This document shows positions 1 through 64,000 of a stretch of DNA of 64,000 bases, piece after piece. The translations under genes and the position numbers were made by a program. The notes under the pieces were generated by a model. That model was not told the origin of the DNA and made no database searches. It was given only the letters and a program-made list of their open reading frames with translations. How positions within the stretch are numbered: position 1 is the stretch's first letter; the number at the start of each line of letters is the position of its first letter. Source of the stretch: Methylocapsa acidiphila B2 (GTDB lineage Bacteria > Pseudomonadota > Alphaproteobacteria > Rhizobiales > Beijerinckiaceae); contig NZ_KE386496.1 in NCBI RefSeq assembly GCF_000427445.1, positions 2,088,506-2,152,505 on the forward strand, read 5' to 3'.

Positions 1-2
1 GC

Positions 3-734
3 TTGCTCAAACGACCGATCGCTCATCGCGGCCTGCATTCCAAGGCGGAGAAGCGAGTCGAGAACACGCTCGCCGCCGCCGCCGCCGCGATCGCCAAGGG
101 CTATGCGATCGAATGCGACATTCAGCGCTCCAAGGACGGCGAGGCGATGGTCTTCCATGATTTTCGCCTCGACCGCCTGCTCCAGGCCGACGGCCGCCTC
201 GACGCCTTCACCGCCCGCGAGCTCGGCGCGATCCCCTTCAGGGAAGGCGACGAACGAATAGCTACGCTTCCCCAGCTGCTGATCGAGGTGCGCGGCCAGG
301 CTCCACTCGTCGTCGAGATCAAAAGCCGTTTCGACGGGGACTTGCGCCTGGCGGATCGCGCAATCGAACTTGCCGCCAGCTATGGCGGCGCGCTCTATTT
401 GAAGAGCTTCGATCCCGAGGTCCTCGCCCATATCCGCGCAGCCGGCGTCGCCTGCCCGCTCGGCCTCATCGCCCAGGCGCATTATGGCGACGAGGAAGAT
501 TGGGCGCATCTGACCCCCGAGCGCCGCTCCCTTTTGACGACTCTCTGCGATTATGCGCGCGTCGCGCCTAATTTCCTCTCCTGGCGCGTCGGCGATTTGC
601 CCCATGCCATTCCGCAACTGTTTCGCGCCGGAATCGGACTTCCAGTCGTCACATGGACCGTGCGTTCGCACGAGGCTCGGACGGCCGCGGCGCCCTGGGC
701 GGACCAGATCATTTTCGAAGGCTTCGAGGCGTGA
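3..734 (+). CDS. Glycerophosphodiester phosphodiesterase (UgpQ-type), possibly 5'-truncated
   Basis: This cytoplasmic-type GDPD hydrolyses glycerophosphodiesters to glycerol-3-phosphate and an alcohol. The family landmarks are visible: HRG at residues 8-10, ENT at 20-22, ECD at 37-39 and FHD at 51-53, which supply the TIM-barrel active-site His, Glu and Asp residues. The C-terminal motif region with TWTVRS is also present. The only start inside the window is a TTG at base 3. Homologues usually carry a few more residues before RPIAHRG, so the true start may lie upstream of the window. No signal peptide is seen. The length (243 aa) fits the bacterial family. It is followed on the same strand by an ATP-grasp gene after a gap of about 155 bases, so co-transcription is possible but not shown. 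Confidence 0.9.
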   Translation: MLKRPIAHRGLHSKAEKRVENTLAAAAAAIAKGYAIECDIQRSKDGEAMVFHDFRLDRLLQADGRLDAFTARELGAIPFREGDERIATLPQLLIEVRGQAPLVVEIKSRFDGDLRLADRAIELAASYGGALYLKSFDPEVLAHIRAAGVACPLGLIAQAHYGDEEDWAHLTPERRSLLTTLCDYARVAPNFLSWRVGDLPHAIPQLFRAGIGLPVVTWTVRSHEARTAAAPWADQIIFEGFEA

Positions 735-889
735 TCGCGGCGGCGTTCTAAGCGCCCATGCTCCGCTCTTCGTCGTGCGCCGCCCATCGAAAATGCGCAT
801 CTGCGCGATATGTCTCCATGCATCCGGTTACGCCGCGTCCTTGTCTCGTCCGCCAGCACGGACCAGGACGAGGCGCGGCCGCTGCGTCC

Positions 890-2458
890 ATGAGGAAACG
901 CGCTTTGAGCAACACCGAGATGGAGCAGTCCGTCGAGAAGCCGCAGGCCGGTTCCTCGGTCGAACTCGCCATTTTCCAAGCCCTGCAGGCTCGCTTGCCT
1001 GCGCTTTTCCGCGACATATTTCCCGACCCGAGCGCGTCCCGCACCGTCGTCATCATCCCGAGCCTGAGCCTTGACCAGGACGTGCTCGCGCGGCTGACGG
1101 GCGCCCATCATTACGAAGAGCGCCTGCTGTGCATGCTCATGCTTTTGAAGCTGCCGCGCACACGGATCATCTATGTGACCAGCCAGCCGCTGCCCGAAGA
1201 GATCATTGATTATTATCTCCATTTGCTGCCGGGCATACCGGCGGCCCATGCGCGCCGGCGCTTGACGCTTCTGTCTTGTTTCGACGCGAGCGCGCAGCCG
1301 CTCGCCGCCAAAATCCTGGCGCGCCCAAGATTAATCGCGCGGCTGCGCGATGCGATCGCCGATTCGGCGACGGCGCATATGTCATGCTTCAATGTTTCGC
1401 CGCTCGAACGCGCATTGGCGGTAAAATTGGGCGTGCCGATTTACGGCTGCGACCCTTCCCTTCTTCCTCTCGGATCGAAAAGCGGCGGCCGCACGATCCT
1501 TCGCGAGGCGGGCGTTCCGATCCCGGAGGGCGTCGAGGGCGTCGCCGACGCGCATGATCTCGTCGCGGCGCTCGGCGGGCTGAAGCGCCGCAATCCCGCC
1601 CTGCGCCGCGCAGTGGTGAAGCTCAATGAAGGCTTCTCGGGGGAAGGCAATGCGATTTTCAGCTTCGAAGGCGCCCCTGAGCGAAGCGGCCTTGAGGCTT
1701 GGATCAAATCGAGGCTGCCTGCGCTCTCCTTTGAGGCGCGCGGCATGTCTTGGGAAGCCTTTAGCGCGAAGATCGAGGAGATGGGCGCGATCGCGGAGGA
1801 ATTCATCGAGGGCGCCATAAGACGCTCGCCCTCGGCGCAATATCGGATCGATCCGCTCGGTCAAATCGACGCGATCTCGACGCATGATCAAGTGCTCGGC
1901 GGCCGATCCGACCAGATCTTTCTCGGCTGTCGCTTTCCGGCCGACGAGTCCTATCGGCTCGAGATTCAGAACGAAGGATTAAAGGCGGCCCATATTTTAC
2001 GCGACCGAGGCGTGCTCGGACGGTTCGGCATCGACTTTCTTTCCGTGTGGGACGGATCCGCTTGGCGCCATCACGCGATTGAAATCAATCTGCGCAAAGG
2101 CGGAACGACTCATCCGTTCATGATGCTTCAATTCCTCACCGACGGAAGATATGATTCCCTGCGCGGAGAGTTCACCCTGCCGTCAGGCGCTTCCCGTTGC
2201 TATTATGCGTCGGACAATCTCGAGGCGCCCATCTATCGCGGCCTTACGCCGGCGGATCTTCTCGACATCGCGGCGTTGAACGGGCTGCATTTCAATCGCG
2301 CCACGCAACAAGGCGTCGTCTTCCATTTGATCGGCGCGCTCTCCGAATTCGGCAAAGTCGGGATCGTTTGCGTCGCGCCCTCCCGCGACGAGGCCGATCG
2401 GCTCTATCGCGACGTCATCGCCGTGCTCGATCGCGAGCAAGCGGCGGCGCACGCGTGA
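890..2458 (+). CDS. PGM1-like ATP-grasp ligase with pre-ATP-grasp domain
   Basis: The protein (522 aa from the ATG at 890) resembles the peptide-ligase PGM1-related family: an N-terminal Rossmann-like pre-ATP-grasp region (IIPSLSLD, then a stretch with YVTSQPLPEEIIDYYLHLLPG) followed by an ATP-grasp fold. The ATP-binding loop is RAVVKLNEGFSGEGNA, and the metal-binding region is AIEINLRKGGTTHPF with its Glu and Asn ligands. Such enzymes join a carboxylate to an amine through an acyl-phosphate; the substrate cannot be read from sequence. The reading frame is open back to 758, but those first 44 residues are Arg/Ser/Pro-rich and look non-coding. Neither 890 nor an ATG at 917 has a strong ribosome site, so the start is uncertain. 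No precursor peptide gene is seen beside it. Confidence 0.75.
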   Translation: MRKRALSNTEMEQSVEKPQAGSSVELAIFQALQARLPALFRDIFPDPSASRTVVIIPSLSLDQDVLARLTGAHHYEERLLCMLMLLKLPRTRIIYVTSQPLPEEIIDYYLHLLPGIPAAHARRRLTLLSCFDASAQPLAAKILARPRLIARLRDAIADSATAHMSCFNVSPLERALAVKLGVPIYGCDPSLLPLGSKSGGRTILREAGVPIPEGVEGVADAHDLVAALGGLKRRNPALRRAVVKLNEGFSGEGNAIFSFEGAPERSGLEAWIKSRLPALSFEARGMSWEAFSAKIEEMGAIAEEFIEGAIRRSPSAQYRIDPLGQIDAISTHDQVLGGRSDQIFLGCRFPADESYRLEIQNEGLKAAHILRDRGVLGRFGIDFLSVWDGSAWRHHAIEINLRKGGTTHPFMMLQFLTDGRYDSLRGEFTLPSGASRCYYASDNLEAPIYRGLTPADLLDIAALNGLHFNRATQQGVVFHLIGALSEFGKVGIVCVAPSRDEADRLYRDVIAVLDREQAAAHA

Positions 2459-2596
2459 CGCCTCGCGCTCTCGCTAAAGCCGCAACCTGCACGGACCGCG
2501 CTCGCGCATGCGACGCCCGCACGATCGGCTCTCTTCGACGACGAAGCTTTAGGCGTGGCCTCGCGCCTTTCGGTCGGGGCCGCTCCATTCTCGCGA

Positions 2597-2630
2597 CGAT
2601 GATTTTGGATCGCTCGATCCAAAATCATCG
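2597..2630. repeat. Perfect 16-bp inverted repeat (intergenic palindrome, copy A)
   Basis: Two perfect 16-base arms (CGATGATTTTGGATCG and its complement) flank a 2-base loop. The palindrome lies between the ATP-grasp gene and the convergent DUF2189 gene. Its core TTTTGGATCG...CGATCCAAAA recurs in degenerate form at about 34411, 36116, 46924 and 60147. It may act as a bidirectional terminator or be a REP-type element. No long T-run follows on either side. Confidence 0.75.
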
Positions 2631-2644
2631 TGACCTACACGGGT

Positions 2645-3451
2645 CTAGGAATGAACCACATTCTGTACGGTCCGGCGGTAAAGGTGCCAACTCGCGTGAG
2701 CGAGGACGGGCATGACGACCGCGAGGCCGACAAAGAGAAGAGAAAAGCCGATCGCCACAGATATGATGATGATCAGGCCCCAAAGCGCCATAGGCCCGGG
2801 GTTCTTGCGCACCGCTGCGATCGACGTATAGACGGCCGCGGTCACGCCGACGTCCCGATCGAGCAACAATGGAAATGAAACGACGCTGATGCTCAAGGAG
2901 ACGGCGGCGTAGATCAAGCCCAAAGCATTGCCTAGGATGATGAGCGCCCAGCCTTTCGGGGTGACGAAGACCTCATGAAGAAAATTCACATAGGAGTGTG
3001 GCGCGGCTGGGCCGAAAAGCGCCTGATAAAGCAATCGGGCGGTCGTGAGCCAGATGAGGAAAATCACCATCAGCGCAAGGCCAAGCATCAGGATCGAAGG
3101 CACAGAGGGAGAATGGCGCACCTCGAATGCGTGCGACCAAGAAATGTCGAGGCCGAGTTCCCGTCGGCGGCTCATCTCGTAAAGCCCAATCGCCGCGAAA
3201 GGCCCGATCATGGCGAAGCCGAACATGAGCGGATAGAGCATGGGCAGAGCGTTTTGGTCCGAGGTCGCCCGCGCGATCGCGACGCCGACGATCGGATAGA
3301 TTAGGCCCAAGAAAACCAGATGCGAGGGCATCGCCATAAAATCGGCTATGCCTTTGGCGAGAGCGTCCCTGAGGTCGGCCACGCCAATCTTTCGGACCAT
3401 CGGATAGGCGGGACTTGCGTCCGGGCCGACGAACACATGAAAATGCGCCAT
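2645..3451 (-). CDS. DUF2189 family multispanning membrane protein
   Basis: This is a 268-residue inner-membrane protein of unknown function. After a short soluble N-terminus (MAHFHVFVGPDAS, then RKIGVADLRDALAKGIADF) come about six hydrophobic segments, including HLVFLGLIYPIVGVAI, MFGFAMIGPFAAIGLYEMS and two strongly hydrophobic C-terminal helices. The R/K-x-I-x-x-x-D-L-x-x-A-L-x-x-G pattern before the first helix is typical of DUF2189 proteins. The start at 3451 is set by a strong AGGAGGA Shine-Dalgarno at 3458-3464, six bases upstream. The frame is open 14 codons further, but those have no ribosome site. It stands alone and is convergent with the preceding gene. Confidence 0.85.
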   Translation of the reverse strand: MAHFHVFVGPDASPAYPMVRKIGVADLRDALAKGIADFMAMPSHLVFLGLIYPIVGVAIARATSDQNALPMLYPLMFGFAMIGPFAAIGLYEMSRRRELGLDISWSHAFEVRHSPSVPSILMLGLALMVIFLIWLTTARLLYQALFGPAAPHSYVNFLHEVFVTPKGWALIILGNALGLIYAAVSLSISVVSFPLLLDRDVGVTAAVYTSIAAVRKNPGPMALWGLIIIISVAIGFSLLFVGLAVVMPVLAHASWHLYRRTVQNVVHS

Positions 3452-3782
3452 ACGTGCTCCTCCTGAACCGAGTCTTACTCGGCCGCGGACCACGGTGACG
3501 CCGACGCTAAGCGGTTGGTCACGCGGAGCCGCGACCTACACATTGAGAAAAATTATACGCCTCTCTTTTAGGCTTGTCGCGCGCGATCGCATGTCGCCAG
3601 GCGGCAATCCTAGGCTCACGCCTTGGATAGACTACGCGCCGCGACGCCAATTGTTCCAAGCGGAGCTGTTGGCTTTCTTAAGCAACAGGCGTCGCTCAGC
3701 CTATGTTGCAGCGCCGCATGTGGTGGCAAAACGCTGCACCACGCCCTTGCTCATGGCTGTGGTTAGGCTTGCAACAAACTTC
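3452..3782. other. Intergenic region, 331 bases
   Basis: This stretch lies between the start of the DUF2189 gene and the end of the aldehyde dehydrogenase gene. It should contain the DUF2189 promoter on the minus strand. I see no convincing coding frame or RNA gene. The plus-strand reading frame that covers it continues antisense through the dehydrogenase gene and is not protein-like. Confidence 0.5.
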
Positions 3783-5168
3783 CTACATGCCGAAACGCAT
3801 CACGAGACGACGCAACCGTTGCCGCAAGCTATAAGGGGGATAGCGCACGTCCGGGTCGAACCATGTGCTGCGATAGAGAACGCCGCGCGCATTGACATAG
3901 GCGTGGAAGCCCCACTCGCCGTGATATTTGCCCATGCCGGAATTTCCGACGCCGCCAAAGGGCAAGTTGCGGACAAGAGGCTGGACAGTGCAATCATTGA
4001 CCGCTGCGTCGCCCGACGCCGTCGCCGCAAGAATCCGCTCCACGATTTTTGCGTCATCGGCGAACACATAGAGGCCGAGCGGGCTCGGCCGGGCGTTGAT
4101 GGAAGCGATCGCCGCCTCGACGCTGTCGATCTCTATCACCGGGAGAAGCGGGCCGAAGATCTCCTCTTCCATGATCGGAGAATGGCTTGCCGCATTCACG
4201 AGAATCGTCGGCGCGATGAACAGCTCTTCTCGATCGTGCTGGCCGCCATGATGGATCTCGCCGCTTCCGAGAAGATTGAGGAGTCGGTCGAAATGATGCG
4301 CGTTGACGATCCGCCCATAGTCCGGGCTTCGCTGTGGATCGTCGCCATAAAAGGCGATCGCCGCCTCCTTTAGATGGCGGAGAAATTCCTGCGCGACATC
4401 CTTGAAGACCAGCACATGATCGGGCGCGGTGCAGGTCTGCCCGGCGTTTGTCCAGCGGCCTTGCGCGATGCGGCGCGCGGCGACGCGCAAATCAGCCGAC
4501 GAATGAACGATCGTCGGGTTCTTGCCGCCGAGTTCCAGCACGACGGGAATCAGGCGCTTGGCGGCGGCGGCCATGACAACCTTGCCGATCGGAGGTCCGC
4601 CTGTGAAAAATATATGGTCGAAGCCCTGCTCCAAAAGCGCCGTCGTCTCGGGAACGCCGCCGGTCACGACCGAAATGGCGTCGGGATCGAGATACAGCGG
4701 CGCGAGGCGCGCGATCGCTTCGGCGCAGGCCGGAGCCGCCTCAGACGGTTTGATCACCGCCGCATTTCCACCCGCGATCGCTGCGACCAGCGGCGACAGG
4801 CAGAGCATGATCGGATAGTTCCAAGCGCCAATGATCAACCCAACCCCGAGCGGGTCGTAGCGCACATCGACATGGCCGGGCTTCAGGAAAGGAGGAGCGC
4901 TCACGCGCTTCGGCCGCATCCAGCTTCGCAGACGCCGCAGCGCATAGGCCGCCTCATCGGCGATGAATTTGACGTCGGTGAAATCCGCGTCAACACGATT
5001 GCGGCGCAAATCGCTCCACAAGGCGTCGTAGAAATCCTGCGCCCGCTCGCTCATGAGTGCGTGCAGGGCTCTGAGCTGGGCCTCGCGCCATTCCACCGAA
5101 CGCGTCTTGCCGGTTAGGAAGGTCTTGCGGCGCTCGGCGACCAATTCCGCGAAATCCGCTGACGCCAT
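3783..5168 (-). CDS. NAD(P)-dependent aldehyde dehydrogenase, class 3/coniferyl-aldehyde type
   Basis: The enzyme oxidises an aldehyde to the carboxylate with NAD(P)+. The 461-residue length and lack of a leader fit the class 3 (ALDH3/AlkH/CalB-like) branch. The expected motifs are in order: WNYP with the oxyanion-hole Asn at 117, general-base Glu in ELGGKNP at 212, the nucleophilic Cys in NAGQTC at 246, and the EEEIFGPLLPV cofactor motif. The C-terminal membrane-proximal region (PFGGVGNSGMGKYHGEWGF) is also typical. In a methanotroph it could remove aldehydes derived from lipids or alcohols, but the substrate is not shown. It lies downstream of truB on the same strand after a 90-base gap, where many alphaproteobacteria carry rpsO-pnp. 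Confidence 0.9.
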   Translation of the reverse strand: MASADFAELVAERRKTFLTGKTRSVEWREAQLRALHALMSERAQDFYDALWSDLRRNRVDADFTDVKFIADEAAYALRRLRSWMRPKRVSAPPFLKPGHVDVRYDPLGVGLIIGAWNYPIMLCLSPLVAAIAGGNAAVIKPSEAAPACAEAIARLAPLYLDPDAISVVTGGVPETTALLEQGFDHIFFTGGPPIGKVVMAAAAKRLIPVVLELGGKNPTIVHSSADLRVAARRIAQGRWTNAGQTCTAPDHVLVFKDVAQEFLRHLKEAAIAFYGDDPQRSPDYGRIVNAHHFDRLLNLLGSGEIHHGGQHDREELFIAPTILVNAASHSPIMEEEIFGPLLPVIEIDSVEAAIASINARPSPLGLYVFADDAKIVERILAATASGDAAVNDCTVQPLVRNLPFGGVGNSGMGKYHGEWGFHAYVNARGVLYRSTWFDPDVRYPPYSLRQRLRRLVMRFGM

Positions 5169-5258
5169 GTCCTCGTCCCTTTCAGCAAGCGGGATGAGGA
5201 CGAAAGGATAGCGCTTTTGATCGATCCGGCCTAGTCGCTCTGCGCCGCCGCCAGGCCG

Positions 5259-6161
5259 CTAAAAGGGCAGATTGAAGACGCGGCCAGGGACAAGCTCGCC
5301 GTTTTCGACCATGCCGACGGCGATCACGGCGCCGCCGCACACAGCATAGGCCGCGCCGTCCATCGGCGCGTCGGCGCCACGCAGCAATGCCGGCTGTCCG
5401 CGACGAAGTTTCGCCGCAGCATCACGATCGACCATGATTCGCGGCATTTCCATGAGGCCGGCTTCGACCCGGCGCATGGCCCCGGCGCCGATCGGGCCAT
5501 CCGTCAGATCGGCGAGCGTGACCGCGTCGGCTTCACGAAACGGACCGACGCGGGTTCGGCGCAGGGCGGACACATGGCCGAGGCAACCGAGCGCGCGGCC
5601 GAGGTCGCGCGCAATGGCGCGCACATAGGTGCCCTTGCCGCAACGCGCCTCGAACACCGCTTCCTCAGGACCTGCGCTCGTCAGTTCGAGCGAATGGATC
5701 GTCACCGGCCGGAGGGCGAGATCCGGCGCCTCGCCGTCGCGGGCGAGGTCATAGGCGCGCTCGCCATTGACCTTGATCGCGGAAAAGGCCGGCGGCTTTT
5801 GCTCGATCGTTCCGACGAAGCGCGGCAAGAGCCCCAGAATTTCGGCCTCCTGCGGGCGACTCTCCGATCGCGCCGTGACGACGCCGTCCGCGTCATCGGT
5901 GTTGGTCTCCGCGCCCCAGCGGACCGTGAAGCGATAGGCCTTCTCGCCGTCCTGCACGAAAGGCACGGTTTTCGTCGCCTCTCCGAACGCGACCGGCAAG
6001 ATCCCCGAGGCCAGCGGATCGAGCGTGCCGGCGTGCCCGGCTTTCTTGGCGTTGAAGATGCGCTTCAGCCTAGAGACTGCATGGGTGGAGGTCATCCCGA
6101 CAGGCTTGTCGAGCACGACCCAGCCATTGACCTCGATGCGCGAGGATCTCGGCGCGTTCAT
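5259..6161 (-). CDS. truB: tRNA pseudouridine(55) synthase TruB
   Basis: TruB converts U55 of the tRNA T-loop to pseudouridine. The N-terminal [21 protein letters not shown] and the catalytic Asp48 in [17 protein letters not shown] are diagnostic, as are [20 protein letters not shown] and the [12 protein letters not shown] motif. A PUA-like C-terminal segment follows. At 300 residues it matches the alphaproteobacterial family. Its start overlaps the rbfA stop by four bases, so the two are translationally coupled at the end of the rimP-nusA-infB operon. Confidence 0.97.
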
Positions 6162-6583
6162 TTGGCCTCATCCGATATCTCGACGGACTCGCTCTTCGCC
6201 AAATCCTGCTTGACCTTCGGCGAGTCAAGCAGAGCGTCGATCTTCGCGCCATAGTCGAAGCTCGGATCAGCCTTGAAGCGAATGTCGGGCGCGAATTTGA
6301 GATTGACTCGGCGCGCGATCTCGCCGCGCAAGAGCTTCTTATGGCGGTCGAGCGCGGCGAGAACGTCGCTGATATTCTTGCCGCCGAGCGGCATGACATA
6401 GATGGTCGCGAGCTTCAGATCCGGACTCATCCGAACATCTGGAACCGTCACGACCAGATTTTCCAACACGGCGTCATTGATCGTCGACCGGGTCAGAAGC
6501 TCGGACATCGTGTGACGCACAAGCTCGCCGACGCGCAACATTCTTTGCGACGGCTCGCCGCCTTGCTGATGGCCTCTCGACAT
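6158..6583 (-). CDS. rbfA: 30S ribosome-binding factor RbfA
   Basis: RbfA helps mature the 5' end of 16S rRNA and the 30S subunit, and is linked to cold adaptation. The protein (141 aa) shows the KH-like core: [19 protein letters not shown] near the start, then [20 protein letters not shown] and the C-terminal [18 protein letters not shown] with the A-x-D variant of the KH motif. It sits between infB (157-base gap) and truB (four-base overlap), the standard order. The acidic/lysine C-terminal tail beyond residue 115 is typical of alphaproteobacteria. Confidence 0.96.
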
Positions 6584-6740
6584 GGAAAACTCCGGCGCCT
6601 TTCAGCGCTGATCTTCAGGCGTCTCATCGCCTTGAAAAGCGATCAATCGCTCGAACACGCGGACCGCGGCTTTTTCCGCGCGCGTCTCCATCTGATCGCG
6701 TAGGGAATATGGAAACCGGCTCAAACGACCGGCGCTCGCC

Positions 6741-9380
<2,640 letters not shown>

Positions 9381-9556
9381 AAGTCTTGCATTCCCCGGGG
9401 CTCGCGCCCATTCGAATTCGGTTGCGCCGGACGACAATCGCCGGCCTGAGAGCATTTCCGGGCGATGCATCAATTGCTCCGCCGCGCGAAAACGCGTTTA
9501 ATTCAATATATTCGAGCACTTTCGCGCTTTATGAAAACACGAAAAGCGCCCTCCTT

Positions 9557-10228
9557 TCAATTCAGGTCCTCTTCTGAACCGGGAGGGCAGTCCGGCGTCG
9601 GCGCTTGCGCCGGCGCCGATCTATACAGACTCAATCTGCGGCACCGCACGAGGAAGGCTTCGCTCGCCGACCCCGCGATCAGGGCTGCATGTATCACATT
9701 TGTGCGTCCCAATGCCAAATCCAATTGGTGCGAAGGAAAGAGTTCGATGCGCGGCCGCGCCGTCTCCGAGCCGAACCGCCGCCGCAAGCATTGCCCCACC
9801 TTGCGAGCGCCGTCGGCGCCGCATTCAGCGGCCTGAATCAAGCCGGCGATCGCGCCCTTGTCGATCGCCTCCTCGACCTTGCCGAAACCAGCGACGACCT
9901 GGCCGGCCTTGTTGGCGATCGACAAGGATTGAAGGCAATCCTGCGTCAAAAGCTCCTCGATCTCGCCGGCCAGAAATTCCGAGGCGGCGACTTTCGCCTT
10001 GAAGCCCCGCGCGAACGCCCGCCGTTTGACCGCTTCGGCGACCCTGTCCGCCCGCGCTGTCACCCAGACGCCGCGCCCCGGCAATTTACGCCTGATGTCG
10101 GGCACGACCACGCCGCCCGGCCCGACGACGAAACGAATCATGTCGTCGGGAGAGGCTTTCGTCCGCGTGACGATGCAGGTCCGCTCCGGCCCGGCTTCCA
10201 CGGCGACGGGGTCCGCCTTGGCCAACAT
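9557..10228 (-). CDS. ylxR: YlxR-type RNA-binding protein (DUF448) fused to an L7Ae-like domain
   Basis: The 223-residue protein begins with a DUF448/YlxR domain: ERTCIVTRTKASPDDMIRFV and RKLPGRGVWVTA, the conserved RNA-binding face. It continues into a ribosomal L7Ae/L30e-like segment (LSIANKAGQVVAGFGKVEEAI, then ADGARKVGQ). This two-domain version is common in alphaproteobacteria between nusA and infB. The C-terminal 45 residues, rich in Pro, Ser and Arg, are less conserved. It is separated from nusA by nine bases, so the two are almost certainly co-transcribed. An RNA-binding role in translation or RNase P modulation is known for YlxR relatives and only inferred here. Confidence 0.9.
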   Translation of the reverse strand: MLAKADPVAVEAGPERTCIVTRTKASPDDMIRFVVGPGGVVVPDIRRKLPGRGVWVTARADRVAEAVKRRAFARGFKAKVAASEFLAGEIEELLTQDCLQSLSIANKAGQVVAGFGKVEEAIDKGAIAGLIQAAECGADGARKVGQCLRRRFGSETARPRIELFPSHQLDLALGRTNVIHAALIAGSASEAFLVRCRRLSLYRSAPAQAPTPDCPPGSEEDLN

Positions 10229-10237
10229 CCGCGCCTC

Positions 10238-11851
10238 CTACTCCCCCGTCTCGTGCTCGGCGAGCTCGCCCTCGGCCTCAGCCTCGGCCTCGGCCGGCTC
10301 CGGCGCCGCGTCGATCCAGCCCGCCTTGACGCGCGCCGTCATGATGAGGGATTCGGCCTCCTCCCGCGAAATCTCAAACCCGTCGAGAACGCCGGAATGA
10401 CGCACCGTCTCGCCGTCCTTGCGCTCGCTCCAACCGATCAGGTCGTCGGTGACGCAGCCGGCGAGATCCTCGACGGTCTTGATGTCGTTCTCGCCGAATT
10501 TGACGAGCATGGCCGTCGTCACGCCCGAGACCTCCTTCAGTTCGTCCGACACGCCGAGCTCGAGGCGACGCGCGTCCTGCTCGGCCTCGAGCTTGGCGAG
10601 ATAGTCCTGCGCCCGCGCTTGAATCTCGCCCGCCGTGTCTTCGTCGAACCCCTCGATCGTCGCGAGCTCGGCCGGATCGACGAAAGCCAATTCCTCGACC
10701 GAACGGAAGCCTTCCGAGGCGAGCAACTGGCCGACGACCTCGTCGACGTCGAGCGCGGTCATGAAAATATTCGTGCGCTCGATGAATTCCTTCTGGCGGC
10801 GCTCCGATTCCTCGGCCTCGGTCAGGATGTCGATATCCCAGCCTGTCAGCTGCGAGGCGAGCCGGACGTTCTGTCCGCGCCGCCCGATCGCCAAGGACAA
10901 TTGATCATCCGGCACGACCACTTCGATGCGGGCGGAGTCCTCGTCGAGCACGACCTTGACCACCTCGGCGGGCTGCAAGGCGTTGACGATGAAGGTCGCC
11001 GCGTCGGGCGACCAGGGGATGATGTCGATCTTCTCCCCCTGCAACTCGTTGACGACCGCCTGAACGCGCGATCCGCGCATACCGACGCAGGCGCCGACAG
11101 GGTCGATCGAAGTGTCGCGCGACACTACGGCGATCTTCGCGCGAGATCCTGGGTCGCGAGCCACCGACTTGACCTCGATGACGCCGTCATAAATCTCCGG
11201 CACTTCCTGGCGGAACAGCTTGGCCATGAATTGCGGATGCGTGCGCGACAAGAAGATTTGCGGTCCCCGTTGCTCGCGACGCACGTCATAGACATAGGCG
11301 CGGACCCGATCGCCCGGCCGGAACACTTCGCGCGGGATCATCTCGTCGCGCCGAATCGTCGCCTCGCCGCGGCCGAGATCGATGATGACATTGCCATATT
11401 CGACTCGCTTAACGACGCCGTTGACGATGTCGCCGATCCGGTCCTTGTACTCCTGATATTGGCGATCGCGCTCGGCCTCGCGAACCTTCTGGACGATCAC
11501 CTGCTTGGCGGATTGAGCCGCGATGCGGCCGAAATCGAAAGGCGGCAGGCTTTCGGCGATCCAATCGCCGACCTGAGCCGCCGGATTTTTCTTGCGGGCT
11601 TCGGCGACCGTGATCTGGGTGGCGTCGTTTTCGATCTGGTCGACGACCAGCAGCAGACGCGAAAAGCGAATCTCGCCGGTCTTGGGATTGATCTCGGCGC
11701 GAACCTCGGTCTCCTGACCGTAGCGCGAGCGCGCCGCTTTCTGAATGGCGTCCTCCATAGACGCGAGGACGATCTGTCGGTCGATCGACTTCTCCCGCGC
11801 GACGGCGTCGGCGATCTGCAGAAGTTCGAGCCGATTGGCGCTGACTGCCAT
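10238..11851 (-). CDS. nusA: Transcription termination/antitermination factor NusA
   Basis: NusA binds RNA polymerase and nascent RNA and modulates pausing, termination and antitermination. The 537-residue protein shows the N-terminal polymerase-binding domain (LQIADAVAREKSIDRQIVL), an S1 domain (GDIVNGVVKRVEYGNVIIDLGRGEA), KH1 and KH2 (ACVGMRGSRVQAVVNELQGE; AIGRRGQNVRLASQLTGWD), and two C-terminal helix-hairpin-helix repeats rich in acidic residues. It ends in a Glu/Ala-rich tail. It lies nine bases after rimP and nine before ylxR. Confidence 0.97.
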   Translation of the reverse strand: MAVSANRLELLQIADAVAREKSIDRQIVLASMEDAIQKAARSRYGQETEVRAEINPKTGEIRFSRLLLVVDQIENDATQITVAEARKKNPAAQVGDWIAESLPPFDFGRIAAQSAKQVIVQKVREAERDRQYQEYKDRIGDIVNGVVKRVEYGNVIIDLGRGEATIRRDEMIPREVFRPGDRVRAYVYDVRREQRGPQIFLSRTHPQFMAKLFRQEVPEIYDGVIEVKSVARDPGSRAKIAVVSRDTSIDPVGACVGMRGSRVQAVVNELQGEKIDIIPWSPDAATFIVNALQPAEVVKVVLDEDSARIEVVVPDDQLSLAIGRRGQNVRLASQLTGWDIDILTEAEESERRQKEFIERTNIFMTALDVDEVVGQLLASEGFRSVEELAFVDPAELATIEGFDEDTAGEIQARAQDYLAKLEAEQDARRLELGVSDELKEVSGVTTAMLVKFGENDIKTVEDLAGCVTDDLIGWSERKDGETVRHSGVLDGFEISREEAESLIMTARVKAGWIDAAPEPAEAEAEAEGELAEHETGE

Positions 11852-11860
11852 TTTTTTCCC

Positions 11861-12697
11861 CTATTTCGCTGACGGACGCCGCGGACCGCGCGGCGCAGCC
11901 GCCGCTTCGTCGCGTTTAGCGTTGGTGAGCTTGGCTCGGCTGAATTGAGACTTCACGCCGGCCGGCAGAAGCGGCTTGGCCTTGGTCTCCTTGAGCGCGG
12001 CGAAACGGCCGGGTCCGCGCGCCGGCCTCGGCGGTTCCGCCCTCTCGGCGTCCGAGGCGCGGCCGTCCGCCTCGGCTTCCATTTCTGCGTCCGCGTCCGC
12101 GTCCTCGGCCTCCTTGGCCGCGCGCAGAGACTGTCGAATCAAAGCTTCGGTCAGGACGAGCTTCGCCTCGGCGAGGTCGTCGAGCGGAAGCAGAACGTCC
12201 GCGGCCTCACCGGGCTTGGCGTCGGTGCGCTCCAAATGCAGAACCGCCGCCGCGCCGTCGCCTTCGAGCGCTCCGATGAAACCACGAAAGCGCTTGCGGC
12301 CATCGACGCCGCGCGAAAGCTCGATGCGCGCGTCCTGACCCAGGGCGCGGCGGAAATCCGACGCCCGAACCAGCGGCCGATCGATTCCCGGAGAGGACAC
12401 CTCCAGCCGATAGGCCTGCTTGACTGGATCCTCGACGTCCAACGCCGGCGAAACAGCCGCGCTCACGACTTCGCAATCCTTGACATTCATCGCGCCGTCC
12501 GGCCGCTCGGCCATGATCTGCACCGTCATTCCGGCCTGCGCCGAAAGCTTGACCCTGACCAGCCGATAGCCGAGATCGGCAAGAATCGGCTGCACGATCC
12601 GCGCGATCCGAAGAGCCGTGCCGGTCTCCTCGACGAAACGCGGCTCGTCGAGCAAATTCTGCGTAGTTACGGTCGTGTCCCCGCGGTCCTGATCCAA
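11861..12697 (-). CDS. rimP: Ribosome maturation factor RimP with long C-terminal extension
   Basis: RimP is needed for 30S assembly. Residues 20-190 contain the two RimP domains, seen in [20 protein letters not shown], the acidic [20 protein letters not shown] and the motif [15 protein letters not shown] further tail of about 85 residues, Ala/Asp/Glu-rich then Lys/Arg/Pro-rich, exceeds the usual 150-200 residue family length; such tails are seen in Rhizobiales. It is first in the operon. Its leader carries a promoter at 12869-12897 and an intrinsic terminator at 12782-12813, so expression is probably controlled by attenuation. An in-frame GTG nine codons further on is an alternative start. 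Confidence 0.93.
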
Positions 12698-12781
12698 GCC
12701 TGGTCGATCCCAGCCCGCCGTCCGCCGGCGTTTTGCTGCGGTCGCGAGACGAAACTGGTCCCGCGCCCTGCTTCAACGGCA

Positions 12782-12813
12782 ACAAAAAAGAGCGGGTCCG
12801 GCAGGACCCACTC
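12782..12813 (-). terminator. Intrinsic terminator/attenuator in the rimP leader
   Basis: Read on the minus strand, a 10-bp stem (GAGTGGGTCC / GGACCCGCTC, one G-U pair) with a TGCC loop is followed directly by six T residues. It lies about 85 bases before the rimP start and about 50 bases after the predicted transcription start. It would therefore end transcripts before the whole rimP-nusA-infB operon unless antitermination occurs. A rimP leader attenuator has been described in proteobacteria; this looks like the same kind of element. Confidence 0.8.
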
Positions 12814-12868
12814 TCCATAATCCGATCGTCTCAGTGAGACAAACGTCATGAGAAGGATGAATGACGCC

Positions 12869-12897
12869 TATATAGGGCCTTGGGCTCGCGCGTGCAA
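12869..12897 (-). promoter_or_regulatory. Sigma70-type promoter of the rimP-nusA-infB operon
   Basis: On the minus strand TTGCAC (12897-12892) is followed by exactly 17 bases and then TATATA (12874-12869). This is a near-consensus housekeeping promoter. Transcription would begin near 12862 and run through the attenuator hairpin into rimP. Confidence 0.7.
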
Positions 12898-13013
12898 GCA
12901 TCGCTGCGGGGCGCGCCGCTTTTTCGCTCGCCATCGCATCTGGCCGAAGAGCAAAGGCGCGTATGAATTAGGAGTGGACGAGTTGTCGTCCACAGGCGCG
13001 CGATCGCCGCCGA

Positions 13014-13970
13014 TCACAAAAGATATTGCCCGTTGATCGTCTGTCCCAGGCGATCATTGGCCTCGACAAATTCCGTGATGAATTCATGCAGGCCCTTGGC
13101 AAAAATATCTTTCGTCGAGACGCTCTCGAGGCGCGTCATCACCTCATGAGCCTGGGCCTGGGCCGGACCGGAGATCCCATAGGCGCCTGCGATCGCGTCC
13201 AGGAAGCGCACGATATTGCCGTAGCAGGCGATCAATGAACGCGGCATCTCGGGCTTGAGGATCAGGAGATCGGCGATGAGCCAAGGCTTCACGCTTTCCC
13301 TATAGACCCAATGATAGGCCGTGAGCGCCGACACGGCGCGCAAGATCGCCGTCCACTGGAAATAGTCCAGCGATCCCCCGACGGCCTCATCCTCCGGCAA
13401 CAGAACATGATATTTGACGTCGAGAATGCGGGCGGTATTGTCGGCGCGCTCGACAAAGAGGCCGAGGCGCGAGAACCAGTAGGCGTCGTTGCGCAGCATG
13501 GTTCGATAGACTGAGCCGTCATAGTCGAGCGAAGTCTTCTTCACGAATTCGAGGAAGCGCGACATGTCCTCGCGGTCGTAGCGGCCGCGTCCGACATGGG
13601 CCTTTTCGAAGCGCTTCAGCTCGATCCAGGCCCCGTTGATCGCCTCCCAGACCTCGCCCGTCAGCGCCGTGCGCACGGCCCGCGCGTCGGCGCGGGCGAA
13701 TTCGATGCAATTGCGGATCGACGACGGATTGTCTTGGGCGAAAGTCAGATATTCGACGACCCCCGCCTCCTCGACGACGCCGCGCGTCGCGCGATAGCCA
13801 TCCGCGGCGCCCGACGATTCCAGCGCGCTCTCCCATTCGGTGCCGGTTCCGGCATAGCTCGTCGGCAGCGCGGCGAGGCGCTGCGTCGCCTCGACGATTC
13901 GGGCAAGAAAATCGGCGCGCTCGACATAGCGCGCGAGCCAGAACAGATTATCGGCGGTGCGAGAGAGCAT
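13014..13970 (-). CDS. Alpha-E domain-containing protein (DUF403)
   Basis: The 318-residue protein is an all-alpha DUF403 (alpha-E) family member, recognisable from MLSRTADNLFWLARYVERADFLARIVEAT, then NPSSIRNCIEFARADARAVR and the late SRLGLFVERADNTARILDVKYH. In many bacteria this gene is paired with a circularly permuted ATP-grasp gene, as here. The function of the pair is thought to be modification or ligation of a small peptide-like substrate, but no product is established. The partner gene lies 136 bases upstream on the same strand. No transglutaminase-like or proteasome-like partner, sometimes found in such clusters, is adjacent. Confidence 0.92.
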   Translation of the reverse strand: MLSRTADNLFWLARYVERADFLARIVEATQRLAALPTSYAGTGTEWESALESSGAADGYRATRGVVEEAGVVEYLTFAQDNPSSIRNCIEFARADARAVRTALTGEVWEAINGAWIELKRFEKAHVGRGRYDREDMSRFLEFVKKTSLDYDGSVYRTMLRNDAYWFSRLGLFVERADNTARILDVKYHVLLPEDEAVGGSLDYFQWTAILRAVSALTAYHWVYRESVKPWLIADLLILKPEMPRSLIACYGNIVRFLDAIAGAYGISGPAQAQAHEVMTRLESVSTKDIFAKGLHEFITEFVEANDRLGQTINGQYLL

Positions 13971-14106
13971 TGCCTAAAAATTCTTCATTTTCATAAAACC
14001 GGGCTCCGATACGCACAAAGTTTTTGCGAGGCCGCCACATTCACTGATTCTTCGTGGTCAGACCTTGATCAATGGGTCTCGCTGATTGGATTTGCGCGCG
14101 CCGCGA

Positions 14107-15642
14107 TCATGCGGCCCCGGTTCCGCTTTGCAAAGGCGCCAGCTCATCGAAAGTTCGATCCTCCACGATCCAGGTGTCCTTGGTGCCTCCGCCCTGGCTC
14201 GAGTTGACGACGAGCGAATTTTCGATCAGCGCCACCCGCGTCAGCCCGCCGGGCACGACCCGCACGACGCCATTCGCGCCGGTGAGCACGAAGGGCCGCA
14301 AATCGACATGGCGCGGCGCGACTCCGGCGTCGAAAAAAGTAGGGCAGGTCGAAAGTGCGAGCGTCGGCTGGGCGATGAAATGCGCCGGATCCCGCGCGAG
14401 CTTGGCCGCGAAGTCCTGGCGTTCGGCCTTGGTCGCATGCGGCCCGACGAGCATGCCATAGCCGCCCGACCCCCCGACCTCCTTCACGACGAGATCGGCG
14501 AGATGGTCGAGAACATAGCGCAAGGCCTCGGGCTCGCGGCATCGCCAGGTCGGCACATTCTTCAGGAGCGCCTTTTCGCCGAGATAGAACTCGATGATTT
14601 CCGGCATATAGGTGTAGATCGCCTTGTCGTCGGCGACGCCGGTGCCGACGGCATTCGCGAGGGTGACGTTGCCGGCTTGATAGGCCCGCATCAGGCCCTT
14701 CGCGCCAATCACCGAATCGGGCCGGAACGCCGCAGGATCGAGGAAGTCGTCGTCGATTCGACGATAGATCACGTCCACCCGTTTCGGCCCTTGGGTCGTG
14801 CGCATGTAGACGACGTCGTCTTCGACGACGAGATCGCGGCCCTCGACAAGCTCGACGCCCAGCTTGTCGGCGAGGAAGGAGTGCTCATAATAAGCCGAAT
14901 TGTATCGGCCGGGCGTGAGGACCGCGATGGTCGGCTCCCCACGCGCGGCAGGCGCGACCGAGCGCAGGGAAGCGAGCAGAGCGTCGGGATAATTCTCGAC
15001 CGGGGCGACGCGATGCTCGGCGAAAAGGTCCGGCGCGAGGCGCATCATGACCTCACGATTCTCCAGCATGTAGGAGACGCCGGACGGCGTGCGGACATTG
15101 TCCTCCAGCACATAGAAATCGTCCTCGCCGGTGCGCACGACATCGATCCCGGCGATATGGACGAAAATATCATGTGGGACCTTCACGCCCACCATTTCGG
15201 GGCGGAATTGCGGATTGCCCAAAACGAGCTCCGCCGGAATCCGGCCCGCCTTGATGATCTCCTGGCCGGAATACACATCGGCCAGGAACAGATTGAGCGC
15301 CTTCACCCTTTGCAACAGGCCGGCCTCCAGAGAGGCCCATTCCGAGCGCAGCATAATGCGCGGAATGATGTCGAAGGGAATAAGACGTTCGCTGGCGTCT
15401 TTCACGCCATAGACCGAAAAGGTGATTCCGATGCGGCGAAACAAGAGTTCCGCCTGTGACCGGCGAGACGCCAGAAGCTCGGCCGGCGTGCCCGCCAGCC
15501 AGCGGGCGATCTTGCCATAGACGGCGCGAATCGATCCGTCCGCCAAGGTCATTTCGTCAAAGCACCGCCCCTCTTGCACGCGCTCGCGCTCCTCGAAACG
15601 ACTGGATTGGGCTTCGCCTACGGCGCTGATCAAATTCTGCAT
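14107..15642 (-). CDS. Circularly permuted ATP-grasp type 2 protein (DUF404/DUF407)
   Basis: The 511-residue protein belongs to the circularly permuted ATP-grasp family. Family signatures are FDIIPRIMLRSEWASLEAGL, NPQFRPEMVGVKVPHDIFVH, the motif VLEDNVRTPSGVSYMLENR, and VVKEVGGSGGYGMLVGP, a glycine-rich ATP-binding segment. The fold suggests ATP-dependent carboxylate-amine ligation. It is upstream of the alpha-E gene and probably shares a transcript with it. The first ATG at 15642 gives a normal N-terminus. The plus-strand open frame across this gene is its antisense shadow. Confidence 0.93.
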   Translation of the reverse strand: MQNLISAVGEAQSSRFEERERVQEGRCFDEMTLADGSIRAVYGKIARWLAGTPAELLASRRSQAELLFRRIGITFSVYGVKDASERLIPFDIIPRIMLRSEWASLEAGLLQRVKALNLFLADVYSGQEIIKAGRIPAELVLGNPQFRPEMVGVKVPHDIFVHIAGIDVVRTGEDDFYVLEDNVRTPSGVSYMLENREVMMRLAPDLFAEHRVAPVENYPDALLASLRSVAPAARGEPTIAVLTPGRYNSAYYEHSFLADKLGVELVEGRDLVVEDDVVYMRTTQGPKRVDVIYRRIDDDFLDPAAFRPDSVIGAKGLMRAYQAGNVTLANAVGTGVADDKAIYTYMPEIIEFYLGEKALLKNVPTWRCREPEALRYVLDHLADLVVKEVGGSGGYGMLVGPHATKAERQDFAAKLARDPAHFIAQPTLALSTCPTFFDAGVAPRHVDLRPFVLTGANGVVRVVPGGLTRVALIENSLVVNSSQGGGTKDTWIVEDRTFDELAPLQSGTGAA

Positions 15643-15843
15643 TTACTGTACCATATCCAAGACCCAATTTGCGCGAACCATGCGGGCGTGAGCCGCCGCG
15701 GCGGCTGAAGCGCGATCGCTCCAGCTCGCCCGTTCAAAGCGACGCGCGGGAAAATTTATCGGCTCGAAACACATTCGGATCAAAAATGCGGGTCGCCGCC
15801 TTCAAGATCTTGGCGCGGCCGCCGCCCAATCGGAGAGACGTCG

Positions 15844-16407
15844 ATGAATTCCATTCGCAGGGCCGCCCTCGCCGTCGCATTGGGCGCCGCCGCATTGAGC
15901 CCCGCCGCCGCGCACGCCGAGATGACGGTCGAGGTCGGCGGCGCGCCAATGTACCCCTCGCGGACGATCGTCGAGAACGCGGCCGCCTCCAAAGACCTTA
16001 GCGCGCTTTTCACAGGGTTGAAAGCCGCCGATCTCGTCGCGGCCCTGGAAGGCGATGGTCCCTTCACCGTCCTGGCGCCGGTCAACAAAGCCTTCGAGAA
16101 AATGCCGAAGGGCGCCCTCGACGATCTCATGAAGCCGGACAACAAGCCAGCGTTGACCGCAATTCTCGCCTATCACGTCATCCCCGGCAAATATTCCGCG
16201 GCGGACCTCGTCGCCGCGATCAAGAAAGGCGGCGGCCGGGCGACGCTCAAAACGCTTGAGGGGGAAGATCTCGCCGTCGAACATGACGGCCGCAAGCTGA
16301 TCATCGTCGACGCCAAGGGCGCCAAGGCGATCGTGACTATTCCGGACGTCAACCAAAAGAATGGCGTCATTCATGTGATCGATGCGGTTCTCTCTCCGAA
16401 GGGCTGA
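15844..16407 (+). CDS. Secreted fasciclin (FAS1) domain protein
   Basis: This 187-residue exported protein has a signal peptide (RRAALAVALGAAALSPAAAHA, cleavage after AHA at about residue 25) followed by one FAS1 domain. The two conserved FAS1 boxes are seen as GPFTVLAPVNKAFEKMP (H1) and the C-terminal NGVIHVIDAVLSP (H2), with YHV between them. FAS1 proteins mediate adhesion or bind ligands at the cell surface. A good ribosome site (GGAGAG) lies nine bases before the ATG. It stands alone, divergent from the ATP-grasp gene. Confidence 0.93.
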   Translation: MNSIRRAALAVALGAAALSPAAAHAEMTVEVGGAPMYPSRTIVENAAASKDLSALFTGLKAADLVAALEGDGPFTVLAPVNKAFEKMPKGALDDLMKPDNKPALTAILAYHVIPGKYSAADLVAAIKKGGGRATLKTLEGEDLAVEHDGRKLIIVDAKGAKAIVTIPDVNQKNGVIHVIDAVLSPKG

Positions 16408-16783
16408 TCCCGAAGCGGCTTCCATCCGACGCGCCGGCTTCTTCGGACCTATTTTCACCTGAACTATATTTGCCCGTAGGCCGCAGATTTTGATTCTCGC
16501 CCTCAGGAATGCCATAAAAGCGGTCGTTGGCGCGTCGAGGCGTCGACCGTGTGGGCTGCGTCGAAAGGAAGGGCTGGAAATCGGAATTCCGCCGACGTCC
16601 GGCTCGGAACGATTTTGGGATATCGCCGTGCTGATCTTCGGTCGGCTCGGCTCGAGGTCAAAAGGCGATCTTCAGGAATTCGCGTGATCCAGCGGACTAC
16701 GCATCCGAGATGCGCGAGGCGTCTGGTTTTCGCGTGGTCTTAATGCGCTGCGGGTCCGCCAATTAAAGGTTCAGTGTGGCGAC
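16408..16783. other. Intergenic region, 376 bases
   Basis: Only short open frames (about 65 codons, Arg-rich) occur here and none looks coding. The region presumably contains the promoter of the downstream coiled-coil/cdd/deoA group. I see no clear terminator or RNA gene. Confidence 0.5.
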
Positions 16784-17860
16784 GTGATCGAACAAGCGAT
16801 GGTGTTCGCGCTCGGGTTCCTGATCGCAGGGTTGATCGCCCTTGCGATCGCGCCCGCATTCTGGAGCCGCGCGATCCGGCTGTCGCGGCGCCGAATCGAA
16901 ATGCAGATCCCGCTCTCGGCCAAGGAAATCCTCGCCGAGCGAGATTTGCTTCGGGCGGATTTCGCCGTCGACCGCCGCCGGCTCGAGCAGAAATTGGAGA
17001 GCTTGAACCAAAGCCGCGCGGGCGATCTCGGCGAGCTCGGACGGCGCGCGGCGGTGATCGCCGCTCAACAAGAAGACATTGCGGCGCTCGGCCGAAAATT
17101 CGCCGAGCAGGCCGCCGAGTTCACGGCGGCCCGACGCGCATTGGGCGAAACAAAGGCCGAATTTGCGGCGACGGAATCCGCTCTTTATAGCGCCACAGGC
17201 CTTTTCGAACGCCGAGACTCCGAATTGCGCGACGTCCAGGCGCAGCTTGCGGCCTCACGGGCCCAGACCGAGGCGCAGCGCCGGGCCGCGGCGGCGCTCG
17301 AGAACGAGGTCGCGGCGCAGAAAAAGCTCCTTGCCGAAAAATTCGCGGACATCGCGCAGCTCCAGCAAGACATTCTCTCGATCCGTCTCGAGCGCGACGC
17401 CGATCTCGCCAAGCTGAAAGCGACCACAGCCAAGCTCGCCGACCGCGAGGAAGCGCTGACCGCCTCGGAAAATCTCGTCTCGGACCTTCAGCGGCGAAGC
17501 AAGCAGCATATCGAAACCGCACGCGCCGTCGAACGCCGGCATATCGAGAAGATCGATCGATTGCGGGCGGCGGAAGCCGAGGCGCGCGACGCGCTCGCCG
17601 CCGCGCGCTCTCAATGCGACAGCCTGACGTTGGAATTGGCGGGGCTGCGGGACGCCGCCTCGGCGTCTCCCGAACAGGACGAAAATGCGGTCTTGCGCCA
17701 GAAAATCCATGAAATCGGCGCCGCCGTCATTCGAACGGCGAATCGCAAGGCCGACCGCACCCTAGAAAGCGCCGCGGCGGACGATGAACGCAACGAGCCG
17801 CCGGCAGGCTCTACGGGACGCTCTCTGGCGAAGGCGGGCGGAGCCGCCTCGTCCACTTAG
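16784..17860 (+). CDS. Membrane-anchored coiled-coil protein, function unknown
   Basis: The 358-residue protein has one N-terminal membrane helix (AMVFALGFLIAGLIALAIAPAFW, residues 5-27). A long alpha-helical, heptad-like region rich in Ala, Glu, Arg and Leu follows, from about residue 45 to 310, and then a Ser/Ala-rich tail. The segment after the helix (RLSRRRIEMQIPLSAKEILAERDLLRADFA) is a recurrent motif of Rhizobiales envelope coiled-coil proteins. It starts with GTG at 16784 and ends 19 bases before cdd, so the three genes may be co-transcribed. No enzymatic motif is visible. An envelope-structure role is only a guess. Confidence 0.8.
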   Translation: MIEQAMVFALGFLIAGLIALAIAPAFWSRAIRLSRRRIEMQIPLSAKEILAERDLLRADFAVDRRRLEQKLESLNQSRAGDLGELGRRAAVIAAQQEDIAALGRKFAEQAAEFTAARRALGETKAEFAATESALYSATGLFERRDSELRDVQAQLAASRAQTEAQRRAAAALENEVAAQKKLLAEKFADIAQLQQDILSIRLERDADLAKLKATTAKLADREEALTASENLVSDLQRRSKQHIETARAVERRHIEKIDRLRAAEAEARDALAAARSQCDSLTLELAGLRDAASASPEQDENAVLRQKIHEIGAAVIRTANRKADRTLESAAADDERNEPPAGSTGRSLAKAGGAASST

Positions 17861-17879
17861 CCGTTCAGGCGGAGGCTCC

Positions 17880-18290
17880 ATGAAATCATTAGAGGCGCTT
17901 TTCGCGGCCGCCGCCGCCGTGCGCTCCAACGCCTACGCCCCCTATTCCGGCTTCGCCGTCGGGGCGGCGATTCGGACGCCATCAGGCGCGATTTTCTCCG
18001 GCGTGAATGTGGAGAACGCGTCCTATCCGGTCGGGACCTGCGCGGAGGCCGGCGCAATCGCCGCCATGGTCGCAGCCGGCGAAAATCGGATCGCGGAAAT
18101 TCTCGTTCTCGGCGACGGGGAGGCTCTGGTCACGCCCTGCGGCGCCTGCCGTCAGCGCATTCGCGAATTTGCGCGCGACGAGGTCAATATCCATATCGCC
18201 GGCCCGAACGGGCTTCGCGCCAGCTTCACGGTCGGCGAGCTTCTGCCGCAGGCTTTCGGCCCCTCTCTCGCCGAGTCGCACGCGCCTTGA
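17880..18290 (+). CDS. cdd: Cytidine deaminase
   Basis: The homotetrameric zinc enzyme deaminates (deoxy)cytidine to (deoxy)uridine in pyrimidine salvage. The zinc site is visible as C54-A-E56 (TCAEAGAI, with the catalytic Glu) and P-C87-G-A-C90-RQ. YAPYSGFAVGAAI and NVENASYP are the substrate-binding motifs. The length (136 aa) is normal for the short form. The start at 17880 is fixed by a GGAGG site at 17871; the frame is open 32 codons further upstream, but that part overlaps the previous gene. deoA follows after 43 bases. Confidence 0.95.
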   Translation: MKSLEALFAAAAAVRSNAYAPYSGFAVGAAIRTPSGAIFSGVNVENASYPVGTCAEAGAIAAMVAAGENRIAEILVLGDGEALVTPCGACRQRIREFARDEVNIHIAGPNGLRASFTVGELLPQAFGPSLAESHAP

Positions 18291-18333
18291 CCTTGCCGCG
18301 TCGGTTCGAATCCTCGGCGTTGGAGCCACACGT

Positions 18334-19668
18334 TTGACCTTGCCGCAGGAAATCATCCGCAAAAAGCGCGACGGCGGCCGCCTCGAACGCGCGGAGATCG
18401 ACTTCTTCGTGGCCGGATTGACGCGGGGGACCGTGAGCGACGCGCAAGCCGCGGCCATGGCCATGGCGATCCTCCTTCGCGGGATGGAAAGCGGTGAATG
18501 CGCAAGCTTCACCCAGGCCCTCGCGCGATCCGGCGCAATGCTCGATTGGCGCGCCGCCGATCTGCCCGGACCCGCCGTCGACAAGCATTCCACCGGCGGG
18601 ATCGGCGATCTGGTGAGCTTGGTCCTCGCGCCCGCCGCAGCGGCTTGCGGACTTTATGTTCCGATGATCGCGGGGCGCGGCCTCGGCCATACCGGAGGCA
18701 CGATCGACAAGCTCGAAGCGATCCCAGGCTATGAGGTCGAGCCGGGCGCGGACAGGTTCATCGAAATCGTCAAAAGCTGCGGCTGCGCCATTATCGGCCA
18801 AACCCGCGATCTGGCGCCCGCCGACAAGAAGCTGTACGCGATCCGCGACGTGACCGCGACAGTCGAGTCGATCCCGCTGATCACGGCGTCAATTCTCTCG
18901 AAAAAGCTCGCGGCCGGGCTCGATGCGCTCGTCATGGACGTGAAGATGGGCTCAGGCGCTTTCCTGCCCTCATTGGCGGAGGCTCAGGCGCTGGCGGCCT
19001 CGATCCTCTCAGTCGGCGTGGAGGCTGGCCTCGCCATGCGGGCCTTGATCACCGACATGAATGAACCGCTCGCGTCGGCCGCCGGCAATGCGCTCGAAGT
19101 CGCCGTCGCGATCGATTGCCTGACGGGGAGACAAGCCGATCCGCGTCTTTTGGACGTTGTGTTTCGTCTCGGCGTGGAAATGCTTCTGCTCGCCGGAGTA
19201 GCGGTCAGCGCTCACGAGGCTGAGCGACGCCTGCGCGAGGCGATCTCGAGCGGGGCGGCGGCGGAACGCTTCGCCCGCATGGTCGCGGCCCTCGGCGGGC
19301 CCGCCGATTTCCTCGAGCGGCCGCAAAACCATCTGGCCCAGGCTCCGATCGTCAGGGCGGTTCATTCGCTTCGACCCGGTTTCGTCGGCAAGATCGACGC
19401 GAGGGCGCTCGGGCTTTGCGTAGTGGGCCTCGGCGGCGGACGACGGGCGGTCAATGAACCGATCGACCCCAGCGTCGGGCTCGACGCGATAGCCGGAATC
19501 GGCGCCGTCGTGGACCGGGAACGGCCCATTTGCAGAGTTCATGCGCGCAGCGAGAACGACGCAGCGGCGGCGGCCGAGGCGATCGTCGCCGCCTATCGGA
19601 TCGAAGACGCGCCGCCGCGCCATCCTCGCCCCGCCGTCATCGCTTGTCTCGGAGCGGCCGCGCCCTAA
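18334..19668 (+). CDS. deoA: Thymidine phosphorylase
   Basis: The enzyme phosphorolyses thymidine to thymine and deoxyribose-1-phosphate. Family motifs are LPQEIIRKKRDGGRL at the N-terminus, the signature STGGIGDLVSLVLAP, and GRGLGHTGGTIDKLEAIPGY, followed by AIRDVTATVESIPLITASI. The frame is open upstream to 18007 (inside cdd). A TTG at 18334, preceded by TTGGAG eight bases away, gives a 444-residue protein with the N-terminus expected of DeoA. It forms a pyrimidine salvage pair with cdd. Confidence 0.93.
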   Translation: MTLPQEIIRKKRDGGRLERAEIDFFVAGLTRGTVSDAQAAAMAMAILLRGMESGECASFTQALARSGAMLDWRAADLPGPAVDKHSTGGIGDLVSLVLAPAAAACGLYVPMIAGRGLGHTGGTIDKLEAIPGYEVEPGADRFIEIVKSCGCAIIGQTRDLAPADKKLYAIRDVTATVESIPLITASILSKKLAAGLDALVMDVKMGSGAFLPSLAEAQALAASILSVGVEAGLAMRALITDMNEPLASAAGNALEVAVAIDCLTGRQADPRLLDVVFRLGVEMLLLAGVAVSAHEAERRLREAISSGAAAERFARMVAALGGPADFLERPQNHLAQAPIVRAVHSLRPGFVGKIDARALGLCVVGLGGGRRAVNEPIDPSVGLDAIAGIGAVVDRERPICRVHARSENDAAAAAEAIVAAYRIEDAPPRHPRPAVIACLGAAAP

Positions 19669-19713
19669 AGCAATTCAAGACGCCGCGACGCCCAAACCGT
19701 CGGCCCCTCGCCC

Positions 19714-19744
19714 AAAAAAAAAGCCCCGGCTCATAGCCAGGGCT
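19714..19744 (-). terminator. Intrinsic terminator of the cold-shock gene
   Basis: On the minus strand a 9-bp stem (AGCCCTGGC / GCCGGGGCT, one G-U pair) with loop TATGA is followed by nine T residues. It lies 22 bases after the cold-shock gene stop. Confidence 0.85.
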
Positions 19745-19765
19745 CATGGGATATAATGTTGCGCT

Positions 19766-19975
19766 TCAGGCCGCGCGCAAATTGCCTGCAGAAGATTTGC
19801 CGGTTCGCTTGTCGGCGATCACTTCAAAGTTGATTTTTTGACCTTCCTGCAAGTGGCGCAAGCCCGATTGCTCGACGGCGCTGATATGGACGAACACGTC
19901 CTTACCGCCGTCATCTGGCTGAATGAAGCCATATCCTTTGTCCGGGTTAAACCACTTCACAGTTCCCGTAGTCAT
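19766..19975 (-). CDS. Cold-shock domain protein (CspA family)
   Basis: This is a 69-residue single-stranded nucleic-acid-binding chaperone. The RNP1 motif KGYGFI and RNP2 motif VFVHIS are present within the typical [16 protein letters not shown] start and [16 protein letters not shown]. The start at 19975 is set by family length and by AAGGAAA nine bases upstream; an 18-codon extension in frame is not needed. The gene is monocistronic, with its own terminator. Confidence 0.95.
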
Positions 19976-20258
19976 ATAGGCTTTCCTTAGGGTCGTAATA
20001 GAGCTGGCGCCGCGGATTGCGAGCGCCATTGCATATTGTCGTTTTCAAGAGGGGTCGTCAGCAGACGCAAAGATGCGGGCCAAGTCATCGGCAAAAACAC
20101 GACAGTGGATAACATAAGTCACGATCGAGACCAAAACAAGGGGCGCGGCGCCGCATGTCCGATCTTGAAAGAATTTTCTACAAAAAGCCCCACTCCGCGA
20201 TTGTTTAGAATAACTCCAACAGCCTGATTGTACGCCGCTCGATTGATATTCTGGCGAT

Positions 20259-20762
20259 TTAGATCAGGGCGATCAGCCCCTTGAGCAAGGAAAGCGGCGT
20301 CGGCGGGCAGCCGGGAATGTAAAGATCGACCGGGACCACGGCCGATACTCCGCCGATACAGGCGTAGCTCCCGGCGAACACGCCCCCGTCAAAGGCGCAA
20401 TCGCCCGCCGCCACCACCCATTTGGGCGCCGGCGTCGCCTGATAGGTTCGCGCCAGGGCTTCTTCCATGTTTTTCGTCGCGGGCCCGGTCACGAGAAGAA
20501 CGTCGGCGTGTCGAGGCGAGGCGACGAAGCGCAGGCCGAAACGCTCGAGGTCATAGAACGCATTTCCGAGCGCATTGATCTCGAGTTCGCAGCCGTTGCA
20601 GGAGCCGGCGTCGATCTCCCGGATCGCAAGGCTTCGCCCGAGCCGCGCGCGCGCCTTACGGTCGACCTCGGCGGCGAAAGCCGCAAGCTCGGCGTCATCG
20701 GCGCCGGGAGCAGCCTCCGTGAGCGGGCCTTCTATCAGGCTTTTGAGCAAGGTCTTCCGCAT
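20259..20762 (-). CDS. Ehr/Hyf-like complex small subunit (NuoB/HyfI family, [4Fe-4S] protein)
   Basis: The 167-residue protein is the NuoB/HycG/HyfI-type subunit that carries the proximal [4Fe-4S] cluster. All four expected cysteines are present: C55 and C58 in AGSCNGCELEINAL, C122 in AAGDCAF, and C152 in YIPGCPPTP. The cluster is therefore probably functional even though the large subunit lacks the NiFe ligands. The ATG at 20762 gives the family-like start RKTLLKSL; a TTG 20 codons upstream is less likely. The gene follows hyfG in the usual order, but an antisense HAD gene lies between them, so it probably needs its own promoter or long read-through. Confidence 0.88.
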   Translation of the reverse strand: MRKTLLKSLIEGPLTEAAPGADDAELAAFAAEVDRKARARLGRSLAIREIDAGSCNGCELEINALGNAFYDLERFGLRFVASPRHADVLLVTGPATKNMEEALARTYQATPAPKWVVAAGDCAFDGGVFAGSYACIGGVSAVVPVDLYIPGCPPTPLSLLKGLIALI

Positions 20763-20997
20763 TGAGATAAACCACGGTTCTGAGGTCCAAAGCGGACTAG
20801 CGGCGCTCGCCCAAGGATTCAATTTCCCGACATATCATTCGCATAGTTTTCGGCTGCTAAGGCTTTAATAGAGTGAATCGCCGCGTCGCGCCCCGCGCCA
20901 TCATTGCAATGGAGCCGCCGGGGAGGAAAGCCTGCATCCCGAGGCGCAAGGCAAACTTAGAGTTCCAGCTCATTTTGATCGGACGGCTCATCGACCC

Positions 20998-21642
20998 ATG
21001 ACCCCTCATGTTTCCGCCTTCATCTTCGACCTCGGCAATGTGCTCGTCCGCCATGACGACGAGCTTCTCTACGATCGCTTGGCCGCGTGCTGCGCCGATC
21101 CGGCCGCGGCGAGGCCGCAGCTTCCGTCCTGCTTGGGCGACGAAGACATCGGCCTCGGGCGCCTCGCCGTCGAGGCGCTTCACGCTCGCCTCGCGGCGAG
21201 GCACGGCTTTGCCGAAACCTATCCGCGCTTTCTGGAGCTGTGGAGCAGCCATTTCAGTCCCGAGCCCGGCATGGATCACGTTCTTCGCGCACTGGCGCAG
21301 AACCATCGAGTCATCTTGCTCTCCAACACCAATGCGGCGCATATCGCCCATATCAAGGAAAATTATCCCGTCTTCGGTCGCCTCCACGCCGCCTATCTCT
21401 CCTATGAGCTGGGCCTCATGAAGCCCAATCCGGCCACTTATTTGAAAGTGCTTGAGCTCGAGGGCCTGCGCCCGGAGAATTGCATTTTCATCGACGACCG
21501 CGCCGAGAACGCGGCCGCCGCTGAAGCTCTCGGCATGAATGCGATCACATTCACGGGCCGCGACGATCTGCTGGCGCGTCTGGATGGATTTGGAATTTTG
21601 GTCCCACTTAAAACATTGGAAGCGGAAGACGGCGTTCTATAG
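20998..21642 (+). CDS. HAD-superfamily phosphatase (YihX-like)
   Basis: The 214-residue protein is a HAD hydrolase with nucleophile motif FIFDLGNVLVRHD. The Gly-Asn-Val form is typical of the YihX/glucose-1-phosphatase branch. Motif II is ILLSNTN, and motif III/IV is KPNPATYLKV then CIFIDDRAENAAAAEALG. The substrate is probably a small phosphate ester, but it cannot be specified. It lies on the plus strand between two minus-strand genes of one complex, and its 3' end overlaps the 3' end of hyfG by six bases (21637-21642). Confidence 0.88.
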   Translation: MTPHVSAFIFDLGNVLVRHDDELLYDRLAACCADPAAARPQLPSCLGDEDIGLGRLAVEALHARLAARHGFAETYPRFLELWSSHFSPEPGMDHVLRALAQNHRVILLSNTNAAHIAHIKENYPVFGRLHAAYLSYELGLMKPNPATYLKVLELEGLRPENCIFIDDRAENAAAAEALGMNAITFTGRDDLLARLDGFGILVPLKTLEAEDGVL

Positions 21643-23145
21643 GTCGTGGCCGGAATAAGAGCAGTTGAACGACTTATTGCAGAGCGGAAAGTCGGCGACG
21701 ATATTGCCCCCGATAGCGGCCTCGAGCACGGGCCATTGGAACCAAGACGGATCGCGCAAATGGCAACGCTCGATGCGCGCGTCCGCGTCGAGCCGGAGAT
21801 ATGCGAGAATATCGCCGCGGAAGCCTTCCACCACAGCCATCCCCTCGCCTCTGCCCGCCGCCACGGGCGCACGCACAGGTCCGTCTGGCAAGCCGTCGAG
21901 GATTTGCTCGACCAGCGCCAGGCTCTGCTCGACCTCGCGGATACGGATCCAAACCCTGGCGTTGACGTCGCCTTCTTCCAAAGTCGGGATCTCGAAGCGA
22001 AGCCCGTCGTAAGGCGGATAGGCAAGATCGCGCCGCGCGTCGAAGCGGCGCCCCGAGGCGCGCCCGACATAGCCGCCGCAGCCGAATCTCCGCACCAGCG
22101 CAGGTTCTGCGAGTCCCGCGCCGACTGTCCGATCCTGCAGCGAGGCCGTGTTATCGTAAAGCTCGACGAGCGGCGGAAAGGCTCGCCGCGCCGTCCCGAC
22201 GAGGTCCCGGATGCGCTTGACCCCTTCCGGCGCGAGATCGACGGAAACGCCGCCAGGCGCGACGCGATCCATCATCAAACGATGGCCAAAACAGGAAGCC
22301 GCCACGCGCAGAACGCGCTCGCGCAAGGCGCCGCAATGCGCGTGCATGAGCGCGAAAGCGACGTCGTTGCAGATTGCGCCTATGTCGCCGAAATGATTGG
22401 CGAGCCGTTCGAGCTCGGCCATCAGCGCGCGCAGCCAGATCGCGCGGGGCGGAACCTCGACGGCGAGCGCCGCCTCGACCGCGCGGGAGAAAACCAATGC
22501 ATAGGCGACGGTGCTATCCCCAGAAACTCGCCCGGCGAGCCTGGCCGCTCGTTCGAGATCCGCGCCCATCATCAAGCGCTCGACCCCTTTATGCGCATAT
22601 CCTAGGCGCTCCTCGAGCCGCACCACCGCCTCGCCATTGACGCTGAAGCGGAAATGGCCGGGCTCGATCACGCCCGCATGCACAGGTCCCACCGGAATCT
22701 GATGCACGCCCTCGCCTTCCGCCGGGAGAAAGGCATATTCGAGCGCCGCAGACGCAAGTTCAGGTCTGGCGCCGAGGGGCGCGCGCAGGCCCCAACGGCC
22801 ATGATCGAGCCAAGGGCGCAAATCCGGCGAGCCGATGGGTTCAAGCCCGAACAGATCCTTGATCGACCGCTCAAAGCGGATCGCGGGGGGATGCAGCCGA
22901 CCCACCGATGGGAAGACCCCGCTCGCGCATCTATGGGTCACGACGGCGACCTCGCGAGGCGCCTCGTCCAGAAGCGCCAAATGGACGGCGTCCTGATCGC
23001 CCCATAGTCCAAGCAGCGTCCAGCGCCCGGCGGCCAGCTCTTCGACGAGCGCGCGCCAGTGATCGAAATCGACGGCGCGGCGCGGCCACGGGTTTTCGTC
23101 TCCAATGGCCAGGCCGGCTGCGATGGCGTCGGCGAGAGTCGGCAT
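21637..23145 (-). CDS. Ehr complex large subunit (NuoCD/HyfG-like), NiFe ligands lost
   Basis: The 502-residue protein fuses a NuoC-like region (about residues 1-130) to a NuoD/hydrogenase-large-subunit domain. HAGVIEPGHFRFSVNGE and RLGYAHKGVERL match HycE/HyfG. The first NiFe motif, RxCGxC in hydrogenases, reads R206-V-S-G-D-S211 here, so both cysteines are serine. The C-terminal DPCxxC is replaced by a region ending in C489 and C495 with five residues between (CNKSFNCSYSGHDL). It therefore cannot bind a normal NiFe site and resembles energy-converting-hydrogenase-related (Ehr) proteins. It sits 22 bases after hyfF. Its job in quinone- or ion-linked electron transfer is inferred. Confidence 0.87.
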   Translation of the reverse strand: MPTLADAIAAGLAIGDENPWPRRAVDFDHWRALVEELAAGRWTLLGLWGDQDAVHLALLDEAPREVAVVTHRCASGVFPSVGRLHPPAIRFERSIKDLFGLEPIGSPDLRPWLDHGRWGLRAPLGARPELASAALEYAFLPAEGEGVHQIPVGPVHAGVIEPGHFRFSVNGEAVVRLEERLGYAHKGVERLMMGADLERAARLAGRVSGDSTVAYALVFSRAVEAALAVEVPPRAIWLRALMAELERLANHFGDIGAICNDVAFALMHAHCGALRERVLRVAASCFGHRLMMDRVAPGGVSVDLAPEGVKRIRDLVGTARRAFPPLVELYDNTASLQDRTVGAGLAEPALVRRFGCGGYVGRASGRRFDARRDLAYPPYDGLRFEIPTLEEGDVNARVWIRIREVEQSLALVEQILDGLPDGPVRAPVAAGRGEGMAVVEGFRGDILAYLRLDADARIERCHLRDPSWFQWPVLEAAIGGNIVADFPLCNKSFNCSYSGHDL

Positions 23146-23167
23146 GGCTTGCTTCTCCTAGCGCGGC

Positions 23168-24616
23168 CTATCCGAGCAGCGCAGCGACATGCTGGAACCA
23201 GGCGACGAGCGGCGGCGGCAAATAGATCCCCGCCATCAAAACGAGGAGCAAATGGCTCGTCATCGGGGCGTAGGATGCATGAGACGGCTTGCCGACGACG
23301 GCGGGCGCGCCGAAGGCCATGCCCTGGAGGCGCAAAAACAAAGCGCCAAAGGCGATGAGAAGCCCCGCGACGAAGGGCAGCGCGAGCAACGGCGCGCGGG
23401 CGAAGGTCGAGCTCACCACGAGGAATTCGCTCATGAAAATGCCGAAAGGCGGGAGCCCGACGATCGCGACGACGCCGAGGACGAGGCTCCAGCCGAGCGC
23501 AGGATGACTCGCGGTGAGGCCGCGAATATCGGCTATGTTTTGCGTGCCGGCGACTTGAGTCACATGGCCGACGGTGAAGAAGATCGCGGATTTCGTCAGG
23601 CTGTGCATCGTCATATGCAGAAGGCCGGCGAAATTGGCGAGTGGCCCGCCCATGCCGAAGGCGAAGACGATGATGCCCATATGCTCGATCGAGGAATAGG
23701 CGAACATGCGCTTGATGTCGCGGCGGCGATACAACATGAAGCCGGCGAACAAAAGAGTGACAAGCCCCATCGACGCCATCAGTGGCCCCGGCGCGATCGC
23801 TCCAGCATTGGCGGCGAGCAGCAGCTTGAAGCGCAAGACGGCGTAAAGCGCGACATTGAGCAACAGGCCGGAAAGCACCGCCGAAATCGGCGTCGGACCT
23901 TCGGCATGGGCGTCGGGCAGCCAGGCGTGCAGCGGAACCAGGCCGACCTTGGTGCCATAGCCGAGCAGGAGAAAGACGAAGGCCACATTGAGCAGCGCCG
24001 GATCGAAGGCGGAGACGTGGTCGATCAAAATCGTCCAGACCATGCCGTCGAGACCTTCGCCGACGGTCGGGCGGGCGGCCATATAGACGAGGATCGTGCC
24101 AAACAGCGCGAGCGCGATGCCGACGCTGCCCAGAATGAAATATTTCCAGGCCGCCTCAATGGCCGCGCGGGTGCGGTAGAGTCCGACCATGAGCACCGTG
24201 GTCAGGGTGGCGATCTCAATCGCCACCCACATGAGCCCAATATTATTGGCCGCCAGCGCGAGATTCATCGCGAAGAGCAGCACCTGATACATGGCGTGGT
24301 AAAAACGCAGATGCGCTGGGGCGAGCCGGCCGCTCTCGAGCTCATGGCCGATGTAGCTCGCGCTGAAGACGCTGGTCGTGAAGCCGACGAATGTGTTGAG
24401 GACGATGAAGACGATGTTGAGATCGTCAACGAGAATATAGGGTCCCGGCGCGGGCTTCGCGACGAAGAGGGAGAGCGCCGCGAGAAATGTCGCGAGCGAC
24501 GCCAGCATGTTGATTCGGGCTGAAAGGCGGTAGCCTGGAAGCAGGCCGAGCAGCACGGCGGCTGCGGCGGGGATCGCCAGGATCAGGGTGACGCCATTGA
24601 TGGAGATCGCGCTCAT
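23168..24616 (-). CDS. Ehr complex membrane subunit HyfF-like (NuoN/MrpD antiporter family)
   Basis: The 482-residue polytopic membrane protein belongs to the proton-pumping complex I/Mrp antiporter-like family. Landmarks are MWVAIEIATLTTVLMVGLYRT with the conserved Glu of TM5, KVGLVPLHAWLPDAHAEGP with the key Lys, PTPISAVLSGLLLN, and the broken-helix region FAYSSIEHMGIIVFAFGMGG. About 13-14 hydrophobic segments can be counted. It overlaps hyfE by four bases, which indicates coupled translation. It would move H+ or Na+ across the inner membrane, driven by the electron-transfer arm. Confidence 0.9.
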   Translation of the reverse strand: MSAISINGVTLILAIPAAAAVLLGLLPGYRLSARINMLASLATFLAALSLFVAKPAPGPYILVDDLNIVFIVLNTFVGFTTSVFSASYIGHELESGRLAPAHLRFYHAMYQVLLFAMNLALAANNIGLMWVAIEIATLTTVLMVGLYRTRAAIEAAWKYFILGSVGIALALFGTILVYMAARPTVGEGLDGMVWTILIDHVSAFDPALLNVAFVFLLLGYGTKVGLVPLHAWLPDAHAEGPTPISAVLSGLLLNVALYAVLRFKLLLAANAGAIAPGPLMASMGLVTLLFAGFMLYRRRDIKRMFAYSSIEHMGIIVFAFGMGGPLANFAGLLHMTMHSLTKSAIFFTVGHVTQVAGTQNIADIRGLTASHPALGWSLVLGVVAIVGLPPFGIFMSEFLVVSSTFARAPLLALPFVAGLLIAFGALFLRLQGMAFGAPAVVGKPSHASYAPMTSHLLLVLMAGIYLPPPLVAWFQHVAALLG

Positions 24617-25275
24617 CGCCGGCCGCCGCGGAATCGGTCGAGCGCCTCGGCGTCGATCGTGTCGAACCGCTCACGGATGCGAAACAGAAGCGTGCCGATC
24701 ACGATGAAGGCGATGAGGACGGAAAAGGCCACGCTGATCTCGACGACGAGCGGCATGCCCTTGGCGCCCGTGGCGGCGAGGATCAGGCCGTTCTCCAAAG
24801 ACATGAAGCCGACGATCTGGCTCACCGCATTGTTGCGCGTCACCATCATCAAGAGACCGAGCAGGACGACGGAAAGGGCGAAGGCCAGATCCTCGCGGGC
24901 GAGCGGGACCGCCGCGGACGTGACTCTGAGCATGACCACCATGGAGAGGGCGACGAGCCCCATGCCGGCCAGCATGGTCGGCCCCGTGCTGACGACATTC
25001 TCGACCTCGCGATGGACGCCGAGCCGCGCGATGATCCGGTGCAGCGCCATGGGAACGATGATCGCCTTGAAGAAAAGCGCGATCGCGGCCGTGACGTAAA
25101 GATGCGGCGCGCCCTGAACATAGGCCTGCCAGGAGACCGAGAGCGCCAGGACGACGGCCTGCAGCGCGAAGACGTTGAGAAGAGCATAGAGGCGGTCCTG
25201 ATAGAGGAGCATGAAGCTCACGAGCACCAGCCCGCCGGCGAAGAGATGAGCGACGTCGAACTCGAGATGGCCCAT
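24613..25275 (-). CDS. Ehr complex membrane subunit HyfE-like
   Basis: This 220-residue membrane protein has NuoK-like features. The hydrophobic segments FMLLYQDRLYALLNVFALQAVVLA and LLGLLMMVTRNNAVSQIVGFMSLENGLILAA match HyfE, the latter with a membrane Glu typical of NuoK (SLENG). The gene starts right after the hyfC stop and overlaps hyfF by four bases. The Gly/Arg-rich end (DRFRGGRR) is cytoplasmic. Confidence 0.88.
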   Translation of the reverse strand: MGHLEFDVAHLFAGGLVLVSFMLLYQDRLYALLNVFALQAVVLALSVSWQAYVQGAPHLYVTAAIALFFKAIIVPMALHRIIARLGVHREVENVVSTGPTMLAGMGLVALSMVVMLRVTSAAVPLAREDLAFALSVVLLGLLMMVTRNNAVSQIVGFMSLENGLILAATGAKGMPLVVEISVAFSVLIAFIVIGTLLFRIRERFDTIDAEALDRFRGGRR

Positions 25276-26232
25276 CTACAGACTCCGGGAGACGAAGAGA
25301 AGCAGCGTCCCGAGCAGGCCCAGCATCAAAGCCGCGCCGAGAAAGTCGGAGACCCGGAAGACGCGCATCTTGGCGATCGACGTCTCGAACCAGGCGAGGA
25401 AAAGGCCGCCGACCGCGAGCTTGCCGATATAGGCGCCTACGCCCGCAAGCTGCGCGGCAGGTCCCGCTCCGGGCTGAGCCTGTCCCCAGGGCAGGAACAC
25501 GCAAGCGATGAGCGAGAGGTAAAGCAAGAGCTTCAATGAGGCCGCAAGCTCGATGACCGCAAGATGGCGGCCGGAATATTCGAGCAGCATCGCCTCATGG
25601 ACCATGGTGAGTTCGAGATGGGTCGCCGGATTATCGATGGGGATGCGGCCGTTCTCGGCGATCGCGACCATCACCAGCGCCACCAGCGCCAAGCCGAGCG
25701 AGACCCTGAGGCCAACGGCCGGCGACAACATGAAGGCCGCGACCTGCGAGAGTTGGGTCGAGCCGGCGAGAAGCGCAAGGGTGAAGACGATCATGATGGT
25801 CGCGGGCTCGGCGAGCGTGGCGATCATCATCTCGCGGCTCGATCCTAGGCCGCCGAAGCTCGTGCCGACGTCCATCCCGGCGAGAGCCAGAAAGAAGCGC
25901 GCGCTGCCGAGCAAAGCGATGATTGCAATGAGATCGGCCGACCAATTGAACATGAGGCCCGCGGCGAAGGTCGGGACGAGCGAGGCCGCGACCCAGGTCG
26001 CGGCGAAGATCAGATAGGGAATAACGCGAAAGAGCCAGGACGACTCTTCGGCGAGGACCGTCTCCTTGCGCGAGAGGCGGAGAAGGTCGCGATAAGGCTG
26101 CAGCAGCGACGGGCCGCGCCGCCGCTGAAGGCGGGCCTTCGCCTTGCGCACGAAGCCGGTGAGGAGCGGGGCGAGCAAAAGCACCAGCAGCATTTGCGCG
26201 TTCTGGACGACGAGGTCGAGGATCACGGCCAT
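25276..26232 (-). CDS. Ehr complex membrane subunit HyfC-like (NuoH family)
   Basis: The 318-residue protein is a NuoH/HycD/HyfC homologue that forms the quinone-side membrane anchor. The conserved RRGPSLLQPYRDLLRLSRKE is visible near residue 38-57. The acidic loop ENGRIPIDNPATHLELTMVHEAML, with the charged E-x-G-R-x-P-x-D pattern, occurs around 200. Eight hydrophobic segments can be traced. It overlaps hyfB by ten bases. Confidence 0.91.
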   Translation of the reverse strand: MAVILDLVVQNAQMLLVLLLAPLLTGFVRKAKARLQRRRGPSLLQPYRDLLRLSRKETVLAEESSWLFRVIPYLIFAATWVAASLVPTFAAGLMFNWSADLIAIIALLGSARFFLALAGMDVGTSFGGLGSSREMMIATLAEPATIMIVFTLALLAGSTQLSQVAAFMLSPAVGLRVSLGLALVALVMVAIAENGRIPIDNPATHLELTMVHEAMLLEYSGRHLAVIELAASLKLLLYLSLIACVFLPWGQAQPGAGPAAQLAGVGAYIGKLAVGGLFLAWFETSIAKMRVFRVSDFLGAALMLGLLGTLLLFVSRSL

Positions 26233-28232
26233 ACCGCCAGCGCCAGAAGGAGGAACACGAGAGAGAAGAAGACCAAGCTCAGATAGATCCGGATGGTCAG
26301 ATACTGAATCCGGTTGAGCCGCTCCGCCACAAAGGACACGGCTAGCGCGATCGGCGCATAGATGAGCTCCCAGGCGAGATCATGCAGCGTCACGTCGATG
26401 CGCGCCGGGCGTGTCTCTCCGGGCGCCGGCATGTCGATGCGCTCAGACGCCCGGAAAACGAATGTTCCGAAGACGCGGCGAATGGGCTGGGCGAAGCCCT
26501 CCGCCGAATATTGCGTCAGCGGGCTCGCGTCGGGATACCCGCAGTCCCAGGCCGGCGCGCGCCGCAAGGCGCGGGAGGCGAAGCGATGAATGACATAGGC
26601 GGCGAGCGACGCCGACATGGCGATGAAAGCAAAAACCAAAAGCCCGTTATAGGAGCTGCGGCTCTCCGCGATCGGCGCGATCGAGAGCCAGGGAAGGCTC
26701 GCCTGGGCCGGCATGCGCGCGCCGACAAGCGCCTGCGCGACCGGCGCCAGCCCGTCGATGACGAGCCCGGGCAAAACCCCTGCGATCACACAGAGGGCGG
26801 CGAGAGACGCCATTGCGGCGAGAGACCATTGGTCGACCTCTTCGGCGCCTTTCGCCGCGGCGAAGCGCGGCCTGCCGAGGAAGACGATCCCATAGACGCG
26901 GACGAAACAAGCTGCCGCCAGAGCCGCCGACAGAGCGAGCAAGGCGCCGACCGCCGGCACGAGGAGCTTTAATCCCCATTGCGGAAGTTGCGGGCTGAGC
27001 AAGATAGCCTGGAAGGCAAGCCATTCCGAGGCGAAGCCGTTCAGCGGCGGCAAAGCCGAAATCGCCATGCAGCCGATCAAGAAGACGAAGCTCGTGACCG
27101 GCATGCGGCGAATGAGGCCGCCAAGGCGATCCATTTCGCGCTCCCCCGTCGCGACGAGCACGGCGCCCGCGCCGAAGAACAACAGACTTTTGAAAAAGGC
27201 GTGGTTGAGGACATGGAAAAGCGCCGCGGTCAGCGCCAGCGCGGCGGCCGTGCGAAATCCATTGGCCTCGAAGGCCAGCGCCAGGCCGAGCCCGACGAAG
27301 ATCAGCCCGATATTCTCGATCGTGCTATAGGCCAGAACGCGCTTGAGGTCGGTTTGCATCATCGCATAGAGCACGCCGAGAACGGCGGAGCCGCCGCCAA
27401 TGGCGAGGATCGGGAGGCCCTGCCACCATTGCGGCGGCCCGAGCAGGTCGAACACGATGCGAATGAAGCCGTACACGGCCACTTTGGTCATGACGCCGCT
27501 CATCAACGCTGAGACATGGCTGGGCGCCGCCGGATGGGCGAGCGGTAGCCAGACATGCAAGGGAACGAGGCCGGCCTTCGACCCTGCGCCGGCCAAAGCG
27601 AGAGCGAGGATGAATCCGGCGCGTAAAGGAGACGCCTGATGCGCGCGGATCGCCGCAAAGGCATAGTCGCCTTGCGGGCCGGCGAGCAGGCCGAAGGCGA
27701 GGAGCAAGGCCAGCGTGCCGAAACTCGCCATCACGATATAGACATAGCCCGCCCGCGCGACGCCTTCCTCGCGATGATGCGCCATGACCAGCGCCCAGGA
27801 CGACAAGGACATGAATTCCCAGGCGAACAGAAAGCTGAAAGCGTCGCCCGCCAGCACGACGAGATTCATGCCGGCGAGAAAGGCCGGAACGAAAGGCGTC
27901 GAGCGCTGAGGCTCGGCCTCGTGGCGCGCATAGCCGATCGCGTAGAGGCAGGCGGCGGCGCCACCGAGGTTGACGACGGCTAGGAAGAATGCCGTGAGCG
28001 CGTCGACGCGGAAATGCGCGCCGATCCAGGGAAGGCCCAGAGGCAAGACGATCTCCGATTCCGGCGCGCCGGAGATCAGGTGGATGAGCGCGGCGAGAAG
28101 CCCAACGAAGGAAATCAGGAAGCAGGCGCCATAAACGGCAGCTGACGAGTTCTGCGCCCGTCCATTCAGAAGAGCGAAGACCGCGACAGCCATCAGGACG
28201 CAGACCCAGGCTAGGCCGAACCAGGCCGACAT
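26223..28232 (-). CDS. Ehr complex membrane subunit HyfB-like (NuoL/MrpA family)
   Basis: The 669-residue polytopic protein is the first gene of the cluster and a NuoL/HyfB-type antiporter-like subunit. It shows WEFMSLSSWALVMAHHREEG with the conserved TM5 Glu, KAGLVPLHVWLPLAHPAAPS with the Lys, the stretch LAYSTIENIGLIFVGLGLAL, and LNHAFFKSLLFFGAGAVL. The C-terminal region (WDCGYPDASPLTQYSAEGFAQPIRR) is the typical HyfB/HycC tail. With hyfF it gives two ion-translocating antiporter-like modules. The gene is divergent from pmoC, with a 559-base gap. Confidence 0.91.
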   Translation of the reverse strand: MSAWFGLAWVCVLMAVAVFALLNGRAQNSSAAVYGACFLISFVGLLAALIHLISGAPESEIVLPLGLPWIGAHFRVDALTAFFLAVVNLGGAAACLYAIGYARHEAEPQRSTPFVPAFLAGMNLVVLAGDAFSFLFAWEFMSLSSWALVMAHHREEGVARAGYVYIVMASFGTLALLLAFGLLAGPQGDYAFAAIRAHQASPLRAGFILALALAGAGSKAGLVPLHVWLPLAHPAAPSHVSALMSGVMTKVAVYGFIRIVFDLLGPPQWWQGLPILAIGGGSAVLGVLYAMMQTDLKRVLAYSTIENIGLIFVGLGLALAFEANGFRTAAALALTAALFHVLNHAFFKSLLFFGAGAVLVATGEREMDRLGGLIRRMPVTSFVFLIGCMAISALPPLNGFASEWLAFQAILLSPQLPQWGLKLLVPAVGALLALSAALAAACFVRVYGIVFLGRPRFAAAKGAEEVDQWSLAAMASLAALCVIAGVLPGLVIDGLAPVAQALVGARMPAQASLPWLSIAPIAESRSSYNGLLVFAFIAMSASLAAYVIHRFASRALRRAPAWDCGYPDASPLTQYSAEGFAQPIRRVFGTFVFRASERIDMPAPGETRPARIDVTLHDLAWELIYAPIALAVSFVAERLNRIQYLTIRIYLSLVFFSLVFLLLALAVWP

Positions 28233-28791
28233 TCAGTCACCTTTCCGCAGCGCGTCGATCCGCGATTCGCCGCGCCTTGTGCGAAGCTCTCTCCCCGTCG
28301 GCTGCGTCGATGGAAGTCGTCTGCGCACAATGTCGCGATTCGGTCTCTCTTGGTTTGAGCGATTTTGAATCATGGAGCCTGCGGGCGCTTTTGTCCAGAT
28401 TTCGCGTCGCCTACAGGCAAAGCTTCGACTCTAGCCGCCGCCTCGCAATCGCACGAGCCGCGCCGGCGACATTGTCCGTCAAGTCATTCGCGACATAGGC
28501 CAGCGCTCGGTTCCCTCGCGACGCGCAAATGTGCAGCTCCGATCGCGGGCGTTTCAATCTCGAGCAGGCAGCAGGTCAGAGACATGAGACCGCTCCACGT
28601 CAAGAGAATGCGCTCGAACGGCATTTTCATCGCCGATGTATATGGCATAAACGTCCTCTATGTGACGATAAAAACATACAATTTTATTCGCCTTTTTGAC
28701 TCATGTAAATTCTGTAGACGCCAACGGAGCGTGAGACGGTGTGTCGCGCCCGACGTCGGCGAGCGGTCATAGAGCAAAAGAGGCATATGAC
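28233..28791. other. Intergenic region between the Ehr operon and pmoC, 559 bases
   Basis: This long divergent spacer should contain the promoters of both the Ehr operon (minus) and pmoC (plus). It becomes noticeably AT-rich from about 28650 (for example ACATACAATTTTATTCGCC), ending near 28720. A TTGACT at 28696 could be a -35 box, but I do not see a convincing -10 at the right distance. No open frame looks coding. Confidence 0.5.
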
Positions 28792-29589
28792 ATGAGCTTG
28801 ATAACTGAAACAACACCCGGCCGCGCAGATGCCGCAGCGGTCTCCGCTGCAGCCCCGGTTTGGGACCCAAAGCCTTTTATCCTCGGCACTGCCGTGATAG
28901 TCGCTTTCTACATCGGCGTTCGCATTTATGAGCAAGTCTTCGGCTGGTACGCCGGTCTCGACTCGTTCTCGCCGGAATTCCAGAAATACTGGATGACCAT
29001 CCTGTACATCGAAGAGCCGACCGAGCTCATCGCCTTCCTTGGGCTCATCGGCTATCTTTGGAAGACGCGTCCGAATGACCTCGACACGGTCGCCCCGCGC
29101 GAAGAGCTCCGCCGCATCTTCTATCTGTTTAACTGGATCTTCGTGTATGGCGTCGCCATTTACTGGGGCGCCAGCTACTTCACCGAGCAGGACGGCACCT
29201 GGCACCAGACGGTTATTCGCGACACCGACTTCACGCCGAGCCACATAATCGAATTCTACATGAGCTATCCGATCTACATCATCATGGGCGTAGGCGGATT
29301 CGTGTACGCTCGGACGAGGCTCCCGACCTTCGGCTCGAAGGGCTACTCTGTCGCCTATCTGCTTCTGTTCGTCGGCCCGTTCATGATCTTCCCGAACGTT
29401 GCGCTCAATGAGTGGGGCCACACGTTCTGGTTCATGGAAGAGCTGTTCGTCGCTCCGCTGCACTGGATGTTCGTGTTCTTCGGCTGGTTCATGCTTTCTG
29501 TGTTCGGCGTTTCACTGCAGATCCTCGGCCGGATCAAGGAACTCTGCACGGGCTACGAAGACGTCGTCGGCCTGGAGCCGGCGAAATAA
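28792..29589 (+). CDS. pmoC: Particulate methane monooxygenase subunit C (orphan copy)
   Basis: PmoC is the membrane subunit of pMMO that holds copper near the methane-oxidising site. The 265-residue protein has about six membrane segments and family hallmarks such as WYAGLDSFSPEFQKYWM and EEPTELIAFLGLIGYLW. All metal ligands are conserved. D134, H138 and H151 (DGTWH...TPSH) are the CuC-type ligands; N206, H210 and H224 (NEWGH...PLH) are the second set. The start at 28792 is set by AGAGG eight bases upstream and by alignment length (256-residue relatives). No pmoA or pmoB follows; the next gene encodes a PmoD-like protein. Type II methanotrophs are known to carry extra orphan pmoC copies. Confidence 0.97.
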   Translation: MSLITETTPGRADAAAVSAAAPVWDPKPFILGTAVIVAFYIGVRIYEQVFGWYAGLDSFSPEFQKYWMTILYIEEPTELIAFLGLIGYLWKTRPNDLDTVAPREELRRIFYLFNWIFVYGVAIYWGASYFTEQDGTWHQTVIRDTDFTPSHIIEFYMSYPIYIIMGVGGFVYARTRLPTFGSKGYSVAYLLLFVGPFMIFPNVALNEWGHTFWFMEELFVAPLHWMFVFFGWFMLSVFGVSLQILGRIKELCTGYEDVVGLEPAK

Positions 29590-29822
29590 CGTTTCTTGGC
29601 GCGTAGGGATCTAATTCGTTCCGTCTATGCCGGATCGCGATCACGGTCGTTCGTAGAGTCCGTTTGCTTTGGCGAACAACCGCTCCGGTCCAAGCCGTCT
29701 AAATTCTGGGGACTTAAGATCAACTGAAATGCGCTCCGTTAGTCCGGCGCCGGCGGTCCGGAACATATGTCCGGTGGAGCTAAGTCGAGACAGCAGTCAC
29801 TTCAGCGATTAAAAGCGCGATG

Positions 29823-29855
29823 TCCCTCGCCGGAGCCTTGGGCGCCGGCGAGGGA
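29823..29855 (+). other. Strong hairpin between pmoC and the PmoD-like gene
   Basis: An 11-bp perfect stem (TCCCTCGCCGG / CCGGCGAGGGA) encloses an 11-base loop and ends 25 bases before the next start codon. No T-run follows, so it is not a classic terminator. It may protect or mark a processed 3' end of the pmoC transcript, as hairpins between pmo genes can do. Confidence 0.6.
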
Positions 29856-29879
29856 TTGAACTAAGAGAGGGGTTGACCA

Positions 29880-30497
29880 ATGTTCATTCGAATCGCAGCA
29901 GCCGGTCTCATCTCAACGGGCCTGACGGTCTCGGTTGCGCACGCCCACAGGGCGAGCGTGAACAGGGACATATGCATGCTGGGAATCGGCCAGGATGCGA
30001 TGCAGGTCACCGCCTATCAGCCGCAAGATGGCGACGCAAAACTTTGCAGGGACGTTCCTGAGGTTGGGCCAGCGATCATCGTCCTCGATTATGTCGATTC
30101 CGAGCTGCGCGGCATGACGACGGATATCCGCATTGTCCGGGTGTCCGACGACTTAGGCGGCGCATCGGAGCTCACTCAAATGCTGAACGATGCGAAAGTT
30201 GCGCCTGAAGCGCTTGATCCCGTCACAGAGAAACATATACAGGCGCAGCGCTACCCGAGCGGGACGATTAATTTCGAGCATGTCTTCACCAGCCCGGGCA
30301 AATATCACGGGATCGTGACCGTCAAAAACACGCATGGTCAAACTTACGTTTCGGATTTCCCATTGTCGGTTGGGCGGGCGCGGGAAGGAGCGTTATGGGG
30401 TTACGGCTCCGCCGTGACCGCCGTTGTCGCAGGCGTCTTCATCTATTGCATGCACGCGCGCGGACGCCGAACTGGCCCGTCGGGCAAGCCGACATGA
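29880..30497 (+). CDS. PmoD-like periplasmic copper-protein candidate with C-terminal membrane anchor
   Basis: The 205-residue protein has a signal peptide ending AHA (residues 20-22), so the mature protein probably begins with His23. A domain of about 150 residues follows, and then one C-terminal helix (YGSAVTAVVAGVFIYCMHARG). Near the mature N-terminus are C32-M33 (RDICMLGIGQDAM), M41 and C56 (KLCRDVPEVG). This pattern and the overall plan resemble PmoD, which forms a CuA-like copper site and is encoded with pmo genes. Position 290 bases after pmoC supports this. A ribosome site (GAGAGG) precedes the ATG. Assignment rests on motif layout and context, not on a search. Confidence 0.65.
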   Translation: MFIRIAAAGLISTGLTVSVAHAHRASVNRDICMLGIGQDAMQVTAYQPQDGDAKLCRDVPEVGPAIIVLDYVDSELRGMTTDIRIVRVSDDLGGASELTQMLNDAKVAPEALDPVTEKHIQAQRYPSGTINFEHVFTSPGKYHGIVTVKNTHGQTYVSDFPLSVGRAREGALWGYGSAVTAVVAGVFIYCMHARGRRTGPSGKPT

Positions 30498-30587
30498 GCT
30501 CAACACTGTTCGGCCACGAACGGTCAATGTTGGAGAAGCTTTGAGCCAAGCCGGTCAAATTGTAGAAAAGGCCATTGCTCCAATCGC

Positions 30588-30606
30588 ATAAATCAATATC
30601 ATTTAT
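30588..30606 (+). promoter_or_regulatory. Palindromic operator candidate at the lysR start codon
   Basis: ATAAAT-N7-ATTTAT is a perfect 6-bp inverted repeat that ends two bases before the ATG of the LysR gene. LysR-type proteins often bind AT-rich interrupted palindromes near their own promoter. Its position would let the protein block its own transcription or translation. There is no visible Shine-Dalgarno in the same stretch. Confidence 0.5.
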
Positions 30607-30608
30607 TA

Positions 30609-31472
30609 ATGGAACTCTACCAGATCAGGCACTTCGTCGCTGTCGTCGAGACTGGCAGTTTCACGAAAGGCGCTCAGCGCGAAGCGGTCTCGCAACCTGC
30701 GATCTCTGTCAGCATCGCAAAACTCGAAGCCGAACTCGAGGTGAAGCTGCTCGAAAGGCGGCGTTCTTCTGTCGTCGCAACTCCGGCCGGCATGCGGCTG
30801 TTCGATGCCGGCAAGGCAATGCTCCGACTGGGCAATGCAGTCAAAGCCGAATTGAAGGCGCTGGACAAACCGAATCTTCTGAAAATTGGCGTTTTGCGCT
30901 CATTTTCGAGCCAGCGGGTCTCCAGGCTGCTGACTTCCTTCAAGCGGACCAGTGCTCCTATGGCGATCGAGGTCTTCGATAGCTCGAACGAGCATTTGAT
31001 AGAATTACTCGCTGAAAAGAAGCTCGATGCGATTTTCACAATTCTGGATGGGCGCATCGAGAGTTTCGCCAGTCGCGTTCTCTTCAGCGAGCCGTATTTC
31101 TTGGCGGTTCCGGACGAGCATCGCCTCGCGCAACAGCAAGTCATCCGGGTCTCCGATCTCGACAATGAGCCTTTCATCACGCGGACCGGCTTCGATACGT
31201 TCCAAGATGGAATCACTGCGCTCGCTGCGCGCGGCGTTCGCATACGCGTGGTGTATCAGACCGATGAATTTGACAGGACCCTGGCTCTCGTCGCCGCTCG
31301 AATTGGCCTCGCGCTGGTCCCAGGAAACTTCGAAATGCCGGCCGTAAAGTTCCTGCCGGTATCGGATTTGGACATGGTCAGAAAATACGGTCTTCTCTGG
31401 CGGCCCGAACACAAGGGCCGCGACGTCGAGAAATTCTTCGAATTCGCAAAGGCCCACGCCTGGTCGAAATAG
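30609..31472 (+). CDS. LysR family transcriptional regulator
   Basis: The 287-residue protein starts with the LysR winged helix-turn-helix (ELYQIRHFVAVVETGSFTKGAQREAVSQPAISVSIAKLE, residues 2-40, read as separate motifs). It ends with a periplasmic-binding-like effector domain from about residue 90 (LLKIGVLRSFSSQRVSRLL). The effector is unknown. Its place 111 bases after the PmoD-like gene, on the same strand, makes control of the pmoC cassette plausible. An AT-rich palindrome abuts its start codon. Confidence 0.93.
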   Translation: MELYQIRHFVAVVETGSFTKGAQREAVSQPAISVSIAKLEAELEVKLLERRRSSVVATPAGMRLFDAGKAMLRLGNAVKAELKALDKPNLLKIGVLRSFSSQRVSRLLTSFKRTSAPMAIEVFDSSNEHLIELLAEKKLDAIFTILDGRIESFASRVLFSEPYFLAVPDEHRLAQQQVIRVSDLDNEPFITRTGFDTFQDGITALAARGVRIRVVYQTDEFDRTLALVAARIGLALVPGNFEMPAVKFLPVSDLDMVRKYGLLWRPEHKGRDVEKFFEFAKAHAWSK

Positions 31473-31610
31473 TTTGCGTCTCACGCATCATCGCATCACG
31501 GCTATTCTTGCGAGATCTAAGGCTTCAAACGGTTTCGAGCCCCCCCAGCCCGCATGTGACGCTGACGGGGGGCTGTTGTATGCGATCCTGGCGCGGCGTC
31601 ATTCCGCGGC

Positions 31611-32336
31611 CTAAGCCGCCGGCGCCGGCCGCGCCCGCTGATTGAAGAGGATCTTGGCGCGACGCTCCTGCTCCTCGGGCGGCAAATTGGCGTTCGCCCC
31701 GTCGAGTTCTGCGCCGACGGCGAGGCCGCGCTGAACGCCGGGCCGCGCCCCCACGGTCTCGAACCAGCGCTTGAAATATTTGAACTCGTTGATGTCCTGC
31801 CCTTGCGCCTCCCATCCGAGCGTCCAGGGATAGGAAATGATGTCGGCGATCGTGAATTCATCGCCGGCGATAAAAGGACGGTCGTAAAGCCTGTTGTTCA
31901 AAACGCCATAGAGCCTATGCGCCTCATCGGTGTAGCGGCGAATGGCGTAGGACTGGTCGCCTTGCTTGTCGCCGAGGCGGCGGAAATGGCCGTTCTCGCC
32001 GAGCTTCGGCCCCTGATTGGCCGCCTGCCAAATCACCCATTGCGCGACTTCGTATTTTTGGCTTAGCGCCTGCGGCCAGAATTTTCCGCTTTTCTCGGCG
32101 AGGTAAAACAATATCGCGGCGGATTCGAATATGCTGAGAGGCGCGCCGCCGTCGGGCGGATCATTGTCCACGATCGCCGGCATGCGATGATTAGGATTGA
32201 GGCGGAGATAACTCTCCGAGAACTGATCGCCGCGCCCGATGTTCAGTGGGATGACAGTGTACGGCAGACCAGCCTCCTCCAAGAAAATCGTGACTTTCTT
32301 GCCGTTGGGAGTCGGCCAGTAATAGACGTCGATCAT
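31611..32336 (-). CDS. Glutathione S-transferase (YfcG/Ure2p-like)
   Basis: The 241-residue protein has an N-terminal thioredoxin-like domain (MIDVYYWPTPNGKKVTIFLEE). The GSH-contact motif is NHRMPAIVD, then SIFESAAILFYLAEK, followed by an all-alpha domain with FIAGDEFTIADIISYPW, the N-capping box. The WPTPNGKKV start is that of the Nu-class YfcG/YghU branch, which acts as a disulfide reductase or peroxidase. The C-terminal tail (EEQERRAKILFNQRARP) is also family-like. It stands alone and is convergent with lysR. Confidence 0.92.
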   Translation of the reverse strand: MIDVYYWPTPNGKKVTIFLEEAGLPYTVIPLNIGRGDQFSESYLRLNPNHRMPAIVDNDPPDGGAPLSIFESAAILFYLAEKSGKFWPQALSQKYEVAQWVIWQAANQGPKLGENGHFRRLGDKQGDQSYAIRRYTDEAHRLYGVLNNRLYDRPFIAGDEFTIADIISYPWTLGWEAQGQDINEFKYFKRWFETVGARPGVQRGLAVGAELDGANANLPPEEQERRAKILFNQRARPAPAA

Positions 32337-32698
32337 CGAAGAGCTCCAGGTTTGACGCGTGGGCGGCTACATTGCGCTGGCACAACGCCCGAGACGCGGG
32401 ACGAGATCGAGGACCGGTCGGGGTCGCGCAAGCGGTCAGATTTCCATAACCATATTCCCGAGGGCGCGTTCCCTTAGCCAATAATCGCGATAGAACTACT
32501 ATCGTAATGAATTTTCCGCGATCATGAACAATTCCTGGAGCCCGGTTGGCTCGGCGCGGCCGCGGGAACTTCGTCGCGAGCTGGGACGTTGACGGAAGCT
32601 GCCCCGGGCTTTTGAGGACCGCCATCGGCCAATTGACCGCCCTCCGCCTCTCGCCATCGCTGCCGAGCCGGCCGATCCGCCGGCGCGGAGAATAGGCG
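32337..32698. other. Intergenic region, 362 bases
   Basis: This divergent spacer lies between the GST gene and the CDP-archaeol synthase-like gene. A small inverted repeat CGATAG-AACTA-CTATCG lies at 32488-32504 and could be an operator. No coding frame is convincing. Confidence 0.45.
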
Positions 32699-33187
32699 AT
32701 GCGCCTCTGGCCGATCCTCCAGGGCCTTTGCCTTGTCTTGACGGCCAACGGCGCCCCGGTTCTGGCAAAAGCTTTCTTGCAGGAGTGGGGCGCGCAGCCG
32801 CTCGATCTGGGTTGCGCCTTCTTGGATGGAAAACCGCTCTTTGGAAAATCGAAGACCATTCGCGGCGTCCTCGCCGCGCTGCTGGCGGCGACTCTGACCG
32901 CGCCTCTGCTCGGCCTCAACTGGGATGTGGGGCTCCTCGCCGGCGCCGCGGCCATGGCTGGCGATCTTTTCTCGAGCTTTGTGAAGCGGCGGTTCGGCCT
33001 CCCCCCGCAGGCCATGGCGCCAGGCCTTGACCAAGCGCCGGAATCCCTGTTGCCGCTCCTCGCCTGCAAGGGGGCGCTGGGGATAAGCACGGCCGAGGCG
33101 GCGATCGGGGCGAGCCTGTTCTGGATCGGCGAGCTCATTCTGTCCCGAGCCGCCTTCGCTATGGGGATTCGCGACCGCCCCTATTAG
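32699..33187 (+). CDS. CDP-archaeol synthase (CarS-like) family membrane protein
   Basis: The 162-residue protein has about four hydrophobic segments and the family motifs LTANGAPVLAKAF near the N-terminus, PLFGKSKTIRG and AGAAAMAGDLFSSFVKRRFGL. The archaeal enzyme transfers CTP to unsaturated archaetidic acid. Bacterial members of this family (formerly DUF46) are common in proteobacteria and relate to CDP-diacylglycerol synthase, but their substrate is not established. It is convergent with the metallophosphoesterase gene. Confidence 0.85.
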   Translation: MRLWPILQGLCLVLTANGAPVLAKAFLQEWGAQPLDLGCAFLDGKPLFGKSKTIRGVLAALLAATLTAPLLGLNWDVGLLAGAAAMAGDLFSSFVKRRFGLPPQAMAPGLDQAPESLLPLLACKGALGISTAEAAIGASLFWIGELILSRAAFAMGIRDRPY

Positions 33188-33270
33188 GCCGGAATGACGA
33201 AAAGTGCGCGACGGCTTTTGCGCCCGCGTCCCGCAATCGAATAAGTCGATCGACTTATTCGGAACATGCC

Positions 33271-34314
33271 TTAGGCCTCGCCACGCTCCAGCCGGTGCAG
33301 GGTGATCTCCGGCGGGCAGTTCAAGCGGACGGCGACGACGCTCGATCCAGCTCCGACCGAAGTGTAGCCGGCCATTTCCTTATATTGCCAGCTTCCCGCC
33401 CCGAACGCCCGCGGCAGGGTCGAATCGAGCGTGATCGGGATCGAACCCGGCAGGCAAATCTGCCCGCCATGCGTGTGCCCCGCGAGCAGCGCGTCAAATC
33501 CGGCATGGGCGGCCTGGCGATAGATTTCCGGCGTATGCGAAAGCAGGATCGCAAATTCGTCCGGGGGAATATCGGCGGCTGCCTTCTCAATATTGTCGAC
33601 GCGGAAGAAATGCGCATCGTCTATGCCAGCGAGGTAAATCCGCTGATCGCCTCGAAAAAGCGACTCCGATTCGTTCAGCAACATCCGAATTCCCATGTCC
33701 TCGAGTTCGGGGAGCATGAGGATCGTGTCGTGATTTCCGAGGACGCCGTAAACAGGACCCTTCAGATGGGCGCGCACACGCGCCACGCCTTCCAACGAAG
33801 GCTCGAATGGGCCGTAGGTGAGGCCGCGGTAGTCGCCGGTCAGAACGCAAATGTCATAGTCGAGGTCCGCGAGAAGCTCGACGACGCGCGCCATCGCGCG
33901 CCCGCTCATATCCGCGTGTAGGTCGCTGAGATGAAGAATATTCAAGCCATGAAAGGCCGCAGGCAGGCGTCGCGAGACGATTCGATTATGCCTCAGCTCG
34001 ACCTGATCCGCATTTCGGCTCGCCCGCTGATGGAGCCCGGCAAGCCATAAGGCGCCGCGAATGACCGAAGGGACCATGATCCAGTTTTCTATATGGAAGA
34101 AGTTCAAGCCCTGGCCGAAGGCCTGCGCCTCATGATCTTGCTCGATTCCGATTCGCTGGCGCGCATGAACTCGTCCCAAGCGACATTCGAGCCGGGCGAC
34201 GATGTCCTGCTCCAGCCCGATCGCGTTCTTGCGCAATGCACGACCAACTCGCCCCCCGCTCTCCGAAGCCAGGTCGAGAGTGTTCGGAATCGGCTCGCCC
34301 CTCCGCTTCAGCAT
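33271..34314 (-). CDS. Calcineurin-like metallophosphoesterase
   Basis: The 347-residue protein carries the full dimetal phosphoesterase motif set: ILHLSDLHAD, VLTGDYRG, YGVLGNHDTI, LLSHTPEI and LAGHTHGGQ. The N-terminal 90 residues (LECRLGRVHARQRIGIEQDHEAQAFGQGLNFF, in short motifs) are typical of an alphaproteobacterial branch related to YkuE/UDP-diacylglucosamine-hydrolase-like enzymes. A possible membrane-associating segment (VIRGALWLAGL) precedes the catalytic domain. The start at 34314 is supported by GAGGAAA eight bases upstream; an upstream ATG (34398) lacks such a site. The substrate is unknown. Confidence 0.88.
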   Translation of the reverse strand: MLKRRGEPIPNTLDLASESGGRVGRALRKNAIGLEQDIVARLECRLGRVHARQRIGIEQDHEAQAFGQGLNFFHIENWIMVPSVIRGALWLAGLHQRASRNADQVELRHNRIVSRRLPAAFHGLNILHLSDLHADMSGRAMARVVELLADLDYDICVLTGDYRGLTYGPFEPSLEGVARVRAHLKGPVYGVLGNHDTILMLPELEDMGIRMLLNESESLFRGDQRIYLAGIDDAHFFRVDNIEKAAADIPPDEFAILLSHTPEIYRQAAHAGFDALLAGHTHGGQICLPGSIPITLDSTLPRAFGAGSWQYKEMAGYTSVGAGSSVVAVRLNCPPEITLHRLERGEA

Positions 34315-34407
34315 GTTCTTTCCTCGAACGGATGAGCTCCAAAGCGAAATCAACTTAAGGCGGATGCCGGCTTCTGCCCACTCTAAGCCAAAGGACATAA
34401 TCGCCTA

Positions 34408-34462
34408 ATGATTTTGGGCGCGATTCGATCCAAGACCGCCGTGATCTAGAGCATGTTTCGGC
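34408..34462. repeat. Degenerate dispersed palindromic repeat (copy B)
   Basis: ATGATTTTGGGCGCGATTCGATCC followed by GTGATCTAGAGCATG (read in two parts) repeats the core of copy A in degenerate form and adds an AGATCAC-type end shared with copy C. It lies between the metallophosphoesterase and the CnoX-like gene, which are divergent. Confidence 0.5.
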
Positions 34463-34620
34463 CGCCGCCGAAAGGCCGGCCGAAAGCCTTGCTTGTCCTT
34501 GCAGCGCGGGCGCGGCGTTGATCCGGATCATCGAACAAGGGTTGCGATTTCGTCCGCGACGACGCATTTTGGCGACGCTGAATTTCGCGCGCGTCGTGCG
34601 CTGCCGGGGAGAGCTGGAAT

Positions 34621-35550
34621 ATGGCGGGCACATTTGGCCTGGATGGCGGTCAAGCTAAACCGCAGGGCGCGGCAGAGGCGCAGACCACGCCGTTGATCAA
34701 AGATGCCACGACCGCGAGCTTCGGCGCCGATGTGATCGCCGAATCCGCGCGCCAGCCGGTTCTGGTGGATTTCTGGGCGCCTTGGTGCGAGCCCTGCAAG
34801 CAACTCGGGCCAATTCTCGAAAAAGTCGTGAAAGCCGCCGGCGGCAAGGTGAAGCTCGTCAAGATGAATATCGACGAGCATCCCCAAATCCCCGGCCGGC
34901 TCGGCGTCCGCTCTATCCCGGCCGTGATCGCCTTCCAGCGCGCGCAGCCCGTTGACGGGTTCATGGGCGCCCTGCCCGAGTCGCAGGTCCGGACCTTTAT
35001 CGAACGGCTCGTCGGGCCCCTCGGCTCCGGCGAGGATCAGATCGCCGAAGCCGAAGCCTTGCTCGCCGAAGGCGACGCCGGCGCGGCCGCGGAAATCTAT
35101 GCGGCGATTCTCGCGGAGGATCCGGCCGATCTCGCCGCAATCGCCGGTCTCGCCAAGCTCTTCATTGCGGCCGGCGAGCTCGAGAGCGCGCGGACGCTTC
35201 TCGCTTCGGCGCCTCCCGCCGGCGATCGCGATCCAGGCGTCATCGCGGCCAAAGCGGCGCTCGAGATCGCCGCGCAGGCCTCGTCTGTCGGCGACGCCTT
35301 CGATCTCACGCGTCGAATCGAAACCGACCCGGCCGACCATCAGGCGCGGTTCGATCTCGCGATCCTTTTTAACGCCCAAAACGAGCGCGAAGCCGCCGCC
35401 GGCGCCCTCCTCGAAATCATCCGTCGCGACCGGACCTGGAATGATGACGGAGCCCGTAAGCAATTGCTTCAATTTTTCGACGCCTGGGGACCGATCGATC
35501 CGGCGACCGTCGCCGCGCGGCGCAAACTCTCGGCGCTATTGTTCGCCTGA
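34621..35550 (+). CDS. cnoX: Thioredoxin-TPR co-chaperone (CnoX/YbbN-like)
   Basis: The 309-residue protein joins an N-terminal thioredoxin domain to a TPR-like C-terminal half. The active site is W55-C-E-P-C59 (FWAPWCEPCK), so both redox cysteines are kept, unlike E. coli CnoX, where the motif is SQHC. The cis-Pro loop is RSIPAVIAF. From about residue 135 come repeated helical units (IAEAEALLAEGDAGAAAEIY and similar). The family binds clients and passes them to GroEL/DnaK. A strong intrinsic terminator follows at 35608-35645. The first residues (AGTFGLDGG) are variable. Confidence 0.92.
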   Translation: MAGTFGLDGGQAKPQGAAEAQTTPLIKDATTASFGADVIAESARQPVLVDFWAPWCEPCKQLGPILEKVVKAAGGKVKLVKMNIDEHPQIPGRLGVRSIPAVIAFQRAQPVDGFMGALPESQVRTFIERLVGPLGSGEDQIAEAEALLAEGDAGAAAEIYAAILAEDPADLAAIAGLAKLFIAAGELESARTLLASAPPAGDRDPGVIAAKAALEIAAQASSVGDAFDLTRRIETDPADHQARFDLAILFNAQNEREAAAGALLEIIRRDRTWNDDGARKQLLQFFDAWGPIDPATVAARRKLSALLFA

Positions 35551-35607
35551 CCGCCGCACGGCCAATCGAGTCAGGACCGCTCTCAGATCCAGCCCCAGTC
35601 TAACGCC

Positions 35608-35645
35608 GAAAGGCCGATCGCTTGGAAGCGATCGGCCTTTCTTTT
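35608..35645 (+). terminator. Intrinsic terminator after the CnoX-like gene
   Basis: A 16-bp perfect stem (GAAAGGCCGATCGCTT and its complement) with a 2-base loop is followed by TTTTA. It lies 58 bases after the stop codon. The strength of the stem makes termination likely, also in the reverse direction toward the small exported-protein gene. Confidence 0.88.
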
Positions 35646-35696
35646 ATTCGGCGATTGAGGCTGTAGTTCCAAGATGCGGGCGGAAGCGGCCTTCGC

Positions 35697-35960
35697 TTAT
35701 TCGGCTTGCGGCTCGGCCGGCGTCTCGATCGGATCGACCGGCTTCATCTTGATGTGATGCAGCTTCGTTTTGTGACGCACGCTCACGCTGCGTCCCATGA
35801 CGATCGGAAAATCCCGCCGGACGCTTGCAACCGCGGAGGGAGCAGATGCGCCATCGTCCCGGGCGGCGGCAATGTCGTTCGAAATAAGGCTCGCCGAAGC
35901 GGCGTCGGCGGCGAAAAGGCTGAAGAAAACAATAGTAACAAGGACCTTACGAAGACTCAT
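35697..35960 (-). CDS. Small exported protein, unknown function
   Basis: The 87-residue product starts with a signal peptide (LRKVLVTIVFFSLFAADAASA) and continues as a short, basic, His/Lys-containing segment (RHKTKLHHIKMKP) and a Pro/Glu tail. The start at 35960 is supported by GGAG eight bases upstream; the frame is open further upstream but not signal-like. No family is recognised. It stands alone. Confidence 0.65.
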   Translation of the reverse strand: MSLRKVLVTIVFFSLFAADAASASLISNDIAAARDDGASAPSAVASVRRDFPIVMGRSVSVRHKTKLHHIKMKPVDPIETPAEPQAE

Positions 35961-36382
35961 CGAACGACTCCAAGAACGCCGCGATCCGCACCCACGGGGC
36001 GACGAGACTGATGACCCCACAACGTGGCTAAACCCAAAACGTTGCTTCAAATCCTTCACTTGCGCCTCCTGATCCCGTATTTTTTTTCGGCGCGGCGAAG
36101 ACGGCTAGATCACGATGGTTTTGAATAAGGACATCCAAAAGCACGAAGCGTGATCCAGCTCCGAAAGCGAGAGAAGGATTTGATGCGAAAAGCCGGTTTC
36201 CACTTTTTCGTATCCCGTTCTTGTCGGCATTCGGCCAGTGCGTTTACCCGCGAGACCGCAACTCCGTCGAAGACGCAGACAACATCGGATCGAGCCGAGA
36301 AAAAGTGCGTCGAATCACACGCGGCTAACTTTGCGCATCCGGCCGCGAGAAATGGTCCGCCTCCAAGGGCAATCGAACCTTT
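35961..36382. repeat. Intergenic region with composite palindromic repeat (copy C)
   Basis: The 422-base spacer holds a composite element at 36105-36215. Its left half is ATCACGATGGTTTTGAAT and its right half ATCCAAAAGCACG...CGTGATCCAG, a degenerate palindrome like copies A and B. Next to it at 36184-36212 is GCGAAAAGCCGGTTTCC with CACTTTTTCG, a motif that recurs in intergenic DNA of Rhizobiales. No coding frame is convincing. Confidence 0.55.
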
Positions 36383-37042
36383 CTATCTCGCTGCGACGCC
36401 CACTCCGATCGGGCAAGACACGCCCGTGCCGCCGAGGCCGCAATAACCGTCGGGATTCTTGGCGAGATATTGCTGGTGATAGGTTTCCGCAAAGTAAAAA
36501 TTCGGGCGATCGACAATTTCTGTCGTAATTGGATCAAAACCGCGTTCGGCGAGGGCCTCGCCAAAGGCCGCTTTGCTCGCTTCCGCAGCAGCACGTTGAG
36601 CGCCGTCTGCGACATAGACGCCCGATCGATATTGCGTCCCAACGTCATTGCCCTGGCGCATCCCCTGCGTCGGATCATGACTTTCCCAAAAGACCTTCAA
36701 AAGCGCCTCGAACGAAATTTTCGAGGGGTCAAAGGCGACCAAGACGACCTCGGCGTGGCCTGTCCGGCCGGAACACACTTCTTCATAAGTCGGATTCGGG
36801 GTGAAACCGCCGGCATAGCCGACCGCGGTGACGTAAATGGCGTCTCCAAGCTGCCAGAACTTACGCTCGGCGCCCCAGAAGCAGCCCATTCCGAAAACTG
36901 CTGTCTCGACTCCGGCCGGATAGGGAGGCTTCAGCCTATGTCCATTGACAAAATGGGTCTCAGCCGTGACGAGGGGCTCCGGGCGCCCGGCCAGGGCCTC
37001 GGTCGCGGTCGGCAGGGAAAGTTGTTTGCGGAGGGAAAACAT
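36383..37042 (-). CDS. msrA: Peptide methionine sulfoxide reductase MsrA
   Basis: MsrA reduces methionine-S-sulfoxide in oxidised proteins. The nucleophile is C54 in [14 protein letters not shown]. The motif [11 protein letters not shown] and the pair [12 protein letters not shown] and [20 protein letters not shown] are all present, the last with the recycling cysteine. The 219-residue form with the leader [20 protein letters not shown] is typical of alphaproteobacteria. The frame is open another 95 codons upstream, but that part is Arg/Ser-rich and lacks a ribosome site. Confidence 0.95.
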
Positions 37043-37205
37043 GAGCCGCTCCAAGAGCGCGAGTTCGAAACGGCGTTCCGGCGACAGCCGGCGCGTCTTT
37101 GCGCATTTAGTGCGGCGCGAAGCAAAGTGAAAGCCATCTCGCCATTCACATAGCCCGGAAGCCCGCCCGGAGCGAAGCGAGCCCGCGACGCCAGGGCGAG
37201 AAAAC

Positions 37206-37526
37206 TCAGCGGCTCGAATATCCGATCGTCGGTCGCGGCTCGCGGGCGAGACGGAAAAACAGGAGGCCGAGCGCCGCCAGCCCAAGAAAAGTCGGCAACC
37301 TGAGCAAATCGACCAGGACAGGATCATAGAGGTAGGGATGGGCGCGCGCCTGCACGACCTCCTTGAGCAAAGCGAGCTTCACGGGGGCCAAGGCGGCGGC
37401 GGTTTGCTCGAGATCCATCACGATCAGGCTCTTGCTGGCGATCGAGCGCGTGGCGTCGATCATTAATGCGGCGAAGGCCGTCGCGAGCAGCAAGAGGCCG
37501 AAAAAGCGCAATGTCGAGCGAACCAT
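37206..37526 (-). CDS. Small two-helix membrane protein, conserved in alphaproteobacteria
   Basis: The 106-residue protein has two predicted membrane helices: [20 protein letters not shown] near the N-terminus and [18 protein letters not shown] near the C-terminus. They flank a soluble segment ending [15 protein letters not shown]. This layout matches small uncharacterised proteins found in Rhizobiales. The ATG at 37526 puts the first helix at the start; a longer frame exists but adds residues that look unrelated. Function unknown. Confidence 0.65.
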
Positions 37527-37681
37527 GAGATCTTGAGCGGCTTGCGGGAAGTGTGCGGCCCTCCACTCCCATATCGGCGCCGCGAACGCCAGCATATTCG
37601 CAAGCGCGTGAGGCCACCCGTTCGTTCGCGGGAGGCCGGAGCCGCCAATCGCCGAGCTTCGCAAGTCGCGAGATCCGCGGC

Positions 37682-38224
37682 TCAGGCGATCGGCTTGCCG
37701 CTCGCCGGCTCGCGGCGCAAACCGTCCGCAAGAAAATGGAGTTCAATGAATTCGTCCGCCTGGCGACGCAATTCGTCCGCGACCATGGGAGGTTGGGTCA
37801 GAGCCGTCGAGACGACAGAGACCCGCACCGACTTGCGCTGCAGCGCCGCGACGAGCGGAGAAAAGTCGCCGTCGCCAGAAAATAGCATGACGTGATCGAC
37901 GTGAGCAGCAATTTCCAGCGCATCGACAGCCAGTTCCACAGCCATGCTTCGCTTGACCTTCCGCCGACCCGCCGTGTCGGTGAATTCCTTGGATGGTTTC
38001 GTCACCACCGCGAAGCCATTGTAATCGAGCCAATCGATGAGCGCGTGGATCGGCGCTGCCTCATCGGCCACAGCCGTATAGTAAAAGGCGCGAAGCAAGC
38101 GCCCCCGGCCTTGGCAATCGAGCAGCAAACGCCGGAAATCGATTTCGAACCCTAGGGATTTCGCCGCCGAATGCAGGTTAGCCCCATCGATGAAAGCCGC
38201 GAGCTGATTTCTATTTTTTGTCAT
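37682..38224 (-). CDS. NYN domain protein (LabA/DUF88-like PIN nuclease)
   Basis: The 180-residue protein is a single NYN/PIN-like domain. Conserved acidic positions are seen in AAFIDGANLHSAAKSLG, in KRSMAVELAVDALEIA and in MLFSGDGDFSPLVAALQRKSVRV. These residues form the metal-binding nuclease centre, so RNA processing or degradation is likely. The LabA/YaiI-like set is widespread in alphaproteobacteria. It is separated from the small membrane-protein gene by 155 bases. Confidence 0.93.
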   Translation of the reverse strand: MTKNRNQLAAFIDGANLHSAAKSLGFEIDFRRLLLDCQGRGRLLRAFYYTAVADEAAPIHALIDWLDYNGFAVVTKPSKEFTDTAGRRKVKRSMAVELAVDALEIAAHVDHVMLFSGDGDFSPLVAALQRKSVRVSVVSTALTQPPMVADELRRQADEFIELHFLADGLRREPASGKPIA

Positions 38225-38369
38225 GCCGGCTCACTTTGACCCTGTTTTGACGTTCTCGCTAGCCTGCCGCGACAGGCGTAGTCGAAATAAATTTGATTGA
38301 TGACCGGGCCCGCCCGGGATGGAAGCTGCGTTGCGCCGGAAAGCAGAGCGAGCCGGCAGGCGCGTATTC

Positions 38370-39974
38370 TCACGCACGGCGCAGTCCCTCGGATTCACCC
38401 GCCCGAAATGCAGGAGCCGTATTCGACGCGTCGCAGGTAGGACGCCCCTCGACAATCTTCGCGTTGAGGTCCCGCGCGACGTCTTCCCACTTTCGCAATG
38501 GCGTCGCGCGAATTTTCGCCTGGAAGGATCGCCGGGTCTCCGCGTTGAGAAGAGCGCGAACAGCCGCTTTCATCTCCTCGGCGTCGTAGGGCGAAAAATA
38601 TTGGCAGAGATCGCGCCCGACAAAGGGGATCGAGCCGGCGTTCGAAGCCGCGCAGGCCTTGCCGAACCAAAAGCTCTCGCCGACCGGCAAGCCCCAACCT
38701 TCGAAATAGCTTGGAAAAACCGTGAAGCGACAGGAGGCGTAAAGCCAACGCAGTTCGTCGTCGCTCGGCGCCTCGACGAATTGGACGAGGTCGCCGGCGG
38801 CGTCCAGCTCATCCAGCCTCGCCAGGGCCGCGTCGGCCTTCCATCCGCGCCGTCCGGCGACCACGAGCTTCGGCAATGACTCGCCGAATTCGACCGCAAG
38901 CTCTTCCCAAGCGAGGAGGAGCGCGAGGTGATTTTTCCGGATCTCGACAGTGCCGACGCAAAGCGCGAAATCTTCGCCGCGCAGGCGCGCGAGCCGGGAC
39001 GAGGCCTCGCATAAGCACTCGTTTCGCTGCGCGCCCGGAAATTCATCCGCCAAATGAACGATAGAGATTCGCGCTACAGGCCCCGCATCGCCGCGCCCTT
39101 GCCAGACGCTCTCCAGATCGCGGCGGTTGCGCGGCGTCGTCACGATGAAATGTGCCGGAAGGCGTAGCATCGCCAGATATTCGTCTCGGAAGTCATGGCC
39201 GGTGAAATAGGGCGTGACGAGCGGAATCAGATCATGGAGCAGGACAATCAGATTGGCCCCGCGATCGGCCGCGCGGCGGCAAAATTCGATGATGTCGCGA
39301 TCAATCCAAAAGGCGCCGCCGATAAAGACAGTGTCGCGAGCCCCAGGCTCGGGCGGCTCGGCCCGGCGCAACAGAGAGCGATATTTAAGGCGACTGACGA
39401 CATAGGCGACGACGCCGGCCGGCGACCAATGAAAGTCGACGAAGACAGCCCGCATCAGCCGAAACATCGTGTCGACGTCGCCATCCGCAGCTTCGAGCAA
39501 AGGCCGCAGATCGCGCCATTTCCGATTCCTTAAAGCGATTACGCGGAGGCTTTGGCGCGTGCGCCCGAGACTCGCGGCGATCTCGAGCTGAACGCGCGGA
39601 ATGCCGGCCCAGCTGTCATGCCAGATGGCGTGGCACAAGACATCGCTGAGATCGAGATAGACCAAGCCCTGCTCGGGTGGTTCGTCCTCTCGCGCGGCGT
39701 TCCGCGCCAAGGCGTTAGCAAGGCTCCGGGGCCGGCCACCGGCGTCGAAGCTTTCGCGCGGCCTGTCGAAAGGCGGCGCAGCGCCGACGCGCTTCGCCAG
39801 CGCATGAAAAACTCTCAGCGCCAACCGAAGTGCGCAGCCGGTGAAGGCGCTGGGCAGGCCCCCGAGCTTCGCGGTCGGCGACGCAGACGCGGCCATCGCC
39901 AGCCGCCAAAGGTCGTGGGACAAAAAATTGGCGGCGTCGTCGGGGCCGACGAGCCCGTGGAAAAAGAAAACCAT
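38370..39974 (-). CDS. Glycosyltransferase family 4 protein
   Basis: The 534-residue protein has a GT-B fold. The C-terminal half carries the retaining GT4 signature: LCVGTVEIRKNHLALLLAWE, LVVAGRRGWKAD and FPSYFEGWGLPVGESFWFGK with its E-x7-E pair, followed by AASNAGSIPFVGRD. The N-terminal 110 residues are less typical. A sugar-nucleotide substrate and polysaccharide or lipopolysaccharide target are likely but not shown. The ATG at 39974 (VFFFHGLVGPDDAA) is preferred. The frame is open to 40274, but those 100 residues are Arg-rich and look non-coding. Confidence 0.8.
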   Translation of the reverse strand: MVFFFHGLVGPDDAANFLSHDLWRLAMAASASPTAKLGGLPSAFTGCALRLALRVFHALAKRVGAAPPFDRPRESFDAGGRPRSLANALARNAAREDEPPEQGLVYLDLSDVLCHAIWHDSWAGIPRVQLEIAASLGRTRQSLRVIALRNRKWRDLRPLLEAADGDVDTMFRLMRAVFVDFHWSPAGVVAYVVSRLKYRSLLRRAEPPEPGARDTVFIGGAFWIDRDIIEFCRRAADRGANLIVLLHDLIPLVTPYFTGHDFRDEYLAMLRLPAHFIVTTPRNRRDLESVWQGRGDAGPVARISIVHLADEFPGAQRNECLCEASSRLARLRGEDFALCVGTVEIRKNHLALLLAWEELAVEFGESLPKLVVAGRRGWKADAALARLDELDAAGDLVQFVEAPSDDELRWLYASCRFTVFPSYFEGWGLPVGESFWFGKACAASNAGSIPFVGRDLCQYFSPYDAEEMKAAVRALLNAETRRSFQAKIRATPLRKWEDVARDLNAKIVEGRPTCDASNTAPAFRAGESEGLRRA

Positions 39975-40438
39975 TTGAGCGTCCTCGAAGCGCTGGCGTC
40001 GGGAAACGACGCGCGATCGCGTTTGGCGTCGAGCGCGGCGAAATCTCAGCGCACGGCGGCGATGGCGAATGACGGGCTGATCGCAAAGTCCGAAAGGCGC
40101 ATCGCGGATCGCGCCAGGTCTCTGCTCGGCTCCGACGACGGTTGAGAGCATTTCCCCGCGACCGCCATTGGAACGGTCAGGGCGATAGCGACAGCCAGGA
40201 AGAGCCCGGCGCGGCGCAGGGCGGCGAGATGTTGCGAAGCCTGCGCCCGCGGTGACCCGCACGAACAACGGCATTGGCTGGACGGGCGAGCTTTCATCGT
40301 AGCCCTTGAGATCGTTTCGGGCATTGGCCCTCCGATGTGTGGGATAAGTTCACACACACCTTATATGTGGGTATTTCTCCCACGTCAAGCGGCTTGTGGG
40401 ATTGTATCCCACTTCAATTTCCGGCATATGCTGAAGGC
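39975..40438. other. Intergenic region with three operator-like sites, 464 bases
   Basis: This divergent spacer between the glycosyltransferase gene and the DUF6502 gene contains the triple GTGGG-N7-CMCAC array described separately at 40339-40412. The remainder has no convincing gene. The open frame entering from the glycosyltransferase side is probably non-coding. Confidence 0.5.
40339..40412 (+). promoter_or_regulatory. Three tandem GTGGG-N7-CMCAC palindromes upstream of DUF6502
   Basis: Three interrupted palindromes of one design occur at 40339-40355 (GTGGG, N7, CACAC), 40367-40383 (GTGGG, N7, CCCAC) and 40396-40412 (GTGGG, N7, CCCAC). Their starts are 28 and 29 bases apart, close to three helical turns, so bound dimers would lie on one face. 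The last site ends 26 bases before the DUF6502 ATG at 40439. The array looks like an autoregulatory operator. The spacers are AT-rich and could include promoter elements such as TTATAT. Confidence 0.72.
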
Positions 40439-41308
40439 ATGTCGCAAAATTCGGAATGCGCGCCGCCCGATCCAACGCAGCTTCAGGCGCCTGTCGCCCG
40501 ACTGCTCCGGCCGCTCGTGCGGCTTTTGGTCCGGAGCGGGATCACATTTCCGGCCCTTTGCGATCTTCTCCGTGAGCTTTACGTGAATGTCGCCGAGCAC
40601 GACTTCGCCCTGCCCGGAAAGGAGCAGACGGACAGCCGAGTGAGCCTGCTCACCGGCATTCATCGCAAGGAGGTGCGACGGCTCCGAGGGGCCGGCGCCC
40701 CAATCAGCGCGGCCCCGGCGAGCCTGTCGCGGACGAGCCGCATTATCGCCCGCTGGCTTGCCGCGCCCGAATATACGGATTCCGAGAACAGGCCCCTCCC
40801 GCTCCCCCGCATCGCCCTGCGGGACGGCCAGCCGTCTTTCGAATCGCTCGTCGCCTCGGTCACCCGGGACTTGCGCGCCCGCGCTGTGCTCGACGAGTGG
40901 CTAGACAGCAAGATCGCGACGATCGACGCCGAGGGCCGCGTGGTTCTCGCGGAGGCCGCCTTCGTTCCCCGCGGCGGAAGCAAGCAGCAGCTTTACTATT
41001 TCGGCCGCAATCTCCACGACCATGCTGCGGCGGCCGTCGCCAATGTGCTCGGCGAGGAGCCCCGCTTCATCGAGCGCGCCGTGCATTATGACGGCCTATC
41101 TAGCGCTCTCGCGCAGCGGCTCGAGCAACGCTCGCGCGAGCTCGCCGCCGAAGTCCTTCAACAGATCAATCGGGAGGCCCACGCCGCTTGCGAAACCGAC
41201 GCCGGCGGCGAGTCCCGGTGGACTTTCGGCGTCTATGTCTATCGCGAAGAAGAACCTTCGCCACCGGCGCCCGTAGAAAAACCGCAGCAAGACGAGCGCG
41301 GCCCATGA
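40439..41308 (+). CDS. DUF6502 family protein, possible DNA-binding regulator
   Basis: The 289-residue protein belongs to the uncharacterised DUF6502 family. Typical parts are RLLRPLVRLLVRSGITFPALCDLLRELY near residue 18, and SLLTGIHRKEVRRLRG, which reads like a helix-turn-helix recognition helix. No catalytic motif or signal peptide is seen. The ATG at 40439 is preceded by GAAGG. It overlaps the next gene (ATGA), so the two are coupled. Three operator-like palindromes lie just upstream. Confidence 0.8.
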   Translation: MSQNSECAPPDPTQLQAPVARLLRPLVRLLVRSGITFPALCDLLRELYVNVAEHDFALPGKEQTDSRVSLLTGIHRKEVRRLRGAGAPISAAPASLSRTSRIIARWLAAPEYTDSENRPLPLPRIALRDGQPSFESLVASVTRDLRARAVLDEWLDSKIATIDAEGRVVLAEAAFVPRGGSKQQLYYFGRNLHDHAAAAVANVLGEEPRFIERAVHYDGLSSALAQRLEQRSRELAAEVLQQINREAHAACETDAGGESRWTFGVYVYREEEPSPPAPVEKPQQDERGP

Positions 41309-42543
41309 TTGATCCCTCGCGAAGAAAGATCCTGAAAGGGCTCTTCGCCGCCGTTTCGGCGGCGTTTGCGCATCCCGACCGCGCAGAGGCCGGAACCTAT
41401 CTCGATCGCGGGATCGGCGGCACGGGTGCGACCGCCGAGCCGAAGGAATCGGAGCGCGATCGGGGAATCGGCGGAACCGGCGTCATTGGCACCATTCGGC
41501 GCTTCGGCAGCATCTTCGTGAATGGATTGCGGATCTCCTATCCCGAGGACGTGAGCGTGAGCCTCGACGGAACGCCCGGGCGACTCAGCGACCTCGAGCT
41601 CGGCCAAATGGTCAGGGTCGTCGCCCTGCCGCGCGACGGCGGCTTGTCCACCCGCAAGATCGAGGTCTCGAGCGAAGTCGTCGGACGCATCGAGAGCGTC
41701 TCCCTCGACGGCTTCGGCCTGCTCGGCCAGACGGTCTCCACCGTGGAACTGCCAAAGGCGGGATCGAAATGGCGAATCGGCGACCATGTCGCGGTGAGCG
41801 GCCTCCGGCGTCTCGACGGAACGATCGTGGCGACCCTAGTCGAAAAACGCCCCGGCGACGCCGAGCGCGTGGCGGGTCCGCTCGTCGCCGGGCCTGATGG
41901 TTCGGCCATGGTCGGCCGGTTGAAGCTCGCGGGATTGGACCCCGCCCTGATCGGCCAACGCGCCATCCTGACCGGGCGCATGTCCGGAAGCGTCTTCGCG
42001 GTGTCCAGCGCGCAGAGCGAACTCGCCTTCCTGACTCGCGGCGTGAAGGACCTTTCCGTCGAGGCCTATGTCGAGCGCGTCGGCTCGGGACTACGCCTGG
42101 GCTCCGGGCTCGTCGTTTCGGGTGAGGCCGGCGATCTGCCGCGCGGAAAAGCGGTCGTCGCCGTGATCAACGCGGGGCTCGAGCGCAATGGCCGGCTGAA
42201 AGCCCGATCGATCCGTATTGATCGAAGCGGCGGCGTTCCCCGGCCCGGGGCATCAGATCGCAGAGGCGACGTCAATCAGCAGGGCGGCTCGGGCGCGCCC
42301 GGCGCCGCTGGCGGAGCTGGAGACGGCGGCGAAGCCCCCGGCTTCACCCTGCCCGGCGGCTCCGGAACGCCAGGCGGTTTCGACGCATCGGGTGGAATAG
42401 GCTCTCCCACTGGCTTAGGCGCGCCCGGAGGCCTCCCCGGCGCAGGAGCGGGAGGGTTTGGAAATCCCGGTGGGCTGAGCGGAACGGGAGGCGGATTAGG
42501 ACCCGGCGGCTTCGGCCCGCCGGGGGGTGCTGGCCGGCGTTAG
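41305..42543 (+). CDS. Exported DUF5666 repeat protein with collagen-like tail
   Basis: The 412-residue protein starts with a Tat-like signal (SRRKILKGLFAAVSAAFA, with Ile for the usual Phe). Two DRGIGGTG repeats follow, then several DUF5666 beta-barrel units (IGTIRRFGSIFVNGLRISYP; LVVSGEAGDLPRGKAVVAVI). The last 80 residues are a Gly/Pro/Ala-rich stretch with collagen-like Gly spacing (GSGAPGAAGGAGDGGEA). It is translationally coupled to the DUF6502 gene. Function unknown; it is probably a cell-envelope protein. Confidence 0.78.
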   Translation: MIDPSRRKILKGLFAAVSAAFAHPDRAEAGTYLDRGIGGTGATAEPKESERDRGIGGTGVIGTIRRFGSIFVNGLRISYPEDVSVSLDGTPGRLSDLELGQMVRVVALPRDGGLSTRKIEVSSEVVGRIESVSLDGFGLLGQTVSTVELPKAGSKWRIGDHVAVSGLRRLDGTIVATLVEKRPGDAERVAGPLVAGPDGSAMVGRLKLAGLDPALIGQRAILTGRMSGSVFAVSSAQSELAFLTRGVKDLSVEAYVERVGSGLRLGSGLVVSGEAGDLPRGKAVVAVINAGLERNGRLKARSIRIDRSGGVPRPGASDRRGDVNQQGGSGAPGAAGGAGDGGEAPGFTLPGGSGTPGGFDASGGIGSPTGLGAPGGLPGAGAGGFGNPGGLSGTGGGLGPGGFGPPGGAGRR

Positions 42544-42616
42544 AGCCGGGCGAGGAAACCTGGGAGCCGACGCGCTCATACGGCTCTCGCTCATGTTCGG
42601 CATGGGCGCCTTTACG

Positions 42617-42994
42617 TCAGGCGGGCTTACAAAGAAGCTTGGTGAAGCGCCCATCGGCGTGGATGAGAAAGAGATCGCCGCTGAAATAGAAATATTCGCC
42701 GGTGAGGCCCTGCGCGGCAAATTTCAGCTGAATGTCATTGTTCGAAACAGTCTTCGCTTTAGTCGGCTGCTGCGCGCCAGAAAAGCCGATCATAACCGGC
42801 TGCTTCTGCGCGATCTTGAGGGAGACCGTTTCTTCGGTCGGAAACGGACCGCCCTTCGCGTAGCTATTGCCCGCGCAAACGAGGTTGAGTTCGCCCTCCG
42901 CCGAGGCGCTCCCCGAAGCGCCTCCAATGCAGACGCACGCCGCGAACAGTCCGGCGAATATGCGCGCCGCTCTTTTATTGCGTTCGAGTTCCAT
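42617..42994 (-). CDS. Small exported protein, unknown function
   Basis: The 125-residue product has a signal peptide (RAARIFAGLFAACVCIGGASGSASA, cleaved near residue 31). Its mature part has two cysteines (LNLVCAGNSYAKGG and TKLLCKPA) that could form a disulfide, and a beta-rich sequence (DIQLKFAAQGLTGEYFYFSG). It has the look of a small uncharacterised periplasmic protein family of Rhizobiales. It is convergent with the DUF5666 gene and divergent from the MFS gene. Confidence 0.75.
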   Translation of the reverse strand: MELERNKRAARIFAGLFAACVCIGGASGSASAEGELNLVCAGNSYAKGGPFPTEETVSLKIAQKQPVMIGFSGAQQPTKAKTVSNNDIQLKFAAQGLTGEYFYFSGDLFLIHADGRFTKLLCKPA

Positions 42995-43208
42995 TCCGAC
43001 CACCCCTCGAAAAACCGCCGCCGCCCCGCGCGATTGCGCCCCAGCGAATTCGCAGCAGCGCGCTACTCCTGTCAATGGCCGGCCGCGGTCTCAAGGAAGG
43101 CTGAAGGAGAATCGCGGACTTCCTTAGGAGCCTGAACAATGAGAAACTCAAGGTCAAGCTCGACACCGGGCGCAGCCTATTGAACGGTCGATAACGGGGA
43201 AAGATTCA

Positions 43209-44915
43209 ATGGCCGACGCGGCTATATCGGAGAAAGTCCAAGGACGAACTCGGCCGATGACAGGGGCCGAGCGGAAGGTCATCTTCGCCTCTTCGCTCGG
43301 AACGGTTTTCGAATGGTACGACTTCTATCTCTATGGATCTCTCGCGACCATCATCGGCGCGCAATTCTTCAGCCAGTTTCCCAAGCAGACCGCCGATATT
43401 TTCGCGCTTCTCGCGTTCGCCGCCGGCTTTCTCGTGCGGCCTTTCGGCGCGCTCGTCTTCGGCCGCCTCGGCGATCTCGTCGGGCGGAAATACACTTTCC
43501 TCATCACCATTCTGATCATGGGCTCGGCGACCTTCATCGTCGGCCTTTTGCCGAACTATGACCGGATCGGGATCGCCGCCCCCATCATTCTGATCGCCGC
43601 CCGTTTGCTGCAAGGACTGGCGCTCGGCGGCGAATATGGCGGCGCGGCGACCTATGTCGCCGAACATGCGCCGAACGGACGGCGCGGATTTTACACATCC
43701 TGGATCCAGACTACGGCCACGCTCGGACTATTCCTCTCGCTTCTCGTGATTCTTTTCACGCGCACGATCTATGGCGAGACGAATTTCGCCGCTTTCGGCT
43801 GGCGCGTTCCTTTCCTCGTTTCCGTCATCCTGCTCGCGATCTCCCTATGGATTCGCCTGCAGCTCAACGAATCGCCCGCCTTCGTCCGGATGAAGCAGGA
43901 AGGCTCCGGCTCGAGGCGGCCGCTGTCCGACGCATTCGGCAATTGGACGAACGCCAAACTCGTGCTGCTCGCGCTCTTCGGCCTGACCATGGGCCAAGGC
44001 GTCGTTTGGTATGCGGGACAGTTCTACGCCCTGTTCTTCATGCAATCGATCTTGAAGGTCGACGGCTATACGGCGAACCTGCTCATCGCCTGGGCCCTGC
44101 TTCTCGGGACGGGCTTCTTCATCGTCTTTGGCTGGCTGTCGGACAAGATCGGGCGCAAGCCTATCATCATGGCGGGCTGCCTGCTTGCGGCCGTCACCTA
44201 TTTTCCGATCTTCAAGCAGATCACATTGAACGGCAACCCGGCCCTTTACAGCGCGCTGCAAAACGTCAAGGTCGCCGTCGTCGCCGATCCGGCCGGTTGC
44301 GGCAACCTGTTCAATCCCATCGGCACGCGGGTGTTCTCCACGCCATGCGACATCGCGCGGGACTTTCTCGCCAAGAACGCCGTCAAATACGCGAGGGTCA
44401 AGGCTCCCGCCGGCTCGATCGCGAAAATCAAGATCGGCGACAGTGAGATCGCGGCCTATGACGCCGCCAAGGTCGCCGACGCGAAGGCCGCCTCCGCCGA
44501 ATTCGGCAAGGCGGTGTCCGCGGCTCTGCAAGCGGCAGGCTATCCGAAGGCCAATGATCCAGGCATTGTGAAAATGGCCAATCCGATCGACGTCTTCCAG
44601 CCGCAGGTCGCCAAGATCATCGGCCTGCTCTTCCTTCTCGTGATCTATGTCACCATGGTCTATGGGCCGATCGCGGCGGCGCTCGTCGAGTTCTTCCCCA
44701 CGCGCATCCGCTACACCTCCATGTCGCTGCCCTATCACATCGGCAACGGCTGGTTCGGCGGCCTCCTGCCCGCGACGGCCTTCGCCCTCGTGGCGCAGAC
44801 CGGCGATATTTATTATGGACTCTGGTATCCTATCATCTTCGCCTTCGCGACTTTCGTCATCGGCTCGTTTCTCGTACCCGAAACCAAAAATCGCGACATT
44901 TATGCGAACGACTGA
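43209..44915 (+). CDS. MHS-family MFS transporter with a large inserted loop
   Basis: The 568-residue protein is a proton symporter of the metabolite:H+ (ProP/ShiA-like) family. FEWYDFYLYGSLA opens the first helix, GRLGDLVGRKYTFLITI is the loop 2-3 motif, and RLLQGLALGGEYGGAATYVAE is the sugar-porter-like motif. About 130 hydrophilic residues (roughly 340-475), with two Cys and repeated Ala/Lys segments, are inserted before the last helices. This loop is seen in some alphaproteobacterial members. The substrate is unknown. It stands alone after a good GGGGAAAG ribosome site. Confidence 0.88.
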   Translation: MADAAISEKVQGRTRPMTGAERKVIFASSLGTVFEWYDFYLYGSLATIIGAQFFSQFPKQTADIFALLAFAAGFLVRPFGALVFGRLGDLVGRKYTFLITILIMGSATFIVGLLPNYDRIGIAAPIILIAARLLQGLALGGEYGGAATYVAEHAPNGRRGFYTSWIQTTATLGLFLSLLVILFTRTIYGETNFAAFGWRVPFLVSVILLAISLWIRLQLNESPAFVRMKQEGSGSRRPLSDAFGNWTNAKLVLLALFGLTMGQGVVWYAGQFYALFFMQSILKVDGYTANLLIAWALLLGTGFFIVFGWLSDKIGRKPIIMAGCLLAAVTYFPIFKQITLNGNPALYSALQNVKVAVVADPAGCGNLFNPIGTRVFSTPCDIARDFLAKNAVKYARVKAPAGSIAKIKIGDSEIAAYDAAKVADAKAASAEFGKAVSAALQAAGYPKANDPGIVKMANPIDVFQPQVAKIIGLLFLLVIYVTMVYGPIAAALVEFFPTRIRYTSMSLPYHIGNGWFGGLLPATAFALVAQTGDIYYGLWYPIIFAFATFVIGSFLVPETKNRDIYAND

Positions 44916-44945
44916 TGCTGCGCCGGTTCGGCGGAGCGATCGGCC

Positions 44946-45587
44946 TCAGGCGCCGTCCCTCAACTCCCAGGTCGGCGCCATTTCCTCCAAGACCCGGCGG
45001 ATCGCCGGATGCCGGCTGCTGCCCGCGAGATAACGGGCGACCGGCGGATAGGCCGAAAGCAAGGCCGCCTTGCCATAGGCGGCCGCGGTCTTGCGAAGCA
45101 TGAACAAAGCGGGCGCGAGCTCGCAATCGGCCAAAGTCAGTTGCGCGCCGAGCGCAAAGGGCTCCTCGCCAACATAGGTTTGCAGCGACGAGAGGCCGCG
45201 CACCAAGCGCGTCAACCAGACCCCCGGGTCCGGATCGGGCGCTGCGGGATCGGCGCGCCGGGCGAGCTCGACCAAGGGCGTCATGATGTGCAGCTCGCCG
45301 ATTCGCTGCAGCAGGCGCCCGCGCGCCCGCGCCTCCGCCCCTTCTGGCCGCAAGGAGGGCGTCGGAAACTTATCCTCGAGATATTCCATGATCGCGGCGG
45401 ATTCCGGCAGCGGCGTCCCGTCTTCGAGAATGAGGCAGGGAATCGTTCCGACCGCGTTGATGGCGTGGAACTCCGCCGAGAGCAGTCCGCCCGGCGGCGG
45501 CTCGATCTCGACGTCGAGCGCCTTCGCATAGACCGCAGCGCGCACCGGCGCGGAAAACGGCGAGCTATCTTCCGAATAGAGCTTCAT
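44946..45587 (-). CDS. Glutathione S-transferase family protein
   Basis: The 213-residue protein has the thioredoxin-fold domain (MKLYSEDSSPFSAPVRAAVYA) with IPCLILEDGTPLPESAAIMEYLEDK. A helical domain with ALGAQLTLADCELAPALFML follows. The PESAAI motif contacts the glutathione gamma-Glu. The SPFS start suggests a Ser- or Cys-based maleylacetoacetate-isomerase-like class. The ATG at 45587 is preferred to one 11 codons upstream. It follows the broken kinase gene on the same strand and may be in one operon with it. Confidence 0.88.
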   Translation of the reverse strand: MKLYSEDSSPFSAPVRAAVYAKALDVEIEPPPGGLLSAEFHAINAVGTIPCLILEDGTPLPESAAIMEYLEDKFPTPSLRPEGAEARARGRLLQRIGELHIMTPLVELARRADPAAPDPDPGVWLTRLVRGLSSLQTYVGEEPFALGAQLTLADCELAPALFMLRKTAAAYGKAALLSAYPPVARYLAGSSRHPAIRRVLEEMAPTWELRDGA

Positions 45588-45616
45588 CTTGCCATGCTCT
45601 TTTAAAATTGCGGCGC

Positions 45617-46373
45617 TCAAGCCCCGACTGACAGCAGCAGTCGCTCGACCATCGGCCTATAGCCCGCGCCGAAAAGCCGCAAGTGAACGAGCGCCGGCCA
45701 GAGGCGATAAATCGCCGCCGCTCGCCATGGCCATGGTCCAGAGGCCCGTAGGCCGCGAAGAAAGCCGGTGCCGGGGCGTCGAACAGGCCGAGCATGGCGA
45801 GATCGACCTCGGCATGGCCATAATAGCAGGCCGGATCGATCAAGCCTTCGACCCGGCCGCCCGCCGCCAGAATATTGCCGCTCCAGAGATCGCCATGAAG
45901 AAGGGCCGGCGCCGGCCGCGCCGGCAAGCGGTTTGCCAGATCCGCCGCCAGCGCCTCGACGCGCCGCCCCAGAAACGCGGCCAGTCCTCGCTCCAGCCGT
46001 TTTCGATCGCGACTTGCCCGAAGGCGTAATCGGCCGGCCAGCCATAGCGGGGCCCAAGGCTCGCATGAAGCGTCGCCAGAGCTTCGCCAAGGCTCGCCCA
46101 AGCGCCGTTCACGCCGCCGTCGGAGGGCAGAGGCGCCATGACCAATGCCTCGTCGCTCGCGGCCAGAACGGCGGGCGCCGGCGCTCCGGCGGCGGCGATC
46201 GCGCGGAGCATCTGGGCCTCCGTCCTCGGCGCAGGCCCGTTCTTGACGATGGCTTCGCGTCCGTCGTCGAGAATGATTCTGAGAACCTCTGAGAGGTCGC
46301 CGCCATGAATCGGCCAGGCGCGGCGCAAGACGCCGCCGAGCAGCGCGGCGCCGATCTCGGCGAGGCCGCTCAC
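45617..46373 (-). pseudogene. Fructosamine kinase family gene, two apparent frameshifts
   Basis: Pieces in three frames together make a fructosamine-3-kinase-like protein. The N-terminal part (LAEIGAALLGGVLRRAWPIHGGDLSEVLRI) is in one frame, the kinase core (LLHGDLWSGNILA, IDPACYYGHAEVDLAMLGLF) in a second, and the end (YRLWPALVHLRLFGAGYR, then VERLLLSVGA) in a third. A single missing C (plus strand) in the run 45967-45970, and another at 45715-45716, would restore one frame. The start is a GTG overlapping the LMW-PTP stop. These enzymes phosphorylate ketosamines to allow deglycation. Either the gene is dead or the sequence has base-call errors. Confidence 0.75.
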
Positions 46374-46845
46374 GCCGATGCGGCGAGCCGGCGCGCCAGC
46401 CCTCGCGCGCCCAGCGTCGCTTCGGCCCATGCGATCTCGAAGGCGGCCGCGTCGCCATAATAGGGATCAGCCACCGCCTGGCCCCCGCGCGGCCTTCGAC
46501 ATGGTCGAGCAGCAGGCTGAGCTCGGCGCCGGCGTCAGCGGGGCGGATCGCCTCCAGCGCGGTCAGGTTTTGGAAGTCCAGCGCGACAATATGGCTGAAC
46601 CGGCGAAAATCATGGGCGCTCACCTGCCGCGCGCGATAGGCGCTGATGTCGACGCCATGACGAAACGCGACTGCCTGAGCCCGCCGATCCGGCGGCTCGC
46701 CGACATGCCAGTCTCCGGTTCCGGCGGAATCCGCTTCCGCCTCGAGCCCGATCCGGGCGATCTCGACCCGGAAGGCGGCTTCGGCCAGCGGCGAGCGGCA
46801 AATATTGCCGAGGCAGACGAACAGGACGGCGGGCTTGGCGGACAC
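46370..46845 (-). pseudogene. Low-molecular-weight protein tyrosine phosphatase, one apparent frameshift
   Basis: The N-terminal part has the P-loop AVLFVCLGNICRSPLAEA with the C-x5-R-S motif and continues to LLLDHVEGRAG. There the frame leaves the family sequence; after adding one C to the run 46482-46486 it continues as VADPYYGDAAAFEIAW, which contains the catalytic-acid motif DPYYG. The end then overlaps the fructosamine kinase start (GTGA). The start is GTG at 46845 with GGAGG ten bases upstream. Such phosphatases are often linked to exopolysaccharide kinases or stress. The gene would be intact if the missing base is an error. Confidence 0.75.
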
Positions 46846-46911
46846 GGCTTGCGATCCTCCGTCTTCGGCGAAAGATGTGATAGATCCCGTGCCCGCGCTT
46901 GGACCATGCTG

Positions 46912-46945
46912 GTTTCGGACAATCAATCCAAAATCCGCGTGATCG
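46912..46945. repeat. Partial copy of the dispersed palindromic repeat (copy D)
   Basis: CAATCCAAAATCCGCGTGATC matches one arm of copies A and B (GATCCAAAATCATCGTGATC) with three differences. It lies between the LMW-PTP start and the FUSC gene. Only one arm is clear. Confidence 0.4.
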
Positions 46946-47071
46946 GCGCCGGCTGCTTTAGGGTATGTTCCAAAAAAGTTGACTGACTTTTTCGATCGGA
47001 ACGCGCTCTGGCCATGGGCGAAAGCGCGGCTTACAGGGACGAACCTGAGCGTCGCTGCGCCGAGGCCCGAC

Positions 47072-48181
47072 ATGAACCGCGTCGCAAAAGCGTGCAGACG
47101 AACCGCGGCCTTGCTTCGAGAGCGGAGGGCGCAATTGCGCCTTTCCTTGCGGGTGACCGTCTCGGTCGCGCTCGCCTTCATCATCGCCCAGGCGCTGAGG
47201 CTTCCGCTCGGCGGCCTCTGGGCCATCTTGACCGCCGTCGTCGTGACCCAGATGAGCGTCGGCGGCTCCCTGAAAGCGGCGCTCGAATATTCAATCGGCA
47301 CGGTCGGCGGCGCGATTTACGCGGGCGCGATCGCCGCGCTCGTCCCCCATCAATCGGAGCTGGCGTTGCTCGGCGTGCTCGGTCTCGCCGTCGCGCCGCT
47401 CGCCTTGCTCGCCGCGCTCAATCCCAATTTTCGGATCGGGCCCTTCACGGCGGTTCTCGTCGTCCTGGGATCGGAGGCGACCCATGCAGGCCCGATCGCA
47501 TCGGCGTCGACCCGGGTGCTCGAGGTCGCGCTCGGCGGCGGCGTCGGGCTTCTGGTCTCCTTGCTGATCCTGCCGGCCCGCGCCCATGTCATGGCGAATG
47601 AAGCCGCCGCCGACCTGATCGATCTGATGGCGAGCGCTTTGCCGAGCCTCTTTTCCGCCTTCACCCGCAAGACCGATCGCGCCGCGATCCTGAGAATTCA
47701 AAGAAGCCTGGGCGACGCCTTGGCGCGCTTCAACGCCGTCGAAAGCGAGGCGACGCATGAGCGGCGCGTCACGCGCTACTCGAATCCGGCCGAGCCGCGC
47801 TCGCTCCCGCGCTCGCTATTGCGGCTGCGCCATGATCTCATCATGATCGGCCGCGCCGGCGCGGCCCCGCTCGCGGAGCCCCTTCGAGACCGGCTCGGCC
47901 CTCTGCTCACGCGCGTCGGCGCGACGGCGGACGCCTGGCTCCGCGCGACCAGCGACGCTCTCCTCGCCGGCCGCAACCAGCCGCCTCTCACAGCCGTCAA
48001 TGGCTCGATCGAGGATTTCATGGAGGAAATCAACGCGCTGCGCCGTGACGGCGCGACTCGAGCGCTCCCGAGCGACGCGCTCGAGCACTTGTTCGCGCTC
48101 GGCTTCGCCCTGGAGCAGCTGCGCGAAAATTTGAAGGATCTCGCCGCGAGCGTGACCGATTGCGCCTATTCCTCCATGTGA
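47072..48181 (+). CDS. FUSC/aromatic acid exporter family inner-membrane protein
   Basis: The 369-residue protein has about six N-terminal membrane helices (LRLSLRVTVSVALAFIIAQAL, LGGLWAILTAVVVTQMSVGG, LEYSIGTVGGAIYAGAIAAL and others) and a helical cytoplasmic C-terminal half. The first-helix WAILTAVVV-x-Q motif is typical of FUSC/YccS/AaeB proteins, which export aromatic acids or toxic compounds. The ATG at 47072 (GAGG seven bases upstream) is preferred to one at 46979. The substrate is unknown. It stands alone. Confidence 0.85.
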   Translation: MNRVAKACRRTAALLRERRAQLRLSLRVTVSVALAFIIAQALRLPLGGLWAILTAVVVTQMSVGGSLKAALEYSIGTVGGAIYAGAIAALVPHQSELALLGVLGLAVAPLALLAALNPNFRIGPFTAVLVVLGSEATHAGPIASASTRVLEVALGGGVGLLVSLLILPARAHVMANEAAADLIDLMASALPSLFSAFTRKTDRAAILRIQRSLGDALARFNAVESEATHERRVTRYSNPAEPRSLPRSLLRLRHDLIMIGRAGAAPLAEPLRDRLGPLLTRVGATADAWLRATSDALLAGRNQPPLTAVNGSIEDFMEEINALRRDGATRALPSDALEHLFALGFALEQLRENLKDLAASVTDCAYSSM

Positions 48182-48307
48182 ATGTCCCGACGCCACAACG
48201 AGAATTTAACTTTGTGAGACTCATCCTGGACGGATCGCTCGGGCTCGGCGCGGGTCGCGAACTCCGCCGTGTCCCGACCGTGGCGTTTGTTGACGAAAGC
48301 GACGAAG

Positions 48308-48487
48308 ATGCGTGCAAAATTGCGGCATATTGCGCGACTGCTGCTGGACGCCTTGCGCGGTCCGCGCGTGGCCCGTCCCGAAACCAGCGATCCTTTTGAG
48401 CTCGACGCATTCTACAACCGGCGTTACGCGCCGCGCAGGATCGTCCGGGCGTCGAGCCCGCCGCCTTATCCGCGCGATCCGGCCTGA
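48308..48487 (+). CDS. Small hypothetical ORF, 59 codons
   Basis: An ATG at 48308 opens a basic 59-residue frame (RAKLRHIARLLLDALRG, then SDPFELDAFYNRRYAPRR). Its composition is less shadow-like than neighbouring frames, but no family is recognised and the ribosome site is weak. It occupies the 398-base space between the FUSC gene and exonuclease III, which otherwise shows nothing. Confidence 0.3.
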   Translation: MRAKLRHIARLLLDALRGPRVARPETSDPFELDAFYNRRYAPRRIVRASSPPPYPRDPA

Positions 48488-48579
48488 CCGGGCTCCCGAG
48501 CATCGGACCCATTCATCGCCGAATGCGCGGATCTTTGCTAGGTTCGCTGCGAAGCCAATTTCGTAGCGGAGCCCCTTGC

Positions 48580-49365
48580 GTGCAGATCGCGACTTGGAAC
48601 GTCAACTCGGTGCGCCAGAGGACCGAGCATCTCCTGCGCTATTTGCGCGACAAGGCTCCCGACGTCCTGTGCCTCCAGGAACTGAAATGCGTCGACGAAG
48701 CCTTCCCGCATGCGGAAGTCGAGGCGCTCGGCTATAATGTCGCCGTGCAAGGCCAGAAAGGCTTCAACGGCGTCGCCATTCTCGCCAAGGCCCCGATCGA
48801 AGTGACGCGCGGCCTGCCCGGCGATCCAAGCGACGAGCACGCGCGCTATATCGAGGCGCTCGTTCCCGACGGCGCCGGAATCGTCCGCGTCGCCTCGATC
48901 TATTTGCCCAACGGCAATCCGCCGCAGACTGACAAATACGCCTATAAGCTCGCCTGGATGGATCGGCTCATCGCCCATGCGAGATCGCTTCTGCCGCTCG
49001 AGGAGCCGCTTGTTCTCGCCGGCGACTATAATGTGATCGAGTCCGCGCGCGATTGCTATGATCCGGCGGATTGGATCGGCGACGCGCTCTATCTGCCCGA
49101 CACCAAGGCGCGCTTCCACGCGCTCCTGAACCTCGGACTGACCGACGCCTTGCGCGCGACGACAGACGCCGCCGGCCTCTACACGTTTTGGGATTATCAG
49201 GCGGGCGCGTGGCAGAAGAATAAAGGCATTTGCATCGATCACGTCTTGCTGTCGCCCCAGGCGGCCGACCGGCTGGTCAAGGTCTCGATCGACAAGGAGC
49301 TGCGCGGCGAGGATAAGCCCTCCGACCATGTGCCGGTCAGGATCGAGCTCGCCAGCGCGGCGTAG
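48580..49365 (+). CDS. xthA: Exodeoxyribonuclease III (AP endonuclease)
   Basis: The DNA repair enzyme cleaves abasic sites and removes 3'-blocking groups. Motifs of the EEP fold are complete: ATWNVNSVRQR, LCLQELKC with the metal-binding Glu, YLPNGNP with NPPQTDKYAYKL, LAGDYNV with the Asp/Asn pair, and CIDHVLLSP, then SDHVPV with the catalytic His. The GTG at 48580 (CGGAG upstream) gives the normal 261-residue protein; the frame is open 19 codons further. It is convergent with chrA. Confidence 0.95.
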   Translation: MQIATWNVNSVRQRTEHLLRYLRDKAPDVLCLQELKCVDEAFPHAEVEALGYNVAVQGQKGFNGVAILAKAPIEVTRGLPGDPSDEHARYIEALVPDGAGIVRVASIYLPNGNPPQTDKYAYKLAWMDRLIAHARSLLPLEEPLVLAGDYNVIESARDCYDPADWIGDALYLPDTKARFHALLNLGLTDALRATTDAAGLYTFWDYQAGAWQKNKGICIDHVLLSPQAADRLVKVSIDKELRGEDKPSDHVPVRIELASAA

Positions 49366-49369
49366 CGCC

Positions 49370-50584
49370 TTACGATGAGGCGAGCGCTGGGATGACGCCG
49401 GCCAGCGCGCCGAGGACGACGACCAGAAGCGGCGGCGCCCGCCAGGCCGTCAAGAGAAGGAACCCGCTCAGCGCGAGCGCGAAATCGGCGCGCGTCGAGA
49501 CCGCGCCGACCCAAAGCGGGTTGTAGAGCGCCGCGCCGAGCAGGCCGACGACGGCGGCGTTGACCCCACGCATCGCCGCATGCGCGCCGGGTCGACGCCG
49601 GAAAGCCTCCCAAAAAGGCAGCAGGCCGAGAAGCGCCAGCAGGCCGGGAATGAAGATCGCGAGGAGGCCGATCGCCGCGCCCTCGATCCCATTCGGCGGC
49701 GGGCCAGCCACGGCGCCGAGATAGGCGGCGAAGGTGAAAAGCGGTCCGGGCACGGCTTGAGCCGCCCCATAGCCCGCGAAAAAAGCCGTGTCGCTGATCC
49801 AGCCCGGCGCGACGACCGCCTCGCGCAGCAGCGGCAAGACGACATGGCCGCCGCCGAAGACCAAGGCGCCCGAGCGATAGAAGGCGTCGAAATAGGCGAT
49901 CCCCTGGGATTGGGTGAGTCTTTCCAGGATAGGCAAGCCGGCGAGAAGCGCAAAGAAGACGCAGAGCGCCGCGACGCCCGCGCCGCGCGAGACTGGGGTC
50001 AATAGCCCGTAGATTGCGTCGGCGCGCATCGGCTCCGCCCGGCAAAGCCAGAGGCCGGCGACGCCGCCCATGACGATGGTCGCGATCTGCGCGGCGGAGG
50101 ACGCGCTGATGGAGAGGATCGCGACCGCGGCGACGGCGATGGACGCCCGCTCGCGATCCGGGCAGAGGGTTCTGGCCATGCCCCAGACCGCCTGGGCGAC
50201 GATCGCGACGGCCACGAGCTTCAGCCCATGCAAGAGCCCTTCTTCGGCGGCGCCATGAAACAGGCTCGCGCCATAGGCGAACATGACGAGGATAAGGGCC
50301 GACGGCAAAGTGAAGCCGGCCCAAGCCGCGAGCCCGCCGACATAGCCGCCACGCACGAGGCCGATGGAAAATCCGACCTGGCTGCTCGCCGGTCCCGGCA
50401 GGAACTGGCAAAGGGCGACAAGATCGGCATAAGCGGACTCGTCCAGCCATTTTCGGCGCGCCACGAATTCATCCCGGAAATAGCCGAGATGGGCGATGGG
50501 ACCGCCGAAACAGGTGAGGCCGAGCCTGAGAAAAACAAGGAGAATTTCGAGCGGGGATCCGACAGCCTTTTGCATTGCCGTCAT
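49370..50584 (-). CDS. chrA: Chromate transporter ChrA, two-domain type
   Basis: The 404-residue membrane protein has two homologous CHR domains. The first has FLRLGLTCFGGPIAHLGYF, then LCQFLPGPASSQVGFSIG and AWAGFTLPSALILV. The second repeats the pattern with FYRSGALVFGGGHVVLPLL, then YGAAQAVPGPLFTFAAYLG. The family exports chromate, entering cells via sulfate uptake, and may move other oxyanions. Its ATG overlaps the stop of the sulfate permease gene (ATGA), so they are coupled, which fits a joint oxyanion role. The frame is open far upstream, but that is the antisense-like part inside sulP. Confidence 0.92.
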   Translation of the reverse strand: MTAMQKAVGSPLEILLVFLRLGLTCFGGPIAHLGYFRDEFVARRKWLDESAYADLVALCQFLPGPASSQVGFSIGLVRGGYVGGLAAWAGFTLPSALILVMFAYGASLFHGAAEEGLLHGLKLVAVAIVAQAVWGMARTLCPDRERASIAVAAVAILSISASSAAQIATIVMGGVAGLWLCRAEPMRADAIYGLLTPVSRGAGVAALCVFFALLAGLPILERLTQSQGIAYFDAFYRSGALVFGGGHVVLPLLREAVVAPGWISDTAFFAGYGAAQAVPGPLFTFAAYLGAVAGPPPNGIEGAAIGLLAIFIPGLLALLGLLPFWEAFRRRPGAHAAMRGVNAAVVGLLGAALYNPLWVGAVSTRADFALALSGFLLLTAWRAPPLLVVVLGALAGVIPALASS

Positions 50585-52311
50585 TGCGACGCTCGTCCAG
50601 CAGGAGGCTGGGGCCGCAACGCCCGCACCGCGTCCTCGACGCTGCGAAACAGCCGATGCGGTCCGAGCGCCTTGTCGATCCCGAAGCGCTTCAAGGCGTT
50701 TTGCGCGCGCACTGATTCGAGGCGCGCGATGGCGAAAATAATCTGCTCCTCCTTGCACTGACGAATGAGGCTGCGCAATGTTTGAGCGGCGGTGAAGTCG
50801 ATTTCCACAATGGCGCTCGCTTCGAGAATGGCGAGCCGGGTCGGCTGCGGCGCGGCGCGCAAAGCGGCCAATACGTCGGCGCGAAAGCGAGAGGCGGTGA
50901 GGAACGATAAGGGCGCCTGGAACGCCAGCACGCGCACCTCCGGCAAAGTCTCGCCGTGATGATCGGGGACCGACGGCCACCAGACCGTCGTTCCCGGCAC
51001 GCGCTCGAACGAGATGACATGGGCGCGCGTCACGCTCCAGACGCCATGCAGCAGCGAAAGCGCGACGCCGATCGCCACGCCCTGCTCGATGGGCATCGCC
51101 ACGATGGCGGCGAAAGTTGCGACGACGAGCAGAAATTCGCCGAAGGACTGGCGAAAAATCGTTCCCATCTGTTCGACCCGGATGATTCGCAGGGCCACGA
51201 ACAGCAGAACTCCCGCCAGGGCGGCGGCGGGAATCCTGGTCAGGAGCTGCGCCCCAAAAACCGCCACGGCGAGCAAAATCGCGCAGGCCGCGAGGCCGGC
51301 GAGTTGCGAGCGCCCGCCGGTCTCCGAGACGATTGCCGTCCGCGGCGGGCTCGCATCGACGGGAAAGGCCCCGACGATCGCGGCCATGACTCCGCCTACG
51401 CCGACGCCGAGAAAGTCGCGATCGACGTCGGGCGCAGCATCGAGATTGGAGGGAAAGGCGCGTGTCGTGGCCGCTGTCTGCACCATGACGACCAAAGCGA
51501 TCAGCAGGCTCAACGGCAGAAGTTGCGCCAGCTCCGCGATCGAGGCTGTCGGCGCCTTCACGGAAGGCCAACCCGCAGGAACCGTCCCGATGACGGCGAC
51601 GCCCTTGCCCTCCAGCCCAAAAGCGGCCAGCGCGACAGTGGCGAGAACAAGCCCGATCAGCGCTCCGGGAATGCGGGCGCTGACCAGTTCCGACAGGACG
51701 ACGATCGCGAAGACCCCGAGGCCGATCGCCAGGGTGAAGCGGTTCGCCTCATGAAGATGCGCGGCCAAATAAGCGCCCCGCTGAAGAAGGGAACCGGCTT
51801 CATCCGCGATCCCGAGGACGCTCGGCAGCTGCGAGACAAGGATATGGATCGAAATGCCGGCCAGAAAGCCCGTCGTGACCGGAATCGACAGGAGATCGGC
51901 GATCCAGCCCAGCCGGAAGAGCCAGCCGGCGACAAGGGCTAGTCCGACCATCAACGCCAAGGCTGCGGCGAGCGCCCCATAATGCGGCGACCCAGCCGCC
52001 GCTAGAAGCGCGACCCCGCCGGCGAAAATCGGCGCTATGGTCGAATCGGCGCCGCATGACAAGGAGCGGCTCGCGCCAAAAAGGGCGAAGCCGAGCGAGC
52101 CGGCGATGAAGGCGAAAAAACCGATTTCCGGCGAGAAGCCGCCGAGACGCGCCGTGGCCATTTGCTCGGGAATGGCGATCGCCGCCAGAGTGAGCCCGGC
52201 GACGAGATCGCGCGGCAAGTCGCTAGGGCGGTAGCCGGCCAGCGAGCGAAAGACGGGCCATCGGCTGCCGGGCTGGGGCGCTGAATTGGTGGAGCCATGC
52301 GCCGCCGCCAT
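50581..52311 (-). CDS. SulP family anion permease with STAS domain
   Basis: The 576-residue protein has an N-terminal transmembrane region with the SulP signature (YRPSDLPRDLVAGLTLAAIAIPEQMATARLGG, in short pieces) and a DSS/AFDA-like core (SLSCGADSTIAPIFAG). Its C-terminal STAS domain (about 440-560) has EVRVLAFQAPLSFLTASRF and AILEASAIVEIDFTAAQTL. It is probably a sulfate or other anion symporter, but bicarbonate or dicarboxylate are also possible in this family. It is transcribed with chrA. Confidence 0.9.
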   Translation of the reverse strand: MAAAHGSTNSAPQPGSRWPVFRSLAGYRPSDLPRDLVAGLTLAAIAIPEQMATARLGGFSPEIGFFAFIAGSLGFALFGASRSLSCGADSTIAPIFAGGVALLAAAGSPHYGALAAALALMVGLALVAGWLFRLGWIADLLSIPVTTGFLAGISIHILVSQLPSVLGIADEAGSLLQRGAYLAAHLHEANRFTLAIGLGVFAIVVLSELVSARIPGALIGLVLATVALAAFGLEGKGVAVIGTVPAGWPSVKAPTASIAELAQLLPLSLLIALVVMVQTAATTRAFPSNLDAAPDVDRDFLGVGVGGVMAAIVGAFPVDASPPRTAIVSETGGRSQLAGLAACAILLAVAVFGAQLLTRIPAAALAGVLLFVALRIIRVEQMGTIFRQSFGEFLLVVATFAAIVAMPIEQGVAIGVALSLLHGVWSVTRAHVISFERVPGTTVWWPSVPDHHGETLPEVRVLAFQAPLSFLTASRFRADVLAALRAAPQPTRLAILEASAIVEIDFTAAQTLRSLIRQCKEEQIIFAIARLESVRAQNALKRFGIDKALGPHRLFRSVEDAVRALRPQPPAGRASQ

Positions 52312-52553
52312 GCAGTCTACACCCCGCCCTCGATGTGACGACTTGTCGTGAAGGGCTCGCTGACCCAGCTATAGACTGCGGCCGGGCCGACGCCAAGAGC
52401 CCCTCCCGCGCCGACTAGCTTGCGGTGGCGTTTCGATGAATGCTACATGGCGCAATCGAGGCGCAATTGCGGCGCGCCACCTCGATCCGAGAGCGATCCC
52501 GCGCGTCGGTCACTTTAAAACGGAACCCGCCGCCGGAAAACGAGGCTAAGATT

Positions 52554-52805
52554 ATGGGGCTGAAACTCGCGATCGCTGCGTCTCTTGCATGCATCCTCGT
52601 GTCCGCGGCCGCCTCGGCGCGATCCACATCGCTGGAGCGGGAGACCGCCGCTTGCCAGGACGACGCGGTTCGCCTTTGCGGCCCCTTCATTCCCGACCAC
52701 GGCAAGATCCACTCCTGCCTCGTCACTTACAAAGCCTATATCAGCCCGGCCTGCCGCGCGCTCGTGGCGCCGGCCCATCATGGCCATCACCACAAGAAGC
52801 ATTAG
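52554..52805 (+). CDS. Small exported Cys-rich repeat protein with His-rich tail
   Basis: The 83-residue product has a signal peptide (LKLAIAASLACILVSAAASA) and a mature part of about 60 residues with four Cys in a Cys-rich (GLG1-like) repeat: ETAACQDDAVRLCG, then KIHSCLVTYKAYISPACRALV. It ends with HHGHHHKKH, a likely metal-binding tail. The ATG at 52554 follows GAGGCTAAG; an open frame upstream is not needed. Similar small proteins are common in Rhizobiales, with unknown function. A palindrome starts at the stop codon. Confidence 0.8.
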   Translation: MGLKLAIAASLACILVSAAASARSTSLERETAACQDDAVRLCGPFIPDHGKIHSCLVTYKAYISPACRALVAPAHHGHHHKKH

Positions 52806-52828
52806 ATCTTGGAGCGCGCTCCAAGATC
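52805..52828. terminator. Perfect 24-base palindrome after the Cys-rich gene
   Basis: GATCTTGGAGCG and its complement meet without a loop and begin at the last base of the stop codon. It may end transcription, though no T-run follows. The TTGGA/TCCAA core resembles the dispersed repeats. Confidence 0.5.
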
Positions 52829-53173
52829 AATAGGCTGGGACGCGCCCTAGGTCGATGAGCCGGCGCGGCGAGACTCGCCGCCGGCAAAAAATTCAAAGCT
52901 CGACGCTGCGCTTCGCGCAGCGCGCTTACGTTTAGAATCCCCCTGGGCAGCGGATTAGAATTCCGCGCGGCGACGCTTTGCGGCCGGCGCAGATCGATTC
53001 CACACAGAAAATTAAGCGCGAAGCCTTGCTTTCGCCCGACCGCTCGCGCGCTAATCATCGCTACGAATCGGGCGAGACGCGCGTTGCGCCGCAAATCCAT
53101 TAACTAAAGGTTAACGAGCCTCGCCCGGACTTGCAGTAAGGCCGGAGGCTTATCGCGGCATGAGGGCTGCGCC
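52829..53173. other. Intergenic region upstream of smc, 345 bases
   Basis: It contains a hairpin CGCTGCGC-TTC-GCGCAGCG at 52904-52922 and AT-richer DNA near 53090-53120 (TTAACTAAAGGTTAACG), the probable smc promoter side. No coding frame looks real. Confidence 0.45.
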
Positions 53174-56100
53174 ATGAAATTCACCAAGCTCCGCTTGTCG
53201 GGGTTCAAGACCTTTGTCGAGTCGACGGACTTTCTCATTGAGCCAGGTCTGACGGGCGTCGTCGGGCCCAACGGCTGCGGCAAGTCCAATCTCGTCGAGG
53301 CCATGCGCTGGGTGATGGGCGAGAGCTCATCGCGCAATATGCGCGCCTCCGGCATGGACGACGTCATCTTCTCCGGCGGCGGCAATAGGCCGGCGCGCAA
53401 TATGGCGGAAGTCGGCCTCGTCATCGACAATGCGGACCGCGCCGCGCCCGCCGCCTTCAACGACAGCGACATCATCGAGGTCAGCCGCCGCATCGAGCGC
53501 GAATCCGGCTCGACCTATCGCATCAACGGGCGGGAAGCGCGGGCGCGCGACGTGCAACTCCTATTCGCCGACGCGTCGAGCGGCGCGCGCTCGCCGGCCA
53601 TGGTGCGCCAAGGCCAGATCGGCGAGATGATCTCGGCGAAGCCGCAGGAGCGCCGCCGCATCCTCGAGGAGGCCGCGGGCGTCGCCGGCCTCCATTCCCG
53701 CCGGCACGAAGCGGAGCTGCGCCTCAAGGCGGCGGAGGACAATCTCTCGCGCCTCGACGACATCATGCAGCAAATCGACTCCCAGACGAAGGGGCTCGAG
53801 CGCCAGGCCCGTCAGGCGGCGCGCTACCGCAATCTCGCCGCCGAGATCAGGCGCGCCGAGGCCCTGCTCGCGTTGATCAATCACGCCGAAGCGACGAGCG
53901 AACTCGCATCGGCCGAACGCAAGCTCGATTCCGATGCGCGCGACGTCGCGGAGCGGACCCGACTTCAAGCCGAATCCGCGCGCCTGCAAGGAATCGCCGC
54001 GCATGAGCTTCCTGGCTTGCGTGAGGCCGAGGCGGAGTCCGCCGCCATACTGCAAAAGCTCGTCCTAGCGCGCGAGACCCTGGACGGCGAGGAGCGGCGC
54101 GCCAAGGCCCGCATCGCCGAGCTGGAGCGCAGAATCGCGCAAATGACCAGCGATCTTGCCCGCGAGACCGGTCTGATCGAGGACGCGACCGACGTGCTCG
54201 CGCGCCTTGACGCCGAGGCGCAGGAACTATCCGAGGCCGCTGAAGCCGAAGCCGAGCTCGAGACGGCGGCGCGAAACCGCTGCGCCGAAGCCGAGATCCG
54301 TCTCGCCGGCGCCGAAAAAGAACTCGCGGAGACACAAGAGGCCCGGGCCGCGATCGAGGCGCGCCGCGCCGCGTCGCAAGCAGCGCTCAGGGACGCCTCG
54401 GCGCAATTGGCGCGGCTCGAAGCCGAGCTCGCCGAAGTGACGCGGGAGCGCGCCGCGCGCGAAGCCGAGCTCGGCGACGGCGCCGATCGCCTCCTTCTGC
54501 AGGCGGCGCTCGAGCAGGCCGTCGAGACCGCCGCTGTCCTAGAAGATGAAGTCGCGGAGGCCGAAACCCGCCACGCCGAGGCGCGCGCGGCCGAGCTCGC
54601 CGCACGCGCGCCGCTCGCTGAGGCCGAGCGCAAAGCGCAAAATCTCGCGACACAGGTCCAGACCTTGTCGAAACTGCTGAACGCGGGAAGCGGCGGCTTT
54701 TGGCCCGCGGTCACCGAGGAGATCAGCGTCGCCAAAGGCTATGAGGCGGCGCTCGGCGCCGCGCTCGGCGACGATCTCGACGCCTCGACCAATCCGGCGT
54801 CCCCGGCGCATTGGGCGCATACGGACGCTGCCCACGATCCGGCGTTGCCGCCCGGCGTGCAGCCCTTGTCGGCTCTCGTCACCGCGCCGATCGCGCTCAA
54901 CCGGCGGCTCGACCAGATCGGTGTGGTCTTGCGCGGCGAGGGACAGGCGCTGCGCAAGCTGTTGAAGCCGGGCCAAAGGCTGGTTTCCAAGGAAGGCGAC
55001 CTGTGGCGGTGGGACGGCTTCACCCAGGCCGCCGAGGCGCCGACGCCGGCGGCGCGGCGGCTCGCCGAGAAAAACCGTCTCGGAGATTTGACCGCCGAAG
55101 CCGAAACGGCGCGCGTTTTCGCGGACGATTTAAAAGTCGCGGCCGACGCCGCCCAAGCCGATCTCGTCGCGGCGGCGGCGGCCGAGAGCGAGGCGCGGCG
55201 CCGGCACAAGGACGCCCTTCGCGAGGTTGAATCCGCGCGCGAGAAGGACGCTTCGGCGGAGCGGCGCGTTTCGGCGGCGGCGGCGCGGCTCTCGGCGCTC
55301 GACGAGGCCCTATCGCGTCTTTCCGCCAATCGCGACGAAGCGCTGGAAAAACGGGCGCGCGCCGAGGCCGCGGCCGATGGTTTGGACGCCTCGGCGGAGG
55401 CCTCGGCCCGTCTCGAGACGGCGAGGGAGCGGGCGGCGCAGGGCCGCGCCGCCGCCGCCGAAGCCCGCGCCGAATTACAGGCTCATTCGCGCGAGGCCCA
55501 GGCGCGGGCGAAGCGGCTGCAGGCGATCGCGGACGAGCGCAAATCCTGGCAGGTCCGCAGCGAAGGCGCGGGCGGCCAGCTCGACGCTTTCGAATCGCGG
55601 CTCGCCGAGGCCGCCGAAGAGCGCGAGCGCCTTCTCGAGACGCCCGACGCCTTTCTCTCGACGCGCCGAACTTTGCTGGATCAGATCGCCGCCGCCGAAG
55701 AAGCCCATCGGCTCGCGACGGACCAGCGCATCGCGGCCGAGGCGCGCCTCGCCGAAGCCGATCGCCAGGCGCGCGCCGCGCTCGACTCCATGAGCGCCGC
55801 GCGCGAGGAGAAAGCGCGCAGCGAGACGCGGGTCGACTCCGCGCGTCGGCGTTGCGACGAAGTCCTGCACGCCATTTCGACGGAGCTCGATTGCGCAGCC
55901 GCCGATCTCCCCGCGCTCGCCAATGTCGCCCCCAATGCGGATCTCCCGCAGGCGGGCGAGGTGGAAAAACGGCTTGACCTCCTGAAGCAGGATCGCGAGC
56001 GCCTCGGCGCGGTCAATTTGCGCGCCGAGGACGAATTGAACGAGGCCATGACGTCAAAGGCCAGTCTCGCAACCGAGCACGCGGACCTAACCGAGGCGAT

Positions 56101-56629
56101 CCGGCGCCTGCGCCAAGCAATCCAAAGCCTGAATAAGGAAGGACGCGAGCGGCTGGTCGGCGCCTTCGAGACGGTCAATGCGCATTTCAAGGAGCTTTTC
56201 ACCAGCCTGTTCGGCGGCGGATCGGCCGAGCTGCAGCTGATCGAATCGGATGATCCGCTCGAGGCGGGACTCGAAATTCTCGCCCGCCCGCCGGGAAAAA
56301 AGCCGCAGGTGATGACGCTCCTGTCCGGCGGCGAGCAGGCGCTGACGGCGATGTCGCTCATCTTCGCGATTTTTCTGACAAATCCGGCGCCGATCTGCGT
56401 GCTCGACGAGGTCGACGCGCCGCTCGACGACGCCAATGTGGAGCGCTTTTGCGATCTGCTCGACCAGATGCGCCAGAAGACGGAGACCCGTTTCATCACT
56501 ATCACGCACAATCCGATCACCATGGCGCGGATGAACCGGCTCTTCGGCGTGACCATGGCCGAGCGGGGGGTGAGCCAACTCGTCAGCGTCGATCTCGAAC
56601 AGGCCGAGCGCTTTCTCGAAGCGAGCTGA
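53174..56629 (+). CDS. smc: Chromosome segregation protein SMC
   Basis: The 1151-residue condensin ATPase organises the chromosome. The head has Walker A GPNGCGKSNLVEAMRW (31-46) at the N-terminus and signature LLSGGEQALTAMSLIFA with Walker B ICVLDEVDAPLDDANV at the C-terminus. Two long coiled coils of Ala/Glu/Arg-rich heptads flank a hinge around residues 480-600 (SGGFWPAVTEEISVAKGYE, then LSALVTAPIALNRRLDQIG). All ATP-binding motifs are intact. It lacks the thioredoxin-like neighbour seen in some relatives. It stands alone. Confidence 0.96.
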   Translation: MKFTKLRLSGFKTFVESTDFLIEPGLTGVVGPNGCGKSNLVEAMRWVMGESSSRNMRASGMDDVIFSGGGNRPARNMAEVGLVIDNADRAAPAAFNDSDIIEVSRRIERESGSTYRINGREARARDVQLLFADASSGARSPAMVRQGQIGEMISAKPQERRRILEEAAGVAGLHSRRHEAELRLKAAEDNLSRLDDIMQQIDSQTKGLERQARQAARYRNLAAEIRRAEALLALINHAEATSELASAERKLDSDARDVAERTRLQAESARLQGIAAHELPGLREAEAESAAILQKLVLARETLDGEERRAKARIAELERRIAQMTSDLARETGLIEDATDVLARLDAEAQELSEAAEAEAELETAARNRCAEAEIRLAGAEKELAETQEARAAIEARRAASQAALRDASAQLARLEAELAEVTRERAAREAELGDGADRLLLQAALEQAVETAAVLEDEVAEAETRHAEARAAELAARAPLAEAERKAQNLATQVQTLSKLLNAGSGGFWPAVTEEISVAKGYEAALGAALGDDLDASTNPASPAHWAHTDAAHDPALPPGVQPLSALVTAPIALNRRLDQIGVVLRGEGQALRKLLKPGQRLVSKEGDLWRWDGFTQAAEAPTPAARRLAEKNRLGDLTAEAETARVFADDLKVAADAAQADLVAAAAAESEARRRHKDALREVESAREKDASAERRVSAAAARLSALDEALSRLSANRDEALEKRARAEAAADGLDASAEASARLETARERAAQGRAAAAEARAELQAHSREAQARAKRLQAIADERKSWQVRSEGAGGQLDAFESRLAEAAEERERLLETPDAFLSTRRTLLDQIAAAEEAHRLATDQRIAAEARLAEADRQARAALDSMSAAREEKARSETRVDSARRRCDEVLHAISTELDCAAADLPALANVAPNADLPQAGEVEKRLDLLKQDRERLGAVNLRAEDELNEAMTSKASLATEHADLTEAIRRLRQAIQSLNKEGRERLVGAFETVNAHFKELFTSLFGGGSAELQLIESDDPLEAGLEILARPPGKKPQVMTLLSGGEQALTAMSLIFAIFLTNPAPICVLDEVDAPLDDANVERFCDLLDQMRQKTETRFITITHNPITMARMNRLFGVTMAERGVSQLVSVDLEQAERFLEAS

Positions 56630-56636
56630 CCAAGCC

Positions 56637-56658
56637 CCTCGGTCCCCGAGGCGATTTT
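56637..56658 (+). terminator. Weak terminator-like hairpin after smc
   Basis: CCTCGG-TCC-CCGAGG followed by CGATTTT lies just after the smc stop. The stem is short and the T-run brief, so this is a weak candidate. Confidence 0.4.
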
Positions 56659-56713
56659 CCTCAATAGCATTTATATTTATAAAACCAATGACTTAGACGC
56701 CCGCGCCTAAGTC

Positions 56714-56742
56714 TTGACAGGCTCGTGCGCCGACCCTATGGT
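56714..56742 (+). promoter_or_regulatory. Sigma70-type promoter of the ATP synthase Fo operon
   Basis: A consensus TTGACA (56714-56719), 17 bases, then TATGGT (56737-56742). Transcription would start near 56750 and give a leader of about 130 bases before atpI. Confidence 0.75.
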
Positions 56743-56879
56743 GCGCCCGGCCGAGAGGAGCCCTACCTCGAAGCTTTTTCTTTTGCTGCAATCGCCCTAA
56801 AAGTCCCCCGCTTTCTCGCTTTTCGCCGCCGCGCGTCCTATAGAACCCCAGGATGTTCCAGGCGCAGCGGGAGAGACGC

Positions 56880-57302
56880 GTGGCTGAACGTGAAACACGG
56901 CGCGGCGCAAGCCTTAAGCCGGGCGAAGACCAAAAACGAGGCGAGCAAGAGCGCGAAGAGCAGGACCGTCGGGAAGAAGAAAGCCTAAAAGCCCGGCTCG
57001 ACAAGCTCACGCACGCGCTCGATGCGCAAAAGGACGCGAGCGGGCATGCTCCCGCCGATCAAGACTTAGGCGCGCCAACAGCCGGGTCTCTCGGAAGCGC
57101 GATGAGTCTCGGCTTTCGCGTGCTCAGCGAATTCGTTGCGGCTGTCGTCGTCGGCTTTCTCATCGGTTGGCAAATCGATGTATGGATCGGCACGACGCCA
57201 TGGTTCCTGCTGATTTTTCTGGCCCTCGGGACAGCGGCGGGATTTTGGAATGTATATCGCATCGCCGTTACTCCCCAGGGTTCGAGAGACGGCGACAAGT
57301 GA
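56880..57302 (+). CDS. atpI: ATP synthase assembly protein AtpI (AtpZ/AtpI family)
   Basis: The 140-residue protein has a charged Glu/Arg/Lys-rich N-terminal half and two membrane helices (LSEFVAAVVVGFLIGWQID and PWFLLIFLALGTAAGFWNVYR). This pattern matches AtpI, which helps assemble the c-ring or moves Mg2+. The GTG at 56880 with GGGAGAG five bases upstream is preferred; an ATG nine codons earlier has no site. It opens the Fo operon. Confidence 0.9.
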   Translation: MAERETRRGASLKPGEDQKRGEQEREEQDRREEESLKARLDKLTHALDAQKDASGHAPADQDLGAPTAGSLGSAMSLGFRVLSEFVAAVVVGFLIGWQIDVWIGTTPWFLLIFLALGTAAGFWNVYRIAVTPQGSRDGDK

Positions 57303-57396
57303 GTTAACGCGCGAGTTCGTCGCGCGAAGCAGGGCCGGACGGCGCGCCGGACGGATCGAGAGCGCCGGCGGGACTTAAGGCAAGGGATATCAAGCA

Positions 57397-58155
57397 GTGG
57401 CGGAAGAACACACCATGGATCCGATCCACCAGTTCAACATTGAACGGATCGTCAGCCTTCATCCTTTTGGCGTCGACGCCTCCTTCACCAACGCCGCTCT
57501 GTTCATGCTGATCGTCGTCCTGGCTTCCGCGGCGTTGATGATCGTCGGAACATGGCCGCGGGCGATCGTGCCGGGCCGGCTCCAATCGGCCGCGGAGATG
57601 ACCTATGAATTCGTCGCCTCCACCGTGCGCCTTTCCGCCGGGCAGGAGGGAATGCGCTTCTTCCCCTTCGTCTTCACGCTTTTCCTGTTCGTGCTCTTCT
57701 CGAACCTGATCGGCCTTATTCCCTACACGTTCACGGTCACCAGCCAGATCATCGTGACCTTCGCGCTCGCCGCCCTCGTCATCGGCATGGTGATCGTTTA
57801 CGGGCTCATCCGCCATGGGACGCATTTCCTGCATCTCTTCGTGCCGTCGGGCGTCTCGCCTTTCCTGCTTCCCTTCCTTGTGCTGATCGAGATCATCTCC
57901 TTCGCCTCGCGCCCGATCAGCCTTTCGGTTCGTCTTTTCGCGAATATGCTCGCCGGCCACATCACTTTGAAGGTGATGGGCGGCTTCGTCGCGACCCTGC
58001 TCGGCGCCGGCGCCTATGCGGTGATCGCCCCGCTGCCGCTCGCGGCGACCGTCGCTTTGACGGCCTTCGAGCTGCTCGTGGCGGTGCTGCAGGCCTATGT
58101 CTTCGCCATTCTCACTTGCGTCTATCTCAATGACGCAATTCATCCGGGCCACTGA
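57397..58155 (+). CDS. atpB: F0F1 ATP synthase subunit a
   Basis: The 252-residue membrane subunit forms the proton half-channels against the c-ring. The essential Arg lies in [15 protein letters not shown], and the late [19 protein letters not shown] contains the conserved Gln. The start is a GTG at 57397 ([18 protein letters not shown]), with an ATG six codons later as alternative. About six helices are seen. It follows atpI after 94 bases. Confidence 0.96.
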
Positions 58156-58212
58156 ATAAATATTTGAACAACAGATCGGTCGCCCAATCTTCGCAAAGCT
58201 CAGGAGTTAGTC

Positions 58213-58440
58213 ATGGATCCCGTTGCAGCTAAATTCATCGGCGCCGGCCTCGCCGCCATCGGCATGGGCGCCGCCGCCATCGGCGTCGGCTTGATTTTCG
58301 GCAATTTCTTGTCGGGCGCCCTGCGCAACCCGACCGCCTCCGACGCGCAATTCGGACGCGCCTTCATCGGCGCGGCTTTGGCTGAAGGCCTTGGCATTTT
58401 CGCCTTTCTCGTGGCGATCCTCCTGCTCTTCGTCAAGTAA
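58213..58440 (+). CDS. atpE: F0F1 ATP synthase subunit c
   Basis: The 75-residue proteolipid has two helices joined by the RNP loop at residues 38-40 (ALRNPTA) and the proton-binding Glu58 in [14 protein letters not shown]. Glycine-rich packing ([17 protein letters not shown]) is normal. The Glu and lack of extra ligands suggest H+ coupling. Confidence 0.97.
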
Positions 58441-58506
58441 CTCTTAAAATCTTGGCGCGCCCGGGATTCTCCCGGACGCGCCGGCTTCGTCCTGGAGAGC
58501 CTGTCC

Positions 58507-59637
58507 GTGAACGATGTGAAAGCCCGATTGGAAACCGTCGCGCAAGCGCTCGCCGAAGCCCTCTCGAAAGGCCTGCGCCTCTCCGGGGAGATTGCCGCGA
58601 AAGCCGCGACCGCCAGCGTCGCGGCGGCGTCCCAAGGGCGCCGCTTTATCGAGTCTGAATACGCCAAGATCCAATCAAAGAACCTTTCTCCCTTCGCCTG
58701 GTCGCTGATCGCAGCCGGCGGCGCGGGAGCAGCCGCTGCGCTCGTCATCAATTTGGGATCGGCGGTTTTCGACGGCTCGAGCGCCCGGATTTCCCAGCTC
58801 GACGGAAGCGTCGCCGCCTTGAGCAGACGGCTCGATTCGATCGAACAAGCGGACAAATCGGCCTTGGCCGCGTCTCGCGAAGCCTTGACTGCGCTCGGCG
58901 CTCGCGTCGCTGCGGCGGAGGGCGCAATAAGCAAGAGCACCGAAGTGACAAAATCCACACTCAGCGAGATCCAGAAGACGGTCAGTTCTCAGATCGTCGC
59001 CCGCGCCGCGACGTCAGGCGAGGCCGCCGTCCCATCCCCCGACCTCGGCGGCATCGAGCAGCGTCTCGCTGCGCTCGAAGCGAAGGTGACGACGCATGAA
59101 GCGCCCGTCGGGGAAGCGTCCCATGCGGTCGAAGGCGGCCATGAAGCCGGGGCCTTCCCGCCTTTCGAATCGGCCAATTTCGCGCCTGTGCTCATCTGGC
59201 TCGCGTTGAGCTTCGGCCTGCTCTATCTCCTGATGGCCAAGCTCGCTCTGCCGCGCGTCGAGAACATCCTGCATGCGCGCGCCGCAAAGCTCACCAAGGA
59301 CATCAGCGAGGCAAACGCCTTTCGCAAGCGCTCGGAAGAAGCGGCTGCGGCGCATGAAAAGACGATCGCCGACGCGCGCGCCAAGGCGCAGGCGCTGGCG
59401 CAGGAAACCCATGTCAAGCTCAACGCCGAGGCCGACGCCAAGCGCCATGCGCTGGAGACAGATCTGAACGCCAAACTCGCCGCGGCGGAAGGCAAGATCG
59501 CAGAGACCAAATCCAAGGCGATGGCCAATGTCGAAGGCATAGCCGGCGAGGCCGCCTCGGCGATCGTCGAGCGCCTGACCGGACAGCCCGCCGATCGCAA
59601 AGCGATCGACGCTGCGCTCACCACATTGAAAGCCTGA
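58507..59637 (+). CDS. atpG: ATP synthase subunit b' with long N-terminal extension
   Basis: The 376-residue frame ends in a normal b' subunit. HEAGAFPPFESANFAPVLIW (212-231) leads into its membrane helix, then LPRVENILHARAAKL and a long helical stalk. Before it are about 200 extra residues: an amphipathic start, one membrane helix (SPFAWSLIAAGGAGAAAALVI, 61-81) and a heptad-rich coiled coil (about 92-195). The usual b' is 160-190 residues. A GTG at 59086 (residue 194) could start a normal-length protein, but its ribosome site is weak and no stop separates the two parts. The GTG at 58507 opens the frame. So it is either a true fusion or two overlapping products. Confidence 0.83.
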   Translation: MNDVKARLETVAQALAEALSKGLRLSGEIAAKAATASVAAASQGRRFIESEYAKIQSKNLSPFAWSLIAAGGAGAAAALVINLGSAVFDGSSARISQLDGSVAALSRRLDSIEQADKSALAASREALTALGARVAAAEGAISKSTEVTKSTLSEIQKTVSSQIVARAATSGEAAVPSPDLGGIEQRLAALEAKVTTHEAPVGEASHAVEGGHEAGAFPPFESANFAPVLIWLALSFGLLYLLMAKLALPRVENILHARAAKLTKDISEANAFRKRSEEAAAAHEKTIADARAKAQALAQETHVKLNAEADAKRHALETDLNAKLAAAEGKIAETKSKAMANVEGIAGEAASAIVERLTGQPADRKAIDAALTTLKA

Positions 59638-59652
59638 GGCTGGAGAATTTCG

Positions 59653-60135
59653 ATGTTCAACGAGGAATTTTTCGTCGCTCTCGGCTTCGCTATTTTTGTT
59701 GTTTTGCTCGGCTATCTCGGCGTCCATAAGAAGCTCGGCGCGGCGCTCGATCAGCGCGGCGACCGGATCAAGGGCGAGCTCGCGGAAGCCGAACGGCTGC
59801 GCGCCGAGGCCGAGGCGCTTCTCGCCTCTTACGAGAAGCGCCGGGCCGAAGCCGAAGTCGAGGCGCAAGCGGTGGTCGCGCAGGCGCGCGCCGAGGCCGA
59901 GCTTCTCGCCAAGGAAGCACATGAGCGCACCGCCGATTTCATCCAGCGACGCACCAAGCAGGCCGAGGAAAAGATCGCATCGGCTGAAGCCCAGGCCATG
60001 GCCGAAGTTCGGGCCGCGGCGGCGGACGCCGCGTCCAAGGTCGCCGAAACCGTGCTGAAGGCCGAAGCCAAGGGCGCTTTGGGCGAGGAGCTGATCTCCA
60101 AAGGCATCAGCGATTTGAAGACGCTTTTCCATTAG
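59653..60135 (+). CDS. atpF: F0F1 ATP synthase subunit b
   Basis: The 160-residue peripheral stalk subunit has one N-terminal helix (EFFVALGFAIFVVLLGYLGV) and a long charged helix (RIKGELAEAERLRAEAEALL and more) that pairs with b'. It follows the b' gene after 15 bases and closes the Fo operon. The F1 genes are not here, as in most alphaproteobacteria. The end is marked by a palindrome and a terminator. Confidence 0.96.
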   Translation: MFNEEFFVALGFAIFVVLLGYLGVHKKLGAALDQRGDRIKGELAEAERLRAEAEALLASYEKRRAEAEVEAQAVVAQARAEAELLAKEAHERTADFIQRRTKQAEEKIASAEAQAMAEVRAAAADAASKVAETVLKAEAKGALGEELISKGISDLKTLFH

Positions 60136-60176
60136 TTCACGATCTTTTTGGATCCTTTCGATCCAAAGTCCTGAAC
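60135..60176. repeat. Dispersed palindromic repeat after atpF (copy E)
   Basis: TTTGGATC-CTTTC-GATCCAAA at 60147-60067-type arms (60147-60154 and 60160-60167) is framed by GTTCA and TGAAC. The core matches copy A. It begins at the atpF stop codon and may stabilise or end the transcript. Confidence 0.6.
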
Positions 60177-60199
60177 CTGATCGCGTCCTGACATTGAGA

Positions 60200-60236
60200 G
60201 CGGCATGCGGATTAAATCCCGCGCGCCGCTTTTTTT
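60200..60236 (+). terminator. Intrinsic terminator of the ATP synthase Fo operon
   Basis: A GC-rich stem (GCGGCATGCGG pairing with CCCGCGCGCCGC, two mismatches) with loop ATTAAAT is followed by seven T residues. It lies 65 bases after the atpF stop. Confidence 0.8.
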
Positions 60237-60293
60237 ATTGGCGCTAAACGGCGTTTGAAATTGCGGATGCGCCGCAGAACAACACGCGGCGCC

Positions 60294-61874
60294 CTACTCC
60301 GCGACCGGCTTCGTCCATTTCAAGATCGGACGCCGCGCCGCGCCGGTCTCATCGAGGCGGCGCCGCGGAGCGTGGAAAGGCGCGGCGAGAAAGCGCTCGG
60401 TCTCACCGCGCAACGCCGCGAAAGCGAGATCGCGCATCGTCGCGATGAAGAGATCGAGCGACGCCTTGGACTCGGATTCGGTCGGCTCGATCAGCATCGC
60501 GCCATGGACGACCAGCGGAAAATAGATCGTCATCGGATGATAGCCTTCGTCGATGAGGGCTTTAGCGAAATCGAGGGTCGTCAAGCCGGTCGGCTTCAGC
60601 CAGGCGTCGTCGAAGAGCGCCTCGTGCATGCAGAGCTTGTCGCCGAAAGGCTGCGACAGGAGATCCGCGAGGCTCGCGCGAATGTAATTCGCGCTGAGCA
60701 CGGCGTCTTCCGAAGCCTGGCGCAATCCATCGGCGCCATGCGACAGCATATAGGCGAGGGCGCGCACGAACATGCCCATCTGGCCGTGAAAGGCGCTCAT
60801 TCTCCCAATCGACTGAGGCGCCTCGCTCGCCTGCTCGATCAGGCGCAGGCCGTTGTCGTCGCGGCGAAGGAAAGGCAAAGGCGCGAAGGGCGCGAGCTGC
60901 GCCGAGAGGGCGACAGGACCTGCGCCCGGACCGCCGCCGCCATGCGGGGTCGAGAACGTCTTGTGCAGATTGATGTGCATGGCGTCCACGCCGAGATCTC
61001 CCGGCCGCGCCTTGCCCATGATCGCGTTGAAATTCGCCCCGTCGCAATAGAAATAGGCACCGGCCTCATGCACGACTTCGGCGATCGCGACAATATCCTT
61101 CTCGAACAGGCCGCAAGTATTGGGATTGGTCAGCATGATCGCGGCGACGTCCGGCCCGAGCCGGCGGCGGACCTCGGCGGCGTCGACGGTCCCGTCGGCG
61201 CGGGCCGGGACGGAGCGAATCTCGAAGCCGATCCGCGTCGCACTCGCCGGATTGGTGCCATGAGCCGAATCCGGCACGAGAACGATTTTGCGCGTCGCCC
61301 CCTCGCCCTTGGCGGCGATCGCCGCCTTGATCGCCATCATGCCGCAAGCCTCGCCATGCGCGCCGGCTTTCGGCGACATGGCGATGGCCTCCATGCCGGT
61401 CAGCGCCAAGAGCCAGCGCGCGAGCTCTTCCATAAGCTCGAGCGCGCCTTGGACGGTCGATTGCGGCTGGAGCGGATGAATATCGGCGAAGCCCGGCAGC
61501 CGCGCCAGAGCTTCGTTGAGGCGGGGATTATGTTTCATCGTGCAGGAGCCGAGCGGGTAGAGGCCGGCGTCGATCGAATAATTCTTCTGCGACAGGCGCA
61601 CATAATGGCGCATCGCCTCGGGCTCGCTTAGTCCCGGCAAGCCGAGCGCAGCCTTGCGCGCGAGCCCGCCGAGCCGATCCGTGAAAGGCGCGGGCTCGTC
61701 CAGATCGACGCCCGTAACCTCGGCGCGGCCGATCTCGAAGATCAATCCCTCTTCCAGCGCAAGCGCGCGATTGCCGGTAAACGTGTCGATTTCCGATCGC
61801 GCCGCCTCGCCGGTTTGCGTCGGGCGGCCTTGGGTTGGGCGACCTTCGGTCAGACGTTCGGGCCTGTTCATCAT
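60294..61874 (-). CDS. gcvPB: Glycine decarboxylase P-protein subunit 2
   Basis: The 526-residue PLP enzyme is half of the glycine cleavage P-protein. The PLP lysine lies in DAMHINLHKTFSTPHGGGGPG. Other motifs are LGSCTMKHNPRLNE near residue 110 and SPKAGAHGEACGMMAIK. The start is an ATG whose first base overlaps the gcvPA stop (TGATG). It closes a gcvT-H-PA-PB operon. The split P-protein replaces the single GcvP common in many alphaproteobacteria. Confidence 0.95.
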   Translation of the reverse strand: MMNRPERLTEGRPTQGRPTQTGEAARSEIDTFTGNRALALEEGLIFEIGRAEVTGVDLDEPAPFTDRLGGLARKAALGLPGLSEPEAMRHYVRLSQKNYSIDAGLYPLGSCTMKHNPRLNEALARLPGFADIHPLQPQSTVQGALELMEELARWLLALTGMEAIAMSPKAGAHGEACGMMAIKAAIAAKGEGATRKIVLVPDSAHGTNPASATRIGFEIRSVPARADGTVDAAEVRRRLGPDVAAIMLTNPNTCGLFEKDIVAIAEVVHEAGAYFYCDGANFNAIMGKARPGDLGVDAMHINLHKTFSTPHGGGGPGAGPVALSAQLAPFAPLPFLRRDDNGLRLIEQASEAPQSIGRMSAFHGQMGMFVRALAYMLSHGADGLRQASEDAVLSANYIRASLADLLSQPFGDKLCMHEALFDDAWLKPTGLTTLDFAKALIDEGYHPMTIYFPLVVHGAMLIEPTESESKASLDLFIATMRDLAFAALRGETERFLAAPFHAPRRRLDETGAARRPILKWTKPVAE

Positions 61875-63214
61875 CAAAACGCTCCCTGCAGGGCGTCGGC
61901 AAGCGCGCCGCGATCTGCCTCCGTATTGATCTCTGTCGAGGCGACGAGGATCAGATCATCGAGCCCCTGCCCCGGTAAAAGCCGCGAGATCGGAACGCCG
62001 CCGAGCACGCCTCTTTGCGCCATGCGCTCCACGACCCCCGCGGCGTCGGCCGGGATGCGGATCGTGAATTCGTTGAAGAATGTCTTGGTCAGCACCTCGA
62101 CGCCGTTCACCGCGGCGAGACGATCAGCGAGATCGACCGCGTTAGCGTGATTGATCCGCGCGAGCCGGCGCAGCCCGGTCTCGCCGAGCAGAGAGAGGTG
62201 AATCGTAAAGGCGAGCGCGCAGAGCCCCGAATTGGTGCAAATGTTGGAGGTCGCCCGGTCGCGCCTGATGTGCTGCTCGCGCGTCGACAGCGTCAGGACG
62301 AAGCTGCGGCGTCCCTCCGCGTCCACCGTTTGGCCGCAGAGTCTGCCGGGCATTTGGCGGAGATATTTCTCCTTGGCGGCGAAAAGCCCGACATAGGGCC
62401 CGCCGAAATTCAGCGCATTGCCGATCGACTGGCCCTCGCCGACGACAATGTCCGCGCCCATGGCGCCCGGCGGCTCGACAAGGCCGAGCGAAACCGCCTC
62501 GGTGAAAACCGCGACGAGCAGCGCGCCTTTTTCCTTGCAGATGGCGGCGAGCTGCGAGAGATCCCGCAGGTTGCCGAACACATCTGGATTTTGCACGAGG
62601 ACGCAGGAGGTCTCGGAGTCGATCGTCGCGGCGAGATCCTCGCGCGCGAAAACATCGGGCGGAAGCGAGACGACGGCCTCGCCGCCAGCCAAGGAAGCGG
62701 CGCGGACGACCTCGGCGTAATGCGGGTGGAGGCCGCCAGACAGGACCGCCTTGCTCCGGCCCGTGACGCGATGGGCCATCAGCGCAGCCTCCGCCGCCGC
62801 GGTGGAGCCGTCATACATGGAGGCGTTGGCTGCATCCATCGCGGTCAGGGCGGCGACCTGGGTCTGGAACTCGAAAATATATTGCAGAGTGCCTTGCGCG
62901 ATCTCGGCTTGATAGGGCGTGTAGCTCGTCAGGAATTCGGAGCGCTGGATCAAATGATCGACGCTCGCCGGAACATGATGCTTGTAGGCTCCCGCGCCCA
63001 CGAAAAAAGGAACCGACCCGGCCGCGACATTTTTCGCCGCGAGATTGGAAAGCAAGCGCCCGACTTCCATCTCGCTCTTGCGCCGCGGCAGATCGAGATC
63101 GCCGGCGAGGCGCTTGTCTGCGGGAATGTCGGCAAAGAGCGCCTCGACGTCAGCGACGCCGACCCGCGCCAGCATGTCGACGCGATCCTCGCGGGTCAAA
63201 GGAAGATAGCGCAT
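61874..63214 (-). CDS. gcvPA: Glycine decarboxylase P-protein subunit 1
   Basis: The 446-residue subunit pairs with GcvPB to decarboxylate glycine and load the aminomethyl group on Gcv[21 protein letters not shown] is the usual start. The family motifs are [39 protein letters not shown] and [14 protein letters not shown]. It follows gcvH after 12 bases. Confidence 0.95.
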
Positions 63215-63226
63215 AGCGGCTCACTC

Positions 63227-63604
63227 CTATTCGAGAGATTTCACGTAGTCCTGGTAGGCATCTTCATCCATCAAGCTGTCGAGCTCGGTCGCATCGCGGA
63301 GCCTGATCTTGAAGAACCAGCCCTTGTCGAGAGGGTCTTCATTGACTATGGCCGGCGTCTCCTCGAGGGCGTTGTTGACTTCGATCACCTCGCCCGAAGC
63401 CGGGGCGTTGATCCCGCTCGCCGCCTTGACGCTTTCGACCACCGCCGCCTCGGCGCCTTGAGTCACGACTCTGCCGATGAGAGGCAGCTCAACGAAGACC
63501 ACGTCGCCCAATTGGCCCTGGGCGTAGTCCGTGATCCCGACCATGCCGGACCCGTCCTCGACGCGGATAAATTCATGCTCTTTGGTGTAGAACGTGGTCG
63601 GCAT
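63227..63604 (-). CDS. gcvH: Glycine cleavage system H protein
   Basis: The 125-residue lipoyl carrier has the lipoate-binding Lys60 in VVESVKAASGINAPASGEV and a normal beta-barrel (QLGDVVFVELPLIGRVV). The ATG at 63604 overlaps the gcvT stop by one base (TGATG), so the genes are coupled. Confidence 0.96.
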   Translation of the reverse strand: MPTTFYTKEHEFIRVEDGSGMVGITDYAQGQLGDVVFVELPLIGRVVTQGAEAAVVESVKAASGINAPASGEVIEVNNALEETPAIVNEDPLDKGWFFKIRLRDATELDSLMDEDAYQDYVKSLE

Positions 63605-64000
63605 CAATTCCCCCTGTAATAGGCGTGCGGCGTGAAAGGCATTGAGACGATCCGCGCCGCAAGCGGCTTGCCCCGCGTCATAAGACTGACCGGCGCGCCG
63701 ATCGTCGCGTGGATCGCGTCGACGTAGCCCATGCCGATGGGACGCCCGAGGCTCGGCGCAAACCCGCCCGAGGTCAGGCGACCGATAGCCCGGCCGCTGG
63801 ATTCAAGGACCTCGGAGCCCTCCCGCGCCGGCGCCTTGCCCTCGAGGAGAAAGCCGACGCGGCGGCGCGCGGGACCCTTCGCGAGGGCGCGCGCGATCGC
63901 CTCCGCGCCCGGAAATCCGCCTTGCTCGCGGCGGCGGCGTGGGATCGACCAGGAGAGCCCGGCCTCGACCGGATCGGTCGTCCGATCGATGTCATGGCCA
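63604..64000 (-). CDS. gcvT: Glycine cleavage system T protein (aminomethyltransferase), C-terminal part
   Basis: The minus-strand frame from the window edge to the TGA at 63604-63606 reads as the GcvT C-terminus: HDIDRTTDPVEAGLSWSIP, then GRAIGRLTSGGFAPSLGR and PIGMGYVDAIHA, ending MPFTPHAYYRGN. About 132 codons are inside the window and the start lies beyond 64000. It transfers the methylene group to tetrahydrofolate, which links the operon to C1 metabolism. Confidence 0.93.
   Translation of the reverse strand, partial: GHDIDRTTDPVEAGLSWSIPRRRREQGGFPGAEAIARALAKGPARRRVGFLLEGKAPAREGSEVLESSGRAIGRLTSGGFAPSLGRPIGMGYVDAIHATIGAPVSLMTRGKPLAARIVSMPFTPHAYYRGN

Follow-up and report, generated by a model that had tools for sequence, protein, structure and literature searches.

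A LysR-type regulator clade and a conserved promoter element point to a dedicated switch for an orphan pmoC gene in Methylocapsa acidiphila B2

We analysed a stretch of 64,000 nucleotides of the Methylocapsa acidiphila B2 genome (the window), in which a pmoC gene is followed by a gene for a PmoD homologue and by a lysR gene (Table 1). One kind of LysR regulator and one promoter signal recur at such loci in relatives, and these sequence data point to a dedicated switch for orphan pmoC genes. The explanation that we favour, and hold to be probable, is that these genes form an additional pmoC unit under LysR control, which provides an interchangeable PmoC, together with PmoD, for the same pMMO. 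According to this model LysR, encoded by the window gene and/or a paralogue, would bind two T-N11-A boxes about two helical turns apart and, in its effector-bound form, would activate a promoter located ~80 bp before pmoC; transcription would then read on into pmoD. The resulting PmoC, whose core is the same as that of the operon PmoC and may be kept identical by gene conversion, would combine with the PmoA and PmoB encoded by the distant operon, and PmoD would help with copper loading or with assembly. Such a unit would therefore affect how much PmoC is made and when, rather than the chemistry.

Table 1. Features of the orphan pmoC locus, in window coordinates.
Feature	Position	Strand	Basis
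Promoter element conserved before orphan pmoC genes (model R1), ~85 bp	28638..28722	+	46.5 bits
Proposed LysR regulatory binding site, T-N11-A, centre about -64	28648..28660	+	Putative assignment
Proposed LysR activation binding site, T-N11-A, centre about -43	28669..28681	+	Putative assignment
Proposed -10 hexamer, TAAATT	28706..28711	+	First T and A invariant in 10-sequence alignment; presumed transcription start
Orphan pmoC, product of 265 aa with all six metal ligands	ATG 28792, stop 29589	+	Profiles and alignment
Proposed gene-conversion tract, 648 bp without mismatch to the operon pmoC	28905..29552	+	Alignment
PmoD homologue, 205 aa, two Cys retained, C-x8-M instead of C-x7-M-x-H	29880..30497	+	phmmer and alignment
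LysR-type regulator, 287 aa, of the clade found beside orphan pmoC genes	30609..31472	+	HTH_1 and LysR_substrate domains, tree

The pmoC product matched PF04896 in a Pfam profile search (E=1e-104, 349.7 bits) and scored above the cut-off for two NCBIfam equivalogs. As a preliminary description of this DNA had reported, D134, H138, H151, N206, H210 and H224, which we take to be the metal ligands, were all present in the alignment. The same description had noted the lack of pmoA and pmoB nearby and had proposed looking for a full operon elsewhere. A whole-genome search identified four pmoC genes and a single pmoA match, the latter within a pmoCAB operon 1.77 Mb from the window pmoC, and no PmoB match was found in the 64-kb window. 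The three genes of the cassette, including the lysR previously placed on the same strand, all lie on the + strand and are separated by 290 and 111 bp. Although the cassette (28600-31472) was indeed less GC-rich than the window (56.0% vs 63.7%), this partly reflects the gene itself, since the operon pmoC also has only 57.0% GC; low GC was therefore discarded as evidence of a recent import. The earlier reference to Methylocystaceae needs correcting, as this organism is a member of the Methylocapsa/USC-alpha group. Single genes away from pmoCAB are likewise described for M. trichosporium (pmoC2), Methylocystis SC2 (pmoC2Gs and pmoC3Ps), M. bryophila (a monocistronic pmoC) and Nitrosomonas (lone amoC), and are expressed separately according to the accessible parts of those reports; unlike them, the window pmoC is tied to one LysR clade and a common promoter element.

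The window and operon PmoC proteins shared 96% identity, which implies that the former is hardly a different enzyme. The "alternative PmoC" of the preliminary description has to be qualified, since residues 39-264 match the operon copy throughout; among residues 1-38, 10 differ between the two proteins. All 36 mismatches between the two genes (798 bp) fell at positions 1-113 and 762-793. The pmoC of a further locus, L035, differed from the operon copy at 79 of 798 bases spread along the gene, so homogenisation has been incomplete. When the flanks of the window pmoC were compared with those of the other genes, identity was 28-56% for the operon copy and 30-66% for L035, and the window and L035 proteins were 52% (PmoD) and 59% (LysR) identical. 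In our trees, PmoC grouped mostly by genome, a single clade of orphans being rejected, and the window LysR paired with one LysR of genome G010, its grouping with the L035 LysR being rejected (p-AU 0.003). As 648 bp are identical while the flanks and LysR differ, we infer that the core identity of the window and operon genes is due to gene conversion. A recent duplication of the whole cassette within this genome was also considered; it is ruled out by the PmoD and LysR identities to L035 together with the 648 bases shared by the window and operon pmoC. Concerted evolution of amoCAB copies has been described in Nitrosomonadales, where same-genome copies are likewise more alike than orthologues (accessible part of PMC6053082); here, in contrast, only the pmoC core looks converted, and the promoter, 5' end, pmoD and lysR are distinct.

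The identical tract suggests that the orphan PmoC has survived by being kept interchangeable with the operon subunit. A different role, that of a sensor or regulatory subunit outside the active pMMO, would agree with the OB3b pmoC2, which is transcribed about 450-fold below the operon pmoC and for which regulation or sensing was proposed (accessible part of PMC3615186). We consider this role unlikely for the window PmoC, whose ligands are all intact and whose core equals that of the operon copy; it is the fourth and most diverged pmoC of this genome, at locus L036, that has lost three ligands.

The second gene had no family match in Pfam or NCBIfam. Its product, which has hydrophobic ends in the translation, matched "PmoD" (PDB 6cpd) over residues 30-165 (phmmer, E=1e-15), in agreement with its earlier description as PmoD-like. 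It has in common with that protein (PMC6189053) a cupredoxin-domain homology and the two conserved, invariant Cys; unlike the CuA-forming PmoD, it lacks the motif C-x7-M-x-H-xn-C, with Ala and Gln in the places of Met49 and His51 (C-x7-A-x-Q), and is paired with a LysR. Co-directional pmoC and pmoD neighbours were found at 4 loci, and in G010 an inverted LysR lies between the two genes, pmoD having its own weaker element (E=6e-4). In the window, pmoD has no element copy before it and lies 290 bp from pmoC, two points that count against the favoured model.

The cassette had been called copper-linked; on this view it would supply an alternative PmoC in response to copper, and PmoD would sense copper or carry CuA. 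In the accessible part of PMC6189053, copper binding is described for PmoD homologues and a copper response for some pmoD genes, and PmoD near a lone pmoC is already reported. The window protein, however, departs from the C-x7-M-x-H needed for CuA, and pmoD was missing at 4 of the 9 LysR-linked orphan pmoC loci. The link to copper comes down to kinship with PmoD, nothing marking copper as the LysR effector, and we regard this explanation as very unlikely.

Among the genus loci read, the clade of the window LysR adjoined 9 of 13 orphan pmoC genes, the remaining four having no neighbouring LysR, and none of seven pmoCAB operons; the first count leaves out the pmoC pieces at contig ends of G005 and the C16 pmoC of G001, which is cut at a contig end and has the element, and for one of the seven operons (G001, L062) the contig begins within pmoC, leaving its upstream side out of view. 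Within the genus the clade was clearly separated, whole LysR genes scoring at least 475 bits and other matches (E<=1e-30) at most 180 bits. It was present in 11 of 397 family genomes at E<=1e-45, not always on the same strand as pmoC. Four of the best 80 of 274 confirmed named pmoC loci had a LysR within the DNA covered, all of them Methylocapsa-like orphans, and the USCa_AHI genome carried the same pmoC-LysR pair and element. Together, this recurrence beside orphan pmoC genes and a common element of LysR-target form support, at the level of sequence, the regulated cassette proposed earlier.

Two genomes that gave neither PmoC (AmoC) nor pmoA matches carry distant relatives of this LysR, with the same element, in front of DUF485 genes, and in one of them a monocarboxylate-type symporter follows; this also argues against a copper response. 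In another family the element lies before a pmoC and beside a distant LysR relative, and G006 showed a DUF938-SDR-LysR arrangement, no PmoC match and pmoA pieces only. A tree with G560 and a far LysR added, meant to show whether the DUF485-symporter or the pmoC target of this lineage is the older, had one very long outgroup branch and no clear root. Of 50 NCBIfam LysR models matched, the 25 listed all stayed below their cut-offs, and NCBIfam gave no hint of the effector; BenM was among the best solved relatives. Like the window LysR, regulators that bind at two sites (RBS/ABS), such as BenM and CbnR, have HTH_1 and LysR_substrate domains, and the two T-N11-A boxes near the promoter of its putative target may be likened to theirs; unlike theirs, the target proposed here encodes a subunit of methane monooxygenase. 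A small monocarboxylate or a C1/C2 metabolite is a better guess for the effector than copper. More tentatively, and with some doubt, we suggest that the clade might be a dedicated pMMO-subunit regulator from a lineage found elsewhere beside DUF485 and a monocarboxylate-type symporter, an organic-acid or C1/C2 signal setting PmoC/PmoD supply in Methylocapsa/USC-alpha.

The element comprises two T-N11-A boxes, 21-22 bp apart, and then a -10 box of the conserved form TAnnnT. The regulatory-site T-N11-A occurred at the same spacing in 18 of 20 sites, as did the activation-site one, for which the G006 DUF938 site, anchored one base off, went uncounted; sites in alignment A3 were anchored by eye on a 9-mer, which in the window differs from AAACGATTT at two positions. 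At E<=0.001, R1 found 19 sites in 12 of the 397 family genomes, namely the 11 with the LysR clade and one further genome with the element alone. Our genome had two, both before LysR-linked pmoC genes, and none before its pmoD, LysR or operon genes; a weak match at 30582, between pmoD and lysR, scored 11.2 vs 49.9 for the pmoC site. With the 7 training genomes removed, the element was found in 4/4 LysR genomes vs 1/386 others (Fisher 5e-9, uncorrected for kinship), and the non-training sites beside LysR were those of G246 and G086 (before a divergent DUF485 gene), of G006 (DUF938-SDR-LysR), of G010 (pmoD) and of G560 (pmoC). When the window site, a training member, was left out, it was outscored in 613 kb by only three non-training positions, all of them sites before other genes that R1 also found; a single site was dropped each time, sites of close relatives remaining, and among the outscoring stretches L197-L199 had been chosen for R1 matches and L161, L203 and L204 for LysR. 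Site G010b failed this procedure (score 3.2). A generic sigma-70 scan detected no + strand promoter at the window element; it gave a 10-of-12 promoter-like match on the - strand (28709-28681), three being found in the region vs 1.5 expected.

The element also precedes carbonic anhydrase, Ldi-like and DUF938 genes, so this LysR family is not pmoC-specific, and in G009 (77% complete) it lies before a pmoCAB operon, no LysR being found. Its presence before several unrelated genes would suit the site of another factor or a plain strong promoter, with an incidental LysR linkage, as conservation of an element does not imply binding by the regulator next to it. Nevertheless, the element was present in every one of the 11 family genomes with the LysR clade, and it adjoins LysR where the targets are unrelated and in a different family as well, which makes an incidental linkage highly improbable in our judgement.

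To our knowledge the regulation of pmo genes is poorly known, and no report of a LysR-pmoC link was found in the openly accessible literature searched. With a regulator clade and a defined candidate element, this regulation can be tested directly in cultured Methylocapsa species, as can the role of orphan pmoC genes, which has long been a puzzle; by inference, the same test would reach uncultured atmospheric methane oxidizers such as USCa_AHI. If the suggested role of the regulator is true, an organic-acid or C1/C2 signal would tie facultative growth to the oxidation of methane, in USC-alpha that of the atmosphere.

The preliminary description of this DNA had placed a pmoC gene, a PmoD homologue gene and a LysR gene on one strand, and all three were confirmed as described; by alignment, the six PmoC metal ligands were found at the residue numbers it had stated. 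It had also proposed a check for a complete pmoCAB operon elsewhere in the genome, and this operon (locus L037) was found 1.77 Mb from the window. A whole-genome search of M. acidiphila (4.10 Mb, two contigs) revealed four pmoC genes, one pmoA match and six PmoD-like genes, two of the latter located behind orphan pmoC genes, that is, copies without adjoining pmoA or pmoB. One of these two is the window gene; the other is at L035, a second trio of this kind in which the LysR gene is on the opposite strand. In the fourth pmoC (L036:9449-10273, at about 2.23 Mb of contig C2; 72% identity) three metal ligands are replaced (H151 to N, N206 to S, H210 to C), and its PmoC-like product is probably unable to bind both metals. 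On the minus strand at 25276-28232, genes for membrane subunits of the hydrogenase-4 type (hyfB equivalog, 887 bits, and NADHdh/NuoH-like) are directed away from the cassette.

Features of the cassette and its upstream element (window positions)
Feature	Position	Strand	Remark
T-N11-A pair	28648-28660	+	centre -64
T-N11-A pair	28669-28681	+	centre -43
Proposed -10, TAAATT	28706-28711	+	reference for the -64 and -43 centres
pmoC	28792-29589	+	
PmoD homologue gene	29880-30497	+	
LysR gene	30609-31472	+	

The window LysR belongs to one clade of regulators. In the 15 genomes of the genus, whole genes of this clade scored at least 475 bits against its profile (A2), and other LysR matches at E<=1e-30 reached at most 180 bits, pieces of one broken gene counted in. 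A clade LysR lay within about 1.3 kb of the orphan pmoC in 9 of the 13 loci with a readable neighbourhood (present in the window, L035, L042, L045, L046, L048, L051, L053 and L058/L162; absent from L036, L044, L049 and L054) and beside none of seven pmoCAB operons (L037, L043, L047, L050, L052, L061 and L062, the last cut upstream). Among the best 80 of 274 confirmed matches, named pmoC loci with flanks of up to 5 kb, some shorter, a LysR gene (at least 60 bits) occurred in four, all of them Methylocapsa-like orphans. Of 397 family genomes, taken from a larger group, 11 contained the clade at E<=1e-45, nine within the genus and two distant (about 310 bits). PmoD accompanied only five of the nine LysR-linked orphans and is therefore an optional member.

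The upstream regions of orphan pmoC genes did not clearly resemble the operon ones; they share a conserved block of about 85 bp, the element, within which AAACGATTT lies 97-128 bp 5' of the start codon. This sequence was exact in eight of ten sites, with one change in G010b and two in the window. Two T-N11-A pairs with a spacing of 21 or 22 bp were each present in 18 of 20 sites. Judged from sequence, the two-pair layout, with its -64 and -43 centres, is the one usual for the regulatory and activation sites of LysR activators. Both T-N11-A as a motif and a two-site model have been described for these regulators (PMC3382589). A generic sigma-70 scan called no plus-strand promoter at the element, which counts against the promoter reading, and returned a promoter-like match on the minus strand overlapping it.

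A sequence-only model of the element (R1, built from the ten sites of alignment A3; its E-values are rough) identified, at E<=0.001, 19 sites in 12 of the 397 family genomes. Twelve preceded pmoC (the ten training sites, a further pmoC of M. aurea and the operon of the Methylocapsa MAG G009), one the orphan pmoD of MAG MO3_YZ.1 (G010) and one a carbonic anhydrase gene (G011). Two preceded linalool dehydratase/isomerase (Ldi)-like genes, in G005 (L198:1344-3146, PF18566 match) and G006 (L197:5198-5700, cut at the contig end, without a Pfam match and by eye similar to G005 over the first ~130 residues); such a gene would be a surprising addition to the regulon. One preceded a DUF938-SDR-LysR run (G006) and two DUF485 genes divergent from a distant LysR (G246 and G086, the latter contig ending within DUF485). 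In M. acidiphila only two sites passed the threshold, both before LysR-linked pmoC. Of note, carbonic anhydrase genes of two genomes have a third clade LysR close by (L159:7505-9055, L161:5576-9297); the G011 gene carries the element, and the M. acidiphila reading frame, which is shorter and ends differently, gave no significant element in the R1 search.

Element and regulator occurred together: all 11 LysR genomes and one other (G009, 77% complete) carried the element, and 385 had neither. With the seven training genomes excluded, it was present in 4 of 4 LysR genomes versus 1 of 386 others (p=5e-9, kinship ignored). In leave-one-out scoring over 613 kb, between 0 and 6 non-training positions scored above the omitted site for nine of the ten sites; these positions fell in six places (L161, L197, L198, L199, L203, L204), all of them 5' of a gene and also among the R1 hits. 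The remaining site, G010b, with an inserted base, failed. G560, a genome of another family, was chosen by its LysR alone (313 bits, the sole genome at E<=1e-60 among 396 other genomes of the order); there this distant member of the LysR lineage and a pmoC are divergently oriented, and the element lies between the two, scoring 21.2 versus 0.7 for the next best in that stretch and 13.3 for the highest non-site in the other stretches listed. This pmoC runs off the end of its contig and may be an orphan; the genome has several pmoC and pmoA matches (L208, G560:C64).

The window PmoD keeps both Cys, and at the CuA site Met49 is replaced by Ala and His51 by Gln, leaving a C-x8-M motif; a representative of this class bound copper and did not form CuA (PMC6189053). 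The data favour joint control of pmoC and pmoD, because in four loci (window, L035, L042, L046) pmoC has a same-strand pmoD behind it and in G010, with an inverted LysR between the two genes, pmoD carries an element of its own (E=6e-4). The M. acidiphila operon (L037:8323-11543) lacks the pmoD found after pmoB in six relatives (G001, G002, G007, G009, G010, G011); its PmoD must have another source, perhaps the orphan cassettes.

A monocarboxylate is a possible effector, suggested by the symporter beside the G246 LysR: the sodium:solute symporter gene after DUF485 scored 654 against a cut-off of 670 with the monocarboxylic acid transporter MctC model. Genome searches of G246 and G086 gave no AmoC or pmoA matches, and the LysR tree gave no decision on whether the DUF485-symporter or pmoC is the older target. 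Published responses of orphan pmoC are to ammonium in SC2 (PMC9600857) and to oxygen in M. bryophila (PMC12319191); lone amoC has been tied to starvation recovery (cited in PMC3615186) and rose 1.9-fold, not significantly, under O2 limitation (PMC6967387).

Of the 798 bases of pmoC, 36 differ between the window and operon copies, all within 1-113 or 762-793; the intervening 648 bp match exactly, as do PmoC residues 39-264, and the flanks on both sides fall to 28-56% identity in 50-bp bins. In G002, G007, G010 and G011, too, orphan and operon copies had bins of 94-100% within the gene and low identity in the flanks, though less evenly, and L035 differs from the operon pmoC at 79 bases. In the PmoC tree copies mostly clustered by genome, with MAG USCa_AHI (G008) among the G011 copies; a single orphan clade was rejected (p-AU 1e-71). 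The window LysR paired with a G010 LysR (support 95/93) and did not group with that of L035 (p-AU 0.003); the window PmoD clustered with the L035 and G010 orphan PmoDs (98/99), and the G007 and G011 orphan PmoDs instead with operon PmoDs. From these tree placements and the pmoC tract identity, at least the window LysR and PmoD seem to predate the species, and the pmoC core seems to have been overwritten by conversion. Phage PmoC has a similar centre and divergent cytoplasmic ends (PMC7674155), the pattern seen at the differing N-terminus of the window protein.

Orphan pmoC genes have been reported in Methylocapsa-like genomes, one to three each (PMC10672854), with two in M. palsarum (PMC5473262) and two in MO3_YZ.1 (PMC9145241), and a lone pmoC with PmoD nearby is also in print (PMC6189053). 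The unit is real and conserved, made of known parts, orphan pmoC, PmoD and LysR, plus a candidate binding element, an arrangement that we did not find in the literature examined. Selection probably maintains an orphan PmoC that can stand in for the operon subunit, and the difference between the two would lie in their expression rather than their chemistry. In one MAG the element stands before pmoCAB itself (L200, G009:C386:8138-8212), and therefore control of this type may there extend to the whole enzyme.
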